Shown here: positions 1-39,294 of the stretch, piece after piece
How the letters are laid out: each line of letters begins with the position of its first letter
Position numbering within the stretch: position 1 is the stretch's first letter
From: a virus
DNA: 39,294 nt
IMG/VR virus record: IMGVR_UViG_3300042309_001715
Span: 1 to 39,294 of that record
Direction: 5' to 3' (one strand)
The notes under the pieces: generated by a model
Told to the model about the DNA's origin: nothing
The model's input: only the letters and a program-made list of their open reading frames with translations
Database searches by the model: none
Position numbers and translations under genes: made by a program

Positions 1-111
1 TTTCAAAATGCCCTGTATTCTAGGCCAAGCGAAATTGTGACGCGCTCCCGCTCCCGCGCCGCCAGCGGACAGACAACCTACACGCTCAATTTGACGGGCA
101 TTTACGTTTAG
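1..111 (+). CDS. C-terminal end of a tail protein (partial)
   Basis: The first 36 codons stay open in frame 1 and end at the TAG at 109-111. The residues end in a short beta-strand-like tail (TYTLNLTGIYV). The next gene follows by 2 nt, so this is the 3' end of a gene starting before the window. From its place upstream of other distal tail genes it is probably a tail component. The family cannot be named from this fragment. Confidence 0.6.
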   Translation, partial: FQNALYSRPSEIVTRSRSRAASGQTTYTLNLTGIYV

Positions 112-113
112 CC

Positions 114-401
114 GTGAACCTGCCGCATAAATTCAAAGAGCAGGCCGCCCAAAAAGGATCGGACTACACGGCCCCACCGTATCGGATTCGCGGCAGCGAT
201 CTTGACGAGAACTTTAACATGGTTAAGCCAAAAAGCCATGTAGGCTCTGGCCCAGATGTGCCTTATCGCGTCAGCGAAAGCGATCAAGGCTGGGAGCTTG
301 TGTTTCCATGGTGGCCTCCGCCGCAAGAGGGGACATGGGTTCTGGGCGTGATCAACGGCACAATCGATTGGATACCCACTGAAGAGTGCGAGGAGCCGTA
401 A
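114..401 (+). CDS. Hypothetical tail-region protein, 95 aa
   Basis: GTG start 2 nt after the preceding stop; 95 residues, with a Trp/Pro-rich patch (FPWWPPPQEGTW) near residues 65-76 and an acidic C-terminus. No signal peptide, membrane segment or known motif is visible. It is followed at 4 nt by another GTG-started gene in the same polarity, so it belongs to the tail operon. Function not recognised; a small minor tail or baseplate-associated protein would fit the position (inference). Confidence 0.6.
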   Translation: MNLPHKFKEQAAQKGSDYTAPPYRIRGSDLDENFNMVKPKSHVGSGPDVPYRVSESDQGWELVFPWWPPPQEGTWVLGVINGTIDWIPTEECEEP

Positions 402-404
402 GCC

Positions 405-1160
405 GTGGCCACCGTCAAACTCAACGTCACCGAAGGCATTGCTCGCGTTATCTTAAAAACCACTGACGGGCTTACACGTGTTAGTTGCGCCTGCTGCGAT
501 AATGTGCCCGATGCCTGCTGCATGTATCCGGCGGGCAATCTGGGCGTGACTTATTTGGAAGAAGACCTGCCCGAATCCGTCTGGTTTGAGGCCGTTGACC
601 TTTGGCCCACGGACTATGTGGCGCTTGTCGAGCGTGACGGCACAACCTACGGGCCTCACACCGAGCCTTCGAGCGGCCGCGCGCACCGCTTGCGGATTTT
701 TGGAGGGCAGTGGATTTATCAGATTTACGAAAACGATTCGTGGGGTGGGGCGTTTGAGTCGGGAAACTGCTTGTTTGAATCGTTGGAACAAGACGAGGCC
801 GAACTGCAAAACCCAGAACTTCCCACGCAATTCGGGCGCGGGCTTTATGTGGTGGACAACTTTGCCGACAGCTACACCGCAACTTGCACTACAATTGTCG
901 GAGGGCAAACCGTTACGACGACAAAAACTTACGACCGAGAAGGGCTGTGCGTATGGCGCTCGCGCAATCAAAACGGCGATGTGGACGGCTCGCTTTACTA
1001 CCGCACCAACGCCAGTGAGCAAGACGCCATTAACTTTGGCACCGGGCGAATCCTTTGGGCCTTGAGCGGGGCAGGCTTCCGCACCGCTGACGACGGACCC
1101 TACAACAGCCCGGCGGGCAGCTACGGCAGCAACGGGCAATGCGTGGTGGCGGAGGCATGA
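405..1160 (+). CDS. Hypothetical minor tail protein, 251 aa, Cys-rich N-terminal patch
   Basis: GTG start 4 nt after the previous stop; the first residues (MATVKLNVTEG) look like a genuine beta-rich N-terminus. Residues about 28-40 carry a dense cysteine cluster (CACCDNVPDACC) that could bind metal or form disulfides. The rest is rich in aromatic, Gly, Thr and Asn residues, typical of beta-structured virion surface proteins. The stop overlaps the next start as ATGA. No family recognised; a structural tail role is inferred from position. Confidence 0.65.
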   Translation: MATVKLNVTEGIARVILKTTDGLTRVSCACCDNVPDACCMYPAGNLGVTYLEEDLPESVWFEAVDLWPTDYVALVERDGTTYGPHTEPSSGRAHRLRIFGGQWIYQIYENDSWGGAFESGNCLFESLEQDEAELQNPELPTQFGRGLYVVDNFADSYTATCTTIVGGQTVTTTKTYDREGLCVWRSRNQNGDVDGSLYYRTNASEQDAINFGTGRILWALSGAGFRTADDGPYNSPAGSYGSNGQCVVAEA

Positions 1161-1384
1161 AAATCGACTGCCCGCACGCCAGCCGCACCCGCGACCGGGG
1201 GCCGATCCGCTGCGCCCTTGGATGGTTCGGCGGCTGGCCGTTTGCCGGTAACTGCGCGCAATGCCTTCGGCAAGGGCTCAACACCGCCGAGGCAAAGACC
1301 GCCTTCGATGCTGGGGCACTCCGCGCTCACCCGCCAAGCCGTGCGCGCATCAGCGGGTGCTGCGACCGCTCGGACCAAGCCTAA
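1157..1384 (+). CDS. Small Cys-rich tail-region protein, 75 aa
   Basis: ATG at 1157 overlaps the stop of the preceding gene (ATGA). A CPH motif at residues 5-7, C19, a CAQC motif near 33-36 and two late cysteines suggest a zinc-binding fold. Small proteins with this CPH...C...CxxC arrangement occur beside tail-tip genes in other phages; that is recollection, not a search result. The segment after residue 50 is less structured. Cytoplasmic; no signal or membrane segment. Exact role unknown. Confidence 0.55.
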   Translation: MKIDCPHASRTRDRGPIRCALGWFGGWPFAGNCAQCLRQGLNTAEAKTAFDAGALRAHPPSRARISGCCDRSDQA

Positions 1385-1395
1385 CCCGCGCCCCT

Positions 1396-1401
1396 TTGAC
1401 A
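1396..1401 (+). promoter_or_regulatory. TTGACA start-proximal element
   Basis: TTGACA sits 16 nt before the ATG at 1418. It is one of ten copies found 13-16 nt before a start codon. It is too close to act as a -35 box for this start. A G-rich Shine-Dalgarno-like stretch (GGGGGGAGG) lies between it and the ATG. Confidence 0.4.
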
Positions 1402-1417
1402 CAGGGGGGAGGCTAGG

Positions 1418-2518
1418 ATGCAGGCCCGCCGCTTTTATTTGGACACGCAAGCTCGCGCGTTTGTCGGCGGCTTTGACCGCACATTCCCGGCAAGCTCCAG
1501 CGCGTTTTTTGACGAGGACGTGGAGGCTATTGAGCTTTATTTCCTGCAGCCGACAGACGACCCGACGCAGCCTTATACCGCGCTAAATTACAGTAGCAAC
1601 ACCGTCAAGTTGGCGGTCGGGCTCACCGCCCCAGCAGCCTTGCAAACCTCGTGGACCGCGCTCGCCACGGCCATCACGCCGAGCGTCACTGTTTTGACCA
1701 ACGGCGGCAGCGGAGCCAGCGAGGTGCAAAAAGTGTCTTTTTCGGGAGCATCCCCCAGCGAGGGCGCTTTTTCGCTGACGATTCCGGCTAGGACGCTGAG
1801 CAGCAACAACGCGGCAACCCTCAACGGCAACACAATTTCGCTCGCAAATCACGGATTGCTTTCCGGCCAAGTCGTGCAAATTGGGACCATTATTATTGAT
1901 AATTGGACTTACGACGACGGGTTTTGGGTGGTTAGAAATGCCACTCGTGACACTTTCCAAATTGCTTTTTCGCAGGAAAGCGAGGCGCTGGGAAACTTGG
2001 AAACAATCGAGGGCGACATTGTCGTTTCCGCTATCACCACTCCGCAAATCCCATGGAATGCCAACGCGGGAGACGTTCAAGCCGCTTTTGTTTCGGCGGG
2101 GCTCGCCGTGTTAGGCGTGCCGCAAGTCGTCGTCCTTGGCAGCTTCCGCCAAGGGTTCACCTGCTCGTTTGTTAATTCACTGGCCAATGTAAATTTTGGC
2201 AGCATGACGGCTTCGTCCACGCTGGCGGCACCCGCCGGGCTGACTGCCAATCTGAATTTTGCCACTAACGAAATCGCGGCCTTAATCCAAGCGGGCAACA
2301 CCAACAACTTGCGTTTGGAGGTCGAGGTATCGGACGGCACCCGTCGCCAGACTTATTCCACGGGCGCGTCTATTTCGGCTGACATTATTGCTTCTTCGAG
2401 CGCGGCCCCGCTGCCAACGATTACGCCCGCGAGCAGTTTTAACATCACATCGCCAGATAGCTCGGTGTGGAATGTGACCATCGACAACACCGGAATTTTG
2501 ACGGCGACCAAAGTCTAA
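1418..2518 (+). CDS. Putative tail/baseplate structural protein, 366 aa
   Basis: ATG at 1418 has a good purine-rich ribosome site (GGGGGAGG, 9 nt upstream) and a TTGACA element. The protein is rich in Ser, Thr, Ala and Asn with alternating hydrophobics, as in beta-sandwich virion proteins. The N-terminus (MQARRFYLDTQARAFV) reads like an attachment segment. Residues about 110-220 hold an internal Asn/Ile-rich beta region with lower GC. It precedes the signal-peptide tail protein by 2 nt. Function inferred from context only: a distal tail or fibre-anchoring protein. Confidence 0.6.
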   Translation: MQARRFYLDTQARAFVGGFDRTFPASSSAFFDEDVEAIELYFLQPTDDPTQPYTALNYSSNTVKLAVGLTAPAALQTSWTALATAITPSVTVLTNGGSGASEVQKVSFSGASPSEGAFSLTIPARTLSSNNAATLNGNTISLANHGLLSGQVVQIGTIIIDNWTYDDGFWVVRNATRDTFQIAFSQESEALGNLETIEGDIVVSAITTPQIPWNANAGDVQAAFVSAGLAVLGVPQVVVLGSFRQGFTCSFVNSLANVNFGSMTASSTLAAPAGLTANLNFATNEIAALIQAGNTNNLRLEVEVSDGTRRQTYSTGASISADIIASSSAAPLPTITPASSFNITSPDSSVWNVTIDNTGILTATKV

Positions 2519-2520
2519 CC

Positions 2521-2958
2521 ATGAAACACTTTGCCATACTTGCCCTGCTTGCCCTTGCCGCCACCGGCTACGGGCAATCGGTTCGCTATCTGGGTCACTC
2601 AACCAGCGGGGCGGTGGTTTATACTAACCCCAACGCGCTGACTTTTTCCAACACCACCGTCTTCAACAACACAACAACTTTCAACGCGGAGGTGAACGCC
2701 ACCAACGTCGTGTTCACAGCGGGCGCCAACGCTTTGCAGCTTGAGTCTACGGGCATCACTTTCGGGGGTGCGGCAGGGGCCACTACGCGCAGCAACCTGG
2801 GGCTGCCGCTAGCCGCGCTTACTAACACCAACGCGGCCAACTTTCAAGGCGCGATCTTTGCCGCCACCAACGCCGCGCCGACCAACACGACCAACGTCAA
2901 TGCGTGGATCAACCTGAACGTCGGCACCAACACCTTTAAGCTGCCTCTTTACAAATGA
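2521..2958 (+). CDS. Signal-peptide 'TNTN' tail protein, 145 aa
   Basis: ATG at 2521 begins a classic Sec signal: MKH, a hydrophobic core (FAILALLALAA) and a small-residue cleavage zone near residue 18. The mature part holds 'YTNPNALTFSN' followed by a 'TRSNLGL...LTNTNAANF' repeat like those of tail-fibre stems. A longer paralogue with the same order of motifs (signal, YTNTNTLTF, TRSNLSL, LTNTNA) is at 5872. A signal peptide on a gene inside a tail operon is odd. It may be an exported adhesin, or the leader may be used for assembly. Stop overlaps the next start. Confidence 0.7.
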   Translation: MKHFAILALLALAATGYGQSVRYLGHSTSGAVVYTNPNALTFSNTTVFNNTTTFNAEVNATNVVFTAGANALQLESTGITFGGAAGATTRSNLGLPLAALTNTNAANFQGAIFAATNAAPTNTTNVNAWINLNVGTNTFKLPLYK

Positions 2959-3146
2959 GTGATGCCGAAAAATCCGCAGTCAAACATTGGCTCGCCAGCG
3001 TCAGCATTGTGCTAATCCTGCAAATCGGCGCGCTGGTGTGGTTTTTGGCAAAAATCGACAGCCGCGTGGCGCAAGTGGAGGTGCAGGGGGCCAAGGTTGA
3101 GCGCATGTGGGAACACTATTTGCGGCAGGGGGGAAATGGACGATGA
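2955..3146 (+). CDS. Small single-pass membrane protein, 63 aa
   Basis: ATGA overlap with the preceding stop. One strong transmembrane helix (residues about 14-31, ASVSIVLILQIGALVWFL) is followed by a charged amphipathic segment likely to form a short coiled coil. The size and layout resemble small holin- or Rz-like proteins, but the main lysis genes lie at 10030-11210, so a lysis role is uncertain. An alternative is an inner-membrane factor for the exported tail proteins beside it (inference). Confidence 0.6.
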   Translation: MSDAEKSAVKHWLASVSIVLILQIGALVWFLAKIDSRVAQVEVQGAKVERMWEHYLRQGGNGR

Positions 3147-3508
3147 GCGCCTGCACCGCCAAACAAGCCGATTTGACGTGGACGCGCGGCGACTCTGGGC
3201 GACTCGATGTCGTCGTCAAGCAGGCAGACGGCACCGCCTACAATCTAACCGGGGCCACGCTCTTTTTGACCGTGAAAAACGCGCTGACCGATGCCGACTC
3301 AGCCGCCGCCATTCGCAAAGAGGTCACGGCGCACGACAACGCGGTGGGCGGCATTTCTCAATTTATTTTGGTCCCCGCCGACAACGCCACCGCAGGCACG
3401 CGCTACTATGATGTGCAGCTTAAAACCACCGACGAGCGCATTTATACGCTCTTTGGCGGCCTGTGGAAAGTTCTGTCTGACGTAACCGCGCGCACCGCGC
3501 CCCTGTAA
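3143..3508 (+). CDS. Baseplate/fibre-adaptor protein (BppU N-domain-like), 121 aa
   Basis: ATGA overlap with the preceding gene. The sequence (LTWTRGDSGRLDVVVKQADG then YNLTGATLFLTVKN, ending with a YYDVQLKTTD strand) matches the compact beta-sandwich seen at the N-terminus of phage upper-baseplate and fibre-attachment proteins. There it links receptor-binding proteins to the tail tip. Here it is a stand-alone gene directly before the tailspike (1 nt gap), which supports an adaptor role. Assignment is by motif recollection; a structure search would settle it. Confidence 0.6.
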   Translation: MSACTAKQADLTWTRGDSGRLDVVVKQADGTAYNLTGATLFLTVKNALTDADSAAAIRKEVTAHDNAVGGISQFILVPADNATAGTRYYDVQLKTTDERIYTLFGGLWKVLSDVTARTAPL

Positions 3509-3509
3509 T

Positions 3510-5867
3510 ATGGCCGCCGACTACACCGTAGAAGTCAGCATCCCGAACCAAGGGCCATCCGGCCCGGCGCTCAACGTGTCGGCCTTGGAAAACGCTTCGA
3601 CTGTCGGGCCCGCTGATGAAGTGGTGCTGCAACAGGCGGGGGTGACGAAGCGCGCTACGGCCAATGAGTTTTTGAACGGCACGGCGCTGGTCACCGCAAC
3701 GGGCAGCACGACCGGGAGAAGTTTGGTTTCGCGGTTTAGTGAAACTATAAATGTGCTAGACTACGGGGCCGACCCCACAGGAACAAACGACAGTTGGTTG
3801 GCCATCCAAAGAGCTATCCACGCATCTTTCGCTACTGGCCTTAACTCGTCTGCCTTAACGCTCGATGATGTTGCGCCCTTCAGCGCACTCGATTCGGTTG
3901 CGACTCCACTGCTTTATCGCGGCGTTGGTCACAAAATTGTTTATATCCCTACGGGAACTTATAAACTTAGCAGGCCGCTTATTATTAGTAGTTACACAAG
4001 AATTTACGGCCAAGGGCCGCGAAGCAAGCTGGTTGCCGCTGCGGGATATTACGGGCCAATGATCGAAGATGTGTGGCATCACATGACCAGAACATATTTT
4101 GCTACCCAGCCCGCAGATCGCCTTTTTGGAGAGGCTCTGTATTGTTGGTGTCACAATTCCAAAATAAAAGACTTGTTTATCCAAGGCAATGGCCCAAGTT
4201 TGGCAAACTCTATTCCGCCGACAATTACTGGTTACAGCTTTTGCAGATTTCCATTTGACGGCGGTGGCCCCGTTTTGATCGCCAATTCCAATCACGCACA
4301 AGGCGACACAAATATTACCCTAAATTATAAAATCCCGATGCCAGTAAGCGCGGGGCATACAAACTGGCGCATACAGTTTAACAATCACGACACCGTTTAT
4401 TCACTTACCCAAAAAGGATACGGAGCCAGTGCAGTCACCACGATTAGTCCCTCATTGACGCAATCAGTGCCTCAGGGCACTACCGTAAAAATTGGGATAG
4501 GCCAACACGTGGGAGTTATTATGCACGGCGGCGAAAACTCCGTGCTGGAAGGATTGCACATAAGCAGTTTTGATATTGGCATTTGGCAGCCCGGATCAAG
4601 CCCTGGATCGTTAATAGAAGACTGTTCTGTGTGGGGCTGCGGTGATGTAGGCATTTGGGCTGAAACGTCTCCAACTACTATTATAAGGCCATCCGGCGAT
4701 GGCAATAACTCATTTGTCAGGGGCGGAATGTATTCGCTTTCTCAGCTTACTATGATTGGCGTGAAAGCCGAATCTATGTATCCGCCGCGATTTCGTTCTT
4801 TTATTGAAGTTGGCACCGTAGAACAGGGCGCCGCTTCATCACTTACGGTCTTGAGCGGCACACTTAACGCCAATCCAACAAGCGCATATTCGTCTGCCAC
4901 TGCCGATGGCATTGCTATCGTAAGAATTCACAGAGAAAAATTTGCGATGCCGGGGTCTATTAATATTAATGGCTTGTCTACTATATCAACGGGTCAATTT
5001 TTTGCTGTGGAAGTAGAAAACGAAACCGGCAACATAATGAAAAGATGGCCGCGCACTATAGCCAGAGATGGCGATGAATTTTTTACGTATGGGTCGATTA
5101 CGCGGCACGCTGCGGCGAACATGGAGAGGTTTAACTATCAAAACAACGGATACAATGCCAGATGGACGCCGCAACAAATTCAAATGGCAGGGGTGGGCGA
5201 ACCCGTTTTTCACGGGGCCGGAACCCTGCTTGAATTTGAAAGCGGCATGAGCACTGGCAGTGTGGCTTGGACGCGAAGCGGGACGGTTGTTACTTTCACT
5301 ATGGCCGACCACAATTTGCAGGTTGGCGATTATGTCTGGCCTCGTGAAAACGTGTTTGATTCTTTCCCGCTTACGTTCCCCGCTTTAGATAGCGACGGGT
5401 ATATTAATGTGCTGGATCAAAAATGTTTTCGAGTAAAAACAGTCGTTAATGCCAGCACATTCACAGCGCAGTGCAGCGATACCGGGCCAACCAGCGGATC
5501 GGCGCGCTTGGCGCCGCAGCGTTATGCAGAGTTTCACACCATGTGGCACAACGAGCACCGCTTTCAAATGCCGCACGTTCTCGGAAGCCCAAACAACAAC
5601 CGCATTGCATTTGGTTTTTATGATAAAAAAGGCAACCTGATAGCGGGTGCGCGCGTCCCCGCTGAAAAACAAACGACCTTGTGGAGCAGCCATCAAGTTG
5701 CTGTGGGTGGCTCAATACAATCACCGGCAGCCACTTTGTTGTCTGGCACAGGCGCCCCAAGCCACGCCGCGCCAAACGGATCTCTTTATCTCAGGACCGA
5801 TGGTGATTCATCAACAACCTTGTATGTCCGCGCGGGCAGTTCTTGGAGTCCTCTGGCCTCTTACTAA
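3510..5867 (+). CDS. Tailspike with pectate-lyase-like beta-helix, 785 aa
   Basis: ATG directly after the previous stop. Residues 1-70 form a virion-binding head (PNQGPSGPALNVSAL). Residues about 78-105 hold the hallmark start of a phage right-handed beta-helix (INVLDYGADPTGTND, then WLAIQRAI), as in pectate-lyase/GH28-type depolymerases. The solenoid runs to about residue 430, followed by beta domains and a C-terminal 'GTGAPS...GSLYLRTDGDSSTTLYVR' module common on phage tail proteins. It likely binds or degrades host polysaccharide. From about 3720 to 5450 the DNA is visibly more AT-rich than its flanks, suggesting an exchanged receptor-binding module. Confidence 0.85.
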   Translation: MAADYTVEVSIPNQGPSGPALNVSALENASTVGPADEVVLQQAGVTKRATANEFLNGTALVTATGSTTGRSLVSRFSETINVLDYGADPTGTNDSWLAIQRAIHASFATGLNSSALTLDDVAPFSALDSVATPLLYRGVGHKIVYIPTGTYKLSRPLIISSYTRIYGQGPRSKLVAAAGYYGPMIEDVWHHMTRTYFATQPADRLFGEALYCWCHNSKIKDLFIQGNGPSLANSIPPTITGYSFCRFPFDGGGPVLIANSNHAQGDTNITLNYKIPMPVSAGHTNWRIQFNNHDTVYSLTQKGYGASAVTTISPSLTQSVPQGTTVKIGIGQHVGVIMHGGENSVLEGLHISSFDIGIWQPGSSPGSLIEDCSVWGCGDVGIWAETSPTTIIRPSGDGNNSFVRGGMYSLSQLTMIGVKAESMYPPRFRSFIEVGTVEQGAASSLTVLSGTLNANPTSAYSSATADGIAIVRIHREKFAMPGSININGLSTISTGQFFAVEVENETGNIMKRWPRTIARDGDEFFTYGSITRHAAANMERFNYQNNGYNARWTPQQIQMAGVGEPVFHGAGTLLEFESGMSTGSVAWTRSGTVVTFTMADHNLQVGDYVWPRENVFDSFPLTFPALDSDGYINVLDQKCFRVKTVVNASTFTAQCSDTGPTSGSARLAPQRYAEFHTMWHNEHRFQMPHVLGSPNNNRIAFGFYDKKGNLIAGARVPAEKQTTLWSSHQVAVGGSIQSPAATLLSGTGAPSHAAPNGSLYLRTDGDSSTTLYVRAGSSWSPLASY

Positions 5868-5871
5868 TACT

Positions 5872-6954
5872 ATGAAACTGTTCATTTGTCTGTTGTTGGG
5901 CTTGATGGCAATGCGCGGATACGCGCAAACAAACTTGCGGGCCGTCATGGCCGATGCCAGCGGCAATGTGTTCTACACAAACACCAACACCCTGACATTT
6001 ACCAGCCCTTTGGCATTTGGCGCGTCTGCTGCGGCCACGAGGTCCAATTTGTCTTTGGGGGCCGCTTGGCTAACAAACACCAACGCGCCTGATTTTCGCG
6101 CTGCGATTGGCTTAGGGTGGTCTTCATTAACAAACACCAACGCCGCCAGTTTCCGCGCGGCTCTGTTCGGCTCCGGAACCAACGCCGTGTTGGTCAATAG
6201 CAATGGCGAGGTTGTAAGCCCGACAAATGTATGGGCGGCTAATTCTAACGCTATTAATGCCGTGATTGCGCCTGTATCTTATTTTACAGAGCGCATTTTT
6301 AACCGAAGGATGACATCGTTTGCAGACTTGCGAACAGAAAGCGTTGATGCGTCTGCCAATGTTTCAAATTCAACTGCCTCAATAACCATTCAATTTACAA
6401 ACACCAACGGGGCGGCTGCTGTAATGTTGATGAGGGATATAAACAATGTCGGCCCCGCTGGCGTTGGGACGCGCTTTGGTGCCGATAATCATTGGCTGTG
6501 GATTAACTTTGATTGCGTAGTTAGGGAGCACGGAACTTTCCGCGTGGTTTTGGGAGGCAACCAGAACGCCACTTCAAACATCGGCGCTTACCCAACAAAC
6601 AGCGCCTTCGGGTTTGAATTAACGCAAGCCGCCGGGGAAACCAATCAAGTGCGCTTAATTGCCCACAATGGAACAACCAACACCAACGGCCCGTGGGTGC
6701 CAATAGGCAACCTTTTTCAAAGATATTGGATAGGGGTTGAACAAAACAAAACAAACGGAGAGGTGAAACTTTATGTCGGGGTGAACGCCGCAACGCCTAC
6801 CAACAATACCAATGCAACTATTTCCGGCGGCCCCACCAACAATGCGGCGGCGGCAAATACCGCCTTGACAGCCAGAGTCAGCATAACCAACTCAAACACA
6901 AATGGAAATGTAGGTGTGTCTATTTTATCCGCCTTCGTAGACGTAATCGACTAA
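5872..6954 (+). CDS. Signal-peptide 'TNTN' adhesin-like tail protein, 360 aa
   Basis: ATG at 5872 is chosen because it opens a Sec signal (MKLFICLLLGLMAMRGYAQ, likely cut after GYA). Then come YTNTNTLTF, ATRSNLSLG and three LTNTNA units, parallel to the smaller protein at 2521. Residues about 140-360 form a distinct beta-rich domain (TASITIQFTNTNGAAAVM...FGADNHWLWINFD) resembling a carbohydrate-binding jelly roll. GC is lower than in the flanks. The pairing with the tailspike suggests a receptor-recognition role, though a signal peptide would send a free protein to the envelope. Confidence 0.7.
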   Translation: MKLFICLLLGLMAMRGYAQTNLRAVMADASGNVFYTNTNTLTFTSPLAFGASAAATRSNLSLGAAWLTNTNAPDFRAAIGLGWSSLTNTNAASFRAALFGSGTNAVLVNSNGEVVSPTNVWAANSNAINAVIAPVSYFTERIFNRRMTSFADLRTESVDASANVSNSTASITIQFTNTNGAAAVMLMRDINNVGPAGVGTRFGADNHWLWINFDCVVREHGTFRVVLGGNQNATSNIGAYPTNSAFGFELTQAAGETNQVRLIAHNGTTNTNGPWVPIGNLFQRYWIGVEQNKTNGEVKLYVGVNAATPTNNTNATISGGPTNNAAAANTALTARVSITNSNTNGNVGVSILSAFVDVID

Positions 6955-9299
6955 TGTCCACCACCTCCCAATTCTATCGCGTCACCGCCTACGTCGGCAC
7001 CCCGCACCGCAACGAAGTCACGGTGACGATCCCGCTTGTCGGCCCGGCTGGCCCCACCGGCCCGCAGGGGCCGAAGGGCGACCCCGGCGATGTGTCGGGC
7101 TCGATTGCGTGGGATAACGTGACGGGCAAGCCGAGCACGTTCACGCCGAGCAGCCACACGCACGTTGCCGCCAACATTACGGACTTCGCTGCTGCCGTGG
7201 CTGCCGTTTCGCCGCCCGTCGATTGGAACTCGCTGACGGGCAAACCGTCCACATTCTCGCCGTCCGCGCATACGCACCCGATCAACGAGGTGACAAACTT
7301 GCAAACGGCGCTCGACGGCAAGGCGGCAGCCTCCCACTCCCACGGCAACCTAACCAACGCGGGAGCCATCGGCACCACCGCCAACCTCCCGCTCAAAACA
7401 GGCAGTGGCGGCGTAGTCGAGGCGGGTTCTTTCGGCACATCGGCAGGGACGTTTTGCGAGGGTAATGATGCGCGGTTGTCGGATGCAAGGACGCCAAGCA
7501 GCACCCTCGCACACAAAGACTCTCACGCCGCAGGCGGTGCGGATGCCATCGCGCCCAGTGATATTGGGGCCATATCTCAATGGTCAGTCTTTCAAGAAAC
7601 AATTTCGGCGTCACCCACAACACTGGCAACTGGTCGCGCCCGCCGCATAACGATTTCGACAACACTAAGCACCGACACCGAAGTCCTCCTGCCAACCACG
7701 GGCAACCAAGATGCAGATTTGTTTCAGTTGATTCGCTCTGGAAACATTGCCAACGGTCGCATTCTTGTAAAGACAAGCGCAGGAGGATCAACGCTTGCAG
7801 ACCTTGGAACGAAAGATAACGAAGGTCGCTCGTTTACTTTTAGATGGCAAACTGGCGGTAGTTTTTGGGCCATCGTCCCCGTTGATGCCCACGGCGCAGA
7901 CAAAGTAACCAGCGGCACCCTCGACGTAGCCCGCCTCCCTGTCGGCACAGGCAGCACGCAAGTAGCCGCAGGCAACCACACCCACGTTCTCGCAGACGTA
8001 ACAGGCGCAGCCGCCTCTGGCTCCATCACCACCTCTGGCCTAACGCAATCCACCGCAAGAATTTTAGGCCGCACGACCGCGAGCACAGGTGCCGTCGAGG
8101 AGATCCAAATCGGATCGGGCTTGAGTCTTTCGGCGGGGGAGTTGTCGGCTACGGGTGGAAGCGGCATCACCGCAGTCGGCCCATCCACCGCAGATGTCTT
8201 GAGCGTGTCGGGGTCTGATCTGGTTGCCGATGACGCAGGGGCCGACCGCATTATTTTCTGGGACGACAGCGAGAGCAAGCTGCGCTATCTGGAAGCGGGA
8301 TCGGGGCTGTCGATTAGCGGCACGACGATGACGGCTACGTCAACATTTGACCCAGCCAGCCCCGCAGCCCTCGGAACGACCACGCCAAACACCGCAGCAT
8401 TTACCTCCCTCACAGGCGCACCCGCCGCCAACACCGCAGCCTATGCCGTCACGGGCTATTCGCTGACAGGCAGCAACGCGCAAAGCGTCATTGATCTGGC
8501 GGGGACTTGGAACACCACGGGGACGCCGAGCGCGTTCAAGCTCAACCTCACCGACACGGCGAGCAATGCTTCGTCGCTTTTGATGCAGTTGCAGACGGGC
8601 GGGACGAATCGGTTTACGGTGAGCAAGGGTGGTGCGGTAGTTTGCGCGTCTGTAAATGTTGGGACAGGCACGTTATCAATTCAAAGCGGAGATTTTTTCA
8701 GCAATGGTTTTCCTGTTATCCGCCAAGGCGGGACGGAAGTTATAGCACTTACCGCAAACAGCAACGTAGGCGTAAACATAAGAAGCACACTGTCACTGGG
8801 ATTCTCCGCAGGCGGCAACCCTACGGGGAATGATCCAGATGTGAGATTGTGGCGCGATGCGGCGGATACACTTGCACAGTATAGGGGAGTAAATGCCCAA
8901 GAAAGTCGCCTATACGGGACGTTTACCAGTTCCACGAACTACCAGCGCATGACCGTGAAGAGCGTGAAGCAAACGCTCTCCGCCCTCTCTGGCGCGTCCG
9001 CCACCACCACAGGCACATTCATCCCTGACGGCGCTGTAGTGGTCGGCGTGACCACGCGAGTCGGCACCACCCTGACAGGCGCAACAGGCTACACCATCGG
9101 TGACGGCACAGACGCCGACAGATGGGGCGACATTACGGGAACCGCCATCGGAACGACCAGCGACAACGCGAACTGGACGGCTGGAACCATCGAATGCTTT
9201 ACCGCAGGCGGCAACGTTACTCTGACTGCCAAGACCTCCAACTTCACCGCAGGGGCCATTGAAATCTGTGTGTTCTACCTCGCGGGGCAAGCTGACTAA
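6954..9299 (+). CDS. Long tail fibre with collagen-like and HTH-repeat stem, 781 aa
   Basis: ATG overlaps the previous stop by one base. Residues 30-46 are collagen-like (GPAGPTGPQGPKGDPGDV). Residues about 52-120 hold two copies of a 'TGKPSTFTPSSHTH' unit typical of trimeric phage fibre shafts. More 'NHTHVLADVTG' units occur near residue 345. The C-terminal 130 residues (YQRMTVKSVKQTLSAL onward) form a separate beta domain, probably the tip. It likely works in host attachment together with the tailspike. The small gene at 9305 follows by 5 nt. Confidence 0.85.
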   Translation: MSTTSQFYRVTAYVGTPHRNEVTVTIPLVGPAGPTGPQGPKGDPGDVSGSIAWDNVTGKPSTFTPSSHTHVAANITDFAAAVAAVSPPVDWNSLTGKPSTFSPSAHTHPINEVTNLQTALDGKAAASHSHGNLTNAGAIGTTANLPLKTGSGGVVEAGSFGTSAGTFCEGNDARLSDARTPSSTLAHKDSHAAGGADAIAPSDIGAISQWSVFQETISASPTTLATGRARRITISTTLSTDTEVLLPTTGNQDADLFQLIRSGNIANGRILVKTSAGGSTLADLGTKDNEGRSFTFRWQTGGSFWAIVPVDAHGADKVTSGTLDVARLPVGTGSTQVAAGNHTHVLADVTGAAASGSITTSGLTQSTARILGRTTASTGAVEEIQIGSGLSLSAGELSATGGSGITAVGPSTADVLSVSGSDLVADDAGADRIIFWDDSESKLRYLEAGSGLSISGTTMTATSTFDPASPAALGTTTPNTAAFTSLTGAPAANTAAYAVTGYSLTGSNAQSVIDLAGTWNTTGTPSAFKLNLTDTASNASSLLMQLQTGGTNRFTVSKGGAVVCASVNVGTGTLSIQSGDFFSNGFPVIRQGGTEVIALTANSNVGVNIRSTLSLGFSAGGNPTGNDPDVRLWRDAADTLAQYRGVNAQESRLYGTFTSSTNYQRMTVKSVKQTLSALSGASATTTGTFIPDGAVVVGVTTRVGTTLTGATGYTIGDGTDADRWGDITGTAIGTTSDNANWTAGTIECFTAGGNVTLTAKTSNFTAGAIEICVFYLAGQAD
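7107..7313 (+). repeat. Two imperfect tandem repeats in the fibre stem
   Basis: Two units of about 110 nt encode 'DNVTGKPSTFTPSSHTH' and 'NSLTGKPSTFSPSAHTH', each followed by a short helix. The His pairs in such repeats bind metal ions along the axis of trimeric fibres in known phage shafts (family knowledge). Confidence 0.65.
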
Positions 9300-9304
9300 A
9301 AAAT

Positions 9305-9646
9305 ATGAGCCTAATTACACTACCAACAACCCAACCGCCCGCAGCACAGCGCATCGCGCTTGATCTGCTCGGCAAAATCAACAGCCAGATCGAATCCCGC
9401 GTGCAAGCGCACAAGGGAATGTGGTCTGACTTCTGGCAAAACAATGACGCCACGCCCGAAGAAATTCTTGCGGCGATGGGAACCAACGCCCATTTGCTGC
9501 TTGGATCGGCCACCGAATCCGTGCGCCACATTAACGAAGTGGCGGGGCTGGCGGGCAAGACTGCCGCCGACTTTCTGGAACCCGAAGAAATCGCGGGGCT
9601 GCGTCCGATGGTTGCCAACGAAGACGGGACTGTGATCTTGCAATGA
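9305..9646 (+). CDS. Hypothetical helical protein, fibre-adjacent, 113 aa
   Basis: ATG 5 nt after the fibre stop. The protein is mostly helical (AAQRIALDLLGKINSQIESRVQAHK) with a 'MWSDFWQNNDATPEEILAAMGTNA' segment that I recognise from small phage proteins near tail-fibre genes. No membrane segment. It could be a fibre assembly factor or a minor virion protein. Its stop overlaps the next ATG. Confidence 0.6.
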   Translation: MSLITLPTTQPPAAQRIALDLLGKINSQIESRVQAHKGMWSDFWQNNDATPEEILAAMGTNAHLLLGSATESVRHINEVAGLAGKTAADFLEPEEIAGLRPMVANEDGTVILQ

Positions 9647-9804
9647 AGACTGTGACGCTGACAGAGGAACAGGCGCGGCTGGTCATGCAGTGTCTAGACT
9701 TGGCCTGCAAGCAAGGAGGGCTAAACGCCGCCGCACAGATACTTCCCGTCGCAACCAGCATTGAGAAGCAACTCACGGCGGATGACAGCAACGCTGACGT
9801 TTAG
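9643..9804 (+). CDS. Small hypothetical protein, 53 aa
   Basis: ATGA overlap with the preceding gene; 53 residues (MKTVTLTEEQARLVMQCLDLACKQGG in its N-terminal half), all helical. The 'TLTEEQARLVMQCLDLA' pattern is common in tiny phage proteins of unknown role. The stop at 9802-9804 lies 22 nt into the next gene. No function assigned. Confidence 0.55.
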   Translation: MKTVTLTEEQARLVMQCLDLACKQGGLNAAAQILPVATSIEKQLTADDSNADV

Positions 9805-10000
9805 CCTGCCCGAGGAGCAGGAAGAATTTTACCTCGCCGCAAAGGGCGCGGAATGGCGCATGGTGCTCGAGGACATAGACGCGCACCTTCGCTCGCGGCT
9901 GAAGCATGAAGATTTGCCCGAAGATGTGGACGCCGCACTAGACGCTGCGCGGCAGAAGCTGCATGAGTTTTTGGCAGAGCGAGGGTTGAGTTTGTGGTGA
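9782..10000 (+). CDS. Small hypothetical protein, 72 aa
   Basis: ATG at 9782 overlaps the preceding gene. The sequence (ATLTFSLPEEQEEFYLAAKG, then WRMVLEDIDAHLRSRLKHED) has the look of a well-known small phage protein of unknown function that is predicted to be helical and acidic. No membrane or metal motif. It lies just before the holin-like gene. Role unknown. Confidence 0.6.
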   Translation: MTATLTFSLPEEQEEFYLAAKGAEWRMVLEDIDAHLRSRLKHEDLPEDVDAALDAARQKLHEFLAERGLSLW

Positions 10001-10010
10001 TTGGCAGGCT

Positions 10011-10016
10011 TTGACA
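10011..10016 (+). promoter_or_regulatory. TTGACA start-proximal element
   Basis: TTGACA lies 13 nt before the ATG of the holin-like gene. It is the first base run of the lysis cassette and the only clear signal in the 29-nt gap after the previous stop. Confidence 0.4.
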
Positions 10017-10029
10017 CCCCGGCGAGGGC

Positions 10030-10203
10030 ATGAACTTGCTTCAAACTGCGTTGGGAAAATTGAAAGAGAAATCGACTTGGGCGGGCATTGCCGCCCTCAC
10101 GGCAGCCGCCGGATGGAAGCTCGACCCGGAGCAGTGGTCCGCCATCGCCGCCGTGGTGATTGGCGTGGTGGGCCTTTACGAAGTCTTTCGTAAGGAGAAG
10201 TAA
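10030..10203 (+). CDS. Holin-like small membrane protein, 57 aa
   Basis: 57 codons from ATG 10030. Two hydrophobic segments, residues about 17-28 (TWAGIAALTAAAG) and 37-51 (SAIAAVVIGVVGLY), are linked by a short polar turn with a conserved-looking 'LDPEQW'. The tail is charged (EVFRKEK). This is the layout of small two-segment phage holins, which form holes in the inner membrane to release endolysin. The M15 endolysin is encoded 400 nt downstream in the same operon. The call rests on topology and context. Confidence 0.65.
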   Translation: MNLLQTALGKLKEKSTWAGIAALTAAAGWKLDPEQWSAIAAVVIGVVGLYEVFRKEK

Positions 10204-10206
10204 GCA

Positions 10207-10425
10207 ATGCGCCACATCGCCGTTGTCTTGGCGTTGTTTTGCGCTTCCTGTGCCACGATGCCCGACATGAAGGGCGAGGGCTTGCCGTTGGCGAAGTCGG
10301 GCTGGCGCATGACGGGCGGAGCGGACTTTCAGAAACAAGTCTGGTTCGTGACTTTTTGGAAACCGTGGGGCGCGGCTGAGACGCAAGCCGCCATCGACGC
10401 AGACCGCATCGTGCTGCCCGAATGA
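10207..10425 (+). CDS. Small lipoprotein, possible outer spanin, 72 aa
   Basis: ATG at 10207 has a Shine-Dalgarno sequence (AAGGAG) inside the end of the holin-like gene. The N-terminus (MRHIAVVLALFCASC) is a lipoprotein signal with Cys-15 as the likely lipidation site. The mature 58 residues are mostly polar with several Trp. A small lipoprotein between holin and endolysin would suit an Rz1-like outer spanin that bridges to the outer membrane, but no inner-spanin partner is obvious. Superinfection exclusion is another option. Confidence 0.55.
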   Translation: MRHIAVVLALFCASCATMPDMKGEGLPLAKSGWRMTGGADFQKQVWFVTFWKPWGAAETQAAIDADRIVLPE

Positions 10426-10601
10426 AGTCGCGCCCCGTGGTGACGATCAACGGCGAAATGTTACGCGCGATCTTCACTAAGCCAACGCGATCTGACACGC
10501 GCTCCGTCCTTACACGCTTGCTCACTTCGCTTCAGCCCGTCGTCCGATTCGGACGCAAGGGGCTAAGTTTTATCGGGGTGCGGGGCAAGGTGGAATTTTA
10601 A
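10422..10601 (+). CDS. Small basic hypothetical protein, 59 aa
   Basis: ATGA overlap with the lipoprotein gene; 59 residues, strongly basic (MKSRPVVTINGEMLRAIF, then LQPVVRFGRKGLSFIGVRGKVEF). No membrane segment or signal. Its place inside the lysis cassette is the only clue to function. It ends 9 nt before the endolysin start. Confidence 0.5.
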   Translation: MKSRPVVTINGEMLRAIFTKPTRSDTRSVLTRLLTSLQPVVRFGRKGLSFIGVRGKVEF

Positions 10602-10610
10602 CAACAGAAA

Positions 10611-11210
10611 ATGAAACTGATCCAATGGTTGAAGAACTTATTCGCGGCATTGCCAAGTGGCCCGACGACGACAGACGCGCAATCGCCCTTGCTTTGGTGC
10701 GAAAGCTGTCACTCACCGATCTTGCCGAAGTCCTTGCCGCCGCGCACACCCGCATCCACCGCGAAGCCGAAAAGCGCGAGGCCGCGCACGGCAAAAGAAG
10801 AGTTTCAAAAGCTGCTCGATGAGCATGGCGTGCGTTACTTTGATGCGGACGAAGTATTCTTCCGGGGCGCGCGGGACGCGCGGCTACAACTCAACACCGA
10901 CCCGCCGCGCAGCCTGTGGCCGTCTTTGTTGGCCGTGACGAAGGTTGCCGATGAGGCGCGGCACAGGCTAGGCAAGCCGCTGCGAATTAACTCGGCATAC
11001 CGCTCGCCCGCCTACAACCGCGCCATCGGCGGGGCCAGCGCCAGCATCCACATGAGGGGCGGCGCATTGGACTTGAGCGGCTCGCCCGCTACGTTGCACC
11101 GCATCCTCAAAGAAATGCGCGCAGAGGGGCTATTCCGTGGCGGCATTGGGCGCTACCGCACGTTCTGCCATGTGGATGTGAGGGGCAAGAACGCGGACTG
11201 GCAGGGCTGA
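10611..11210 (+). CDS. M15-type peptidoglycan peptidase (endolysin), 199 aa
   Basis: The C-terminal 130 residues hold the zinc-peptidase signature of the M15 (VanY/Hedgehog-like) family: R131 in AYRSPAYN, H147 and D154 in IHMRGGALD, and H187 in CHVDV. It likely cleaves cross-bridge peptides in the cell wall at the end of infection, released by the upstream holin-like protein. Residues 1-65 are Pro/Ser/Lys-rich and poorly structured, and this stretch is also open in another frame (10625-10822). A later start (for example a GTG at residue 74) is therefore possible. No Shine-Dalgarno site precedes the ATG. Confidence 0.75.
   Translation: MKLIQWLKNLFAALPSGPTTTDAQSPLLWCESCHSPILPKSLPPRTPASTAKPKSARPRTAKEEFQKLLDEHGVRYFDADEVFFRGARDARLQLNTDPPRSLWPSLLAVTKVADEARHRLGKPLRINSAYRSPAYNRAIGGASASIHMRGGALDLSGSPATLHRILKEMRAEGLFRGGIGRYRTFCHVDVRGKNADWQG
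10625..10822 (+). CDS. Overlapping small helical protein inside the endolysin 5' region, 65 aa
   Basis: A second frame from ATG 10625 gives a protein-like helical sequence (MVEELIRGIAKWPDDDRRAI, then LTDLAEVLAAAHTRIHREAEKREA). It has a regular hydrophobic pattern and good charge balance, while the endolysin frame over the same bases is low-complexity. Either this is the true gene and the endolysin starts later, or both are made from dual-coding DNA. No known family. Unsupported by a Shine-Dalgarno site. Confidence 0.4.
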   Translation: MVEELIRGIAKWPDDDRRAIALALVRKLSLTDLAEVLAAAHTRIHREAEKREAAHGKRRVSKAAR

Positions 11211-11227
11211 ACACTTCGATGCAATCG

Positions 11228-11254
11228 ACACGTTGGCGGGACGTGTTTAATTTT
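11228..11254 (+). terminator. Weak intrinsic terminator after the endolysin
   Basis: Stem ACACG/CGTGT with a 9-nt loop, followed by TTAATTTT, lies 18 nt after the endolysin stop. It sits between convergent gene blocks, so it would end rightward late transcription. The stem is only 5 bp. Confidence 0.4.
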
Positions 11255-11274
11255 CCGCAAAACGCATACACTTC

Positions 11275-11291
11275 CTGTCACTTTGTGACAG
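11275..11291. terminator. Perfect hairpin between convergent genes
   Basis: CTGTCAC-TTT-GTGACAG: a 7-bp perfect stem with 3-nt loop. It is placed exactly between the endolysin block and the stop codon (11292-11294) of the leftward membrane gene. It may act on both strands; it has no T-run of its own. Confidence 0.4.
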
Positions 11292-11438
11292 TTAGCGGTA
11301 AGTCAGAGCAAGGAAACCAAAGTTGGCGAGGCAGTATCCGCCAAAAGCAACCGCCATCGGCCCGTTGCCGTCGCGCCAGAATCCTACGGCGGTGACGGCG
11401 TAAAGCATCGTCGTAGCGAGTAAGGGCCAAAAGGTCAT
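11292..11438 (-). CDS. Tiny two-segment membrane protein, 48 aa
   Basis: Leftward gene with its ATG at 11438 overlapping the stop of the zinc-protease gene (4 nt). Nearly the whole chain is hydrophobic: residues 2-20 (TFWPLLATTMLYAVTAVGF) and 28-45 form two membrane helices around a 'WRDGNGP' turn. It is the last gene of the leftward cluster that starts at 12743. The topology resembles holin- or immunity-type mini-proteins. No family assigned. Confidence 0.55.
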   Translation of the reverse strand: MTFWPLLATTMLYAVTAVGFWRDGNGPMAVAFGGYCLANFGFLALTYR

Positions 11439-11752
11439 TTGTCCCGGCGGTGCTGTCCGATGGGGATTTTGCCGCCGCAAAAGGTTTTTGCAGCCCACCG
11501 CGTGACCACGCAGACAAGCCGCTCCAAGTCGCGGACATGCGTCTCGTCCGTTGGCGGGATCACGGCGTGCGTCAATTCGTGCGTCACGATGCCAAGCAAA
11601 TCGCCCGCCACGGCGTCTGGATGCAGCCAAATTTGGCGTTTCTTGTAAACGCAACAGCCGTCGAGCTTTTCTTTGTCAGGAGGGCGACCGACGTGCACGG
11701 TCCACCACGCGCCGTCCAATTTGAAGCGCAGGGTTGGCCGCTTTGTTTTCAT
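11435..11752 (-). CDS. SprT-like zinc metalloprotease-fold protein, 105 aa
   Basis: Start at 11752 chosen because it overlaps the stop of the upstream gene by 4 nt and removes a non-coding-looking N-terminal extension. Residues 58-62 read HELTH, the HExxH zinc site, followed by acidic and His residues. A 'WTVHVGRPPDKEKLDG' region precedes it. The compact size fits minimal SprT/WLM-type domains found in phages. It may be a cytoplasmic zinc peptidase; its substrate cannot be seen. It is cotranscribed with a DNA-binding protein and a phosphoesterase. Confidence 0.65.
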   Translation of the reverse strand: MKTKRPTLRFKLDGAWWTVHVGRPPDKEKLDGCCVYKKRQIWLHPDAVAGDLLGIVTHELTHAVIPPTDETHVRDLERLVCVVTRWAAKTFCGGKIPIGQHRRDK

Positions 11753-12006
11753 TTCAGCTTGTAGTGCGGGACCGGATAAGCGCCCCGGTTGGTGAAGATT
11801 CGGAACCGTTTCATCTCGGCGCGGCCTGCGCGCACGGCCACGGAAAGCTGGCCGCTTACGGTGTCTTTGGTCTTGCCGAGCTTGTCGGCAAGTTCGGCGC
11901 AAGTCATCCATCCCGCCGGAACCTTGTCCACATTGTCTGGGACAAGGGCAGCGCACCATGCGGCGAGGTCGGCGTCGGGTTGGGTGGTCGAAAGTTTCGA
12001 CTTCAT
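11749..12006 (-). CDS. Small winged-helix-like DNA-binding protein, 85 aa
   Basis: Leftward, 4-nt overlaps with genes on both sides. Residues about 34-70 (MTCAELADKLGKTKDTVSGQLSVAVRAGRAEMKRFRI) show a helix-turn-helix followed by a basic wing, ending in FTNRGAYPVPHYKLK. Short proteins with this layout are frequent in phages and bind DNA as regulators or accessory factors. It could control its own cluster. Function beyond DNA binding is not visible. Confidence 0.6.
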   Translation of the reverse strand: MKSKLSTTQPDADLAAWCAALVPDNVDKVPAGWMTCAELADKLGKTKDTVSGQLSVAVRAGRAEMKRFRIFTNRGAYPVPHYKLK

Positions 12007-12743
12007 AGCGGGAGGCGGTAGTGGGGGGAAAGCGTGACGAGATTAACCGCGCAGGCCGTGTCGCAATACTCACCAAAGGCAAATCCGTGAGCCCATCCAA
12101 GGGTCTGCCGCCTGCCTTTGGCATAGCCGACCGAAAGATCAATGCCGCAGCCGATGTTGTAGCCGACTACGGGACGCTGGCAGCGACCAGCTTCTTGCGC
12201 TACTCGGTGCGTATGCCCGAACACGCAATTCATGCCCAAGGCTTCGGCGTGATCGCGGGCTGCGCTGACGTTGTAGAGGACGCCATGCAAAAACAGCGTA
12301 TCGCCAAGTTGCGTGCAGGCTTCCGGGCGCAGCCCCGCATACGGCACGACTCGCGCCTTCATTTCCTTGGCGGCGTCATCAATGCGCGCGAGCACTTGCC
12401 CCGCCGCGTAGCTCACCACGGCATTGCCGCTATGAGCGAGGCCACAAAGACGGTCTTCGTGATTCCCCAAATGGATTACTGTCGGCTCAAGCTCGCGCAG
12501 GAAGGACAGGCCAGCGAGCAAGTCATCCGCCATCGATTCCGCGCGGTCGGGGTCATCGGGGTCACGCCTTGCCCCGGCACGGAGCGCGGCCATGTCGGTA
12601 AAGTCACCGAGATGCAGGACCGTCGAAGGCTTGTATGCCTCACGGAATTTGAGCATGGCCCCGGTGGCCTTTGAGTCGGCCAGATGGCCGTGCGTGCAGG
12701 AAACCGCCATCCACTTCCGCCAGCGTTTCGTGACTGCCGCCAT
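12003..12743 (-). CDS. Metallophosphoesterase, 246 aa
   Basis: Calcineurin-like phosphoesterase signatures are in order: GDFTD (residues 46-50), GNHED (93-97), a late LFLHG and GHTHR (near 175-180). The first motif, normally D-x-H, reads SCTHGH (15-20), so the usual first Asp is replaced by Cys; this may change metal use. The family hydrolyses phosphomonoesters, diesters or nucleotides. It heads a leftward four-gene cluster beside attP, the usual place for genes expressed from a prophage. A TTGACA element lies 15 nt before the ATG. Confidence 0.75.
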   Translation of the reverse strand: MAAVTKRWRKWMAVSCTHGHLADSKATGAMLKFREAYKPSTVLHLGDFTDMAALRAGARRDPDDPDRAESMADDLLAGLSFLRELEPTVIHLGNHEDRLCGLAHSGNAVVSYAAGQVLARIDDAAKEMKARVVPYAGLRPEACTQLGDTLFLHGVLYNVSAARDHAEALGMNCVFGHTHRVAQEAGRCQRPVVGYNIGCGIDLSVGYAKGRRQTLGWAHGFAFGEYCDTACAVNLVTLSPHYRLPL

Positions 12744-12758
12744 TGAAGGCGGCTTTTA

Positions 12759-12764
12759 TGTCAA
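12759..12764 (-). promoter_or_regulatory. TTGACA start-proximal element (minus strand)
   Basis: On the minus strand, TTGACA lies 15 nt before the metallophosphoesterase ATG (12743). It is oriented with transcription. This copy on the other strand shows that the element follows gene starts rather than strand composition. Confidence 0.4.
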
Positions 12765-12769
12765 AGCCC

Positions 12770-12805
12770 CGGCGGAGTGTGGGGAACGCCCCCTCCGCCG
12801 TTTTT
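12770..12805 (+). terminator. Strong intrinsic terminator, tRNA-end-like sequence
   Basis: CGGCGGAG pairs with CTCCGCCG; an inner GGGG/CCCC stem carries an AACG loop, and TTTTT follows. The 3' arm and inner part closely resemble the T-arm/acceptor end of the tRNA-Leu half at 12902-12941, so it may be a degenerate copy of the att region. It points rightward although the flanking genes run leftward. Confidence 0.6.
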
Positions 12806-12884
12806 ATGGGTCAAATAGTAACCGGAAAGTAACCACTCACCGCGCACCACAATCGGACTTCCGTTTTCATTTTCTAGTGTCCAG

Positions 12885-12941
12885 ACGGACTCAAAATCCG
12901 TTTCCCGCAAGGGAGTGTGGGTTCGACCCCCTCCGCCGGTA
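12885..12941 (+). other. attP core: 3' half of a tRNA-Leu(CAA) gene
   Basis: From 12885 the sequence reads as the 3' half of a tRNA. It has a perfect 5-bp anticodon stem (ACGGA/TCCGT) around loop CTCAAAA (anticodon CAA), a long class-II variable arm with CCC/GGG stem, a T-arm with TTCGA, a 7-nt acceptor strand (CGCCGGT) and discriminator A73. The class-II arm plus CAA fits leucine. No matching 5' half is present, so it is not a working tRNA. Its place next to the integrase marks it as the att identity block that restores the host tRNA after integration. One T-T mismatch is in the T stem. Confidence 0.75.
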
Positions 12942-12946
12942 TTACA

Positions 12947-12978
12947 TAACCCCCTGTAAATCAGGGGGTTAAGTTTTT
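12947..12978. terminator. Hairpin at the integrase 3' end
   Basis: A 10-bp perfect stem (TAACCCCCTG/CAGGGGGTTA) with 5-nt loop TAAAT overlaps the end of the integrase gene. On the plus strand it is followed by AAGTTTTT. It probably limits read-through near attP; it could also separate integrase mRNA from the leftward cluster. Confidence 0.5.
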
Positions 12979-14032
12979 AGGAGGGCGGAAAGTAACCACA
13001 TTGAAACCACTTCGTTGCCGCCGATCTTTCGACGTAATCGAGGTAGTTTGACCGGACAACATCCTCGGAATTGCCCATCTCCAAGGCGACTTGCGCGGCG
13101 GATTTGACCACGGCGCAGCGGTAGGAGCCGTAGCTGTGCCGCAGCCCGTTCTTAACCCATTTGACCCCCTTGCGCTTAACTCGCTTGGCAAGGTTGTCGA
13201 TCCTCAACCCCTGCGGGCAAACGTGATCCTCCGGGGCAAACTCGGCTTTGCGGAGCCAAGTCATTAAGGCCGGATGAATCGGCACCAGCCTGCGCCGTCC
13301 CGTGTTCTTCGCATTTTCGGGCAGGACTTCGATGAGCTTCTTGCCGAGCTTTACTTCGCGCCAGAGCAACCTTTCCGCCTCGCAAGTCCGAAGCCCCGCC
13401 AAACCGCAAATGGCCAGCGGCAAACGCCATTCCGGGGCAACGGCGGCAAGCAGAGCGCGGAACTCCGTGGGCGTATAAATCGGGGGCCGCTTTTTCGGCA
13501 CGGGCAGAGCATGGGTCCGCTGCGGGGCGGTCATCGTGTCGGGCAAGTAGGACTGCTTGCGCGCCCAAACGAACCACGAAACGAGCGTTGCCCGGACATT
13601 GTTGTAGCGGCGTGGGCCAACCCCCAGTGAGTCAAGGTGCAGCCTAACTTGCTCGGCAGTCACATCAGCAATCGGGCCGGGGTGCTTGGCCGCGAAGTGC
13701 GCGATGTCCGCTTCGATGATCCGCGTCTGGACTTCCCGCTCGGTGAGGTGACGCACGTAATTACGTGCGGCTTCAGCGGTCGCGGGGCTATCGGCGCGCT
13801 GGCCCTGCCACGCAAGGAACTCGGAAAGCAGGGCGGGGTCGAGGTTGCCGATCTGGCTGCGCCCGTCCCGCAGGAGAGCAAGCTGTTCCTTGGCTCGCGC
13901 CTTTGCCTTGGTCAAATCCTTGGCCGCGCACATGACCCGCTTGCCGCCCCGGCGGGTGTGCCATTTCCACCGCCCGTCTGAGCCTTGCCAAAGGCGGGCC
14001 GAGAAGCCCCCGACTTTTACGTCATGGTGCAT
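12977..14032 (-). CDS. int: Tyrosine-recombinase integrase, 351 aa
   Basis: Residues 1-60 form a small arm-type DNA-binding domain, 65-165 a SAM-like core-binding domain, and 185-351 the catalytic domain. Visible catalytic residues: R215 (GLAGLRTCEAERL), K242 (ENAKNTG), R298 (NGLRHSYGSY) and nucleophile Y330. The two usual His positions are Asn (N295, N321), a variant I associate with integrases of verrucomicrobial and related bacteria. It joins attP to a host tRNA-Leu gene. The start at 14032 follows an 11-base C tract (on its own strand). Confidence 0.85.
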   Translation of the reverse strand: MHHDVKVGGFSARLWQGSDGRWKWHTRRGGKRVMCAAKDLTKAKARAKEQLALLRDGRSQIGNLDPALLSEFLAWQGQRADSPATAEAARNYVRHLTEREVQTRIIEADIAHFAAKHPGPIADVTAEQVRLHLDSLGVGPRRYNNVRATLVSWFVWARKQSYLPDTMTAPQRTHALPVPKKRPPIYTPTEFRALLAAVAPEWRLPLAICGLAGLRTCEAERLLWREVKLGKKLIEVLPENAKNTGRRRLVPIHPALMTWLRKAEFAPEDHVCPQGLRIDNLAKRVKRKGVKWVKNGLRHSYGSYRCAVVKSAAQVALEMGNSEDVVRSNYLDYVERSAATKWFQCGYFPPS

Positions 14033-14038
14033 TCATGC

Positions 14039-14049
14039 GGGGGGGGGGG
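14039..14049. repeat. 11-bp G/C homopolymer upstream of integrase
   Basis: Eleven G in a row on the plus strand (C on the integrase strand) begin 7 nt before the integrase ATG. Tracts of this length are slippage-prone. Here it would alter spacing of the integrase leader, not its frame. An upstream ATG at 14036 opens a 4-codon mini-frame (MNAP) over the integrase start. Confidence 0.6.
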
Positions 14050-14085
14050 TGAAAAATATGATCTTGCCATCACTAATTCTTGACT

Positions 14086-14310
14086 TTAGCGATATCGTTT
14101 CCCTCTTTCCGCGACTTTCAAAAGGGGTTTTGCTTCGACCAATTCATAGGTCGTAGTCTTGCGAACCGCGATTTGCTTCCTAACTGCTTCGCTCACAACA
14201 GCATAAACCCATCGGCTGACGGTTAGACCGCTAACCTTTGCCGCTTCCCGAACCTTTGCCGCAAGCTGCGGGTCGCAAGCAAATCCAATCGTGGTCTTAC
14301 TCATGCCCAC
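14086..14310 (-). CDS. Ribbon-helix-helix (CopG/Arc-like) regulator, 74 aa
   Basis: The sequence (TTIGFACDPQLAAKVREAAKVSGLTVSRWVYAVVSEAVRKQI) fits the ribbon-helix-helix fold: a beta strand near residues 5-10, a helix, a 'GLTVSRW' turn and a second helix. The C-terminal 25 residues are basic. It dimerises and binds DNA through the strand in this family. It is transcribed leftward, divergent from another RHH gene at 14419, with a 20-bp palindrome between. This is the natural candidate for a lysogeny or early-gene repressor. A shorter start at residue 3 is possible. Confidence 0.7.
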   Translation of the reverse strand: MGMSKTTIGFACDPQLAAKVREAAKVSGLTVSRWVYAVVSEAVRKQIAVRKTTTYELVEAKPLLKVAERGKRYR

Positions 14311-14348
14311 AACCTACTCCGGGGCGGCTTAAAAAGAAAAAAAGATTT

Positions 14349-14388
14349 TGAAAATAAATCTTTACCTTTGGTTAACCATAGGTAAATC
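14349..14388 (+). promoter_or_regulatory. Promoter with embedded 20-bp palindromic operator (early operon)
   Basis: TTTACC (14361-14366), a 16-nt spacer and TAAATC (14383-14388) follow an A-rich tract. The spacer is covered by a 20-bp palindrome at 14364-14383, ACCTTTGGTTAACCATAGGT, with a single mismatched pair. It lies between the two divergent RHH genes and would drive the rightward early operon. The -10 match is moderate. Confidence 0.6.
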
Positions 14389-14418
14389 TCCCCATAGACA
14401 AATCACGGCATCCCACCC

Positions 14419-14619
14419 ATGCCCGCTAAAACAACAAGCAAGGTTTTCATCGGCGTCAGCGGAATCCCGCTCGACCTAGCGCACGAATTGCGTCTGCGCG
14501 CACGTAGCAACAACCGCAGCGTCAGCGGCGAGATTCGCACGATCATTGAAGAGGCATTAGCCGAACTTTCCGGCGCGGCAATCGCCGCTCCGACGAACAC
14601 AGAACAAACAAAACCATGA
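14419..14619 (+). CDS. Arc-type ribbon-helix-helix regulator, 66 aa
   Basis: Residues about 7-50 (VFIGVSGIPLDLAHELRLRARSNNRSVSGEIRTIIEEAL) match the Arc/MetJ RHH fold: strand, helix, 'NNRSVSGEI' turn, second helix. The C-terminal tail is short and Thr-rich. It is the first gene of the rightward early operon behind the palindromic promoter, opposite another RHH gene. A pair of facing RHH regulators could replace the CI/Cro-type switch (inference). It could also regulate only its own promoter. Confidence 0.7.
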   Translation: MPAKTTSKVFIGVSGIPLDLAHELRLRARSNNRSVSGEIRTIIEEALAELSGAAIAAPTNTEQTKP

Positions 14620-14810
14620 TCGACTACATCACAGTCATCGCGGTGACGCTCGCGGCAATGAGTGTTATCGCGCTTGCTTGGCTCGGCGGCTACCAGCTTG
14701 GTCAAGTCGCTGGCATCAATGCGGAACGGGAGTTGTCGAACCGCCGCATCAACGGCCTGCTCGCGCAGGAAAACGCACGCAAACCCCGCACGCGGAGGGC
14801 GCGCAAATGA
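14616..14810 (+). CDS. Small membrane-anchored protein, 64 aa
   Basis: ATG overlaps the end of the Arc-like gene. One N-terminal transmembrane helix (residues about 5-27, ITVIAVTLAAMSVIALAWLGGY) is followed by 'QLGQVAGINAERELSNRRINGLL', a coiled-coil-prone segment, and a very basic C-terminus (KPRTRRARK). The A/C-rich element GAACACAGAAC occurs at 14595-14605 before its start. Function unknown; such proteins occur in early phage regions, sometimes as superinfection or cell-division effectors. Confidence 0.55.
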   Translation: MIDYITVIAVTLAAMSVIALAWLGGYQLGQVAGINAERELSNRRINGLLAQENARKPRTRRARK

Positions 14811-14977
14811 GCATCGACCCGCGTGTGCCACAGGTGAACAATCACGGATGGCATCCGTGCATTGATCCGGTCGCGCTTGGCCGTTTGATGGACCGAGTTT
14901 GCAATGGCCGAGCGCCGTCCTTGCGGCAGCGGGTGGTTAAGGCGCTTGCCACTCTTCGCAGGAGGATCGGCGCGTGA
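14807..14977 (+). CDS. Small hypothetical protein, 56 aa
   Basis: ATGA overlap with the preceding stop gives MSIDPRVPQVNNHGWHPCID and a basic helical C-terminus (LRQRVVKALATLRRRIGA). No known family. It ends with a GTGA overlap with the next gene, so it is firmly placed in the chain of translationally coupled early genes. Confidence 0.55.
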   Translation: MSIDPRVPQVNNHGWHPCIDPVALGRLMDRVCNGRAPSLRQRVVKALATLRRRIGA

Positions 14978-15081
14978 GGACGGACCCGCCGGAAACGGCC
15001 ATTGCGGCCATGCTTTTGCTAACCGCCATAGCGGTGGGCTTGGTCCTAATTGTGGAGCTTATCACCAAGGGTCTTCGATGA
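14974..15081 (+). CDS. Mini membrane protein, 35 aa
   Basis: GTG start overlapping the previous stop (GTGA) and ATGA overlap at the end. The 35 residues are one transmembrane helix (AAMLLLTAIAVGLVLIVELI) with short polar ends. Its exact fit between two coupled genes is the main support. Function unknown. Confidence 0.5.
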   Translation: MRTDPPETAIAAMLLLTAIAVGLVLIVELITKGLR

Positions 15082-15467
15082 GCAACGCCCTGTCGCCCGC
15101 ATCGTGGTCGCAGCGCACACCGGAGCGCAGCGGTTGGGAATTGCTGGCGTGGGCGGTGCTGGAACAAGCCGTGACGGACCTCGCCCTGTTCGCGCGCTAC
15201 GGCATTGTGACTGTCACGGGGCATTGCCTTCCTTGGCCCTGCGAAATAAAGCGCAGGGTCAAGGTCGGGCGGCGGGGGCAGTTGGAGCATTTCTACCACC
15301 GCGTGCCGCGCACCATCGCTTCATCGCACGGCCCGAACGACCACAAGCAACTCGTCGGATGGTGGCTCTCACCGGACGCGCAAAGCTACTGCGATTTGCT
15401 GGGTTGCGAAATGCCCGCGCGCGACATCTTCAAGCAAACAATTCGCAACCACGGGGGGTTGCAATGA
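15078..15467 (+). CDS. Hypothetical early protein, 129 aa
   Basis: ATG 15078 chosen for the ATGA overlap with the preceding mini-gene. The sequence has an initial helix (GWELLAWAVLEQAVTDLALF) and then a basic, His/Trp-rich region (KRRVKVGRRGQLEHFYHRVP, GWWLSPDAQSYCDLLGCE). It resembles small phage proteins of unknown function encoded before recombination genes. A nucleic-acid-related role would fit its basic patch but is inference. Confidence 0.6.
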   Translation: MSNALSPASWSQRTPERSGWELLAWAVLEQAVTDLALFARYGIVTVTGHCLPWPCEIKRRVKVGRRGQLEHFYHRVPRTIASSHGPNDHKQLVGWWLSPDAQSYCDLLGCEMPARDIFKQTIRNHGGLQ

Positions 15468-15727
15468 GCGGTATCATTATGGAAGCCGAGGACATTATTG
15501 CTCACTACCGCGCGGAGGCTGGCAGCTTGCGCGAGGAGTTGGTGCGCGAACGCGCGGCCAAGGACGCGGCCTTGCAAGAAGCCGAGTTGCTGCTTACCGA
15601 AAACCTGCGCCTCAAGCGCGAGGTGCATGACTTGCGGAAGCAAGTGCAGTCGTGGGCCGACGAAGCCGATGCCGAAATTCAACTGGCGAAGCTGCGCCGC
15701 GCGGAACTGGAGGCGATAGAACTGTGA
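15464..15727 (+). CDS. Coiled-coil protein, 87 aa
   Basis: ATGA overlap. From residue 15 to 80 the heptad-like pattern (AGSLREELVRERAAKDAALQ, ENLRLKREVHDLRKQVQSW) predicts one long alpha-helical coiled coil. Early-region proteins of this type often act as oligomeric adaptors. No catalytic motif. It is coupled to the next gene by GTGA. Confidence 0.6.
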   Translation: MSGIIMEAEDIIAHYRAEAGSLREELVRERAAKDAALQEAELLLTENLRLKREVHDLRKQVQSWADEADAEIQLAKLRRAELEAIEL

Positions 15728-15903
15728 GCGGGGCTGATCACATCGTTTTGGGGAGCGTGACGATTGGCCCCGTTCCTTCCGCCGAGGACAGCATGGCCGA
15801 GAGCATCGTCATGTTGTTGACCAAGCTGGCCCAAGTCGAAGCCGAGCGGGACTTTTACAAAGCAGCGGCGGGAAAGCTCGCCAAGGGGAGGCGCAAGAAA
15901 TGA
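15724..15903 (+). CDS. Small helical protein, 59 aa
   Basis: GTG 15724 overlaps the previous stop, and the end overlaps the RuvC-like start (ATGA). The C-terminal half (MAESIVMLLTKLAQVEAERDFYK) is a heptad-like helix with a basic end (KLAKGRRKK), similar in style to the preceding coiled-coil protein. The two might pair. Function unknown. Confidence 0.55.
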   Translation: MSGADHIVLGSVTIGPVPSAEDSMAESIVMLLTKLAQVEAERDFYKAAAGKLAKGRRKK

Positions 15904-16379
15904 GCAACATTGTGATTGGCGTTGATCCGGGAACCGAGAAGTCGGCTTACGCGATGTTCAATGGGCGGGACGTTCTTTCCTTTGGCGTCTCCGATAACGA
16001 GGCGTTGCGTCACCACAGTCTTTGGGAACAGCAAAACGTGTTCATGGAAATGATCGCCAGCTACGGCATGGCGGTAGGAGCAACCACGTTTGAAACCGTG
16101 TATTGGATCGGTCGCTTTGTTGAGTTGGCGGCCATCAGCGGCGGCAAGGTGACGCGGGTCTTCCGCAAGGACATTAAGTTGCACCTGTGCAATTCACCGC
16201 GAGCCAAGGATGCGAACGTGCGGCAGGCATTGATTGACCGTGTGGGGCCGCAGGGGACGAAGAAAAACCAAGGCCCGACCTACGGCGTGAAGAGTCACGA
16301 ATGGGCTGCGCTGGCCGTGGCGGTTTATGGCTGGGACACAATTTTCGGACGGTTCGCCAACGGCAAGCCGCCCGCATGA
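15900..16379 (+). CDS. RuvC-like Holliday-junction nuclease, 159 aa
   Basis: Residues 4-17 (IVIGVDPGTEKSAYAMF) form the first strand of an RNase H/RuvC fold with catalytic Asp at D9. FETVYWIG (near 64-71) supplies the likely Glu. The C-terminal KSHEWAALAVAVYGW is the typical last helix, with His in place of one usual Asp. Phage proteins of this type resolve branched DNA made during recombination and replication, before packaging. Its neighbours, an ERF annealing protein and an SSB-like protein, support a recombination module. Confidence 0.75.
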   Translation: MSNIVIGVDPGTEKSAYAMFNGRDVLSFGVSDNEALRHHSLWEQQNVFMEMIASYGMAVGATTFETVYWIGRFVELAAISGGKVTRVFRKDIKLHLCNSPRAKDANVRQALIDRVGPQGTKKNQGPTYGVKSHEWAALAVAVYGWDTIFGRFANGKPPA

Positions 16380-16392
16380 ACACAAACAAAGA

Positions 16393-16416
16393 CGCCGGGG
16401 GCGGCAACCCCCGGCG
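16393..16416 (+). other. Intergenic hairpin (mRNA punctuation)
   Basis: CGCCGGGGG pairs with CCCCCGGCG, a perfect 9-bp stem with a 6-nt loop, in the 49-nt gap between the RuvC-like stop and the ERF start. No T-run follows, so it is more likely an RNA-processing or attenuation element than a terminator. Confidence 0.5.
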
Positions 16417-16428
16417 CGATTAGCACGA

Positions 16429-16971
16429 ATGAACACAGAACAAGCATCCAACTCAGTGCAGCCCGTAGGCAAAGCCATAGCGGGCGCAATCGTCAAGGCG
16501 CAAATGGCTTTCGGGCCAGCCTTGAAGACCTCACAGAACCCGCATTTCAAAAGTCGCTACGCCGATCTGTCGGCCTGCGTCGAAGCGGTCATCGAAGCCC
16601 TTAACGCCAACGGCATCGCGCTCATCCAGCGCACCTTGCCATGCGAAAGCGGCGTCACGGTCGAAACCGTCTTCCTGCATACGAGCGGGGAGACAATGAG
16701 CAGCGGCCCGCTGCACGTTCCCGCGCAGAAGCAAGACGCACAAGGCTACGGTTCCGCGCTGACCTATGCCCGCCGTTACTCGCTCATGGCGGCTTGCGGT
16801 ATCGCCCCGGAAGATGATGACGGCCACGCCGCATCAAAGCCCGTGACCTACGTAAAACCAAGCAAGCCCGCCCCGCGCATCACGGACGAGGCACCCAAAG
16901 AATCTAACGGCCAACGCTCGGCAAAAGCAGCGGTCGCTACGAACGAGGCAGACGACGATCTGCCTTGGTAA
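16429..16971 (+). CDS. erf: ERF-family single-strand annealing protein, 180 aa
   Basis: ATG 16429 follows the hairpin. Residues 12-125 match the ERF superfamily: GKAIAGAIVKAQMAFGPALK, NPHFKSRYADLSACVEAV, and the diagnostic 'AQGYGSALTYARRYSLMAACGIAPEDDDGH'. ERF proteins anneal single strands for phage recombination and genome circularisation. The C-terminus is a disordered linker ending in EADDDLPW, which closely resembles the acidic tip of bacterial SSB. That tip may recruit host repair proteins (inference). It works with the neighbouring nuclease and SSB-like protein. Confidence 0.85.
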   Translation: MNTEQASNSVQPVGKAIAGAIVKAQMAFGPALKTSQNPHFKSRYADLSACVEAVIEALNANGIALIQRTLPCESGVTVETVFLHTSGETMSSGPLHVPAQKQDAQGYGSALTYARRYSLMAACGIAPEDDDGHAASKPVTYVKPSKPAPRITDEAPKESNGQRSAKAAVATNEADDDLPW

Positions 16972-16989
16972 TCAACACAAACACAAAAC

Positions 16990-17003
16990 GAACACAGAAC
17001 ATG
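16990..17003 (+). promoter_or_regulatory. A/C-rich start leader GAACACAGAACATG
   Basis: The 14-nt string GAACACAGAACATG includes the start codon at 17001 and recurs exactly before the starts at 24553 and 26434. There is no Shine-Dalgarno motif. It may be an SD-independent ribosome entry signal. Confidence 0.5.
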
Positions 17004-17273
17004 ATTAGTCTATCCATCAAAACAGAAAAACTAGAGAAGGAACACATTATCAACGGCAAGAACGGCAAAATCGTTGCCGTAGTCTTGTTTGAGAACAAGG
17101 ACGGCAAGGGTCAATACGGCGATGACGGATTCGTCGTGCAAAGCGTGAGCAAGGAAGCGCGCGAGGCAGGAGTGCGCGGCCCTATCGTCGGGAACTGGCG
17201 CTACATCGGCCAAAGGGCTAGCGGCAACGCCACCACCCGCAACAACGAACCGGAGGGCGATGACCCGTTCTGA
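17001..17273 (+). CDS. SSB-like protein, 90 aa
   Basis: ATG 17001 is preceded by the A/C-rich leader. A beta-rich N-terminal region (SLSIKTEKLEKEHIINGKNGKIVAVVLFENKDGKGQ shortened OB-like strands) is followed by 'DDGFVVQSVSKEAREAGVRGPIVGNW' and a disordered tail ending in GDDPF, matching the acidic DDxPF tip of SSB. I recognise this as a recurrent phage protein found beside ERF or RecT genes. Single-strand DNA binding is inferred from the tip, fold propensity and context. Confidence 0.6.
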   Translation: MISLSIKTEKLEKEHIINGKNGKIVAVVLFENKDGKGQYGDDGFVVQSVSKEAREAGVRGPIVGNWRYIGQRASGNATTRNNEPEGDDPF

Positions 17274-17276
17274 CCT

Positions 17277-17657
17277 ATGGGATTTATCCGAATCGTAGGC
17301 CACAGACGGCAGGAAGGAGACACATGGTTTCCGTGCGACTATTGCGGCGGGGGCGGCATGGATTACAGCCGAGACGGTGAACCAACTGACCGCGCGCACC
17401 TTGGCAGCGAGACGGCGAGCATGGCCTATCGCGGCTATGTCCCGACCAACTCCTGCGAAGTGTGCGGCGGGGAGGGTGGGGCATGGTTGCCGAAGGCGCG
17501 CAACCTCCCGCCGCCTTGCCCGATCATCTTTCACCCCGATTATCCCGGTTTCTCGCACCCGCTTTGGCGGGCGTGGGTAGATCGTGAGTGGGGCGCGGAC
17601 AAACCGGAGTGGAGCGATTTCAAATCCGCACCGGAAAAGTGGGGGGTGGCCGTATGA
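17277..17657 (+). CDS. Zinc-binding protein with two CxxCGGxG motifs, 126 aa
   Basis: Two cysteine pairs, CDYCGGGG (near residue 20) and CEVCGGEG (near 60), resemble the paired half-sites of DnaJ-type zinc fingers and would together bind one or two zinc ions. The C-terminal half is Pro/Trp-rich (PLWRAWVDREWGADKPEW). It starts 3 nt after the SSB-like gene and ends with ATGA coupling. Zinc-mediated DNA or protein binding is likely; no specific role visible. Confidence 0.6.
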   Translation: MGFIRIVGHRRQEGDTWFPCDYCGGGGMDYSRDGEPTDRAHLGSETASMAYRGYVPTNSCEVCGGEGGAWLPKARNLPPPCPIIFHPDYPGFSHPLWRAWVDREWGADKPEWSDFKSAPEKWGVAV

Positions 17658-17836
17658 CCGCCGCCGAACGTCGAGCCTGTGACGGCCTCGCCCCGGAGGA
17701 TGACGCGCCGATTGCCTCGCACATGGATTGGCTCAAAGAGCATTGCGAGCGGCTGGCGTGGGAACTGGAATCGACCAGCCGCGAATTGCAAAGCGCAACC
17801 GCGAAGCTGCGGGAAATAGGAGGGCGTAAGCAATGA
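17654..17836 (+). CDS. Small helical protein, 60 aa
   Basis: ATGA overlaps at both ends. After an acidic N-terminus, residues 22-55 (MDWLKEHCERLAWELESTSR and onward) form an amphipathic, coiled-coil-like helix. Unknown family. Placed between a zinc protein and a winged-helix protein, it may be an accessory replication or regulatory factor. Confidence 0.55.
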   Translation: MTAAERRACDGLAPEDDAPIASHMDWLKEHCERLAWELESTSRELQSATAKLREIGGRKQ

Positions 17837-18075
17837 CGTGGCAACCCGAACTGACGTTTGCGCCTGCCGAGACGCACAAACGTCCGACACAAGCGGGTCG
17901 CATCCTGCGATTCTTGCAGGAGGGTCATCGGCTTACCCCGCTTGACGCGCTGGAGCTATTCGGGTGCTTCCGTCTGGCCGCGCGCGTCCATGAGTTGCGG
18001 CGGGAGGGTTGGGCAATCGTAGAGCGCACGGTCGAGACGGCCAGCGGTAAACGCATCGCGGAATACTCGCTATGA
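17833..18075 (+). CDS. Winged-helix DNA-binding protein, 80 aa
   Basis: Residues 20-80 (GRILRFLQEGHRLTPLDALELFG, FRLAARVHELRREGWAIVER, ASGKRIAEYSL) match the small winged helix-turn-helix proteins common in phage replication regions (HTH_39-type). The 'LTPLDALELFGCFRLAARVHELR' core is diagnostic. It precedes the replication protein with ATGA coupling and may help load it at the origin or regulate it. Confidence 0.75.
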   Translation: MTWQPELTFAPAETHKRPTQAGRILRFLQEGHRLTPLDALELFGCFRLAARVHELRREGWAIVERTVETASGKRIAEYSL

Positions 18076-18950
18076 AGATTGAGCCGTCTTTCTGCGACCA
18101 CTGGAAAACAAAGCGCCTGCACCGCTTATGCGGGGCCGAGGCGGTCTTGGGCCTGCTCCGCTTGTGGGGGCAGGCCAAGATCAAGCGGCAATACACGGGC
18201 CTTGTCCTTAACCCGACCAAGCTCGCCGCCGTGATGGAATACCCCGGCGACGAGGATGCCCTGTGGCGCGTTATGACCGACGAAGCGGCCCCGTGGCTGG
18301 ACGGCGCGGAGGACGGCACGTGGTCGCTGCACGGCTACGAGGAGCATCAAGCGCAGATTATCCGGCTATGGGAGATCGGTCGAAAGGGGGGGAGGCCCAA
18401 AGCCGCCGCCCCTTCCCTCATACTCCCTTCCCCTAATACATCCTCTTCCTCTTCCTCTTCACCTATATGCGAACCAAATGGAAACCATATGGTTTTTCAG
18501 ACCCCCACCTTGGAGGAATTTATAGAGACGGGGCGGCAGGCGGGGATTGAGCGCGAGATTGCCGAGGAAATCTGGCACGACAACGAATCGCGCCCCATTG
18601 CCCCCGATGGACGATGGACGGACTATCGCGGCAACCCGATTGCGAAATGGCAGGCGAACATGAGCGCCCGTGCCTTGCAGATGAAAAGTCGCCGGGGCGG
18701 GGTCATCACCAAGACGCACAACGGGGCAAGCGGGAAGGCCGAGACGCCTTGGTCGATAAAACAGCGTCTGGAGGCCATTGCGCGCGAAATAGAGGGTATC
18801 CGTAGCGACAGACGGAACCGGATTCCTAAGGCTGATACGCCGTGGGAAAGCACGATGGCACCGGAGGCGGTCGAGCGGGTCAAGGCGTTGAAGGCAACAG
18901 CGCAAGAGTTGAACCGCAAACTTGCGCTTTCGGAAAAGGAGGCGGCATGA
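18072..18950 (+). CDS. Replication initiation (replisome organiser-like) protein, 292 aa
   Basis: Residues 1-100 form a winged-helix-like N-domain (FCDHWKTKRLHRLCGAEAVLGLL, VMEYPGDEDALWRVM). A Ser-rich linker (residues near 120-130) follows, and residues 145-205 (TLEEFIETGRQAGIEREIAEEIWHDNE, GRWTDYRGNPIAKWQANM) match the C-terminal region of phage replication proteins. The last part is a long basic coiled coil. This layout parallels lambda O-type initiators that hold the origin inside their own gene; a palindrome lies in the linker. No helicase or polymerase is encoded nearby, so host enzymes are likely recruited. Confidence 0.65.
   Translation: MKIEPSFCDHWKTKRLHRLCGAEAVLGLLRLWGQAKIKRQYTGLVLNPTKLAAVMEYPGDEDALWRVMTDEAAPWLDGAEDGTWSLHGYEEHQAQIIRLWEIGRKGGRPKAAAPSLILPSPNTSSSSSSSPICEPNGNHMVFQTPTLEEFIETGRQAGIEREIAEEIWHDNESRPIAPDGRWTDYRGNPIAKWQANMSARALQMKSRRGGVITKTHNGASGKAETPWSIKQRLEAIAREIEGIRSDRRNRIPKADTPWESTMAPEAVERVKALKATAQELNRKLALSEKEAA
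18432..18500. other. Candidate replication origin inside the initiator gene
   Basis: The linker-coding DNA is pyrimidine-rich (repeated TCTTCC units), then AT-rich, and holds the 14-bp perfect palindrome AAACCATATGGTTT at 18482-18495. Origins within initiator linker regions are established for lambda-like phages. No clear iterons are seen, so this is a weak call. Confidence 0.35.
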
Positions 18951-19477
18951 CCCTTCGCCCCTTCCGGCTCACAACGATCATGGAGGCCGTCAAGGTTGCC
19001 GAGCTTCGCTATTTGGAGGCGCGGGTCGGAGGCATGAACAACGCCACGACCTACCAGAGCGATTTCGTCGAGGTCATGTCACGTGATGTTGGCGGCATCC
19101 TTGCCGAGTTAGTAGTCGGGCGGAAGTTCAGCCGCACGTTCCTCCCGGCGATCAACACGTTTCACAATCAAGCGGACGTTGGCGAGGACATCGAAGTGCG
19201 ATCAACCCCGCACCTTAACGGGAGCTTGATCCTGCGGGATAACGACGATCCGGGGCGGCGGTATGTGCTGGTCGTGGTTGACCCGATGCGGGGATTTGCC
19301 GTGCGGGGATGGATATACGGCTACGAGGCGACCAAGGACGAATGGCACAAGAAGGGCGAGGGACGGCCCGCGTGGTGGTATCGGGGGCCGCTAAGACCTT
19401 GGGAAACGCTGACGCTGGAGAGGCCGAAGGACGCACCGACCAACGCCGAGACGGCCAGCGCGGAGTATTCGTGGTGA
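18947..19477 (+). CDS. Nuclease-like phage protein (possible PD-(D/E)xK fold), 176 aa
   Basis: ATG 18947 has a Shine-Dalgarno sequence (AAGGAGG) and overlaps the previous stop. The centre (HNQADVGEDIEVRSTPHLNGSLILRDNDD) has an Asp followed by an E-V-R strand, as in PD-(D/E)xK nucleases where Lys is sometimes replaced by Arg. The following strands (RYVLVVVD, FAVRGWIYGYEA) and WYRGPLRPWETL recur in a phage family often encoded near replication genes. A DNA-cleaving or DNA-binding role is inferred; catalysis is unproven. Confidence 0.55.
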   Translation: MTLRPFRLTTIMEAVKVAELRYLEARVGGMNNATTYQSDFVEVMSRDVGGILAELVVGRKFSRTFLPAINTFHNQADVGEDIEVRSTPHLNGSLILRDNDDPGRRYVLVVVDPMRGFAVRGWIYGYEATKDEWHKKGEGRPAWWYRGPLRPWETLTLERPKDAPTNAETASAEYSW

Positions 19478-19671
19478 GCCAGACGCTTATGCGATGGATC
19501 GCAGACAACAACCTTGACCCGCGCCTTGTTATGAACGCGCTGCAAGATCACGGGAAATGCTCTGACCTTTGCGTCGAGGTCGAGGACGTAGGCAATGGGG
19601 GCGAGTGCCTGCGGTGGTTGGTGGGGCGGGACGTGAGGGAATATCGGGGGCAAGCCGTCAACAGAGAGTAG
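19474..19671 (+). CDS. Small hypothetical protein, 65 aa
   Basis: GTG start overlapping the previous stop (GTGA). The N-terminal helix (TLMRWIADNNLDPRLVMNALQDHG) is followed by a CSDLCVEVED turn and a basic end. No recognised family. The overlap and a protein-like composition support it. Confidence 0.5.
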   Translation: MSQTLMRWIADNNLDPRLVMNALQDHGKCSDLCVEVEDVGNGGECLRWLVGRDVREYRGQAVNRE

Positions 19672-19702
19672 GGCCGCTCATACACATAAACACATAGGGG
19701 GC

Positions 19703-19900
19703 ATGGATACCGAAATGTTTAAGGAATACATCGACAGGGACGGGCTACCCGAACCAGAGCCAGCCAATACGTCTTTCTTTACCGAGAAAGAGCGGGCGGC
19801 ATTGACCGCTGAAAAACGCGGATATTGCGGATTTTGCGGGACGGTGTTTTGGGGGCATGAGGCGATCTGCCCGGAGTGCGCGGAAAGGACGGGCGCATGA
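19703..19900 (+). CDS. Small zinc-ribbon protein, 65 aa
   Basis: ATG 19703 follows an AGGGGGC ribosome site. The C-terminal half has CGFCG and CPEC pairs (residues near 42-46 and 57-60), a four-Cys zinc ribbon. The N-terminus is acidic. Such mini zinc ribbons in early phage operons usually bind nucleic acid or RNA polymerase; the target here is unknown. ATGA coupling to the next gene. Confidence 0.6.
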   Translation: MDTEMFKEYIDRDGLPEPEPANTSFFTEKERAALTAEKRGYCGFCGTVFWGHEAICPECAERTGA

Positions 19901-20100
19901 GGGAGGCATATCGGCAGAGCGGACATAAGTATCTCGGCAGGAATGTCGGACGGGGAGGGAGGCAATACAGCAAGATCGTGAAGGCACTGAAGGGCATGGC
20001 GACATTCCAGTTGCTTGATGCGGTGGCGAGGGAGGACGCGAGGCGAAGGCGGGAGCAAGTCGTTGAGCGGGAACAAGTAGGAAACCTTTCCCCTTTCTAA
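19897..20100 (+). CDS. Small basic protein, last gene of the early operon, 67 aa
   Basis: ATGA overlap with the zinc-ribbon gene. Highly basic N-terminus (REAYRQSGHKYLGRNVGRGGRQYSK) and a helical middle with clustered Arg (AREDARRRREQVVERE). It is probably a nucleic-acid-binding protein. It ends just before the probable packaging region, so expression as a late regulator would be plausible; that is inference. Confidence 0.5.
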   Translation: MREAYRQSGHKYLGRNVGRGGRQYSKIVKALKGMATFQLLDAVAREDARRRREQVVEREQVGNLSPF

Positions 20101-20137
20101 ACGTAGGGTTGCGCGCGACTCTCGTCATTTTCTTAAG

Positions 20138-20165
20138 TGTCCCCCAATCGACGCAAAGGGGGACA
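20138..20165. other. Hairpin upstream of TerS; candidate cos/terminator region
   Basis: TGTCCCCC pairs perfectly with GGGGGACA (8 bp, 12-nt loop) in the 88-nt gap between the early operon and the small terminase gene. GGGGGACA recurs at 20180-20187 (with a final A). In lambda-type genomes cos lies directly before the small terminase gene. No overhang is visible; it might also be a terminator. Confidence 0.35.
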
Positions 20166-20167
20166 GG

Positions 20168-20173
20168 TTGACA
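20168..20173 (+). promoter_or_regulatory. TTGACA start-proximal element
   Basis: TTGACA lies 15 nt before the chosen ATG (20189) of the small terminase gene. The 15-mer GGTTGACAGGCGCGG around it is identical to that at 37685-37699 before the tail-tube gene. The motif could itself supply a TTG start, which is why the ATG is preferred. Confidence 0.4.
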
Positions 20174-20188
20174 GGCGCGGGGGACAAG

Positions 20189-20854
20189 ATGACTGTCCGC
20201 GCCCTCGCCGCAGCCTTGGGAATGTCCCCGAACGGGGCGCACAAGTGCATCCAGCGCGGGATGCCTACGGATTCCGTCGAAGCCGCCGAGTCGTGGCGCA
20301 GGCGCAACGGAAGGAGCAAGCTAACCAGCCCCGCAAAAGCCATTGCCGCAACCGCAATCGTCGGAGCCATCACCGCCCCGGCGCAGCCGCCCGAAGTTAT
20401 CGACGCGATGAACCGCCGCGCGGAGGAAGCAATCGAAGAACCCGTCAAGACCTTCACCGATACCGATAGTTGCCGCGAGGCACTTAACGAGCAGCGGCAG
20501 CTACGCAAGCACGCCGCCGCGCAAGTCGCCCGCCTTCACCACTCCGGGGACATCGAAGCCTCCCGCCGTTGGTCGCAAACGCATCAGCAATACTCAGCCA
20601 AGCAACTTACCTACGAGCGGCAATGGCGCGATCTCCTTGAGCGCGATCGCCGCACGATTCAGATCGAAGACGCCGACCGCACCTTCCGCGCCGTGCTGCA
20701 AGACGTTCGCACCCTTGCCGCCTCCATGCCTGCTGCCCTCTCGGCCAAGGTCAACCCGCAAGACCCCGTCCTCGCTCAGAAACTCTTGGAGGAGTGGCGC
20801 GATAAGACCCTCTTCAAAGCCATTTATGAAAACCGTAACACTGCCACTGAATAA
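20189..20854 (+). CDS. terS: Small terminase subunit (Nu1/TerS-like), 221 aa
   Basis: Residues 1-40 (TVRALAAALGMSPNGAHKCIQRGMPTDSVEAAESWRRRN) form a helix-turn-helix with the 'MPTDSVEAAESWRR' continuation typical of Nu1-like DNA-packaging proteins. A helical middle (REALNEQRQLRKHAAAQVARLHHSG) and a C-terminal segment for binding the large subunit follow. TerS recognises the packaging site and passes DNA to TerL. Gene order (TerS, then TerL after two inserted genes) supports the call. ATG 20189 is preferred over a TTG at 20168. Confidence 0.75.
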   Translation: MTVRALAAALGMSPNGAHKCIQRGMPTDSVEAAESWRRRNGRSKLTSPAKAIAATAIVGAITAPAQPPEVIDAMNRRAEEAIEEPVKTFTDTDSCREALNEQRQLRKHAAAQVARLHHSGDIEASRRWSQTHQQYSAKQLTYERQWRDLLERDRRTIQIEDADRTFRAVLQDVRTLAASMPAALSAKVNPQDPVLAQKLLEEWRDKTLFKAIYENRNTATE

Positions 20855-21338
20855 ACTCATCGCCTATGCAGGCAACCCGCGAAAGAACGATCATGCTGTT
20901 GAGGCCGTAGCCTCTGCCATCAAACGCTTTGGCTTTCGCGTCCCGGTCTTGGCGAAGTCTGATGGCTCGCTCATCGACGGGCATCTGCGCGTGAAGGCCG
21001 CGAAGCATCTTGGCATGGAAGAAGTTCCGGTCGTGCTGTGCGATGACTTGAGCGAGGCCGACATTAAGGCTTTGCGGATTTCGATTAACCGCATGGCTGA
21101 GCTTGCCGATTGGGACACCGAGCTATTGAGCGCGGAGCTTGAGGGATTGGCGGCGGAAGGGATCACGCTGGAAGATGTGGGCTTTGATTTAGACGCACTT
21201 AGCAATCTTGGGGCGCTACTGCCCGGACAAGAGCAAGAGCCAACCAAAGGATCAACGCAAGAAATCGACGTTGAAGGATTTCAGATGGAGCACAAGTGCC
21301 CGCGCTGCGGCTTTGAGTTCAACGCCAAGCCGGAATGA
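20826..21338 (+). CDS. ParB/Srx-like nuclease-domain protein with C-terminal zinc knuckle, 170 aa
   Basis: Residues 1-75 match the ParB N-terminal domain: PLNKLIAYAGNPRKND, VASAIKRFGFRVPVLAKSDG and the signature GHLRVKAAKHLGMEEVPVV. Such proteins often accompany phage DNA methyltransferases and may nick DNA or bind nucleotide. The C-terminus adds CPRCGFEFN, half of a zinc ribbon. It overlaps TerS by 29 nt and is coupled to the methyltransferase by ATGA, so the pair likely modifies or guards DNA at packaging. Confidence 0.8.
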   Translation: MKTVTLPLNKLIAYAGNPRKNDHAVEAVASAIKRFGFRVPVLAKSDGSLIDGHLRVKAAKHLGMEEVPVVLCDDLSEADIKALRISINRMAELADWDTELLSAELEGLAAEGITLEDVGFDLDALSNLGALLPGQEQEPTKGSTQEIDVEGFQMEHKCPRCGFEFNAKPE

Positions 21339-22381
21339 AAAAGCCAGCCTGCGCCTGGAGCCTGGCAGACCTTGAAGCTGTCCCGAAAAACGGCATCAAA
21401 GTCATGTCCACGTTTGCTTGCGGGGGCGGGTCAACGATGGGCTATAAGCGGGCCGGATGCGAAGTCATCGCGGCTAACGATATTGACCCGCAAATGGCGT
21501 GGCACTATCAGCACAACCTCAAGCCCAAGCATTATTTCCTGTGCCCAATCCGCGACTTGCTAACGGCCAATCTGCCGTCCCAATTATTTGAGTTGGATAT
21601 TCTCGACGGCTCGCCGCCGTGCTCAACTTTCAGCATGGCGGGCAGCAGGGAAAAAGCATGGGGAAAGAAAAAACATTTCCGTGAAGGACAGGCCGAGCAA
21701 GTGCTGTCCGATTTGTTCTTTGACTACCTTGATCTTGTCGCGCATCTCAAGCCGAAGGTTGCCATAGCCGAAAACGTCAAGGGCATGATCCTTGGCAATG
21801 CCAAGGGCTACACCAAACTTGTAATGCAAAGATTCCGGGAGATTGGCTACCGGCCCCAGCTATTTCTTTTGAACTCTGCCGATTGCGGCGTGCCGCAAAG
21901 ACGGCAGAGAGTTTTCTTTTGTGCTCTGCGTAACGACATGCAAAAGCCGCTACTTTCAATTAGTCCAAGAGGACGGTGGGTTTCAACAAGTGAAGCGTTT
22001 ACAGGATTAGAAATTTTAACAGATGCAGAAAAGAAAGACACACAGCCAACAGGAATTGATCTAAAGGCTTGGAGCAAGACAAAGCCCGGAGGGTGCTACG
22101 CTGATTATTTCAATAAGTTTGAAGGGCGGAACAATGCTTTCTCGCACCAGAAAGCGCATCCAAATCAACCATCGTGCACCCTTACAGCTACGCACGACAA
22201 CTTTACACATTACAAAGAGTGTCGGAAAATGACATTCCGCGAGTGGAAGCGCATAGGCTCTTTCCCAGACGACTACCAAGCACAGTCCGACAAGATTGGC
22301 AAATACATGATTGGCATGAGCGTGCCGCCAAAGATGACAGAAGTTGTGGCCCGCGCCGTTGTTGAGCAATGGCTGCAATGA
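21335..22381 (+). CDS. C5-cytosine DNA methyltransferase, 348 aa
   Basis: All main motifs are present. Motif I is FACGGGSTMGYKRAG (about 27-41). Motif IV is DGSPPCSTFS with catalytic C96. Motif VI is ENV (146-148). Motif VIII is QRRQRVFF (188-195). Motif X is near the C-terminus (IGMSVPPKMTEVVARAV). The enzyme methylates cytosine and probably shields phage DNA from host restriction. DNA from about 21950 to 22160, coding for the target-recognition region, is markedly more AT-rich than the neighbours, a sign of transfer or swapping. Unusually, it sits between TerS and TerL. Confidence 0.9.
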   Translation: MKKPACAWSLADLEAVPKNGIKVMSTFACGGGSTMGYKRAGCEVIAANDIDPQMAWHYQHNLKPKHYFLCPIRDLLTANLPSQLFELDILDGSPPCSTFSMAGSREKAWGKKKHFREGQAEQVLSDLFFDYLDLVAHLKPKVAIAENVKGMILGNAKGYTKLVMQRFREIGYRPQLFLLNSADCGVPQRRQRVFFCALRNDMQKPLLSISPRGRWVSTSEAFTGLEILTDAEKKDTQPTGIDLKAWSKTKPGGCYADYFNKFEGRNNAFSHQKAHPNQPSCTLTATHDNFTHYKECRKMTFREWKRIGSFPDDYQAQSDKIGKYMIGMSVPPKMTEVVARAVVEQWLQ

Positions 22382-24174
22382 GTCTCACCGAAGAACTTGA
22401 CCGGAGCTTGCGCGATGTCTTCGCGCCCATCGACGCGCGCGAGGTGTGGGAGTGGGCGGAAGATGAGATTGTGCTGACGCGGCAGCAAACGGAAACGCCG
22501 GGGCCGTATAGCACGCTGCTGACTCCCTACGTGCGCGAGCCGCTTAATGCTTTTGCCGATCCGCGCGTGAGTGACCTTGCTCTGTGCTTTGGCAGTCAGA
22601 CCAGCAAAACCACAACGATGATGATCGGAACCGCATGGCGGCTGGTCAACAATCCGGTGCCGACGATTTGGGTCATGCCAAGCGAAAGCCTTGCGCGGTC
22701 ATTTAGCGAGAACCGCTGGCAACCGATGGTGAAAGATTGCGGCAAGCTCGCCGCGCTCAAGCCGTCAAACGCTCACAGGTTCAAGAATCTTGAGCAGCAA
22801 TTCCGCGACTGCACGCTGACTTTTATCGGGTCAAACAGTCCGTCAAATTTGGCGTCTCGCCCTGCTGGACTCTTGATTATGGACGAGGTCGACAAGATGG
22901 CCGATGCCTCCGAAAAGGAATCATCCGCCGTAGCCTTGGCCGAAAACCGCACTAAGAGCTACACCAACGCGCTGCGGGTTAAGTCTTCGACCCCGACCAC
23001 CCCGGAAGGAGAAATCTGGCAAGCCTTTCAGCAAGGCGACCAGCGTTTCTATTTCGTCCCGTGTCCGCATTGTAACGCCATGCAACGCCTGCTCTGGGGG
23101 CAAGTAAAGTGGGACACCGCCGCGCGCGGGGAAGACGGCGCGTGGAACGAGGACGCCGTGCGGGCCACAGCCTTCTACGAGTGCGAGTCGTGCAAGGGCA
23201 AGATCACAGACGGACACAAGACGCGAATGCTTCGCGCCGGGGAGTGGCGAGCGACAAACCCTAACGCCGCTGCCGGTAGGCGCAGCTATCACCTCAATTC
23301 GCTCTACGCGCCGTGGCGGTCGTGCGGCTTTGGTGAGCTTGCCGTTATCTTCCTGCGGCAAAAGGCTTCGCTCCTTGGCCTGCAAGATTTCGTCAACGGC
23401 GCGCTGGCCGAGCCGTGGGTCGAGGACGCCGACAAGGAGCAAGAGGTCAAGACCGCCGCCAGCGATTACCTTTCCGGGGATCGTTGGGACGAGGCCGAGT
23501 TTTCCGCAATGACCGTGGACGTTCAAGATGCAGGCGGTCGCCACTTCTGGGCCGTCATCCGCGATTGGTCAAAGGACGGACGCTCGCGCGGAAGATTTGC
23601 GGGCCGCATTGAAACGTGGGATGACTTGGAAAAGCTACGCGAGGAACATGAGATCCGCCCGCCGTGCGTCTTTGTCGATTCCGCCTTCGCCTCGCGGGAA
23701 GTTTATTTTGCCTGTTGCCGCTTCGGCTATGTCGCCCTGCGCGGGAGCGACAACGAGAGTTTCACGTGGAACGATAACGGGCGCAAAGTGCAACGCGCTT
23801 ACGCTCGCCCGGAGCGCGGCGATCCTGCGGGCGGCGGAAGATGGGACGCTGGGACGCTCGCGCGCCGAACGTGTCCGCTCATTAAATTTTCCGCGCCAAC
23901 GTGCGAAGATATTTTAGACGCACTACGCCGCGCCGATCCGGTGCGCTGGGAGTTCCCGAAAGACTTCCCGCTTGATTGGCACGAACACCTCGCAAGCACA
24001 GTGAAGAAGCGCACACGCAACGCGATTACCGGAGCGGTCAGCTACAAATGGATCGTCGTGAAGGGGAAGCCGAACCACCTGCGCGACTGCGAGAAAATGC
24101 AGGTCGTGGCTGCGTTGTTGGCGAAGGTCTTAACCCCCGCCGCCGAGCGCCCCAAAGAGAAGGCGACCCCGTAA
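22378..24174 (+). CDS. terL: Large terminase subunit, GpA family, 598 aa
   Basis: ATG 22378 chosen for the ATGA overlap; ATG 22369 would add three residues. Walker A is GSQTSKTTT (72-80) and Walker B is LLIMDE (165-170), with the DEVDKM form common in lambda gpA-type terminases. CPHC...CESC Cys pairs (about 222-266) form a zinc site seen in that family, and 'TVDVQD' near 380 begins the nuclease domain. The protein pumps and cuts genome DNA at the portal. The family implies cos-type packaging. It is followed by a cargo island instead of the portal. Confidence 0.92.
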   Translation: MSLTEELDRSLRDVFAPIDAREVWEWAEDEIVLTRQQTETPGPYSTLLTPYVREPLNAFADPRVSDLALCFGSQTSKTTTMMIGTAWRLVNNPVPTIWVMPSESLARSFSENRWQPMVKDCGKLAALKPSNAHRFKNLEQQFRDCTLTFIGSNSPSNLASRPAGLLIMDEVDKMADASEKESSAVALAENRTKSYTNALRVKSSTPTTPEGEIWQAFQQGDQRFYFVPCPHCNAMQRLLWGQVKWDTAARGEDGAWNEDAVRATAFYECESCKGKITDGHKTRMLRAGEWRATNPNAAAGRRSYHLNSLYAPWRSCGFGELAVIFLRQKASLLGLQDFVNGALAEPWVEDADKEQEVKTAASDYLSGDRWDEAEFSAMTVDVQDAGGRHFWAVIRDWSKDGRSRGRFAGRIETWDDLEKLREEHEIRPPCVFVDSAFASREVYFACCRFGYVALRGSDNESFTWNDNGRKVQRAYARPERGDPAGGGRWDAGTLARRTCPLIKFSAPTCEDILDALRRADPVRWEFPKDFPLDWHEHLASTVKKRTRNAITGAVSYKWIVVKGKPNHLRDCEKMQVVAALLAKVLTPAAERPKEKATP

Positions 24175-24205
24175 AGCGGTCATTTGCAGGGGTTTAGGGG
24201 GGTGG

Positions 24206-24265
24206 AAAAAAAGATGAAAAAAGGTGAAACTTTTCCCTTTACAAAGACAAGCGCTTGGCTTAACT
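24206..24265 (+). promoter_or_regulatory. Promoter P2: A-rich tract plus palindromic spacer, predicts near-leaderless mRNA
   Basis: A 29-nt A-rich tract (24206-24234), identical to 26059-26087, precedes TTTACA (24238-24243). The 16-nt spacer is followed by a weak -10 (TTAACT, 24260-24265). The 18-bp palindrome AAGACAAGCGCTTGGCTT (24244-24261, one mismatched pair) fills the spacer. The ATG at 24276 is only 10 nt after the -10. Confidence 0.6.
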
Positions 24266-24275
24266 TGGCGGGGTA

Positions 24276-24521
24276 ATGAAAACACAGAACACACCGACCG
24301 CCACCATCCAAACCGCCGCCCGTTACGTCAGCCGCAGCATTTGCGACCACAACTGTTTCTTTGAGTTGTTTGTTATCAAACGCACGGCCAAGACCGCGAC
24401 CATCCGCTACAACGGCGAAATCCGCCGCACCAAGATTAAGGTCGATTGCAGCGGCTTCGAATACCTCCGGCCCGATGATTACAGCATGGCACCGATTTTC
24501 CGCGCAGAGTGCGCGGCTTAA
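24276..24521 (+). CDS. Small hypothetical protein, cargo island, 81 aa
   Basis: ATG 24276 opens with MKTQNTPTATIQTAARYVSR, then a beta-rich part (CFFELFVIKRTAKTATIRYNG). The start region ATGAAAACACAGAAC matches that of the gene at 27030. It lies immediately behind promoter P2, so it is probably expressed on its own. The family is unknown. Small proteins of this style flank DUF932 genes in mobile elements. Confidence 0.6.
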   Translation: MKTQNTPTATIQTAARYVSRSICDHNCFFELFVIKRTAKTATIRYNGEIRRTKIKVDCSGFEYLRPDDYSMAPIFRAECAA

Positions 24522-24541
24522 ACCACAACAACACACAGAAA

Positions 24542-24555
24542 GAACACAGAACATG
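24542..24555 (+). promoter_or_regulatory. A/C-rich start leader GAACACAGAACATG
   Basis: Exact copy of the 14-mer at 16990-17003, here before the DUF932-like gene, with the start codon as its last three bases. A second AACACACAG lies just upstream. No Shine-Dalgarno motif is present. Confidence 0.5.
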
Positions 24556-25302
24556 ATCAGCACATTAGAAACCATCGGATCGCTTAACCTCGATCCCGTC
24601 ACCGCCGAACACGGCGCAACAACGGTCAGCAATCGTTACGGGTTCATCTCGACCCAGACCTTGCTGGATAACCTCGCAACCGAAGGATTCACCCCGCGCG
24701 CCGTGCAGGTCGCTCGCGTGAACAAGCAGGAACGTCAAGGCTTTCAAAAGCACATCGTTCGCTTGCAGCACAACGACATGATGCCGATGCAGCTAAATGA
24801 GTTTCGGCCCGAAATCGTGCTGGTCAATTCGCACGATGCCAGCACGAGTCTTAAACTCATGCTCGGTATGTTTCGCCTCGTTTGCACCAACGGTCTTGTC
24901 ATTGGCGAGTCTGTTTTCTGCCATCGCTTCATTCACCGCGACATAAACGTCGAGAGTGTGAACACGGCTGCAGTGAGCCTTACGCAAATGCTCCCGCAGC
25001 TTGAGGAGCGCGTGAGCGCGATGAAGGCCCGCACGATGACGCAAGCAGAGACGGATCGCTTCAATAAGCAAGCCGCCCTGCTTCGTTGGGATGACGAGCA
25101 GAAAGCCGCACAAGCTGCTTGGTATCTGGGCCGTGGCCGTAGATACGAAGACGGACAAGACAACCTATGGCACGCCTACAATCGCGTGCAGGAAAACATG
25201 ATCAAAGGACGGCGCGGCAGTATCCGCCGTATCACCAGCGCGGCCAAGGATGTCGAAATCAACCGCGACCTGTGGAACCTCGCGGCGGGATTCCTCAACT
25301 AA
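24553..25302 (+). CDS. DUF932 family protein, 249 aa
   Basis: ATG 24553 follows the A/C-rich leader. The sequence (YGFISTQTLLDNLATEGFTP, EIVLVNSHDASTSLKLMLGMFRLVCTNGLVIG) carries the core of DUF932, a family of phage- and plasmid-encoded proteins of unknown function. These are often found next to methyltransferases or antirestriction genes. The C-terminal half is helical and basic. Its presence with a ParB-like and a C5-methyltransferase gene upstream suggests a counter-defence or DNA-protection role (inference). Confidence 0.8.
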   Translation: MISTLETIGSLNLDPVTAEHGATTVSNRYGFISTQTLLDNLATEGFTPRAVQVARVNKQERQGFQKHIVRLQHNDMMPMQLNEFRPEIVLVNSHDASTSLKLMLGMFRLVCTNGLVIGESVFCHRFIHRDINVESVNTAAVSLTQMLPQLEERVSAMKARTMTQAETDRFNKQAALLRWDDEQKAAQAAWYLGRGRRYEDGQDNLWHAYNRVQENMIKGRRGSIRRITSAAKDVEINRDLWNLAAGFLN

Positions 25303-25311
25303 CCAAGCACA

Positions 25312-25336
25312 GGCGGGGAGTCCGATCCTCCCCGCC
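25312..25336 (+). other. Intergenic hairpin (mRNA punctuation)
   Basis: GGCGGGGAG/CTCCCCGCC, 9-bp perfect stem, 7-nt loop TCCGATC, 9 nt after the DUF932 stop. No T-run. The loop resembles that of the hairpin at 26688-26706 (TCCGACC). Confidence 0.5.
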
Positions 25337-25347
25337 GCCTTACCACA

Positions 25348-25533
25348 ATGAACATCAACGAAATCGCCATCGCCGCCGCGCACTTTAACGCGGCTCACGA
25401 CTACGATCTCCCGTCCGCTCTCAAGCTGACCGAGATCGTGATTCGCCACGCGCACCTCGTGCAACTGGCCCGCATCCAAGCCGCCGATCCGCAACTTGAG
25501 TTGCCTATCGACTTAAACGGGGAGGCGGCATGA
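25348..25533 (+). CDS. Small hypothetical protein, 61 aa
   Basis: ATG 25348 after the hairpin and a TTACCACA leader; the sequence (MNINEIAIAAAHFNAAHDYD, ALKLTEIVIRHAHLVQLARI) is all-helical and acidic at the end. Coupled by ATGA to the next gene. Unknown family; it belongs to the island between terminase and portal. Confidence 0.55.
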   Translation: MNINEIAIAAAHFNAAHDYDLPSALKLTEIVIRHAHLVQLARIQAADPQLELPIDLNGEAA

Positions 25534-25673
25534 AACCCGACAAGATCATTCCCTTCCCTATCAAGCCCGCCGCCCCCAAGCCCGTGCTTGACGAGGCCGA
25601 GCCGCAGAACATCATCGTGGTCGAGTTCGACCGGGACGAGTATATCGTGACCGCCAGCCCTTACGCCGTATGA
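25530..25673 (+). CDS. Very small hypothetical protein, 47 aa
   Basis: ATGA overlaps at both ends define it: MKPDKIIPFPIKPAAPKPVL, then a short acidic beta hairpin (QNIIVVEFDRDEYIVTASPYAV). The exact coupling on both sides and an SD-like GGGGAGG before the ATG support translation. No function assigned. Confidence 0.55.
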   Translation: MKPDKIIPFPIKPAAPKPVLDEAEPQNIIVVEFDRDEYIVTASPYAV

Positions 25674-25864
25674 AACCACACCCACTTGACCGCTACTCGG
25701 CCCTCGACCGAGCGATTGGCAAACGCATTACCCTGTCCTTCGGGGCATGGTTGGAAAAGTGCGAGCGCAGCGATGCGTGGCATGGCAGCGATCACGAACC
25801 GACCCTTGAGAACGTCAAGGCGTTCCTCGACGATTACGCCGATTGGCAGGAGGAACCTGTATGA
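25670..25864 (+). CDS. Small hypothetical protein, 64 aa
   Basis: ATGA overlap with its neighbours. The protein is mixed helical (YSALDRAIGKRITLSFGAWL) with an acidic C-terminus (NVKAFLDDYADWQEEPV). No motif or membrane segment. The acidic tail would fit a DNA-mimic or interaction protein, a loose inference. Confidence 0.5.
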   Translation: MKPHPLDRYSALDRAIGKRITLSFGAWLEKCERSDAWHGSDHEPTLENVKAFLDDYADWQEEPV

Positions 25865-26028
25865 GTGACGCCATCAGCAAAGCCGCCGCCGCCCTCGGCA
25901 AGAGGGGCGGGCAGGCGGGGACGGGCAAGGCCAAGGCCCGCAGCAAGGCGCATTACTCCGAAGCGGGGAAGAAGTCCGGGGAGGTTCGCCGCCTCCGGGC
26001 GCTTCAGCGCAAGGGGGCGACAGGGTAA
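25861..26028 (+). CDS. KGG-like small basic protein, 55 aa
   Basis: ATGA overlap. 'AAALGKRGGQAGTGKAKARSK' and 'YSEAGKKSGEVRR' resemble the Gly-Gly-rich basic repeats of stress-type KGG-motif proteins. I also recall related sequences among small genes of verrucomicrobial and proteobacterial mobile elements. It is disordered and basic, so nucleic-acid binding is plausible. It ends the coupled four-gene set before promoter P3. Confidence 0.55.
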   Translation: MSDAISKAAAALGKRGGQAGTGKAKARSKAHYSEAGKKSGEVRRLRALQRKGATG

Positions 26029-26058
26029 ATACCCTGTTTTCAAGGGGTTACAGGGTCA

Positions 26059-26117
26059 AAAAAAAGATGAAAAAAGGTGAAACTTTTTCTTGCATACGCC
26101 AGCGGCTGGCGTATTAT
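26059..26117 (+). promoter_or_regulatory. Promoter P3: perfect 21-nt palindrome as spacer/operator, near-leaderless
   Basis: An A-rich tract identical to that of P2 (29 nt) is followed by TTGCAT (26090-26095), a 16-nt spacer and TATTAT (26112-26117). A perfect palindrome with 10-bp arms around a central G covers 26094-26114, overlapping both boxes. The ATG at 26127 lies 9 nt past the -10, so the transcript would start about 3 nt before it. Confidence 0.7.
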
Positions 26118-26126
26118 GGGGGAGTA

Positions 26127-26363
26127 ATGAAAACACAAACAGCAAAAACTATCAGCCTCGATTCGGGGTTGGAAATCACGACCTACCGCAACAGCAAAAC
26201 GGGCGACACCCTATGTGTTCACCACAACGATTGCGGCGCGTATTACGGCGAACTGGTGCAAGCCAGCGATCCCCGCAAAACCAAACAGCGCGTAACAACT
26301 CAACAGGTCAACGAGCTAATCTCCTACTGGCATTATGAATTCGGGGGTTGCTCCATCGACTGA
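26127..26363 (+). CDS. Small hypothetical protein, 78 aa
   Basis: ATG 26127 chosen because it directly follows promoter P3; an upstream in-frame ATG at 26067 would lie inside the A-rich tract. N-terminus MKTQTAKTISLDSGLEITTY, then 'KTGDTLCVHHNDCGAYYGELVQA', beta-rich. No family known. Its N-terminus resembles those of the genes behind P2 and P4, suggesting a common expression context. Confidence 0.6.
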   Translation: MKTQTAKTISLDSGLEITTYRNSKTGDTLCVHHNDCGAYYGELVQASDPRKTKQRVTTQQVNELISYWHYEFGGCSID

Positions 26364-26371
26364 CTTCCCTC

Positions 26372-26394
26372 CCGCCCTGCCACGTGCAGGGCGG
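26372..26394 (+). other. Intergenic hairpin (mRNA punctuation)
   Basis: CCGCCCTGC/GCAGGGCGG, a perfect 9-bp stem with loop CACGT, 8 nt after the preceding stop and before the A/C-rich leader of the next gene. No T-run follows. Confidence 0.5.
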
Positions 26395-26422
26395 CATGGG
26401 ATGCCAAACGGCAAACCACAAC

Positions 26423-26436
26423 GAACACAGAACATG
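26423..26436 (+). promoter_or_regulatory. A/C-rich start leader GAACACAGAACATG
   Basis: Third exact copy of the 14-mer, ending with the start codon at 26434. It follows a hairpin, as at 16393-16441, giving the order stop, hairpin, A/C leader, ATG. Confidence 0.5.
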
Positions 26437-26679
26437 ACAACATTAAGCAAATCAGTAACCCGCAAAGCAATCACTCGGCCCGCCGCCCACGGCGTGCGCG
26501 CCGAGCTTATCATCGCCCTTCATCCGGGCGGAATCGTAGGCATCCGCGAGTGCGGACGGCGCAGCAAGAGCGAAGTGCATTTCGATGCAGCCGAGCTTTA
26601 CGTCGAGGGCATCCGCAGGCGCATCGCCAACCAACGCGCCGACAAGCGCAAGGCGCGTCTCGCCCGCCGCAAGAAGTAA
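26434..26679 (+). CDS. Small basic hypothetical protein, 81 aa
   Basis: ATG 26434 at the end of the A/C-rich leader. Core beta strands (GVRAELIIALHPGGIVGIRECG) are followed by 'EVHFDAAELYVEGIRRRIAN' and a strongly basic C-terminus (RKARLARRKK). It is probably a nucleic-acid-binding protein of phage origin. Unknown family. Its stop lies 8 nt before a further hairpin and promoter P4. Confidence 0.6.
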   Translation: MTTLSKSVTRKAITRPAAHGVRAELIIALHPGGIVGIRECGRRSKSEVHFDAAELYVEGIRRRIANQRADKRKARLARRKK

Positions 26680-26687
26680 GCCCCGGC

Positions 26688-26706
26688 GCAGGGTCCGACC
26701 CCCTGC
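26688..26706 (+). other. Intergenic hairpin (mRNA punctuation)
   Basis: GCAGGG/CCCTGC, 6-bp stem with 7-nt loop TCCGACC, lies between the previous stop and promoter P4. The CCCCCCC and TAAAAATAAAT that follow are not a proper T-run, so termination is possible but not clear. Confidence 0.45.
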
Positions 26707-26724
26707 ACCCCCCCTAAAAATAAA

Positions 26725-26764
26725 TGAAAATAAATCTTGCATACCCCAGCGGCTGGCGTATAGT
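26725..26764 (+). promoter_or_regulatory. Promoter P4: P3-type operator with one base change, near-leaderless
   Basis: TTGCAT (26737-26742), 16-nt spacer, TATAGT (26759-26764). The 21-nt palindrome at 26741-26761 is the P3 operator with one base altered. The upstream 14-mer TGAAAATAAATCTT is identical to that at 14349-14362 (early promoter). The ATG at 26774 lies 9 nt past the -10. Confidence 0.7.
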
Positions 26765-26773
26765 TAGGGCGTA

Positions 26774-27010
26774 ATGAAAACCAAGCACACAGCAAAAGTC
26801 ATCGGCAAAACCGGATGCGGCCAGCCGATCAGAATATATCGCGGGCATCTTATCGTTAAGCGCGACAACGCTTACTTGTGCGATGCCGAGATCACGGGCA
26901 TCGAATACCACGTATATGACAAAGAGCAGTCGCCGCAATATCACTCGGCCATTGAAATTGTCTCCACGCTTGCGGAAGCAAAGTGGTTTGTCGATTGCCG
27001 CAACCGCTAA
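26774..27010 (+). CDS. Small hypothetical protein, 78 aa
   Basis: ATG 26774 follows P4. MKTKHTAKVIGKTGCGQPIR, then beta strands (IYRGHLIVKRDNAYLCDAEI) and a helical end (IEIVSTLAEAKWFVDCRNR). This size and pattern recur in mobile-element proteins of unknown function. The shared operator with P3 implies co-regulation with the gene at 26127. Confidence 0.6.
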   Translation: MKTKHTAKVIGKTGCGQPIRIYRGHLIVKRDNAYLCDAEITGIEYHVYDKEQSPQYHSAIEIVSTLAEAKWFVDCRNR

Positions 27011-27029
27011 CCATCAACCAACACACACA

Positions 27030-27326
27030 ATGAAAACACAGAACACCACAACGGGCGCGGGGAATACCACTGCCGCGCAGAACATTTACCGCGCAAGCAT
27101 CGACACCAAGGTTGTCGGCCACTTCCCTTCAATGTCGGCAGCGATGAAGGTGCTGACCGCTGCGGCGATCAAATCCGCGTTCGGCTACAATGGCTACGTT
27201 GATGTCTTCGACCCGAACGACGAGATCATGCCGGGTAAGGGTGCAGAGGCTGACGGCTACAAGTGCATAAGGCATCGCGTGGTCGATGGCGGGCGCGGCA
27301 ACAGCGGATGGTTTTGGAACGACTAA
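27030..27326 (+). CDS. Small hypothetical protein, 98 aa
   Basis: ATG 27030 after an ACACACACA leader; the 5' end ATGAAAACACAGAACAC matches that of 24276. Residues about 20-55 (NIYRASIDTKVVGHFPSMSAAMKVLTAAA) form a compact alpha/beta unit. The C-terminus is Gly/Trp-rich. Unknown family. Likely cotranscribed from P4. Confidence 0.55.
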   Translation: MKTQNTTTGAGNTTAAQNIYRASIDTKVVGHFPSMSAAMKVLTAAAIKSAFGYNGYVDVFDPNDEIMPGKGAEADGYKCIRHRVVDGGRGNSGWFWND

Positions 27327-27339
27327 CCGAGGACGCACA

Positions 27340-27537
27340 ATGACCAAGACACACAAACTCACCCGCAAGCACATCGCCAGCGAATACGCAGACAGCGATG
27401 GCTACTGGATCGACCTCAAGGCCGGATGGCGTTGGGAGGGCGATCACGTTCACGGCATCCACGAAGACACACGCAGCGCGGCCTATGCCGAGCGCGTGAT
27501 TGCCTGCGGCTGCGCTCAATGCAAGGATGCGGTATGA
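27340..27537 (+). CDS. Small hypothetical protein with C-terminal Cys pair, 65 aa
   Basis: ATG 27340 in a GAGGACGCACAATG context. 'TRKHIASEYADSDGYWIDLKAGWRW' and 'GDHVHGIHEDTRSAAYAERV' are followed by CGCAQC, a possible metal knuckle. It overlaps the next gene by ATGA, which begins with another CPHC pair. No known family. Confidence 0.55.
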   Translation: MTKTHKLTRKHIASEYADSDGYWIDLKAGWRWEGDHVHGIHEDTRSAAYAERVIACGCAQCKDAV

Positions 27538-27701
27538 AATGCCCACACTGCAACAAGACCCTGCCCGCGCACATCGTGGACACCCGCGCAACCGGGAGCA
27601 AGGGAGGCAAGGTCAAGTCGCCGCTCAAGGCCCGCAGCAGCGAGCAGGCCCGCGCCGCCATCATGGCCCGATGGGCCAAGCACAAGCGTCCTGCCATTTG
27701 A
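27534..27701 (+). CDS. Small CPHC basic protein, 55 aa
   Basis: ATGA overlap. It begins MKCPHCNKTLPAHIVDTRAT and continues with a basic, disordered segment (GSKGGKVKSPLKARSSEQAR) and a helix ending WAKHKRPAI. One CxxC alone cannot make a zinc ribbon, but a dimer or partner could. The KGG-like stretch echoes the gene at 25861. Confidence 0.5.
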   Translation: MKCPHCNKTLPAHIVDTRATGSKGGKVKSPLKARSSEQARAAIMARWAKHKRPAI

Positions 27702-27725
27702 CCGATTTCTGGTTTGTGGTAATCT
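27698..27725 (+). promoter_or_regulatory. Candidate promoter before the head operon
   Basis: TTGACC (27698-27703), 16-nt spacer, TAATCT (27720-27725) directly after the last cargo gene. The -10 is weak and there is no palindrome in the spacer. It would start transcription about 10 nt before the GTG at 27743. Confidence 0.35.
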
Positions 27726-27742
27726 CCGCGCCATGAGCCTAC

Positions 27743-28372
27743 GTGCCGCCCGGAGTCGTGATAACCCACGATTCCAAACACGCTGACCCCGCTGATTACA
27801 ACGAAGCATCCTGCGGCCCGGAACTGCCGCACGATACTGCGGAAGATTTATTTTTAGACGCTCGCTGTCGCGTAGCCGCTCCCGCGCAGCTTGCGTCTTT
27901 CCGCGCCCTGCTGGATTGGTGGTCGCTCGAAATCTTCCGCGAGTTCTGGAAAGACTACGAAGCGCAGGAAGGCGGGGGCCAAGCCTCGCGCACCTTCGGG
28001 GATGAAGCGGCAATTCGCCTCTTACAAGCGTTGACCAACTCGCAGACACGGCAGACTGCGATGAAAGCGGAGTGCTACTTAGCCGTGATCAATCGCAAAC
28101 CGGAAAGCCAGACCGAGATTGCCAAGAAATACGGCGTGACCCGTGCCGCCGTCTCCAAGGTCATCGTCAGCATCAAAGACGATCTCGACCTCCCCACCGC
28201 GCGGCACATGAAGTCTGACACCGCCCGCGAGTCATATCGAACCCGCGCCCTGCGGGTTCACCAAATACGCAAAGAAAAATTATGCAAACAACCGAACAAC
28301 AACTCGTTCACGAAGTTCTGGGCTTCGATGTCCAGCAACTTGAAACCGCCGATGCCTGCGCCGAGCAACTAA
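27743..28372 (+). CDS. HTH-containing protein, possible late regulator, 209 aa
   Basis: GTG 27743 is the first start in frame. Residues 60-110 are helical and aromatic (FRALLDWWSLEIFREFWKDYEAQ). Residues near 136-160 (TEIAKKYGVTRAAVSKVIVSIK) are a clear helix-turn-helix of the sigma/Trp-repressor type. The C-terminus after residue 180 runs 91 nt into the next gene and looks non-native (KQPNNNSFTKFWASMSSN). It could be a DNA-binding packaging factor or a transcription regulator of the head genes; TerS is already assigned elsewhere. Confidence 0.6.
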   Translation: MPPGVVITHDSKHADPADYNEASCGPELPHDTAEDLFLDARCRVAAPAQLASFRALLDWWSLEIFREFWKDYEAQEGGGQASRTFGDEAAIRLLQALTNSQTRQTAMKAECYLAVINRKPESQTEIAKKYGVTRAAVSKVIVSIKDDLDLPTARHMKSDTARESYRTRALRVHQIRKEKLCKQPNNNSFTKFWASMSSNLKPPMPAPSN

Positions 28373-28839
28373 AGCTCGCGGCAGGGGAAGCAAACAAGAT
28401 GGCCGCTTCGGCGGTCGGCTACGGACAGATGGCGATTCGCTACGCAATTAAGGCGGGCGAGATTATGAACAAGGCCAAGGACATCGTGCCGCACGGGGAA
28501 TTTGAAAACTGGATGGAAGGCTGCGGCGTCGATGTGTCCCTGCAAACGTGCCAGCGGTGGATGAAGCTGGCAAAAGCCTCACACGTGAGGGATTTGCTCG
28601 GCAACCCCGACATTAAAACGATGACGGACGCCTATCGCGCCACAGGCATCTTGCCCGAACCGGAGCCGAAGGCCGAAGGCGGGGAAGGGGAGAAAGATCG
28701 CCCGCCCTTCACACTCTCGTTCAAGACGCAATACCATCACCCGTCTGAGTGGCAACGTGACGCGGCCCGCGACTTCCTCTACGAGTTCGACCGCTTGGCG
28801 AAACTGGCAATGCAACTCAAGACGGAGTTTGGCTTGTGA
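28282..28839 (+). CDS. DUF3102-like protein, 185 aa
   Basis: ATG 28282 lies in an A-rich context (AAAGAAAAATTATG). Residues about 45-100 (GYGQMAIRYAIKAGEIMNKAKDIVPHGEFENWME, then LQTCQRWMKLAKAS) match the DUF3102 pattern seen in phage and plasmid proteins, sometimes linked to partition or methyltransferase genes. The last 60 residues are a helical acidic domain. The role is unknown. It overlaps the 3' end of the HTH gene by 91 nt, unlike the 4-nt overlaps elsewhere. Confidence 0.65.
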   Translation: MQTTEQQLVHEVLGFDVQQLETADACAEQLKLAAGEANKMAASAVGYGQMAIRYAIKAGEIMNKAKDIVPHGEFENWMEGCGVDVSLQTCQRWMKLAKASHVRDLLGNPDIKTMTDAYRATGILPEPEPKAEGGEGEKDRPPFTLSFKTQYHHPSEWQRDAARDFLYEFDRLAKLAMQLKTEFGL

Positions 28840-28958
28840 ACGACCAACCGCGCGGGAGCATGGCAATCCCGATCTTCCTGTTTTGCTTTGCCGCCTTGGG
28901 CTTTGTCTGGTCGGTCGAGGCCACCGCGAAAGTGATCCTGCGATTGCTTGGCCTTTGA
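28836..28958 (+). CDS. Mini membrane protein, 40 aa
   Basis: GTG overlaps the previous stop (GTGA). After a short polar start, residues 9-28 (MAIPIFLFCFAALGFVWSVE) form a transmembrane helix, followed by a small amphipathic end. It lies immediately before the head-joining gene; its stop TGA is part of the TTGACA element. Unknown function. Confidence 0.45.
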   Translation: MNDQPRGSMAIPIFLFCFAALGFVWSVEATAKVILRLLGL

Positions 28959-28960
28959 CA
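28955..28960 (+). promoter_or_regulatory. TTGACA start-proximal element
   Basis: TTGACA lies 13 nt before the ATG at 28974 and contains the stop codon of the mini membrane gene. No Shine-Dalgarno motif lies between it and the start. Confidence 0.4.
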
Positions 28961-28973
28961 GTTTGGCAAAAGC

Positions 28974-29219
28974 ATGGCGCGTTCCGACTTTTACGGCTTA
29001 CCAACCGCGACTCTTACTGAGTTGCGCGACGAGTATGTCGCCGCCATCAAAGCGATTGCCACCAATGGCGTCAGCTATTCCATCGGCGGGCGCAGCCTGT
29101 CCCGCGCCAATCTCACGGAGATGCGGAACACGCTTGGCGACATTACTGCCGCTATCGACCGCGCTTCCGGTAGCCGCCGCCGCACGACCTACGCATCCTT
29201 CGCGGGCGTCCGCTCATGA
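28974..29219 (+). CDS. gpW-like head-joining protein, 81 aa
   Basis: Position directly before the lambda-type portal gene (ATGA overlap), size, and helical content (LTELRDEYVAAIKAIATNG, LSRANLTEMRNTLGDITAAI) match gpW-like head-tail joining proteins. In lambda, W follows A and precedes B, exactly as here apart from the cargo. It stabilises filled heads for tail attachment. The middle 'VSYSIGGRSLSR' is a typical hairpin. Confidence 0.75.
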   Translation: MARSDFYGLPTATLTELRDEYVAAIKAIATNGVSYSIGGRSLSRANLTEMRNTLGDITAAIDRASGSRRRTTYASFAGVRS

Positions 29220-31072
29220 ACCTTGTTGACCAGACCATCGCCCTGTTCAGCCCCCGCGCAGCCCTGCGCCGGGAGGTTGCGCGGCAGAAGCTAACGGCTT
29301 TCTCGCGTTTCGACGCGGCCAAGATTACCCGCGCCCGCCCGCAGGCCCGTCAGAATATGCCTGCCGAGCAGATCGGGGGAACCACCGAGCGCATCCGGTT
29401 AATGAATCGCGCCCGCGACTTGGATGATAACTTCTCCACTGTCCGCGCCATCCTCACGCACTTCGTCATTCACACGGCAGGCACGCTTGCCTACCAAGCC
29501 CGCACGGGCGACACGGCCCTCGACCAAGACGTTGAGGCGTATCTGAATCAATGGTTCGCCAACTGCGACTTGACCGGACGCCATTCGCTCCTTTGCCTTA
29601 CGCAACTCGTCTTTCGCGCTGTGCTGGTCGATGGCGATTGCGGCGTGATCCTTGTCCGTGACGGGGATGACCTCAAACTTCAGACCGTGACTGCCGACCG
29701 GATCGGGCGCGACATTGACCTCGACCTTAACGACACGGCCTATATCGGCGGGGTGCAGATCGACCCGCGCGGGCGTCCGCTCAAATACCGAGTGTATGAG
29801 CGCGACCGCTCAGGGCGTTATCTGAGCTTTGAGGAAATCGACGCGGAGAACTTCTGCCACATCGCCAACTTCACCCGCCCCGACGAATACCGGGGCCGCT
29901 CGGTTCTCGCCCCGATGCTGGATGACGCGCAGGACGTAGCCGACTTGATCGAATACGAAAAGCTCGCTGCGCGGTGGGCCTCCTCACAGGCGGGCGTGGT
30001 CAAGACCGAGTATGGCGCGGATGAAGAACTTGCTTCTGTGCTGCGCGGAGAGAAAGACCAGTTTGGCAACGAGATCAAGCTGACCGCCTTGGAGCCGGGG
30101 CGCATTAACTATCTGAACACGGGCGAGAGCATGGAGATGTTCAAGAGCGGCGACCGCCCTGCCGCCGCCTTCGCCAACTTCGTGCAATACTTGGAGAACC
30201 GGATGTGTCGCGCCCTTGGTGCTTCCGCTCGCGTTATCCTCGACCGCACCAGCGCAGGGCCGGAGGCGCGCAAAGACCTTCGTCAAGCCGAGCGCACGTT
30301 TGATTTCTGGCGCTACCAGTTGGAGGCGCAGTTCCTCAACAAAGTCGTGCGCCTCGCCTTGATGGATGCAGCCGCTAAACGCCTCTTGCCTAACCGCCCC
30401 GAAGTCTCGCGCGGTCAATGGCAGTGGCCGGGGTCGGTTAGCATTGACGCGGGGCGTGACGCTCGCGCCGACATCGAACTCTGGCGCATGGGCCTTGCTA
30501 CCGCCGCCGAACTCTACGGCGAGGCGGGACACGATTGGCAGGCCAGCATGAGGCAGCGCGCCAAGGAGGCGGCGTATATCCGCGAGCTTGCGGAGGAAAT
30601 GGACGTTAGCCCTGCCGAGATTAGCGGGGGCAAGGAGTCTATCGCTACCGATCCTAACCGCGCCCCGGTCACCGCCCCCGTGCCGTCCGCACCGGAGCAG
30701 GAGCTATCGCAGTTTGCGATCCCGAAAAAATACGCGCACATCAACTTCAAACCGACCGCCGCTCTCGCGGTCGAGGCAAAGCGTGGCCTTGAGTGGCGCG
30801 AGGAATACGGACGCGGAGGAACGGAAGTCGGAGTCGCCCGCGCGCGTGATCTAATGAACCGCGCCAATCTTTCACCGGACACGATTCGCCGCATGAATAG
30901 CTATTTTGCCCGTCACGAAGTCGATAAGCAGGGCGAAGGATTTAAGCCGGGGCAGGACGGTTATCCGTCTGCTGGCCGTATCGCGTGGGCCTTGTGGGGC
31001 GGCGATGCGGGCGCGTCATGGGCTGCGGCCCGCGCGGCACAGATGGATGCCGTCGATGACGATGAAGGCTAA
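29216..31072 (+). CDS. Portal protein, lambda gpB family, with extra C-terminal domain, 618 aa
   Basis: Residues 1-480 match lambda-family portals: an N-terminal FDAAKITRARP, RARDLDDNF, then VDGDCGVILVRDGD, the HIANFTRPDEYRGRSVLAPML stretch and RALGASARVILDRTSAGPEARKD. The dodecameric portal is the DNA gateway and head-tail junction. Residues about 500-605 carry an added domain (AVEAKRGLEWREEYGRGGTEVG, LSPDTIRRMNSYFARHEVDK, WALWGGDAGASWAAAR). I know this domain mainly from the N-termini of phage head-maturation proteases or from separate genes. The fusion is unusual. Confidence 0.9.
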   Translation: MNLVDQTIALFSPRAALRREVARQKLTAFSRFDAAKITRARPQARQNMPAEQIGGTTERIRLMNRARDLDDNFSTVRAILTHFVIHTAGTLAYQARTGDTALDQDVEAYLNQWFANCDLTGRHSLLCLTQLVFRAVLVDGDCGVILVRDGDDLKLQTVTADRIGRDIDLDLNDTAYIGGVQIDPRGRPLKYRVYERDRSGRYLSFEEIDAENFCHIANFTRPDEYRGRSVLAPMLDDAQDVADLIEYEKLAARWASSQAGVVKTEYGADEELASVLRGEKDQFGNEIKLTALEPGRINYLNTGESMEMFKSGDRPAAAFANFVQYLENRMCRALGASARVILDRTSAGPEARKDLRQAERTFDFWRYQLEAQFLNKVVRLALMDAAAKRLLPNRPEVSRGQWQWPGSVSIDAGRDARADIELWRMGLATAAELYGEAGHDWQASMRQRAKEAAYIRELAEEMDVSPAEISGGKESIATDPNRAPVTAPVPSAPEQELSQFAIPKKYAHINFKPTAALAVEAKRGLEWREEYGRGGTEVGVARARDLMNRANLSPDTIRRMNSYFARHEVDKQGEGFKPGQDGYPSAGRIAWALWGGDAGASWAAARAAQMDAVDDDEG

Positions 31073-31080
31073 ACTTTAAC

Positions 31081-31145
31081 GGGGGCGATTGCTTCGACCG
31101 ACTCTGCGGAGTCTGGCACGGGGGTGAAAGCCCCCCGCCTCCACC
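31081..31145 (+). ncRNA. tRNA-like / tmRNA-terminus-like RNA element
   Basis: GGGGGCG (31081-31087) pairs with CGCCTCC (31136-31142) as a 7-bp acceptor stem with a G3-U70 wobble. Discriminator A (31143) and CC follow. Next to the 3' strand is a T-arm-like hairpin, GGGGG/CCCCC with a 6-nt loop TGAAAG (31120-31135). The 5' part, ATTGCTTCGACC, resembles the conserved 5' region of tmRNA, and a GACTC-TGCG-GAGTC hairpin (31100-31113) stands where the mRNA-like domain would be. G3-U70 with A73 is the alanyl-tRNA synthetase identity. It lies in the portal-scaffold gap. It could be a charged RNA, a processing signal or a decayed ssrA end. Confidence 0.5.
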
Positions 31146-31147
31146 TT

Positions 31148-31153
31148 TTGACA
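31148..31153 (+). promoter_or_regulatory. TTGACA start-proximal element
   Basis: TTGACA lies 14 nt before the ATG at 31168 and 2 nt after the tRNA-like element. The intervening bases are A-rich, with no Shine-Dalgarno site. Confidence 0.4.
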
Positions 31154-31167
31154 GTCGCGCAAAAATA

Positions 31168-31590
31168 ATGAAGCGCGACTTTAACTGCGGCACTGGCTCC
31201 GGTGGATTTGAGCCGGGGAACACTTGCGCTGGAGGCGGTGGTGGTGGCGACTCATCGGGCGGTTCGTCCGGTGGCGGGAGTGATGAAGGTGGAGGTGGCG
31301 GAAATAGCGCGCGCGGCGAGCGATTGCGCGACCGCATTGAAGGGACTGACGCCGAGGTCAAAGCTGAACTTGCCAAAGGCAGACGAGATATAAGCCGAAT
31401 CGAAAAAAAGATCGAAGCGGTCAAGGGCAAGATCAAGGAGATTGATCAGCGCGAGCAAAATGTCCTCAAGAGTCTTCAGCAGAAAGCAGATGCGGCTACG
31501 GCGCGCAGGCAAGATTTAGACTTAAAACTTAAAGCGGTAAATGAGCGAATTGCCGCGAATAAAGCAAAACTCGCCAAGTATAAAAAATGA
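31168..31590 (+). CDS. Gly-rich N-terminus plus coiled coil, head-assembly protein, 140 aa
   Basis: Residues 1-25 contain 'CGTGSGGFEPGNTCAGGGGGG', a motif type (GGFxPGNTCAxG) that I recall at the N-termini of phage head proteins. Residues 25-50 are almost pure Gly/Ser. From 52 to 138 it is a long charged coiled coil (ISRIEKKIEAVKGKIKEIDQ). Placed between portal and protease/scaffold, with ATGA coupling to the protease, it may be a scaffold or minor head protein. The DNA is locally more AT-rich toward the 3' end. Confidence 0.6.
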   Translation: MKRDFNCGTGSGGFEPGNTCAGGGGGGDSSGGSSGGGSDEGGGGGNSARGERLRDRIEGTDAEVKAELAKGRRDISRIEKKIEAVKGKIKEIDQREQNVLKSLQQKADAATARRQDLDLKLKAVNERIAANKAKLAKYKK

Positions 31591-32654
31591 ACGAGGAAAA
31601 ACTATTAGAAGCTCTGGAAAAAGACGCCGAAGAACAAGAGGCGTTGCTAAAAGCTCTAAAGGCAAACAACAAAGAGCTTGAGTCGATTGATAAAGACCTC
31701 GATTTTGACAGGTCTTGGCAGGGCATGACCAAGACTGACTTTGCCGTGCTAAAAGGCGCGATTGATGCCGACAACGCTACCATTTCAGGCGTTAGCGTTA
31801 TCACGGTGGGCGAAGCACGCGGTCACGGGATGCAAGTGGACTCACAAACTTTGGCTGAAGTAAAAGCTGCCGCTGAGACTTATGCGGGCGGACTAAAGGT
31901 CAAAACGGATCATTTCTCCGGGTTCAACCAAATCGTCGGAACGCTCAAAAACTTCAAGATTACAGGCGATCAGCTACGCGCCGACTTGTTCCTGCTCAAG
32001 AATCACGATGCGACCGCTCGCATCTTGGAGATGGCCGAGCTTATGCCCGACACATTCGGTCTTTCGATCTCGTTCACGGGCGAGCACGAAGAGAGCGACA
32101 ACGATATTGTCTTTGCGCGCTGCACGGAGATTTACAGCGCCGATCTGGTCGATGCCCCGGCGGCTAATCCCACGGGACTCTTCAGCGCAAAGGTTGACAG
32201 CGAGAAAAAGGACATGGACGAAAAGCAATTTGCCGAAGCCCTCTCCGCTGCCCTCGCGCCGATCAACGACAAGTTGAGCGCGTTTGAGGCTTTCATGGCC
32301 GAAACCTCCACCAAGTTTGCCGCGCTGGAATACAAGCCGGAAGACGAGGAGAAAGAAATGTCCGAGGGCGAAGCCCCCGAATCCGAAGACGAGGAGAAAG
32401 AAGACATGAGCGCCAAGCTCGCCGCCGAACTCGCGGAGATCAAATCGCTCGTCACCAACTTCGGCGCGAAGCCCGTTTCGGTTGCCGTGGCCGTCGAAGC
32501 CAAGGCCGATGCCGCCGCTCCTACCAATTTCAGCGAAGCCCTTGCAGTCGTGAAGGCTGAAGGCTTGTCCGGCTCCGCCGCGACCAAAGCCGTCATCGCT
32601 CGCTTCCCCGATCTTTACCTCGCTGCCCGTAACAGCGGCATCCGCACTCTCTAA
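31587..32654 (+). CDS. Prohead protease with C-terminal scaffold domain, 355 aa
   Basis: Residues 60-200 hold the protease: VKTDHFSG with likely catalytic H109, the strand LKNFKITGDQLRADLFLLKNH, 'MPDTFGLSISF' with candidate Ser-160/162, and the ARCTEIYSADLVDAPAANPTGLF end typical of a head-maturation protease family. Residues 1-45 are coiled coil, continuing the style of the previous protein. Residues 210-355 are an acidic, helical scaffold-like region that also appears to have its own start at 32214. It cuts scaffold and itself during capsid maturation. Confidence 0.8.
   Translation: MNEEKLLEALEKDAEEQEALLKALKANNKELESIDKDLDFDRSWQGMTKTDFAVLKGAIDADNATISGVSVITVGEARGHGMQVDSQTLAEVKAAAETYAGGLKVKTDHFSGFNQIVGTLKNFKITGDQLRADLFLLKNHDATARILEMAELMPDTFGLSISFTGEHEESDNDIVFARCTEIYSADLVDAPAANPTGLFSAKVDSEKKDMDEKQFAEALSAALAPINDKLSAFEAFMAETSTKFAALEYKPEDEEKEMSEGEAPESEDEEKEDMSAKLAAELAEIKSLVTNFGAKPVSVAVAVEAKADAAAPTNFSEALAVVKAEGLSGSAATKAVIARFPDLYLAARNSGIRTL
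32194..32199 (+). promoter_or_regulatory. TTGACA element before an internal start
   Basis: TTGACA lies 14 nt before the in-frame ATG at codon 210 of the protease gene, with AAAAAGGA in between. Here it predicts an internal translation start. Confidence 0.4.
32214..32654 (+). CDS. Nested in-frame scaffold protein, 146 aa
   Basis: An in-frame ATG at 32214 (residue 210 of the protease) with an AAGGA Shine-Dalgarno site and a TTGACA element would make a separate 146-residue protein. It is acidic, helical and Ala/Glu-rich (MDEKQFAEALSAALAPINDK; YKPEDEEKEMSEGEAPESED). Lambda makes scaffold Nu3 in the same way from the 3' part of protease gene C. The scaffold shapes the prohead and is removed by the protease. 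Confidence 0.6.
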   Translation: MDEKQFAEALSAALAPINDKLSAFEAFMAETSTKFAALEYKPEDEEKEMSEGEAPESEDEEKEDMSAKLAAELAEIKSLVTNFGAKPVSVAVAVEAKADAAAPTNFSEALAVVKAEGLSGSAATKAVIARFPDLYLAARNSGIRTL

Positions 32655-32668
32655 CCAACTAAACTACT

Positions 32669-33022
32669 ATGGCATCCCAAGTTGATAACACCTCCCGCTC
32701 CTTCGTCGCCAACGCGGCGATCAGCGCCTTCCGCCTCGTCCGCCTCCATACGACCGAGAACGAAGTCGTCGCCGCGACCAATGGTCTCGCTGTCGGGTTC
32801 ACCCAGAACGACGCAAGCGCGGCTGCTGTGGTGAACGTCAAACTTTTCCACCCGACCTATATGGCGACCGTTTCCGGTGCTGGCGTTGCTGCTGGCTCGG
32901 CGGTTCACGCGGTTGCCGCTGGCACCGTGGCCTCGGCTGGTGGTGTCACGGTTGGCTTTGCGGTGAACGCGGGCACGACCAACGACATCATCGAAGTCGC
33001 GGTTCCCATGAAGAGCTTCTAA
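32669..33022 (+). CDS. Head decoration protein (DUF2190-like), 117 aa
   Basis: ATG 32669 in a CTACTATGGC context shared with the capsid gene. The chain is beta-rich (FRLVRLHTTENEVVAATNGLAVGF, VAAGSAVHAVAAGTVASAGG), the glycine/alanine-rich style of small capsid-stabilising proteins. Its place between protease/scaffold and major capsid equals lambda D. It likely binds capsid threefold sites to reinforce the head. Confidence 0.75.
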   Translation: MASQVDNTSRSFVANAAISAFRLVRLHTTENEVVAATNGLAVGFTQNDASAAAVVNVKLFHPTYMATVSGAGVAAGSAVHAVAAGTVASAGGVTVGFAVNAGTTNDIIEVAVPMKSF

Positions 33023-33041
33023 CAACTAACGACCTACTACT

Positions 33042-34004
33042 ATGGCTTACTCTAACTCCAACGCTCTTCCCCGCGCGGAAATCTCGCAGGCCGTTTTCGA
33101 GGCCGCGTCGAACTCCGCATCGCTGCCCTTCATCGGACTTGAAGTGCTTCCCGTCTATTCGGTCGCGGCTCGCTCTGGCGAATACGTCAAGATCGACCTC
33201 GGCCCCGGCGAAGCCTACAACGTCGATGCTCTTCGCACGGCCCCCGGCACGGATCGCAGCCGCGTCACCCGCCGCTTCACCACCGACAACTACGCTTGCA
33301 CCAGCTACGAACTGGAAGAGCTTTTGCCGGATGAGACGAGCGCCGACCTTGGCCGCTACTTCGATGTGGAAGTTTCGTCCGCGACCTTCCTTAACAACTC
33401 GCTCCTCATCAGCCATGAGCAGCGCGTTGCTGATCTGGTCTTTGGTTCGGGCATCAGCGCGATCAGCGCCAATGCCGCTTATACCGCAGGCAGCATCGAC
33501 ACCCTCGACATCGCCAAGGACGTTGACGATGCCCAGACCGAGCTTGCCAAGCGCAACGTGGTCGCGGACACCGTGATCCTGTCGCTCCAAGTCTTCAACC
33601 GCATCCGCCGCTCGACCAAGCTGCTCAACAACCTTTTCGGCCCCGTGAAAAACGTGGCGCAGGCCCGCCCTGCTTCCGCCGAGGAAGTTGCCGCTGCCCT
33701 CAACGTGTCGCGCGTCCTCATCGGTCGCGGTGCCCGCAACGGTGCCAAGAAGGGTCAGACCTACTCTGGTTCTTTTATCTGGGGCAACAACAAGGTTGTC
33801 GTCGCCAAGCTCGGCGCTGGTGAGTTCACCGCTGGTGGACTTGGCCGCACCCTGCTCTGGAGCGAAGATAGCCCGACGCCGCTGGTCACCGAGACTTACC
33901 GCGACGAGGCTCGCCGCTCCAACGTGATCCGCTGCCGCCAAAACACGGCTGAGAAGCTGATCGACGCAAGCTGCGCCATCGGCATCGACACCTCCTTCGC
34001 CTGA
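33042..34004 (+). CDS. Major capsid protein, 320 aa
   Basis: The gene follows decoration in lambda order and is preceded by the same CTACTATGGC start context. The chain shows N-arm (ISQAVFEAASNSASLPFIGL), an E-loop-like beta region (YVKIDLGPGEAYNVDALRTA), a spine helix (LLISHEQRVADLVFG) and the late 'FIWGNNKVVVAKLG' strand typical of capsid subunits with the HK97-type fold. Residues near the end (RRSNVIRCRQNTAEKLID) fit the P-domain end. A strong terminator follows, consistent with high expression. Confidence 0.85.
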   Translation: MAYSNSNALPRAEISQAVFEAASNSASLPFIGLEVLPVYSVAARSGEYVKIDLGPGEAYNVDALRTAPGTDRSRVTRRFTTDNYACTSYELEELLPDETSADLGRYFDVEVSSATFLNNSLLISHEQRVADLVFGSGISAISANAAYTAGSIDTLDIAKDVDDAQTELAKRNVVADTVILSLQVFNRIRRSTKLLNNLFGPVKNVAQARPASAEEVAAALNVSRVLIGRGARNGAKKGQTYSGSFIWGNNKVVVAKLGAGEFTAGGLGRTLLWSEDSPTPLVTETYRDEARRSNVIRCRQNTAEKLIDASCAIGIDTSFA

Positions 34005-34026
34005 TAATTGTTCTGTGTGTGCAAGA

Positions 34027-34051
34027 CCCCGCCCGCAAGGGCGGGGTTTTT
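34027..34051 (+). terminator. Strong intrinsic terminator after the major capsid gene
   Basis: CCCCGCCC-GCAA-GGGCGGGG, a perfect 8-bp GC stem with GCAA tetraloop, followed by TTTTT, 22 nt after the capsid stop. It would separate head genes from the sugar-modification cassette, at least partly. Confidence 0.85.
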
Positions 34052-34058
34052 CGTTTGA

Positions 34059-34081
34059 TTGACAGTCTGCCACGGGGCAGA
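34059..34081 (+). promoter_or_regulatory. TTGACA element and start-codon hairpin
   Basis: TTGACA (34059-34064) lies 16 nt before the ATG at 34081. TCTGCC-ACGG-GGCAGA (34066-34081) is a perfect 6-bp hairpin whose last base is the A of the start codon, so it could hinder translation of the first cassette gene. Confidence 0.45.
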
Positions 34082-35778
34082 TGCAAATTCAGTCGAAGGT
34101 CGCCGTGTGCCTTATATGCGGCAACGAGGAAGGGATCATAGGACGGGCGCTGGATAGCGCCTTCACCGTCAGCGACACCGTTATTGTCGTTCGTGCTATC
34201 GGGGGCCAGAAGCCCGACAAATCGCTTCAGATTGCCCGTGAGCGCGGTTGCATTGTCGGGGAATACCACAACAGCCCTGCAACCGCATCGTGGCCCTTCG
34301 TGGATGATTTTGCCGCCGCTCGCAACGAAGCCTTCCGGTTGGCCGCAATCACCCCTGCCGAGTGGTTCATGTGGATGGATTGCGACGATACCCTGCCCGA
34401 AGGGATGGGTGAGACGATCAAGCAGGCCTGCGCCGATACGAAGGAGGATTGGATTTTGGCGACCTACGAGTTGCCGCAGCACTGCAAGTCTGTCCTGCGC
34501 GAGCGTCTGTTCCGGCGCGGCACGGCGGCATGGTTCAACGGCGTCCACGAAAAGTGCATCCCGGTCACAGACGACAAGGACAAAGACACCCTGCAAGTGC
34601 GGGTCCGCAAAGACATTTGCATCGTCCACCAACCGTTCGATGCCAAGACGGGATCGCAGGAACGCAACCTCAACATCCTTTTGTGGCGCTATCAAGAAAT
34701 GCAGCATTTAGCCTTCTATCTGCATTACGAATACTTCCTGCTCGGCAAGCGCGAAGAGGCGGTCAAATACGGCCTGCAAGCCCTGCGCCTCGACAACCTT
34801 GATGGCGTGTATCGTTACGAAGTGCTGCTCAACCTCGCCATGCTGGCCGAGAAAAACGAGCACGGGCAAGACCTGTTGCAGCGCGCAATCAAGCTCTGCG
34901 ACTCCCGGCGCGAGGCATATCACTTGCTGGCGCTCTTGCAGATGGACGCGGGGCAGACTGCCGAGGCGGTCAAGACGGCAGAGCATTGCCTGTCTATTGC
35001 CGAGCCGAAAATCTACGAATGGACGCACCGCCCGGACATCTACGGCTGGAAAGGATTTGCCACAACGGCATGGGCGCACCGCGCCAATGGCGACGAGGCA
35101 AGGGCCAAGCGGGTCGAGGACTTGATGCTGGAAAACGGCGGCAGGCCGCGCATCAGCCTCCTGCACGCCACGCGAGGCCGCTGGTCAAAGGCGATCAACG
35201 CCATGTCGCTTTGGGTGGGCCGCGCGTCTAACCCGGAGGCGGTCGAGCATTGGTTTGCCATAGACGAGGACGATGCTGAATCCCGCGAAAAGTTAAGCCG
35301 CTTTCGTCACGTGATTAGCGCAGAAGGCGGCTACTCGGTCGGGGCATGGAACACTGTCGCCAAGGCCGCAACAGGGGATGTGATTATTCAGATTGCCGAC
35401 GATTTCGAGCCGCCGCTCGGATGGGACAAGCTGATCCTCGACGCACTCGGCGGCGATTTGTTCGCGCCTAAAGTCTTGCGCGTTTCGGACGGGCTGCGCG
35501 AGGACGGGCTGATCACGATGGCGATTGTGACCCGCCGCTGGTATGAGGCGCACGGCCTCTTTGATGAGGCGTTCCGCAACGTCTATTCCGACAACGATCT
35601 GACCGCCCGCGCGCAAAAAGCCGGGGCAATCATCAACGCCAAGCATATCGTCTTCACGCACGTTCACCCGCTCGGCGGTAATGTGCCGATGGATGCGACC
35701 TACGAGCGCGGCAACGACCCCGCCGAATACGAAAGAGCCAAGGCAGTCTATGCAAAACGACATCCCGAATTGGTTTGA
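34081..35778 (+). CDS. Two-domain glycosyltransferase with TPR-like linker, 565 aa
   Basis: Residues 5-180 are a GT2-type (GT-A fold) domain: VAVCLICGNEEGIIGRALDS, ARNEAFRLA, and the DxD-like MDCDDTLPEG (D100-D103). Residues 185-340 form TPR-like helical repeats (YFLLGKREEAVKYGLQALRL, LLALLQMDAGQTAEAVKTA). Residues about 350-565 form a second GT2-like domain (ISLLHATRGR, IIQIADDFEPP). It probably adds sugars to a virion or host surface polymer from nucleotide sugars. No membrane segment is visible, so it acts in the cytoplasm, for example on capsid protein. It overlaps the methyltransferase by 29 nt. Confidence 0.8.
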   Translation: MQIQSKVAVCLICGNEEGIIGRALDSAFTVSDTVIVVRAIGGQKPDKSLQIARERGCIVGEYHNSPATASWPFVDDFAAARNEAFRLAAITPAEWFMWMDCDDTLPEGMGETIKQACADTKEDWILATYELPQHCKSVLRERLFRRGTAAWFNGVHEKCIPVTDDKDKDTLQVRVRKDICIVHQPFDAKTGSQERNLNILLWRYQEMQHLAFYLHYEYFLLGKREEAVKYGLQALRLDNLDGVYRYEVLLNLAMLAEKNEHGQDLLQRAIKLCDSRREAYHLLALLQMDAGQTAEAVKTAEHCLSIAEPKIYEWTHRPDIYGWKGFATTAWAHRANGDEARAKRVEDLMLENGGRPRISLLHATRGRWSKAINAMSLWVGRASNPEAVEHWFAIDEDDAESREKLSRFRHVISAEGGYSVGAWNTVAKAATGDVIIQIADDFEPPLGWDKLILDALGGDLFAPKVLRVSDGLREDGLITMAIVTRRWYEAHGLFDEAFRNVYSDNDLTARAQKAGAIINAKHIVFTHVHPLGGNVPMDATYERGNDPAEYERAKAVYAKRHPELV

Positions 35779-36292
35779 TTACCCACCGCTTTACGCGCAA
35801 CTGGCCGAGCAGATACCAGATGGCGCTACCTTCGTGGAGGTCGGGTCATGGGTAGGTCATTCGATCAGCTACTTTGCCAAAGAAGTAAAGCGACACGGAA
35901 AGCAAAATGTTCGCATCGTGGCGGTCGATACATTCAAGGGCAGCGTGAACGAGGAGACGCAAACCAGCATTGCAAAACAGGCTGGCGGCAGCTTTCGGCA
36001 TTTATTCGATGCCACTTTGGTCGAGGCTGGCGTGTTTCAGATGGTTACAGTGCTTCAATGCGATAGCGTTGCCGCCGCCAAAAAGTTCAAAGACGGCAGC
36101 GTGTGGGCGGTCTTTATCGACGGCGAGCATACGACCGAGGCCGTAACGCGCGACATTGCCGCATGGAAACCAAAGCTCATGCCGCAGGGAACCTTGTGCG
36201 GCCACGACATCCCGCACCCGGAAGTTGCCGCTGCCGTTGCAGCCCTTGGCCCCTACGAAACATTTGGCCGTTGCTGGATTGCTTGCCAATGA
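35750..36292 (+). CDS. SAM-dependent methyltransferase, class I, 180 aa
   Basis: Residues 26-40 (ATFVEVGSWVGHSIS) are the glycine motif for S-adenosylmethionine, IVAVDTF (near 58-64) supplies the acidic end of strand 2, and WAVFIDGEHTTEAVTRDI is motif-IV-like, with metal-binding Asp/His. The pattern fits the Methyltransf_24 family, often in glycan or capsule loci. Lying between two glycosyltransferases (29-nt and ATGA overlaps), it likely methylates a sugar chain made by them. Confidence 0.8.
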   Translation: MQNDIPNWFDYPPLYAQLAEQIPDGATFVEVGSWVGHSISYFAKEVKRHGKQNVRIVAVDTFKGSVNEETQTSIAKQAGGSFRHLFDATLVEAGVFQMVTVLQCDSVAAAKKFKDGSVWAVFIDGEHTTEAVTRDIAAWKPKLMPQGTLCGHDIPHPEVAAAVAALGPYETFGRCWIACQ

Positions 36293-36882
36293 AACGCGCC
36301 CCGACACCTGAACTGTCCGTCCTTATCCCGACCATCACCGAGCGTGAGCAGGAAGCCAATGCCCTGTTCCGTTCGCTGGAAGCCCGCGTGAAGGGCCGCA
36401 ACGTCGAACTCCTAATGATGCGGGAAAACCTCTTGTGCGGCATCGGGGAGGCCCGCAACAAGCTCCTGCGCGCGGCAGGGGGCAAGTATATCACTTTCCT
36501 CGATGACGATGACGCGCTGTGCGAAGGCTACTTTGAACTCGTCCTCGCTAACATCGCGCACGACAAGGACGTTATCACGTTTGATCAGTGGGCTTCGGTC
36601 GATGGCGAGACGGGGCGCATCAATTGCCGCCTCGGCCATGAGGTCGAACCCTTCCGCCCCGGAGGCGTGACCAAGCGCCCACCGTGGTTTTGGTGCGTCT
36701 GGCGGCGGGAACTGGCCTGCGCCTACGCGGTCCCGCAAGTGAGGCGCAATGAGGATGTGCTATGGCTGCGCCACCTGTGGGCCGAAGCCGAAACCGAAGC
36801 GCACATTCCGCAAATCCTGCATCGCTACAATTACGACAGCGCGAAGACCACCCTTCAGAAGCCCTTGACAGAGGGCGGATAG
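36289..36882 (+). CDS. GT2-family glycosyltransferase, 197 aa
   Basis: ATGA overlap with the methyltransferase. ELSVLIPTITEREQEANALF (8-27) is the start of a GT-A fold, GIGEARNKLLRAAGGKYI is the ARN helix, and TFLDDDDALCEGYF (69-82) holds the DxD metal site. A late 'RRNEDVLWLRHLW' matches the catalytic-base region (E/D in a RxEDxxW-like motif). It would transfer a second sugar in the cassette. The 3' end carries TTGACA 13 nt before the next start. Confidence 0.8.
   Translation: MKRAPTPELSVLIPTITEREQEANALFRSLEARVKGRNVELLMMRENLLCGIGEARNKLLRAAGGKYITFLDDDDALCEGYFELVLANIAHDKDVITFDQWASVDGETGRINCRLGHEVEPFRPGGVTKRPPWFWCVWRRELACAYAVPQVRRNEDVLWLRHLWAEAETEAHIPQILHRYNYDSAKTTLQKPLTEGG
36865..36870 (+). 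promoter_or_regulatory. TTGACA start-proximal element
   Basis: TTGACA, inside the last codons of the glycosyltransferase gene, lies 13 nt before the ATG at 36884, with GAGGG in between. Confidence 0.4.
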
Positions 36883-36883
36883 C

Positions 36884-37207
36884 ATGGCCCTCGACACGGC
36901 GCGGCTTGCTACCGAACTGGATTCCATCATTGCCGATCTTCCGGCAACGGTGACGTTCGGCACATCGACCTTCTCGGCGGCAGTTACGCAAGGCACGGTC
37001 GGCAGCGACATTGAGGAGGGCGGCTTCCTGCCTTCCCGCGACATCGGCCTGCACGTGAAGTCCACGACCGACACCCGCGCGGTCAAGGTCGGGAGCAAGC
37101 TGACAGTCTTGTCGGCGGGCGTAACCAAGGCCTATCGGGTGATCTCCATCGAACGCGCCCAAGACGGGCAAGAACTTATTTTCTCATGCCAGAGTCCGTC
37201 CCGCTAA
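36884..37207 (+). CDS. Head-tail connector protein (lambda FII-like position), 107 aa
   Basis: Starts 1 nt after the glycosyltransferase stop. The chain has an N-terminal helix (ALDTARLATELDSIIADLPA) and a beta domain (VTFGTSTFSAAVTQ, LTVLSAGVTKAYRVISIE) typical of small head-tail joining proteins with a beta-sandwich. It lies where lambda FII sits, before the tail terminator, which supports a role in closing the head or receiving the tail. It overlaps the next gene by 22 nt. Confidence 0.65.
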   Translation: MALDTARLATELDSIIADLPATVTFGTSTFSAAVTQGTVGSDIEEGGFLPSRDIGLHVKSTTDTRAVKVGSKLTVLSAGVTKAYRVISIERAQDGQELIFSCQSPSR

Positions 37208-37683
37208 GTTATCAGTCGATCAAACGCCGCGCCCCGGAGCCGCTGGAGGAGGCCGTCGAAAAGTGCGTGGCCGACACCTTTAGCTTTACCCTTCGCGGCT
37301 ACGGCCTCGGCGGGGTCAGCGTCAGCCGGGGAGATAGCGGCGAAGACCTTGAGCTTCCCGCTATTGTTATCCGCGCCGCGCGCCTGCGGGAGTCAATCCC
37401 GACCGGGGATGTTTATGAAGTCGAGGTCACGGTGAGCCAGCTAACCCTTGCGGACGAAGATGACGAGCAATGCGACAAGACCGGGTTGGAATTTGCCGAC
37501 GAGCTTTGGTCGGCTTGCGTGGCCTTGATAGAAGACCCCAATCTGCTTTCAGTCCTGCAAGGATCGCGCTCGACTGTCACGTGGCACGGGCTGGTTCGCC
37601 AAGGCTCGATGGAGTTTAGCCGCCAAGAGCGCCACGCCGTCCGCAGCTACCGCTTTTCGGTCCACGTTTCCCGTTTGGCCTAA
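37186..37683 (+). CDS. Tail terminator/completion protein-like, 165 aa
   Basis: ATG 37186 lies in the end of the connector gene. The alpha/beta pattern (PLEEAVEKCVADTFSFTL, AIVIRAARLRES, DVYEVEVTVSQLTLADEDD, and the final SYRFSVHVSRLA) resembles tail terminator proteins (gpU/Z-like) that cap the tail tube and join it to the head. The gene position between connector and tube gene supports this. Motif evidence is modest. Confidence 0.6.
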   Translation: MPESVPLSYQSIKRRAPEPLEEAVEKCVADTFSFTLRGYGLGGVSVSRGDSGEDLELPAIVIRAARLRESIPTGDVYEVEVTVSQLTLADEDDEQCDKTGLEFADELWSACVALIEDPNLLSVLQGSRSTVTWHGLVRQGSMEFSRQERHAVRSYRFSVHVSRLA

Positions 37684-37686
37684 TGG

Positions 37687-37692
37687 TTGACA
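37687..37692 (+). promoter_or_regulatory. TTGACA start-proximal element
   Basis: TTGACA lies 13 nt before the tail-tube ATG at 37706. The surrounding 15-mer is identical to the copy before the small terminase gene (20166-20180), with a CGAGG in between here. Confidence 0.4.
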
Positions 37693-37705
37693 GGCGCGGC
37701 GAGGT

Positions 37706-38083
37706 ATGCCCGCGATCACCATTACCTCCTCCTCTTCCGCCGCCGTTGTTTTCGGCTGCACAGCGGAGACTGGCATTATCATCAACAGCTTTACCCGCAC
37801 GACTTCGCGCGAAAAAGTCGAACTGACCAACGACCAAGGCGATGTGGTTGCCGTTTCTTTCTACAAGCCGATGGCCGCAATCACCATCGAAGGCGTTGCC
37901 AACGGCTTGACCACCGGCCTCGGCCTCGCGGCCCCCGGTGTGGCGCTGACGATCAACAACACGACCAGCGCCAACGGCATCACTTCCGGCTCGGTCTTGG
38001 TCAACAGCACGACCCGCTCGCAGACGAGCGAAGCCTTCGCGGCTTTCTCGGTCGATGCCAGCCAATACCCGCTGATCACCTAA
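37706..38083 (+). CDS. Putative major tail (tube) protein, 125 aa
   Basis: ATG 37706 follows TTGACA and GCGAGG. The protein is entirely beta-rich (ITITSSSSAAVVFGCTAETG, IIINSFTRTTSREKVELTND, VAVSFYKPMAAITIEGV), ending in 'AFAAFSVDASQYPLIT'. Position after the terminator protein and before the chaperone pair equals lambda V. At 125 residues it is short for a tube protein, close to the smallest known; a tail-associated decoration role is an alternative. Confidence 0.6.
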   Translation: MPAITITSSSSAAVVFGCTAETGIIINSFTRTTSREKVELTNDQGDVVAVSFYKPMAAITIEGVANGLTTGLGLAAPGVALTINNTTSANGITSGSVLVNSTTRSQTSEAFAAFSVDASQYPLIT

Positions 38084-38104
38084 TCGCTTTCCCTCTAACG
38101 CGCC

Positions 38105-38129
38105 ACGGCGGGCGCGCTAATCCCGCCGT
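38105..38129 (+). other. Intergenic hairpin after the tail-tube gene
   Basis: ACGGCGGG/CCCGCCGT, 8-bp perfect stem, 9-nt loop, followed by CAAAATCACAAATG rather than a T-run. It is the same stop-hairpin-A/C-leader-ATG design as in the cargo island, and could set the tube to downstream gene ratio. Confidence 0.5.
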
Positions 38130-38141
38130 CCAAAATCACAA

Positions 38142-38585
38142 ATGACTACGGACACGGAAAAAGGCGGCGAAGTATTCGTCACAACCTCCACGCGCCTCGC
38201 CACGGCGCTTCTTTCTTTGGGCCAAACCCTTCAGCGCCCGCCCTGCACGCGCCAAGTTCGCCGCGATGGCAGCACAGTGGTGACGTTTCTTTTTGAACCC
38301 GGCAACTGCGGGAAACTGGCTTTGCAGTGGTTCAAAATTGAGGAGCAAGACCCCGGCACCGATACGCCCGCCGATTTACAAAACCGCATCACTTGGCTGC
38401 GCGAGTTGGCCGAAGAACCCGATCCGGTCAAGACGGCCTACATCAATGCCGCATGGCGCGACATCGCCTTGATGATCGTCAAAGCCACGCCCCGCATGGT
38501 CGCTATTCACGGCGCGGGGATGATGGGCTTTGTTCGTGAAGACGCTTCCAAAGAAGAAATCCGACAAATCCAAAGACAACTATGA
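38142..38585 (+). CDS. Hypothetical tail-region protein, 147 aa
   Basis: ATG 38142 after an A/C-rich leader. Residues 1-60 are beta-rich with a Cys pair (QRPPCTRQVRRDGSTVVTFL, NCGKLALQW). The C-terminal half is helical (NRITWLRELAEE, INAAWRDIALMIVKATP). No family recognised. It lies between the tube gene and the chaperone pair, to which it is coupled by ATGA; a minor tail or tail-assembly role is inferred. Confidence 0.6.
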   Translation: MTTDTEKGGEVFVTTSTRLATALLSLGQTLQRPPCTRQVRRDGSTVVTFLFEPGNCGKLALQWFKIEEQDPGTDTPADLQNRITWLRELAEEPDPVKTAYINAAWRDIALMIVKATPRMVAIHGAGMMGFVREDASKEEIRQIQRQL

Positions 38586-39064
38586 ACGACGACATCCTCA
38601 CCGACGAAGAAATCATCACACGCGAAGCCGCGCTCATGCGCTCTACGGCCCCGGCAGGGCGCAAGCTGGGCGAGTTGACCATCCGCCCGATGACCAGCGA
38701 GACGCTGACTTACCTCTGGCACACGAAAAACTTCTTCATGAGCGGCATGATGGGCGGGCCGCAGGCGACCAACGCCAACCCCGTGTGGTCAACCGCCGAG
38801 TTTGTTTATATCCACGCGGGCGACATGGAGGAAGTGGCCGAGGTCATCTGGGACAATGCTGCTTTCAAAGCGCGCGTGCGCGATTTCCTGCGCGGCCCGC
38901 TCAATGATCCCAAGATGCTTAACGAGGCGCTGCCGATCATCGAAGACATGGTGCGCGAATACTTTGCCGCGCAAAACGAATCTGCCGCGTCGAAGCACGC
39001 TCAACCCGCTGCGCCGGGAAAAAAGCCAGCCCGTGTTGGCAAGCGGCCTACGTTGCACTCGTAG
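38582..39064 (+). CDS. Tail assembly chaperone, short (G-like) product, 160 aa
   Basis: ATGA overlap with the preceding gene. The helical acidic protein (TDEEIITREAALMRSTAPAG, ETLTYLWHTKNFFMSGMMGG) includes 'DPKMLNEALPIIEDMVREYF' near residue 120 and ends with a basic tail. In lambda the G product, with GT made by -1 frameshift, chaperones the tape-measure protein. A slippery site lies near its 3' end at 39019. The tape-measure gene should follow beyond the window. Confidence 0.7.
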   Translation: MNDDILTDEEIITREAALMRSTAPAGRKLGELTIRPMTSETLTYLWHTKNFFMSGMMGGPQATNANPVWSTAEFVYIHAGDMEEVAEVIWDNAAFKARVRDFLRGPLNDPKMLNEALPIIEDMVREYFAAQNESAASKHAQPAAPGKKPARVGKRPTLHS

Positions 39065-39273
39065 CGCGTCACACGGGCTGGTCTTACGACTATATCCATC
39101 GCCGCCTGCCCGTTGCCTTCGGTCTGCAAATCATCCTTCTGCACGACTTGCGCGAGGGACGCCCGATGCAGTGGTCGGTGCCGATGAAAGGCGAAGCCAA
39201 GCAAACGGTGGACATCTTTTCCCAAGTGCAAGAGACGCTTGCCAAGACCCGTGAAGATTACAGCGCACGTTGA
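38582..39273 (+). CDS. Tail assembly chaperone, frameshifted (GT-like) product, about 230 aa
   Basis: A -1 slip at 39019-39025 lets translation continue past the stop at 39062-39064 into an open frame ending at TGA 39271-39273. Residues 1-148 are shared. The added 82 residues begin ASPCWQAAYVALVARHTGWS and include YDYIHRRLPVAFGLQIILLHD, which resembles the second chaperone domain (GWS...LP...). That downstream region has no ATG or Shine-Dalgarno site of its own, which supports frameshifting. The GT form is expected to bridge the tape measure and the tube protein. Confidence 0.7.
39019..39025 (+). other. -1 frameshift slippery site A_AAA_AAG
   Basis: In the zero frame the codons read GGA AAA AAG, giving A_AAA_AAG, a classic efficient -1 slippery heptamer in bacteria. 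The stem GCCAG/TTGGC with 6-nt loop (39025-39040) follows directly. The shift joins the chaperone to the open frame ending at 39273. Confidence 0.7.
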
Positions 39274-39294
39274 TACCTCAGACCTCCGCAGCCG

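Follow-up and report, generated by a model that had tools for sequence, protein, structure and literature searches.

The window analyzed here, a virus record of 39,294 bases from IMG/VR, carries an island of accessory genes that extends from the stop codon of the gene for the large terminase subunit (TerL; position 24174) to position 28973, where a gpW-like head-joining gene follows. The product of the latter is presumably the counterpart of phage lambda gpW, a name assigned from its position rather than from a database match. Three predicted promoters, P2, P3, and P4, lie in the island, and the individual features are compiled in Table 1. The positions, boxes, and 16-nt spacers that a preliminary description had assigned to these promoters were confirmed in the sequence, as were the identical 29 nt upstream of P2 and P3, the 18-bp palindrome of P2, and the 21-nt dyads of P3 and P4, which differ by one base. 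For the cargo proteins encoded next to the promoters, Pfam, PHROG, and NCBIfam gave no useful match. The window also encodes an Erf-like annealing protein.

Table 1. Features of the accessory-gene island and its flanks (window coordinates)
Feature	Position	Strand	Details and basis
TerL, large terminase subunit, left neighbor of island	22369..24174	+	tblastn; resembles annotated terminase large subunits
A-rich/T-rich tract upstream of P2, possible UP element	24205..24234	+	sequence; 29 nt identical upstream of P3
P2	24238..24265	+	TTTACA 24238-24243, 16 nt, TTAACT 24260-24265, ATG 24276
P2 dyad AAGACAAGCGCTTGGCTT	24244-24261	+	18 bp, one mismatched pair
P2 invariant core CAAGCGCTTG	24248-24257	+	comparison of relatives
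P2 gene, 81 aa, CA-rich start ATGAAAACACAGAACACA	24276..24521	+	family 5; homologues behind P2- and P3-type promoters elsewhere
Gene in P2 operon, DUF932	24553..25302	+	Pfam PF06067, E 5e-34; function of domain unknown
KGG1, 55-aa basic protein, last gene of P2 operon	25861..26028	+	candidate regulator of P2-type operators; 17/17 association, alignment
P3	26090..26117	+	TTGCAT 26090-26095, 16 nt, TATTAT 26112-26117, ATG 26127; conserved in relatives
P3 dyad	26094-26114	+	perfect, 21 nt
P3 gene, 78 aa, predicted near-leaderless	26127..26363	+	sequence
P4	26737..26764	+	TTGCAT 26737, TATAGT 26759-26764, ATG 26774
P4 dyad	26741-26761	+	P3 dyad with one base changed
P4 gene, 78 aa	26774..27010	+	family 9; L108 homologue behind P2-type promoter
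Gene with N-terminal tag MKTQNTTTGAGNTTAAQ	27030..27326	+	possible stem-loop GCGCGG/CCGCGC at 27055-27078
KGG2, 55-aa zinc-ribbon-like basic protein downstream of P3/P4	27534..27701	+	candidate regulator of P3-type operators; 17/17 association, alignment
gpW-like head-joining gene, right neighbor of island	28974..29219	+	position

The promoter hexamers are weak. TTGCAT agrees with TTGACA at three of six positions, and a scan for the sigma-70 consensus did not list the P2, P3, or P4 sites, so that the case for promoters rests on conservation and not on consensus. Alignment of the P2 sites across relatives showed that a 17-nt spacer followed by a -10 element TAnnTTG reads better for most of them. 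The A-rich tract upstream of P2 was kept by most relatives and was missing from the L120-type variant. An Rfam search gave no match.

Relatives were collected by a tblastn scan with the TerL of the window (43 loci) and a scan with that of L055, a P3-type phage (78 loci), and further sites were added by motif scans for both promoter types. In more than 100 IMG/VR contigs, the same promoter was present in an island of accessory genes (morons) that separates TerL from the gpW-like gene. In most of the 43 loci, the TerL stop codon is directly followed by a block consisting of the A-rich tract, TTTACAAA, CAAGCGNTTG, CTTAAATTG or CTTTATCTTG, and then ATG. The promoter also stood immediately behind TerL at the occupied junctions of relatives picked by TerL alone. 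A related lineage of phages had this junction empty in ~40 loci, with the TerL stop codon 21 to 67 nt from the gpW-like gene and the promoter absent. The cargo island of the preliminary description is borne out. Island sizes in the L055 TerL scan ranged from 0.45 to 5.6 kb, and the smallest islands (~450 bp) consisted of the promoter, one gene, and KGG2. As judged from these sequences, the TerL/gpW-like junction is laid out as a moron insertion hotspot. Like phage morons, the cargo lies between two core genes that adjoin each other in relatives (~40 empty versus occupied junctions), has a conserved promoter-like block, putatively its own promoter, at the left end of the island, and is preceded in L022 and L024 by a clear terminator between TerL and the promoter. 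It differs from them in that one promoter/start/tag module precedes dozens of unrelated genes and in that an island may contain up to three promoters.

The phage host is probably a member of the Verrucomicrobiota, since the TerL relatives include one at 51% in a Verrucomicrobia MAG and that of an Akkermansia phage at 34%. A host regulon was considered and rejected, as neither the P2-type motif nor the tag described below was enriched in 388 genomes of Verrucomicrobiota, the probable host group. Searches of named phages and plasmids retrieved no relatives of the promoter, save one chance-level plasmid match.

The sites were found to fall into two operator classes, namely, the P2 type CAAGCGNTTG and the P3/P4 type TACGCMAGCNGCTKGCGTA, the center base of which is free. 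A number of observations can be made on their conservation. (i) Among P2 sites of relatives, CAAGCGNTTG alone was invariant; the symmetric outer arms were not kept in most. (ii) An unbiased sample of P3 dyads, chosen by TerL, comprised 17 distinct 21-mers, and each of 8 of the 10 arm pairs was a Watson-Crick pair in at least 16 of them. Any of A, C, G, and T occurred at the center of these 17 sites, and in 3 of them the outermost pair had changed from A-T to C-G. (iii) L181 has a hybrid operator, TTGCAAGGCAAGCAGCTTGTGTTAG, and the L120 group has CTACGC..GCGTAG operators alongside a distinct KGG2 variant. (iv) At this same location, L029 and L031 contain a dyad-free promoter, TTGACC-16-TAATCT, which indicates that a promoter at this junction can do without the dyad. 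Observation iv would fit the notion that the dyads are chance palindromes in ordinary constitutive moron promoters. We find this notion hardly credible: the 25-nt sequence of P3, searched with a tolerance of 3 mismatches, was found only at P3 and P4, the expectation from shuffles being 0.00, and the palindromes were conserved in nearly all sites that had been sampled regardless of the dyad. The preliminary description had placed an operator-like palindrome between the -35 and -10 elements and had named a lack of palindrome conservation in related phages as one ground for refutation; both the placement and the conservation are supported.

The combination of a free center base with rigid symmetric arms indicates that the dyad is the site of a dimeric DNA-binding protein. 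This argues against an alternative that we judge quite improbable, namely, that the dyad serves an activator, or is part of the spacer for a dedicated sigma factor, and is not the site of a repressor. A promoter with such weak hexamers might need help, as that alternative would have it, but the spacers of 16 to 17 nt are ordinary. In MerR-type promoters, the dyad is held in a spacer of 19 to 20 nt, and MerR-type activation was rejected because the spacer here is too short.

After cleaning, 64 distinct promoter-gene junctions were available, or 63 without the doubtful L077, an unrelated locus matching the relaxed P3 pattern, which was left out. The 63 junctions lead to 34 unrelated gene families. 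Families 0, 1, 5, 9, and 12 were found behind both promoter types, and in families 7 and 12 one gene body was combined with differing starts and tags. Between families, identity was ~0.5 to 0.86 across the promoter and the first 20 nt, intermediate to +50, and at background (~0.27) beyond +60; conservation stops within ~50 nt of the coding start. Thus, the block of promoter and start is exchanged as a unit, independently of the genes. One might then suppose that the block is mainly a recombination linker for gene swapping and that the promoter merely rides along. Such a linker would agree with the joining of 34 cargo families at one point, with the presence of P3-type linkers behind the TerLs of several divergent lineages, where the intergenic region mostly starts with TAAAACCCCCAAAATCAAGGGG, and with the Erf-like annealing protein of the window. 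However, the conservation is patterned as a promoter plus dyad, with a free center base and a fixed distance to the ATG, and the dyad persists where the A-rich linker has been lost (L120 type). As a replacement for the promoter function, the linker is therefore unlikely to a high degree; a linker role is probably true in addition to the promoter role.

The start geometry was fixed. The distance from the end of the -10 element to the start codon was 6 to 11 nt in the 63 junctions and 9 to 10 nt at P2, P3, and P4, the latter as described previously, and the first transcribed base should therefore lie only a few nucleotides from the start codon. From this geometry, which in the 63 junctions fits a 5' end at most ~5 nt from the start codon, we infer near-leaderless transcript starts. 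The A+C content at positions +4 to +24 averaged 0.85 (one gene per family) versus 0.61 in 25 other genes of the window. Translation of leaderless as well as leadered mRNAs is enhanced by CA repeats that follow the start codon (Martin-Farmer and Janssen 1999, as cited in PMC9031893 and PMC3879156). The genes analyzed here resemble the leaderless mRNAs with a downstream CA-rich enhancer, as summarized in these two articles, in having a predicted 5' end at or near the start codon and CA-rich codons next to it; they differ in that the 5' ends are predictions and in that some genes add a GC-rich stem-loop or the tag TGAGNTTAAQ. The DNA of this tag, found in a subset of genes, can form a six-pair stem. 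Of 22 variants, 20 kept all six pairs, and one change among them was fully compensated. This pairing speaks no more than suggestively against a purely peptide nature of the tag, as the sequence is GC rich and the events are few.

KGG1 and KGG2, which were previously unannotated, are usually encoded at the operon end, and their alignments showed that both are short and basic and have K/RGG and KAR motifs in common. The class of operator matched the class of KGG protein in all 56 non-redundant junctions. (i) In complete islands, a P2-type site was accompanied by KGG1 in 17 of 17 cases and a P3-type site by KGG2 in 17 of 17. (ii) The window, 1 of the 56 junctions, contains both site types and both proteins. 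(iii) L181, another of the 56, combines its hybrid site with a chimeric protein whose zinc ribbon resembles that of KGG2 and whose tail resembles that of KGG1. (iv) No KGG protein was found at any of 20 junctions without a dyad. These were scripted as 13 empty and 7 occupied, although 2 of the 7, L148 and L149, are empty junctions at which the start codon is GTG; relabeling them leaves the association unchanged. (v) Where an island has two P2 promoters, the downstream one was located ~64 nt after the KGG1 stop codon in five checked cases. (vi) Among 388 Verrucomicrobiota genomes, only two, G013 and G236, contained KGG1 homologues. On a 12.5-kb contig of G013, the operon of the homologue lies behind TTGACT-TACTCAAGCGGCTTGTG-TAACTTG; no such dyad was found upstream of the G236 homologue. 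The pattern of a later search was built from the G013 site, so that the uniqueness of this site speaks for rarity and is not an independent prediction, and because the gene in G013 has a leader of ~60 nt, leaderlessness is not part of the operator-KGG pairing. No KGG homologue was found in named phages.

The association may reflect co-inheritance. Shared descent is its main weakness, because the operator and the KGG gene lie in one inserted unit, and independent events are few (the window, L181, and G013), because P2/KGG1 and P3/KGG2 largely follow phage lineages. Comparison of KGG1 and KGG2 with Pfam, NCBIfam, and PHROG gave no family at a usable cutoff and no helix-turn-helix (HTH) domain, and structure models of low confidence (pLDDT of 71 and 67) predicted neither an HTH nor an RHH fold. 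A role of these proteins in DNA binding is therefore suggested by their association and charge. It is conceivable, though unlikely, that the dyads are instead operators of a regulator encoded elsewhere, either a host protein or an off-island phage repressor, to which KGG is merely linked cargo. The lack of a recognized DNA-binding domain in KGG is in line with this, as is the P2 core CAAGCGNTTG, which would fit the LacI-family pattern AAnCGnTT. Against it, the dyads recurred nowhere else in the window, including the surroundings of the RHH and winged-helix genes; each of 14 long records held at most 3 sites of one pattern, and some none; and P2-like sites were rare, with 4 matches, in the 388 genomes of the Verrucomicrobiota as the probable host group. 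Moreover, a class-matched association with KGG would not be expected. The preliminary description had envisaged a coordinated regulon and had put forward the RHH proteins at 14086 and 14419 and the winged-helix protein at 11749 for gel shifts. One regulon under one palindrome is not supported. We found instead two classes of operators, each with a matched candidate regulator inside the island, and nothing that links the named proteins to the dyads; these proteins were seen in only 4 to 6 of the examined loci, largely since most loci stop short of that region. The HTH protein at 27743-28372 was also rejected as the regulator, because the dyad-free loci L029 and L031 encode it too.

On balance, we lean toward the interpretation that these islands are moron operons between TerL and the gpW-like gene that repress themselves in the manner of acr-aca operons and are expressed from near-leaderless, CA-rich mRNAs. 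It builds on what the comparison showed, namely, conserved sites in two operator classes, a common insertion site, a fixed start geometry, and the association of operator and protein. RNA polymerase would use a -35/-10 pair ~16 to 17 nt apart and start 0 to 4 nt from the start codon, producing near-leaderless mRNAs whose CA-rich first codons would favor initiation. A dimer of the small basic protein from the same operon, KGG1 on P2-type and KGG2 on P3/P4-type sites, would then bind the spacer dyad and shut the promoter off, as Aca proteins do for acr operons, so that the operon would fire on phage entry and subsequently damp itself. Since the hexamers are weak, activation is possible instead of repression. 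The lysogenic-versus-lytic switch proposed before may apply, but expression early on with subsequent self-shut-off is an equally good fit.

In acr-aca operons, the Aca protein acts on an inverted repeat within the core promoter, and its gene follows farther downstream; several families of regulators, all HTH proteins, each have their own site (PMC9410906). The islands share with acr-aca operons small and variable phage accessory genes, an inverted repeat in the core promoter, and a small downstream gene of the same operon that is matched to the repeat class by position and association, the KGG classes being the candidate counterparts of the several regulator families. They differ in that KGG1 and KGG2 have no detectable HTH, in that no known acr gene was identified here, and in that near-leaderless starts are not a described acr-aca feature. 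We therefore liken the KGG system to Aca in its working but do not file it as Aca, because the defining HTH was sought and not found. More tentatively, and as a possibility that we would not yet call probable, KGG1 and KGG2 may represent a new family of tiny operon-encoded repressors with no known DNA-binding fold and at least two specificity classes, which co-diversify with the operators that fill the spacers of near-leaderless moron promoters; they would then mark a hotspot of phage accessory genes that is still unexplored. The hybrid operator and chimeric protein of L181 and the operators and KGG2 variant of the L120 group would be cases of such co-diversification.

The operator together with the KGG gene would provide a sequence handle for cargo in phages of probably Verrucomicrobiota hosts, in which counter-defense genes are unknown, in parallel to the use of aca genes to find anti-CRISPRs. 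Dozens of genes that share one predicted leaderless start context would furthermore offer a natural test set for leaderless translation, along with a matched series of operators and candidate repressors.

The TerL (large terminase) gene is followed by P3-type promoters, which carry one class of operator-like dyad in the spacer, in several divergent TerL lineages (junctions of the related phage loci L075, L076, L078, L087, and L004). At these five junctions, the intergenic linker TAAAACCCCCAAAATCAAGGGGTTAG between the divergent TerL genes and the promoters is mostly the same, as if the TerL side and the promoter side had been swapped at a common boundary. In L131, L132, L138, and L166, the same TerL-gpW junction is filled by a different insert of ~920 bp, which has neither dyad nor KGG (the small basic proteins of the island) and may represent an HNH gene in reverse orientation (opposite strand).

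Two further copies of CACAAGCGGTTG were found in L022, at 16688 and 16745 (minus strand coordinates); they lie 57 nt apart in similar surroundings, distant from any promoter-gene junction.

A Shine-Dalgarno-like sequence was present in only 4 of the 25 noncargo genes checked in the window, and internal genes lacking one share the CA-rich leader GAACACAGAACATG (16981, 24533, and 26414). The N-terminal tag MKTQNTTTGAGNTTAAQ, near-identical as peptide and as DNA, is joined to many unrelated small proteins, namely, in one window gene and in L004, L009, L018, L019, L026, L030, L033, and L048 to L063; some tagged genes are preceded by a promoter and others are not. The HTH-like protein, perhaps the small terminase subunit, is also kept in islands without the dyad.

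Features of the cargo island in the window
Feature	Position	Location	Occurrence
MKTQNTTTGAGNTTAAQ-tagged gene	27030-27326		
HTH-like protein	27743-28372	Right side of island	Kept in 56 loci

Follow-up and report, generated by a model that had tools for sequence, protein, structure and literature searches.

A gene near the end of the window, the 39,294-nt viral sequence analysed here at its full length (IMG/VR record IMGVR_UViG_3300042309_001715), very probably undergoes programmed –1 ribosomal frameshifting, which would make a G/GT-type pair of tail-assembly chaperones. In-frame slippery heptamers precede an open –1 frame that is under coding constraint and lacks an ATG, GTG or TTG start of its own; a conserved hairpin follows at a fixed distance, and a tape-measure gene lies downstream in relatives. 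From these features we infer slippage, the heptamer in use, stimulation by the hairpin and the chaperone role. The kind of mechanism is well known, and the family of uncultured phages concerned is absent from the reference sets searched.

The proposed frameshift locus

The coding elements of the locus are as follows (window coordinates).

38582–39064, plus strand: zero-frame gene (open reading frame of 160 aa), a putative G-like tail-assembly chaperone, the role being assigned from the layout
39062–39064, plus strand: zero-frame stop codon TAG, read from the sequence and falling within the hairpin
39025–39273, plus strand: T-like –1 frame extension of 82 codons plus the stop codon TGA (39271–39273), aligned in relatives and under coding constraint

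As the preliminary description of this DNA had proposed, A_AAA_AAG at 39019–39025 lies in the zero frame of the 38582–39064 open reading frame, and a –1 slip leads into an 82-codon open frame without a start of its own. The product of the slip reads KK-ASPCWQA... and runs on to the TGA; GWSYDYIHRRLP is found in this extension. The –1 frame opens at 38923; the first ATG, GTG or TTG in it is the TTG at 39148, within the T domain. Another in-frame A_AAA_AAG occurs at 31404–31410 (open reading frame 31168–31590), with a –1 extension of just 11 codons. Only 21 nt follow the T stop before the record ends, and the genes beyond are therefore not part of it.

Related viral contigs

The comparison set consists of 23 related viral contigs, the window included. 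G-protein scans of viral contigs account for 21 of them, namely the window, 19 further contigs and L148, with peptide patterns placed in the first half of G, outside the junction; a DNA pattern of the junction added L057 and L067. Junction conservation is therefore not built in for the contigs found through G, but it is built in for the latter two. L011 and L012, at least one of which belongs to the query alignment of the G scan, were first obtained via T peptide patterns that include ASPCWQA. The 23 contigs represent 17 distinct junction rows and 20 distinct GT proteins, and the window G is 39–94% identical to that of 15 relatives.

Pattern hits among viral sequences numbered 25, 21 belonging to the G/T family and four (L046, L063, L068 and L070) judged to be due to chance. 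Among genome contigs, the G peptide pattern matched 25 stretches, none of them a relative, and the junction pattern gave 75 matches. The eight of the latter that had long open frames were inspected by eye and none was G- or T-like; the junction matches in genome contigs were taken as fortuitous.

Coding constraint and start codons of the –1 frame

All 23 contigs carry an open –1 extension, 77–85 codons long. Over a stretch of 32 codons 3' of the hairpin, compared in 91 pairs among 14 representatives, pN/pS in the –1 frame is 0.39 with no stops; the other two frames give values of 1.01 and 1.73, with 12 and seven stops, respectively. The retention of the frame in every contig and its low pN/pS bear out the earlier proposal that a tail-assembly gene here has a G/GT-like –1 layout, one that ATG-based gene calling would miss.

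An independent start for T had been named in the preliminary description as an observation that would speak against frameshifting. Between the upstream stop and 54 nt past the heptamer start, ATG, GTG and TTG are absent from the –1 frame of 19 of the 23 contigs; the remaining four have a TTG 234 nt upstream (L022, L023) or an ATG 156 nt upstream (L032, L033), deep in G. A separate ATG, GTG or TTG start for T was rejected, as none lies at a fitting place in any of the 23 contigs.

Alternatively, T might be translated on its own as a separate gene, from a start of its own, or a sequencing error or gene decay might account for the break. Rare starts such as ATA do sit in the –1 frame of most contigs (CTG, ATA, ATT or ATC up to the site in 21/23), the commonest being an ATA 57–60 nt upstream of the site in 15 contigs; none occurs at one place shared by all. 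Likewise, a one-base error could produce such a layout in a single contig. However, the layout is identical in all 23 contigs, and the relatives refute the reading as an error, while the lack of a fitting ATG, GTG or TTG and the constraint on the –1 frame argue against a separate or decayed gene. We regard these explanations as scarcely credible.

Slippery heptamers

Two overlapping heptamers mark the site.

39016–39022, plus strand: slippery heptamer G_GGA_AAA, lambda-like, in frame in 23/23 contigs; conserved core of the proposed signal
39019–39025, plus strand: overlapping slippery heptamer A_AAA_AAG, in frame in 6/23 contigs

The run in the window reads GGGAAAAAAG; thus an in-frame G_GGA_AAA, overlooked in the preliminary description, overlaps A_AAA_AAG. 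Every contig has exactly one in-frame GGGAAAA. Both heptamers are present in the window and in L015–L019, whereas the other 17 contigs lack A_AAA_AAG and keep G_GGA_AAA. A_AAA_AAG had been taken as the essential heptamer, the loss of which in homologues would have told against the frameshift. That heptamer is indeed absent from most of the family, which does not support an essential role for it, but the frameshift reading survives on G_GGA_AAA.

The six carriers of A_AAA_AAG form one branch of the protein tree (support 84/86, below the level that the tool marks with a star). Elsewhere in the genes that carry the site, GGA accounts for 33 of 214 glycine codons and AAA for 31 of 174 lysine codons, counts that are non-independent because the contigs are related. 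AAAAAAG alone is not rare on the window strand (eight copies in 39 kb, versus none on the opposite strand), so the evidential weight lies in conservation. The simplest account is that the signal of the family consists of G_GGA_AAA and the stem described below, and that A_AAA_AAG is an addition in one branch.

One could suppose instead that the frameshift is real but A_AAA_AAG works alone, the overlap with G_GGA_AAA being due to chance and the structure helping little. This heptamer is known to be shift-prone in E. coli (parts of PMC5009743 and PMC3711429), and all six members of the window's branch retain it. Yet it is missing from the 17 contigs that have G_GGA_AAA only, and the core of the stem lies 3 nt from A_AAA_AAG versus 6 nt from G_GGA_AAA, which makes this supposition unlikely. 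In another scenario, RNA polymerase adds or drops an A in the A run, and GT is made from mRNA of a different length. The window, with six As (39019–39024), would suit such transcriptional slippage, but in the 17 contigs the run is just four As long, more than seven are cited for the mechanism (in part of PMC3711429), and the RNA hairpin at a fixed distance downstream would be left unexplained; we consider it very improbable.

For ribosomal slippage, the peptide from a slip on either heptamer is identical, PGKKASPCW (read by hand), so mass spectrometry of the junction can show the fusion but not the heptamer used.

A conserved stem-loop downstream of the heptamers

The predicted structure comprises the following elements.

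39023–39028, plus strand: 6-nt spacer between G_GGA_AAA and the stem core; CCA at 39026–39028 can lengthen the stem base
39026–39081, plus strand: stem-loop with an 11-bp stem (39026–39036 with 39071–39081)
39029–39034, plus strand: 5' arm core GCCCGT, in 22/23 contigs; L148 has GCCCGA, with one mismatch
39073–39078, plus strand: 3' arm core ACGGGC, past the zero-frame stop, in 23/23 contigs
39048–39052 with 39060–39064, plus strand: one of the inner helices of the stem-loop in the RNA fold, the others being GGC/GUC and GCG/CGC

The 60 nt from 39026 fold with –33.1 kcal/mol (z-score –4.46, none of 200 shuffles as low). In all 23 contigs the stem core starts 6 nt after G_GGA_AAA, within the usual heptamer-to-structure spacer of 5–9 nt (given in part of PMC7618472), and alignments of 22 and 23 rows are gap-free between the heptamer and the 3' arm. 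When 60 nt were taken from 3 nt after G_GGA_AAA, the 16 distinct sequences all folded with –25.3 to –36.0 kcal/mol (z-scores –2.63 to –8.08, at most 3/200 shuffles as low). In a fold scan along the whole gene in five contigs, the stretch just 3' of the heptamer was the most stable of 209–216 scan windows in four; L027 is the exception, with its frameshift site not being the most stable stretch.

The preliminary description had drawn a hairpin at 39025–39040, closer to the heptamer than usual, and had considered that a stimulator may be absent. Although its 4-bp GCCA/TGGC pairing can be drawn, a far larger fold is predicted, and the conserved stem 6 nt after G_GGA_AAA argues against an absent stimulator. 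Both impressions arose because A_AAA_AAG and the 4-bp hairpin were taken: the stem core is only 3 nt from that heptamer and the extended stem base abuts it, and hence the hairpin looked too close.

Conservation of the 3' arm codons is a stronger sign of the stem than covariation. The codons ACG and GGC, past the zero-frame stop in every contig, are each identical in 91/91 pairs of the 14 representatives, with no synonymous change, against a background of 29 codons with a mean identity of 0.38 and a maximum of 0.68. Covariation, partial at the two pairs above the core and with few events and mixed measures, is suggestive. Standard pairs fill 89.7% of 204 pair cells (31–37% with the arms slid), and the covariation score is 0.156 versus 0.092 in shuffles (0/500 as high) and 0.010–0.107 when slid. 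Double-sided pair changes do not exceed shuffles (371/500 as high) and neither do further pair types (380/500); one slid version has four pairs changed on both sides versus three in the true stem, and the RNAalifold covariation term of +0.11 gives no support. The pair just above the core is C-G in seven, G-C in six, G-U in one and unpaired in three of 17 rows, the second pair above it is unpaired in 8/17 distinct rows, and each of the two has at least five pair-state changes on the tree topology. A search of Rfam with 38500–39294 gave no match at E 1.

The hairpin could also be real and act elsewhere, for instance in mRNA processing or in translating the gene that follows, its nearness to the heptamer being incidental. 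Its function is predicted only, and the zero-frame stop of the window falls within it. Across the 23 contigs, however, the distance from hairpin to G_GGA_AAA is constant, whereas the interval from the heptamer start to the zero-frame stop varies (37, 43 or 46 nt). We therefore think a different function improbable and favour a stem that would stimulate frameshifting.

Protein families, predicted folds and gene neighbourhood

Neither G nor T has a convincing match in Pfam, PHROGs, PDB or INPHARED, so we infer the chaperone role from position and layout. Profile searches gave no significant match of G or T to the named chaperone families of Pfam and PHROGs. Weak matches were to phrog_11996, which has no description (9/19 T members, best E 0.0021), to Pfam GlfT2_domain3 (6/19 G members, best E 0.0085) and to DUF2767 (1/19 T members, E 0.0045). 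At E 1, PDB sequences gave no match to G or T, and tblastn against INPHARED phages gave none for G or T of the window or for the G of L148. The structure models are weak for G (pLDDT 64.6) and poor for T (pLDDT 59.2). A fold search with the low-confidence G model found no PDB match at E 0.001; one chain had a Z of at least 2 against this model (ZIP4, Z 3.0), and its best BFVD match was the uncharacterized A0A6J5S158 (E 0.029, probability 1.00).

Upstream in the window are a lambda-type portal and a major head protein. The gene order in relatives is G, T, an open reading frame of ~300 aa and the tape measure, the latter assigned by PHROG (phrog_9483) in 3/3 relatives tested (L002, 1.3e–15; L005, 1e–14; L148, 1.2e–7). 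The intervening open reading frames (5658–6575 in L002, 3676–4557 in L148) are alike by eye, and the one in L002 has no family match.

Between its head and tail genes (34081–36882), the window also holds open reading frames for family-2 glycosyltransferases (34081–35778 and 36103–36882) and for a Methyltransf_24 protein (35681–36292). Repeats at 24200–24283, 26053–26134 and 26717–26781 comprise an A-rich 35-mer in two copies (AAAAAAGATGAAAAAAGGTGAAACTTTT type) and three stretches ending in GTAATGAAAAC; in two of these stretches there is the palindrome ATACGCCAGCGGCTGGCGTAT or a close copy of it. The repeats are possibly phage promoters or operators.

Comparison with known frameshift sites

The locus resembles lambda G/GT in having a short zero-frame protein with a –1 extension, a lambda-type heptamer (G_GGA_AAG in lambda) and a tape measure downstream. 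However, INPHARED includes lambda and yet yielded no tblastn match to window G or T; lambda T overlaps H directly, whereas the window's relatives have the ~300-aa open reading frame between GT and the tape measure; and the 60 nt after the lambda heptamer fold no better than shuffled sequence (z +0.92, +0.81 and –0.97 at three offsets). P2 E/E+E' likewise has an annotated –1 frameshift just ahead of the tape measure but differs in its heptamer, T_TTT_TTG, and shows no notable structure (z –0.11, +0.58 and +0.90). In HK97 the heptamer pattern gave no site, so this phage provides no fold yardstick.

Besides its hairpin, the bacterial dnaX frameshift has an upstream Shine-Dalgarno-like stimulator, and it differs from the present case in gene and in purpose. 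The likeness lies in a poly-A/G heptamer with a downstream hairpin stimulator (part of PMC3711429). The CCA/TGG extension of the stem base in the window may be compared with HIV-1 gag-pol, in which the lower stem is built from the spacer and must open (part of PMC7618472); HIV-1 is an animal virus with unrelated sequence, and the analogy is mechanistic only.

Genes preceding weakly similar tape measures were inspected in phages 1N2-2, S-LBS1 and phiAP1, where candidate slippery sites are present. In Synechococcus phage S-LBS1 (L174 3895–3936), an in-frame A_AAA_AAC stands at the end of gene A18, whose annotation is ABC-transporter ATPase component; a stable 13-bp hairpin (–30.2 kcal/mol over 70 nt) lies 5 nt on, and the –1 extension is long and reaches the tape-measure gene. 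A18 is possibly an unannotated chaperone frameshift, and given its hairpin, the window's family is probably not alone in having a hairpin at such a site. In Idiomarinaceae phage 1N2-2 (L173 3520–3526), the hypothetical ORF20 ahead of the tape measure has an in-frame A_AAA_AAG and an unannotated –1 extension of 83 codons. The titles and opening parts of abstracts searched describe no stimulatory hairpin at a tail-chaperone site, a statement that concerns these texts and makes no claim of absence from print.

It seems to us an evenly balanced question whether the family is an unrecognised tail-chaperone lineage with no sequence relatives among the named phages searched, in which a dedicated stem-loop stimulator stands at a fixed distance from G_GGA_AAA and a further, overlapping heptamer in one branch gives an identical fusion protein.

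Proposed mechanism and implications

In the mechanism that we propose, most ribosomes would complete the 160-aa G protein, and a fraction, delayed by the strong mRNA hairpin, would slip back one base on G_GGA_AAA and, in the window's lineage, possibly also on the overlapping A_AAA_AAG. The slipped ribosomes would read 82 more codons and produce GT, of 230 aa. For two HK97-like chaperone genes, measured frameshift efficiencies of 6% and 7% are given in part of PMC3711429, a rough guide to the level that might be expected here. By analogy with lambda, for which the roles of the G and GT proteins are taken from part of PMC5009743, the tape-measure protein would be coated by G and GT, with the T part bringing in tail-tube subunits.

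The family would add a G/GT-type pair of the sort that gene callers would break up or overlook; its tail-chaperone site has a conserved RNA hairpin, in contrast to the lambda and P2 sites, which showed none when folded in the same way. With its second heptamer, one branch would allow a single slippery site to be compared in nature with two overlapping ones, the product being unchanged. If the reading as an unrecognised lineage is true, these phages would form a natural series for testing how the chaperone ratio depends on structure and on tandem slippery sites.
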